A DNA stretch of 7,177 nucleotides from an uncultured Eubacteriales bacterium. GTDB taxonomy: Bacteria > Bacillota > Clostridia > Oscillospirales > CAG-272. Shown here piece by piece: positions 1 through 7,177 of the stretch. The translations under genes were made by a program, and so were the position numbers. Where the stretch lies: NCBI GenBank assembly GCA_949878535.1, contig CATLAS010000040.1, forward strand, positions 1-7,177, given 5' to 3'. Under the pieces are notes generated by a model, which worked only from the letters and a program-made list of their open reading frames with translations, was not told the origin of the DNA and made no database searches. Numbering within the stretch: position 1 is the first letter of the stretch; the number at the start of each line of letters is the position of its first letter.

Positions 1-446
1 CGGAAGAATGTGTTAACGATGCATATCTTGGTACATGGAATTCAATCCCCGATGAAAGACCCAGCTATTTTTCAGCATTCCTTTGCAGAATTGTTCGAAA
101 CTTATCTCTAAAACGATATGAATATGTACACGCCCAGAAACGGAATCCAGGTGTAGTTACCTCTTTGGAGGAATTGTATGAGTGTATTCCCGGAAGCGAT
201 ACTGCCGATGACGGTTTAGGCCCGGAATATGAGGACAATGTTCTGCGAGATACAATCAATCGCTTTCTTGAGATGCTGCATGAAGATGCGCGCAATATTT
301 TCATACGGCGGTATTGGTTCTTTGATCCGATTAAGGAAATCGCCTGCCGTTACGGTATGAGTGTTAGTAAAGTGGATTCTACACTGGTACGAACTAGAAA
401 AAAATTCAAACAGTTTTTAATAAAAGAAGGCTTTTGCGATGAATAA
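1..446 (+). CDS. ECF-type RNA polymerase sigma factor (5' end outside window)
   Basis: Frame 3 is open from the window edge to TAA 444-446, giving 147 residues. The family is usually about 170-180 residues, so roughly the first 30 are missing. The first part (DAYLGTWNSIP, then FLCRIVRNLSLKRYE) matches sigma-70 region 2, which contacts core polymerase and the -10 element. An acidic linker around codons 65-80 follows. The end (FLEMLHEDARNIFIRRYW, then IKEIACRYGMSVSKVDSTLVRTRKKFKQFL) is a region 4 helix-turn-helix for -35 recognition. An ATG at 165 exists, but starting there would remove region 2, so the true start lies upstream of the window. The protein should redirect RNA polymerase to a small regulon, unknown here. 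It is probably co-transcribed with the A2M gene downstream, since no terminator separates them. The family call is firm; the specific ECF group and the stimulus are not known. Confidence 0.9.
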   Translation, partial: EECVNDAYLGTWNSIPDERPSYFSAFLCRIVRNLSLKRYEYVHAQKRNPGVVTSLEELYECIPGSDTADDGLGPEYEDNVLRDTINRFLEMLHEDARNIFIRRYWFFDPIKEIACRYGMSVSKVDSTLVRTRKKFKQFLIKEGFCDE

Positions 447-501
447 ACCGCCGCTTCATAAATATGAATTTCTTTTGCTGACCAGTGAATGCGACATTTA
501 G
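439..501 (+). CDS. possible 20-codon coupling ORF between sigma factor and A2M genes
   Basis: An ATG at 439 overlaps the last 8 bases of the sigma gene and opens a 20-codon frame (MNKPPLHKYEFLLLTSECDI) ending at TAG 499-501. An AGAAGG at 424-429 lies 9 bases upstream, a usable ribosome binding site. The stop falls just before the ribosome binding site of the A2M gene. It could couple translation of the two larger genes or be the relic of a downstream gene start. It could equally be chance, because it is short and I recognise no family. Confidence 0.25.
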   Translation: MNKPPLHKYEFLLLTSECDI

Positions 502-507
502 AAAGGT

Positions 508-513
508 AAGGTG
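508..513 (+). promoter_or_regulatory. ribosome binding site fixing the A2M gene start
   Basis: AAGGTG lies 7 bases before ATG 521, with another AAAGG at 502-506. The in-frame GTG at 485 has no comparable site, so the start at 521 is preferred. Confidence 0.65.
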
Positions 514-520
514 TTACGGC

Positions 521-3500
521 ATGAAAAAGAAAGATATGGACAGAATGATCAGTCTCATCGACGATGAAAAGCTTGCGGCAAGTGAAACGGTCGGAAAGCG
601 TAAAATTCCGTGGAAGCAAATGACGGCTGTTGCTGCCTGTGCAGTAGTACTCCTATCCTCGGTGTTCGTTTTTGCTAAATTACGTACACCCGCCCCGGAA
701 AAACCAGACAGCCCCGTTATAGAAATTCCGGGCGATTCCCCTGCAGAACTGCGGATTTTAAGCACCAGCGCAACTACATATTATTCCTCCAGTCTGATTG
801 CAAACAATACAGAGTTTATGATCCAAACGGAGAATGGCTCAAAGGAGGAACTGGAAAAGTCTGTATACCTGGATCCCCCGGTGGAATATACAATTGAGGA
901 AATCAGCGAGAATGAATTCCTTCTGACGCCTGAAGAATCGTTTCCGGATAATACTGTTATCCGTTTGGCGCAGATTAAAAACGAAAAAGTAACCGACAGT
1001 TGGGCATATCAGACGAAAAATGATCTAACTGTTTCTGAAACCTATCCTCGGGACGGCGCACTTGCTGTTTCGCCGGAAAGTGTTCTGGAAATTGTGCTGT
1101 CCTATGGAGATGTGGAGAATTTTGACGATTATGTTTCCATTACTCCTGAGATTTCCGGCTCTTGGGCACATATTGGAAAAACATGGCGCTTTACACCGGA
1201 TCAGCCGCTGGAAATGGGCACCAGGTACACCGTCAGTATCCGGGAAGGATATCATAATGAAAGCGTGACAAACACAGTGCCCTCCAGTTTTTCTTTTGAT
1301 GTTTTTGACAATGATAAAAAAAACACCGCTTATGAAATTGATCTGTATAGACCCATACACATAACCCGGGATGAAATTTACACCTTCCGCCCTGGGGAAG
1401 CTGTTTCAATTCCGTTTAATCCGATGAAAGATAGGCATGCACAGATTTCACATATCAGTATGGAGCAGCTGTACAGTGCGAAGGATTTTATTGCAAAACT
1501 GCTGGATGAGAATGCACAGGTGGAGAGTACGTCTTTAGGGGATTTGTCTTTCACTTGGCAGAATCTTTCTCTTTGTGGGGAGGCGGAAGATACTGTAGTA
1601 TTTGATGATACGCTGCCGGAAGGCTACTATATTGCCCGTATTTACGATATGGCGGATCGGGAAAGAAGCATAGCTTTTCTCCAGGTAAACTCCATTTCCG
1701 CCTATGCTTTGGAAACGAGGGAAGAAGCCCTGATCTGGGCTGCAAAGGATGGAGCGCTTGCCGAAGGACTTTCGGTAGCTTATGATGAAAAGACGACTGA
1801 AACGGATAAAAACGGGATTGCCCGGTTTGCTCTTTGCGACGGCAAAGAAATGCGCTATGCGACAGTAGGAATGGAAAATCCTCTGGTAATCGGTTTTTCC
1901 AGCTTTGAAGGGGAATGCTTGAACGGATATATTTATACAGACCGACCGCTGTACCATGAAACGGATCTGATTCAAATCTGGGGTTATGTGCCGCCGGAAA
2001 TGCTCCGGGAGGAAAACGCAGAGTTTACCCTTACATTGGGTGACTGGAGAGATGTGGAACAGGAAATCCCTGTTAAACTGGATGAATTCGGTTGCTTTAC
2101 TGCGACCTATCAGCTTTCAGATCATAAGGAAGATACACTGAGCATATACCTGCGCCGGGACGGTGAATACGTGTGTTGGCACGGTGTTGATATTAAAGAT
2201 TATTCCGGACAGTATTATTCTTATGAGTTTCTTCTGGATAAAAATTATATCCGCAATGGCGAAACGCTGGAGTTTGATGTAAAGGTTACGCATTTGAGCG
2301 GGATGCCGGCGTCCGGCAAGCGGGTATATGCAGACGATCTGACTGCGGTAACAGATGAAAGCGGTATTGCACATTTTTCCATGCTTGTTCAGGAAACAAT
2401 GAATGAATCCTTCAGTGGATTTCAGCCTTTCACACGAATGGGAATCCAAATTCGAAACGGCGAGGGCGCAGAATATAATGATCATATCGATTATGCAGAT
2501 GTGTATGTGTTTTATTCCGACATCATCTTGAAAGATGACATAGAAGATTCTCAGTATACAATCAGTGCCTATAAGCTGAATCTGGACAGCGATATATCTG
2601 TATTGGAACCGACAGGCGGCGGAACTTATCTGGACAGCGACAGTGTGATCGCTTTGCTGGGAACACCGATTGATCAGGCAAAGATTACTGCCCGTATGAT
2701 AGAACGCAGATATGATTGGTATGCAAGAGGTTATCGATACAATGAATATACAAAGGAGCATGAACCGGTATACTATCAGGAGAGTGATCCAAAGGATACT
2801 ATCATTCGGGAATGGACACTAACCGGAGAAAACGGCTTCGCAACGATTGATCTCAACGATGTCTCCATGAAACAGCCGGAGGATTTCACCCGATATGTTT
2901 ATGAGATGCAGCTTTTCATCGAAGACAGCAGTGGTTCTCAGTCGGGGAAAAGAATAATCAGGAATACCGGGTACAAAAGTGCTGTCAGCCACGATGGAAG
3001 AGAGAAGAATCCTAATCCCGGGTACATAAAGCTTGATTTACCTTATTGGGGAAACAGAGAATATTCAGTTGATATGCCGTATATCTGTTACGGATACGAA
3101 TTTTCTTTTGATAACAACGATGATGCTTACGCCGGACGAGATTTTTTCGGTGAGACAGTCTCTGTAACGCTGTATGACAAATACCATGAACAGGTCTCTG
3201 ACGGACTGGTTCTCCGCACGCTGCTGCAAAATGATGTGGTCAGCGCGGAGGTTGTCGATCCGGATGCACTTTCCTTTGCTTATCCCGAAAATCTTGTTCC
3301 CAATGCATATTTAGCGGGCGCATATTTTAAAGACGGCGTTTTTCATAGGATTCCGGCTGAGTTGCTGCTTTGTAACGCGAAGGATAACGCTCTTGACGTA
3401 ACGGTTGCAGCCGACAAGGAAACTTACGCGCCTGGCGAAGAGGTGACGCTGGAGCTTGACGTTCGCGATATCCAAGGCAACGGCGTGGCGGCGGAGATCT

Positions 3501-5374
3501 CTGTAAGCGTGGTGAATGAAGCGGTGCTTGCGCTGAGAGAAAATGATGTTAGAATCTTTGAAAATATTTTTAAACATATCGAATACAAGAAATATTTCTT
3601 CTCAACCTATCAGGATCGTACATTGTCCAGAAATCAGGGCGGTTGGGGAGATGGAGGTGCAGATACATTTCGCAGCAATTTTGGTGATACAGCTTACTTC
3701 AAAGCGGTAGTCACCGATGAAAACGGTCATGCTGCAGTGACCTTTAAATTGCCGGATACGGTTACCTCTTATCGGGTGACAGCGCAGGCTGTGAGTCACG
3801 GCGTAAAAGTTGGCGCCGACGTCTCGTCCGTTTGTGTGCAGCAGGACTATTTCATCCAGCATACTGAGCCGATGAATGTAAAGACAACAGATGATCTGGT
3901 GGTAGGCGCGTGCGCCATCGGTGGAGAAGACATTTCTGACTTCACCTTTACACTCAAGGAAACAGGTGCAGAGGTGACAACTTCTGCGGCAGACGCGCAC
4001 ATAGCATACGCCAATTTTGGAAAACTGCCGCTGGGAACTTACACGGTACAAATCCGTGCAGAAAACGGAGAAAAGCAGGATGGTGTGGAATACACAGTGG
4101 AGATTATTTCCACAGCATTGAACGTTCAAACCAAAACAAAAACGAAGGTGGAAGATGGAGAGACGATTTATCCTGCAAAAAATCCTGTGATTATAGAATT
4201 TTGCAACTCGGATATGACCCGGTATCAAGGCTATCTGGATTACTTAATGCTCGAATGGAATGGGCGCCTGGATACACAGATTGTCAGCCGGGAAGCACGT
4301 CTTCTGCAAAATCAGTACCGGGACGAATATAATTATGTTCCTTATTATGACCTGGGAAACTATTTTGTGCATGAGGAGTTCAGCGACACATATCTGCTTG
4401 CTCCCCTGCCGTCGGCGGAACCGGACGTGGTATTCACAGCGCTGGCAGTGTATTATACAGAAATAGGAGGAAAGGGAACCGGCGGGTGGGAATATGCTGC
4501 CACACGTGGAGAGGATCCTTATAAAACAGCGTTGCTTCAGGCAGCCAACCGCAACGCTGTTCTGGTAGATTTGCAGTATCTGGCGTCTCATGCCGAAACG
4601 GACCAGGAGAAACTTTTGATTTCCTTGGCATATGCGTTCTTAGGAGACTATAGAAACGCTGCTGCAAATTATGTGCAAACAAAGGATGAAGATGCTATGA
4701 GCTTGCAAGCGATGGTCGCGACCTTTATTGATCGGGAAAATGCTGCGGCGCTACTGGATGCGCAGATTGCAGCCAATCCCTCTGATTTGTATCTCCGGTT
4801 TGCTGTGCTCTCCTATCTGAAAAACAATACGGAACTGCTGGACACAGAAGAAAGCGTTACGGTTTCCGGAGAGAATTTGCAGGAAACTGTGACAGTAAAC
4901 GGACTGGAAGTGAAGCGAATCGTGGTCAATGCGGACGATTTGTCTGGTATCACATTTACGTCCTCCAGTGAAAATATGGATGTGACCTATTATTATGATA
5001 CCTCTGTTGACAAGCTGAACGGTGATAATGTGAAGCAGGCAATCACAGCATCGCTTTCGGGAGATTTGCACATGAACGGTCAGGTTTTTTTGGAAATTGA
5101 TCTTTCCGGTGTTCCAAAGGAAGCCGGATACGGGCGTTTCACAGTAGCACTGCCCAATAATTTGCGCATGACGTCCGTAAGCTACACAAGGGAATATTCT
5201 GTGGTCAGCAAGCTGGATCATCTGGTAATCTATCTTGGAAAAGACAGACCGGCAAAAATCAGCATTCCCCTTAGCGTTATCTGTGAAGGGTCATATGAAT
5301 TTGAACCGATTGTATATCATTTGGACGAAACGTATTATATTTCACCAGCCTTCACCTATCAGGTGTCGGAATAA
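521..5374 (+). CDS. membrane-anchored alpha-2-macroglobulin family protein with anti-sigma-like N-terminal stub
   Basis: This 1,617-residue protein is in the usual size range of bacterial A2Ms (about 1,500-1,700). Order of parts: charged cytoplasmic stub 1-33; transmembrane helix about 34-53 (MTAVAACAVVLLSSVFVFA); Pro-rich linker 56-75; two bacterial Ig-like (Big_5-type) domains about 74-166 and 168-262; an MG1-like region to about 460; MG2 with YTDRPLY (TDRP at 473-476); further MG domains including DKETYAPGEE at 965-974; a bait-like stretch 1006-1039 with Gly-rich GGWGDGG at 1040-1046; the A2M domain from GDTAYF (1055-1060) through LPDTVTSYRVTAQ (1077-1089); a helical thioester-domain-like region about 1220-1430; and a C-terminal beta region. 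No CxEQ thioester motif is present; the likely equivalent site reads NGRLDTQ (1247-1253). There is no lipobox. Predicted topology is N-inside with a large external part. A2Ms trap or sense proteases. Following an ECF sigma gene, this one may control that sigma factor, which is inference. The start is set by the AAGGTG site. Confidence 0.9.
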   Translation: MKKKDMDRMISLIDDEKLAASETVGKRKIPWKQMTAVAACAVVLLSSVFVFAKLRTPAPEKPDSPVIEIPGDSPAELRILSTSATTYYSSSLIANNTEFMIQTENGSKEELEKSVYLDPPVEYTIEEISENEFLLTPEESFPDNTVIRLAQIKNEKVTDSWAYQTKNDLTVSETYPRDGALAVSPESVLEIVLSYGDVENFDDYVSITPEISGSWAHIGKTWRFTPDQPLEMGTRYTVSIREGYHNESVTNTVPSSFSFDVFDNDKKNTAYEIDLYRPIHITRDEIYTFRPGEAVSIPFNPMKDRHAQISHISMEQLYSAKDFIAKLLDENAQVESTSLGDLSFTWQNLSLCGEAEDTVVFDDTLPEGYYIARIYDMADRERSIAFLQVNSISAYALETREEALIWAAKDGALAEGLSVAYDEKTTETDKNGIARFALCDGKEMRYATVGMENPLVIGFSSFEGECLNGYIYTDRPLYHETDLIQIWGYVPPEMLREENAEFTLTLGDWRDVEQEIPVKLDEFGCFTATYQLSDHKEDTLSIYLRRDGEYVCWHGVDIKDYSGQYYSYEFLLDKNYIRNGETLEFDVKVTHLSGMPASGKRVYADDLTAVTDESGIAHFSMLVQETMNESFSGFQPFTRMGIQIRNGEGAEYNDHIDYADVYVFYSDIILKDDIEDSQYTISAYKLNLDSDISVLEPTGGGTYLDSDSVIALLGTPIDQAKITARMIERRYDWYARGYRYNEYTKEHEPVYYQESDPKDTIIREWTLTGENGFATIDLNDVSMKQPEDFTRYVYEMQLFIEDSSGSQSGKRIIRNTGYKSAVSHDGREKNPNPGYIKLDLPYWGNREYSVDMPYICYGYEFSFDNNDDAYAGRDFFGETVSVTLYDKYHEQVSDGLVLRTLLQNDVVSAEVVDPDALSFAYPENLVPNAYLAGAYFKDGVFHRIPAELLLCNAKDNALDVTVAADKETYAPGEEVTLELDVRDIQGNGVAAEISVSVVNEAVLALRENDVRIFENIFKHIEYKKYFFSTYQDRTLSRNQGGWGDGGADTFRSNFGDTAYFKAVVTDENGHAAVTFKLPDTVTSYRVTAQAVSHGVKVGADVSSVCVQQDYFIQHTEPMNVKTTDDLVVGACAIGGEDISDFTFTLKETGAEVTTSAADAHIAYANFGKLPLGTYTVQIRAENGEKQDGVEYTVEIISTALNVQTKTKTKVEDGETIYPAKNPVIIEFCNSDMTRYQGYLDYLMLEWNGRLDTQIVSREARLLQNQYRDEYNYVPYYDLGNYFVHEEFSDTYLLAPLPSAEPDVVFTALAVYYTEIGGKGTGGWEYAATRGEDPYKTALLQAANRNAVLVDLQYLASHAETDQEKLLISLAYAFLGDYRNAAANYVQTKDEDAMSLQAMVATFIDRENAAALLDAQIAANPSDLYLRFAVLSYLKNNTELLDTEESVTVSGENLQETVTVNGLEVKRIVVNADDLSGITFTSSSENMDVTYYYDTSVDKLNGDNVKQAITASLSGDLHMNGQVFLEIDLSGVPKEAGYGRFTVALPNNLRMTSVSYTREYSVVSKLDHLVIYLGKDRPAKISIPLSVICEGSYEFEPIVYHLDETYYISPAFTYQVSE

Positions 5375-5386
5375 AGGAGTGCGTGC

Positions 5387-5427
5387 AAACATGAAGCAGA
5401 GAAGCATCCTCTGCTTCATGTTTTTTT
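5387..5427 (+). terminator. intrinsic terminator of the sigma/A2M operon
   Basis: A perfect 15-bp inverted repeat (arms 5387-5401 and 5409-5423, AAACATGAAGCAGAG and its complement) with a 7-base loop runs into seven T residues at 5421-5427. It begins 12 bases after the A2M stop codon, so it ends that operon. The A-rich base of the left arm is weaker in the reverse direction, giving at most a partial bidirectional terminator. Confidence 0.92.
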
Positions 5428-5645
5428 GTAGAGGAAGTTACCTTAAAGGCAGATCGGCAAATAAACGAAATGTTCTTTTGTATAAAGAGAGGTGATACCA
5501 CGGAACACTCAATAAAAAAGGCTCTCCCCAAAAAGCGCACTTGCGATAGCATTACATCAAGTTTACTCGTTCCCACAGAAAAGGGAACACCCGCAATAAT
5601 ATCAATTTAATTAGGTAAAAGGGCATGTCGCGTACATATAGAAAC

Positions 5646-5694
5646 AAAGGCCCTCTTGTGGAAAGGGGGCTCCTGCAGAGTGGGTGGAGGATTG
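5646..5694 (-). repeat. intergenic hairpin repeat, copy A (reverse orientation)
   Basis: Read on the minus strand this begins CAATCCTCCACCC and ends with a CCCCCTTTCCACAAGAGGGCCTT-like end, the same layout as copy B at 5742-5794. It faces copy B head to head across a 47-base AT-rich centre. The sequence has drifted from copy B, mostly in the middle, where B has a clean hairpin. Confidence 0.6.
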
Positions 5695-5741
5695 TAATAC
5701 TATCATTTAAAGAAATTATATATCAGACAGTGTTACTACAA

Positions 5742-5794
5742 CAATCCCTCCGTCACAGCAAGCTGTGACACCTCCCTTTACACAAGGGAGGCTT
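5742..5794 (+). repeat. intergenic hairpin repeat, copy B (best preserved)
   Basis: It starts CAATCCCTCC and ends AAGGGAGGCTT. It contains two perfect hairpins: GTCACAGC (5752-5759) with GCTGTGAC (5762-5769), and CCTCCCTT (5771-5778) with AAGGGAGG (5784-5791, 5-base loop). From memory, repeats with these ends are spread between genes in gut Clostridia such as Faecalibacterium relatives; I could not search for this. With copy A it forms an inverted pair of about 149 bases, resembling a non-coding MITE. Confidence 0.7.
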
Positions 5795-5810
5795 AGTGCA
5801 AGAGAAAGGG

Positions 5811-5884
5811 CAATCCCTCCATCCCGCCTACGACGATCCACCTCCCTTATGAGAATTTGCTTCGCGGCTCCATAGGGAGGCTTT
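5811..5884 (+). repeat. intergenic hairpin repeat, copy C (variant)
   Basis: It has the same start (CAATCCCTCC, 5811-5820) and end (AGGGAGGCTT) as copy B and begins 17 bases after it. The first hairpin is lost or replaced by a diverged segment. The terminal CCTCCCT/AGGGAGG stem (5841-5847 with 5874-5880) encloses a longer loop, which can partly pair through ATGAG with CTCCAT. It is a divergent member of the same family. Confidence 0.6.
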
Positions 5885-5994
5885 TAGTCATGACGGAAAT
5901 CTGCGGTATTCCCTTTGAGTCATGCAGTGCATTCTTATATCCTTATAAGGAAAGTTTTTTCGTTTTTACAAAAAGAAGAAATTATCTATTGCTG

Positions 5995-6023
5995 TTGCAA
6001 TATATCCGGGATTATGGTACAAT
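5995..6023 (+). promoter_or_regulatory. housekeeping-type promoter for nfnAB, extended -10
   Basis: TTGCAA (5995-6000) and TACAAT (6018-6023) are separated by exactly 17 bases. TG at 6015-6016, one base before the -10 box, makes it an extended -10 promoter. The -35 matches 4 of 6 consensus bases and the -10 matches 5 of 6. Transcription would start near 6030, leaving a leader of about 79 bases before nfnA. Confidence 0.75.
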
Positions 6024-6096
6024 ATTAAGGAATGAATGCAGGAAATACACTGCAATCTGTCATATCTTGTAAAATGATATTCCCTTTGCGGATGCG

Positions 6097-6103
6097 AAAG
6101 GAA
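6097..6103 (+). promoter_or_regulatory. ribosome binding site of nfnA
   Basis: AAAGGAA ends 5 bases before ATG 6109. An upstream TTCC...TTT segment (about 6080-6088) could pair imperfectly with it, but the stem needs bulges and is weak support for regulation. Confidence 0.7.
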
Positions 6104-6108
6104 CCGAT

Positions 6109-6951
6109 ATGTATAAAATAGTTTATAAAAAGAATTTAAACGCTGCTGTCACGATGATGGATATCAACGCGCCTCTGGTTGCAAGAAAAGCGCAGCCGGG
6201 ACAGTTTATTATTTTGCGTGTGGATGAGAATGGTGAACGTATCCCTTTAACAATCGCCGGATATGATCGTGATGGTGGCACTGTGCGGATTATCTTTCAG
6301 GTTGTTGGATCTACTACAGCAAAGCTGAATCAGAAAAGCGAAGGGGAATCCATTGCTGATTTTGTTGGCCCTTTGGGGAAGCCTACACATACCGAAGGAC
6401 TCAAAAAAGTTTGTATTGTCGGCGGTGGTGTGGGATGCGCAATTGCACTTCCAGTAGCGCAGAAGCTTCACGCTATGGGCTGTGAGGTGCATGCAATTAT
6501 CGGATTCCGGAATAAGGATCTCTTAATTTTAGAGGACGAATTTAGAGCTGCTTCCGATCAACTTACGATAATGACAGACGATGGATCTTATGGAAAGCAA
6601 GGCGTTGTAACCGTTCCGCTCAAAGAAGCAATTGAAGCGGGAGAAAACTACGATCAGGTCATTGCCATCGGTCCGCTGATTATGATGAAATTTGTTGTGG
6701 CTACTACCAAACCGTTTGGTGTGAAAACCATTGTGTCTATGAATCCGATTATGATTGATGGTACCGGTATGTGCGGCGGCTGCCGCCTTACAGTTGGCGG
6801 TGAAACAAAATTTGCCTGTGTAGACGGGCCGGATTTTGACGGATTTGCTGTAGACTTTGATGAAGCGATGCAGCGCGGCGCAATCTATCGGGATTTTGAA
6901 AAGCACGCTTACGAAAAAACATGCAATTTATTTTCAAAGGAGGTTGAGTAA
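6109..6951 (+). CDS. nfnA: NADH-dependent ferredoxin:NADP+ oxidoreductase subunit A (NfnA)
   Basis: This 280-residue protein belongs to the ferredoxin reductase/PyrK-like family. It is the small subunit of the cytoplasmic electron-bifurcating NfnAB complex, which couples NADH and reduced ferredoxin oxidation to NADP+ reduction, reversibly. Visible features in order: an N-terminal FAD-binding barrel with RIPLT (44-48); a nucleotide-binding fold with GGGVG (105-109); and a C-terminal [2Fe-2S] site DGTGMCGGC (217-225) plus C237 in FACVDGP. In PyrK the first of these positions is Cys; here it is Asp217, as reported for NfnA, and this together with the gene next door favours NfnA over a dihydroorotate dehydrogenase electron-transfer subunit. 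No pyrD is seen nearby. It has its own promoter and is followed after one base by nfnB, so the two form an operon. The length is normal and nothing appears broken. Such proteins are often annotated as sulfide/dihydroorotate dehydrogenase-like FAD/NAD-binding proteins. Confidence 0.92.
   Translation: MYKIVYKKNLNAAVTMMDINAPLVARKAQPGQFIILRVDENGERIPLTIAGYDRDGGTVRIIFQVVGSTTAKLNQKSEGESIADFVGPLGKPTHTEGLKKVCIVGGGVGCAIALPVAQKLHAMGCEVHAIIGFRNKDLLILEDEFRAASDQLTIMTDDGSYGKQGVVTVPLKEAIEAGENYDQVIAIGPLIMMKFVVATTKPFGVKTIVSMNPIMIDGTGMCGGCRLTVGGETKFACVDGPDFDGFAVDFDEAMQRGAIYRDFEKHAYEKTCNLFSKEVE
6936..6943 (+). promoter_or_regulatory. ribosome binding site that selects the TTG start of nfnB
   Basis: AAAGGAGG, a near-perfect anti-16S match, lies inside the end of nfnA and 9 bases before TTG 6953. 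The first in-frame ATG (6965) is 21 bases away, too far for this site, so the rare TTG is the better start. Confidence 0.8.
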
Positions 6952-6952
6952 T

Positions 6953-7177
6953 TTGGCAGCCAATATGAATCCGAAAAAAAATCCAATGCCGTCTCAGCCG
7001 CCTGAAGTTCGGGCGCGTAACTTTCAGGAGGTAGCTACCGGATATATAAAAGATGTTGCTATGGACGAGGCAATGCGCTGTCTGGGATGCAAACATATGC
7101 CCTGTGTATCCGGCTGCCCGGTAAATATACATATCCCCGCTTTTATAGCCAAAATCAAGGAAGGGGAATTTGAAGAG
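6953..7177 (+). CDS. nfnB: NADH-dependent ferredoxin:NADP+ oxidoreductase subunit B (NfnB), 3' end outside window
   Basis: The first 75 codons are in the window; the full protein is normally about 460 residues. It is the large subunit of NfnAB, homologous to the small subunit of NADPH glutamate synthase (GltD), and is often labelled gltA or NADPH-dependent glutamate synthase. The visible part is the N-terminal iron-sulfur domain. Its motif AMRCLGCKHMPCVSGCPVNIHIP carries C43, C46, C51 and C55 in the pattern CxxCx4CxxxCP, expected to bind a [4Fe-4S] cluster. The FAD and NADPH domains would lie beyond the window. The start is TTG, one base after the nfnA stop, chosen from the AAAGGAGG spacing. 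It is translationally close to nfnA and surely in the same operon. A true glutamate synthase subunit is less likely, because nfnA lies next to it and no large GOGAT gene is seen. Confidence 0.9.
   Translation, partial: MAANMNPKKNPMPSQPPEVRARNFQEVATGYIKDVAMDEAMRCLGCKHMPCVSGCPVNIHIPAFIAKIKEGEFEE

Follow-up and report, generated by a model that had tools for sequence, protein, structure and literature searches.

Gene order and domains of the locus

The window, by which we mean the whole stretch of DNA analysed, is an entire contig of 7,177 bp, and all of the features given below lie on its forward strand. It opens with a sigma factor gene (positions 3..446), whose 5' end is lost at the contig edge and in which region 4 is recognized together with a portion of region 2. 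The open reading frame scores above the cut-offs of both the TIGR02937 sigma70-ECF model (51.0 bits, cut-off 42.9) and the Pfam model Sigma70_r4_2 (35 bits, cut-off 25.7, 1.1e-08). It corresponds to residues 44-185 of a full-length relative (L005, 87%), with ~43 N-terminal residues absent, and in that relative region 2 (44.6 bits) and region 4 (33.9 bits) both exceed the Pfam cut-offs. ECF sigma factors have sigma-70 regions 2 and 4 in a protein of ~190 aa, and from its model matches and its full-length relative the truncated window gene is assigned to them. Relatives of this sigma factor are widespread in the family (218 of 295 genomes at E 1e-35), and close ones are rare: identity of at least 87% is reached in two of the 295 genomes, the next best match being at 54%. 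The same two genomes carry the large protein described below at 90% or more, and the next full-length relative of the latter (in G277) is at 31%. The source genome itself has one distant sigma match (L003), which has a partner of another type, and no second copy of the large protein was found there.

The second gene (521..5374) encodes a protein of 1,617 aa with a stub, a predicted membrane helix and an ectodomain of the alpha-2-macroglobulin (A2M) type. Its longest frame opens at GTG 485; nonetheless, ATG 521 appears to be the better start, as it is preceded by a probable ribosome-binding site, GAAAGGTAAGG, read off the sequence at 501..511. Counted from there, residues 1-33 (521..619) form a charged stub, predicted to be cytoplasmic and, from its homologues after ECF sigma genes, to be the sigma-binding (anti-sigma) module. 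It is followed by a single hydrophobic helix at residues ~34-52 (620..676; by hydropathy, residue 46 from the GTG being residue 34 from ATG 521). This layout of a short N-terminal domain, one helix and an ectodomain, with the membrane orientation presumed, fits a transmembrane anti-sigma factor. The order proposed in an earlier, sequence-only reading of this DNA (a sigma gene, then a large protein with stub, one predicted helix and an A2M part) was confirmed by the domain scan, hydropathy and the fold model. The same reading had proposed to look for A2M genes that have an N-terminal helix and no lipobox. A lipobox-like string, VAAC, does occur and is also flagged in close relatives; however, it stands at the start of the helix with hydrophobic residues after it, and AAC is seen again in 14 of the 18 stub-protein helices compared, so that a lipoprotein is unlikely and that interpretation was rejected.

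No gene intervenes between the sigma gene and the A2M gene. The unit appears to be closed by a terminator-like hairpin (5387..5423; 15 pairs then T's; -22.4 kcal/mol, z -5.5), past which the next gene encodes an oxidoreductase subunit. Searches of the window with Rfam and PADLOC gave no match.

Within the large protein, Pfam models above cut-off identify an Ig-like domain, Big_5 (residues 167-259, 1019..1297; 29.7 bits), the A2M bait-region domain A2M_BRD, PF07703 (residues 877-1005, 3149..3535; 31.1 bits) and the A2M domain PF00207 (residues 1058-1130, 3692..3910; 40.4 bits), while MG2 stays below cut-off. A Gly-rich segment at residues ~1012-1049 (3554..3667) may be equivalent to the bait, as judged by its position, and at the place of the thioester domain an alpha-helical domain is predicted (residues ~1230-1434, 4208..4822; AlphaFold2, DSSP) which has no CxEQ. 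The predicted fold of residues 446-1617 resembles solved A2Ms over the full length (Foldseek, VIA). On these domain matches and the modelled fold, the protein is placed in the alpha-2-macroglobulin superfamily. The A2M part had been described as complete, which holds for the predicted fold only, since the CxEQ thioester motif is absent from the 1,617 aa. Having a putative bait segment and no CxEQ, the protein would be a Type II and not a Type I A2M. Among 66 relatives (P0001-P0066) a single CxEQ string was found (P0017, at 1159). The bait segment is conserved about like the remaining protein (mean majority identity of 0.52, versus 0.50 overall), and the lack of hypervariability together with the missing thioester argues against classical protease trapping.

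Concerning the stub, no Pfam model above cut-off covers it in the members scanned. DUF4179 reaches 12.7 bits on the stub-helix region of the window, below its cut-off of 30.1 and over residues 27-52 only. With only 33 residues before the helix, the stub does not qualify as a Class I anti-sigma domain (ASDI), which is a four-helix domain in a survey where domains below 50 residues were excluded as possibly class II (PMC7406223, in excerpt). The class II domain, of the CnrY type, consists of two helices that embrace sigma2 and sigma4 (PMC4598750, in excerpt). When sigma factor and stub were modelled as one joined chain with AlphaFold2, the stub was left unplaced at a pLDDT of 39-46, and thus no docking of the two is supported by the model.

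Distribution of the stub, the pairing and the promoter motifs

The stub and helix (70 aa) were used alone as query against the 295 family genomes, with the sigma gene left out. Proteins with other ectodomains were retrieved, including beta-propellers, and 33 stubs were aligned. In the reverse direction, a stub-helix protein follows all 18 sigma paralogues (16 of them at -3), these being the best matches given as loci, with the two carrier genomes excluded; one place is shared by both sets (L215 among the sigma paralogues, L119 among the stubs). As a control, a sigma gene stands directly upstream of 3 of 543 other ORFs of the genome loci examined. A second stub type, starting with MDNNELDK, was found in the genomes of nine relatives on A2M copies only; therefore, only the window's stub type has been shown to recur on other ectodomains. 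Matching the stub core by a regular expression was dropped because the spacing it allowed was too strict (19/26 partners, 2/7 A2M stubs, 32/595 controls).

For the ectodomain, the corresponding set comprises 69 A2M loci whose 5' end is intact. The sequence-only reading had made itself dependent on the pairing being conserved among related genomes, and this check did not refute it. The non-A2M stub places with a locus directly follow an ECF sigma gene in 27 of 28 cases. Among the A2M loci, an ECF sigma gene immediately precedes 23 of the 34 long-tailed ones and none of the 35 short-tailed ones; the remaining 46 of the 69 stand without a sigma partner, and the pairing is not universal. Several of the 11 unpaired long-tail loci resemble over-called starts or low-complexity tails. 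The paired loci come from genomes of Bacillota and of candidate phyla. On a tree of the ectodomain (62 rows), the pairing requires seven changes, at least six by starred branches. Thirteen independent row pairs are of unequal tail length; the sigma gene differs in the same direction in 5-6 of them, in the opposite one in none, and is unchanged in 7-8 (sign test, p 0.03-0.06). One locus, L009, lies inside a paired clade of ten and is missing both the stub and the sigma gene. A search at the order level gave 28 loci with 5' ends, 12 of them with a sigma gene detected by HMM, and at one further locus (L152) a degenerate sigma-like gene stands instead. The tails of all 13 sigma-associated loci at this level are charged, as judged by eye. 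The pairing exceeds chance. In the window, the A2M gene lies directly downstream of the sigma gene, on the same strand and in a conserved pairing, as would be expected of an anti-sigma gene.

An ECF-type promoter pattern, GAAC-N19/20-TCTAA, lies ahead of the sigma gene in all of the divergent relatives (8 of 8); 1 of 65 other ORFs at these loci has it, and shuffled sequences gave 0.055 of 8 on average. Four further paired loci have TGAAACC-N-CGTCTTA near the sigma start. Neither motif was found by the scan in the two nearest relatives, the stub-only loci or eight other paired order-level loci, and the window's own promoter falls outside the contig. In the relatives, the gene pair is probably transcribed by the sigma factor that it encodes. 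Genome-wide, in seven genomes, the pattern is not enriched (26 sites versus 37 for the reversed pattern). Two of the sites, one before an adenylation-domain gene (L190; best curated match TIGR01733, DltA models below cut-off) and one before a membrane protein of no family (L178), are at noise level and were discarded as candidates.

Interpretation and competing explanations

We consider it most plausible, at a probability of roughly 70%, that the A2M protein is the transmembrane anti-sigma factor of the adjacent sigma factor, with the A2M ectodomain as its sensor, an assignment made by comparative sequence analysis. The earlier proposal that the A2M protein controls the sigma factor thereby gains partial support, given the shared stub and the recurrent pairing, and is weakened by the pairing not being universal. 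Since the stub resembles those of other proteins encoded directly after ECF sigma genes in related genomes, the predicted outer part is likely a sensor for something in the cell's surroundings and would release the sigma factor. We infer topology, binding, inhibition, proteolytic steps, signal and targets as follows. At rest, the sigma factor would be kept at the membrane by the stub, whose predicted location is the cytoplasm. Once the A2M part is altered, most likely by a protease that cleaves or occupies the bait region, the stalk would become accessible and be cut first outside the cell; a site-2 protease would then cut within the helix and free the sigma factor. A gene for a site-2 protease is present, but all 14 control genomes have one too. 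If the sigma factor transcribes its own pair, as is probable in the relatives, the response would yield more A2M.

The strongest competitor keeps the same anti-sigma architecture and differs in the signal: the A2M would sense a ligand, wall fragments or cell contact and not proteolysis, and a conformational change would then open the stalk to signal peptidase, in the manner of lysozyme acting on RsiV. Both the absence of CxEQ, from the window protein and from all but one of 66 relatives, and the ordinary conservation of the bait segment would suit such a sensor, as would the precedent of RsiV, in which ligand binding triggers site-1 cleavage (PMC5014341, in excerpt). However, the thioester-less MagD still traps protease non-covalently (PMC5764988, in excerpt), and so protease sensing is compatible with a missing thioester. 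We regard this alternative as a real possibility, if on balance improbable.

It is unlikely, in our view, that the A2M is an effector only, produced under the sigma factor and attached through a stub that is a plain anchor and does not bind it. Many relatives would agree with this, as 35 of the 69 loci are short-tailed and unpaired, their A2M having a signal peptide or a simple anchor, and the ECF-type motifs found ahead of some of the pairs suit an operon driven by the sigma factor. Nevertheless, an anchor alone would need neither the sharing of the stub with unrelated ectodomains after ECF sigma genes (27/28 places) nor the joint change of tail and sigma gene wherever both differ between independent row pairs, and a plain anchor is therefore disfavoured. 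The comparative data give association and not its sign, which leaves room for the stub protein as a membrane tether or positive co-factor of the sigma factor. Where an ECF gene is followed by one for a membrane protein, the latter is usually an inhibitor. Tt-TolB, the nearest proven case of such a layout, inhibits its sigma factor in vitro (PMC3397946, in excerpt), and we hold a tether or co-factor to be very unlikely. A chance neighbourhood of the two genes could be suspected from the window's genus, where the A2M gene is found in only two of nine listed genomes and is absent from seven, several of these incomplete. At the family level chance is refuted: a sigma gene stands directly upstream of 23 of the 69 A2M loci, versus 3 of the 543 control ORFs, and the pairing changed repeatedly on the tree. 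For the window, we give it hardly any weight.

The anti-sigma reading can be extended to a circuit in which the A2M is both sensor and product of the ECF system, with a host or rival protease acting on the bait to free the sigma factor and more A2M being made, and with the coupling assembled repeatedly in Clostridia and candidate phyla via different sigma-binding tails. We put this forward tentatively, as a doubtful but possible scenario.

Relation to known systems and biological meaning

Bacterial A2Ms are usually regarded as defence proteins, and animals use the A2M fold in A2M and complement. The closest matches of the modelled ectodomain in Foldseek are the A2Ms of E. coli and Salmonella (PDB 5a42, 4ziq, 4u48; 5a42 at E 5.3e-45), in spite of an identity of ~12%; unlike the window protein, these are of Type I, with a thioester, and encoded with PBP1c and not with a sigma gene (PMC5764988, in excerpt). 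MagD of Pseudomonas aeruginosa, a Type II A2M, shares the lack of CxEQ and the presence of a bait segment, whereas it is encoded in a six-gene operon, lacks both a predicted membrane helix and a lipobox, and has no sigma partner mentioned in the available excerpt (PMC5764988).

On the regulatory side, the pair Tt-RpoE1/Tt-TolB of Thermoanaerobacter tengcongensis has the same succession of an ECF sigma gene and a protein with a short stub, one helix and a large ectodomain, and there a stub of 39 residues before the helix binds the sigma factor by two-hybrid, with inhibition and autoregulation demonstrated in vitro (PMC3397946, in excerpt). The likeness is one of layout, and the ectodomain is TolB-like, not an A2M (same excerpt). 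SigV/RsiV of Bacillus subtilis likewise joins an ECF sigma factor to a single-helix anti-sigma factor, as predicted for the window; the RsiV ectodomain serves as receptor for an enzyme from outside the cell, and the SigV operon is induced when the sigma factor is active (PMC5014341, in excerpt). RsiV differs in carrying DUF4163/DUF3298 in place of an A2M and in binding lysozyme (PMC5014341, in excerpt). In open-licence PMC papers we found nothing on an ECF sigma–A2M pair. On our best reading, the transmembrane anti-sigma factor is of a known kind, and what would be new is an A2M ectodomain as its sensor.

The window also suggests that the short stubs of sigma-partner proteins form a large family in which the ectodomain can be exchanged. 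If the recurrent link between A2M and ECF sigma factors is true, the role of thioester-less A2Ms would become directly testable by reporter, and bacteria would have a means of detecting proteolysis outside the cell, or contact at its surface, by the fold of animal A2M and complement.

The sigma-A2M unit and its closest relatives

The ECF sigma factor gene that opens the window (3-446) is truncated by the contig edge, the window being one entire contig of a 1.2-Mb genome that is 67% complete. Full-length versions are present in the nearest relatives, L004 and L005, and in the L005 protein regions 2 and 4 both exceed the Pfam cut-offs. For the second gene, the best start is the ATG at 521, preceded by GAAAGGTAAGG; the product has 1617 residues, with a charged stub (residues 1-33) before a predicted membrane helix and the alpha-2-macroglobulin (A2M) ectodomain. 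A terminator-like hairpin (5387-5423) ends the unit. Given that tRNA-like sequences and another hairpin were read by eye upstream of the sigma gene in L005, the sigma and A2M genes appear to form a separate unit.

Beyond the terminator-like hairpin, which parts them from the pair, two downstream genes (6109-7177) resemble the NAD-binding part and the iron-sulfur part of either a ferredoxin-linked oxidoreductase or a glutamate synthase. The stretch at 5745-5885, chiefly its first 50 bases, is a dispersed intergenic repeat with 51 matches, itself counted, in the 1.2-Mb partial genome; it matched no Rfam family and resembles REP or MITE elements.

The two genes were found together. Among 295 genomes of the family, a sigma gene with at least 87% identity occurs in two (next best, 54%), and both of these also have the A2M, with at least 90% identity. 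The next full-length A2M relative, at 31% identity in genome G277, is likewise paired, i.e., has an ECF sigma gene directly upstream. Within the genomes listed for the window's genus, the A2M gene is present in two of nine, several of the remaining ones being incomplete. In the protein database, the longest contigs of four relatives of the A2M (P0002, P0003, P0004, and P0006) match in length those of four relatives of the sigma factor (P0125, P0130, P0129, and P0128), suggesting that each two lie on one contig.

Pairing across A2M genes

The first A2M set comprised 75 loci from a scan of genome contigs, plus the family loci. An A2M ORF longer than 500 aa was present in 99 loci, from which 25 were dropped for want of a usable 5' end, together with two on repeat contigs (L079 and L080) and three with split frames (L058, L063, and L082), leaving 69. 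Where the helix starts at residue 33 or later, an ECF sigma gene lies directly upstream in 23 of 34 loci, versus 0 of 35 where it starts earlier (Fisher P = 2e-10, uncorrected for kinship and with L016 and L023 as near copies). Some of the 11 unpaired long-tail loci appear to be over-called starts or low-complexity tails. As a control, 3 of 543 other ORFs had a sigma gene directly upstream. In a second, order-level set of 28 usable loci, whose species partly overlap the first, 12 were paired by HMM and 15 unpaired, the sigma-like gene of L152 being degenerate and below the cut-off.

On a FastTree phylogeny of 62 A2M ectodomains (seven of the 69 rows, partial or very distant ones, were removed), pairing changes seven times, at least six of these being forced by starred branches. 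For 13 independent row pairs with differing tail length (the tail being the part N-terminal of the helix), the sigma gene differs in the same way in five or six, in the opposite way in none, and is unchanged in seven or eight (sign test, P = 0.03-0.06). L009, with neither stub nor sigma gene, lies inside a clade of ten of which the other nine are paired, and L051, which has no sigma gene and begins like a signal peptide, is sister to the paired L055. Bacillota, with several tail types, include paired loci, as do Uhrbacteria and Peregrinibacteria; none of the seven Saccharibacteria loci and none of the Bacilli loci on the tree is paired.

The tails of the Uhrbacteria and Peregrinibacteria pairs (L042, L050, L055, and L076) are of a different sequence type. 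The Saccharibacteria proteins (L012, L015, L020, L022, L024, L027, and L028) belong to the same A2M family at ~30% identity and have a hydrophobic anchor and no sigma partner.

The window's own promoter falls outside the contig. The candidate promoter motif GAAC-N19 or N20-TCTAA was seen in the near copy L023 and in eight divergent relatives belonging to the clade with MDNNELDK-like tails, 58-161 bases before the called start of the sigma gene. It occurs in all 8 counted loci versus a mean of 0.055 (maximum 2) in 1000 shuffles, which are no blind test because the motif was picked by eye from these sequences; before other ORFs it occurs in 1 of 65. TGAAACC-N-CGTCTTA lies close to the sigma start in four more paired loci (L029, L162, L163, and L164), in two of which (L162 and L164) it sits at the called start, probably an over-called one. 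Among the loci scanned, all from outside the candidate phyla, neither motif was detected in L004 and L005, in the stub-only loci, or in eight further order-level loci that are paired; L141 has a weak motif only. A search of the pattern across seven genomes gave no wider regulon above control, single copies 60-70 bases before an adenylation-domain gene (L190) and a membrane protein gene (L178) being at control level.

The stub in proteins with other ectodomains

A query made up of the stub and the helix (70 residues) matched in 37 of the 295 family genomes, the window's own included. An ECF sigma gene is directly upstream in 27 of the 28 non-A2M matches that have a locus (further matches are weaker and without one); in the sole exception, L124, the match covers residues 22-58 only. 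The ectodomains of these proteins differ from A2M, seven that were scanned comprising two beta-propellers and five without a family. Few gaps are needed to align their stubs with those of the A2M proteins around an IDD-like core, whose first D is conserved in 30 of 33 aligned stubs, counted by eye. A Pfam scan of the stub gave no model above the cut-off. Conversely, all 18 best sigma matches that have a locus and are not from the two carriers (L203-L220, where L215 is the same place as L119) are followed by a stub-helix protein, 16 of the 18 at -3. As judged from these sequences, the stub is a predicted sigma-partner module.

The short N-terminal stubs of L104-L134 and L203-L220, encoded immediately downstream of ECF sigma genes, form a large family that shares an IDD-like core and carries exchangeable ectodomains; none of its stubs that were scanned gave a Pfam model above the cut-off. 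In 218 of the 295 genomes there are sigma relatives at E 1e-35, often several per genome. The window's genome has a second ECF-like sigma gene (L003), and the protein encoded after it has one helix and a stub of another type.

Comparison with known systems

A co-fold of the sigma factor and the stub gave no confident stub placement. A site-2 protease gene is present, which says little because all 14 control genomes carry one. Tt-RpoE1/Tt-TolB (PMC3397946) is the nearest proven architecture and RsiV, a lysozyme receptor whose ligand binding leads to destruction by two cuts (PMC5014341), is the closest working analogue of the predicted A2M anti-sigma factor; an A2M without thioester, MagD, has been shown to trap a protease nonetheless (PMC5764988). 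No paper on an ECF sigma-A2M pair was found in the open-licence PMC literature. The architecture class is already known; neither the A2M ectodomain nor its repeated pairing is described in the literature searched. The pair is best read as an ECF sigma factor with a putative transmembrane anti-sigma factor, for which the A2M would be the predicted sensor.
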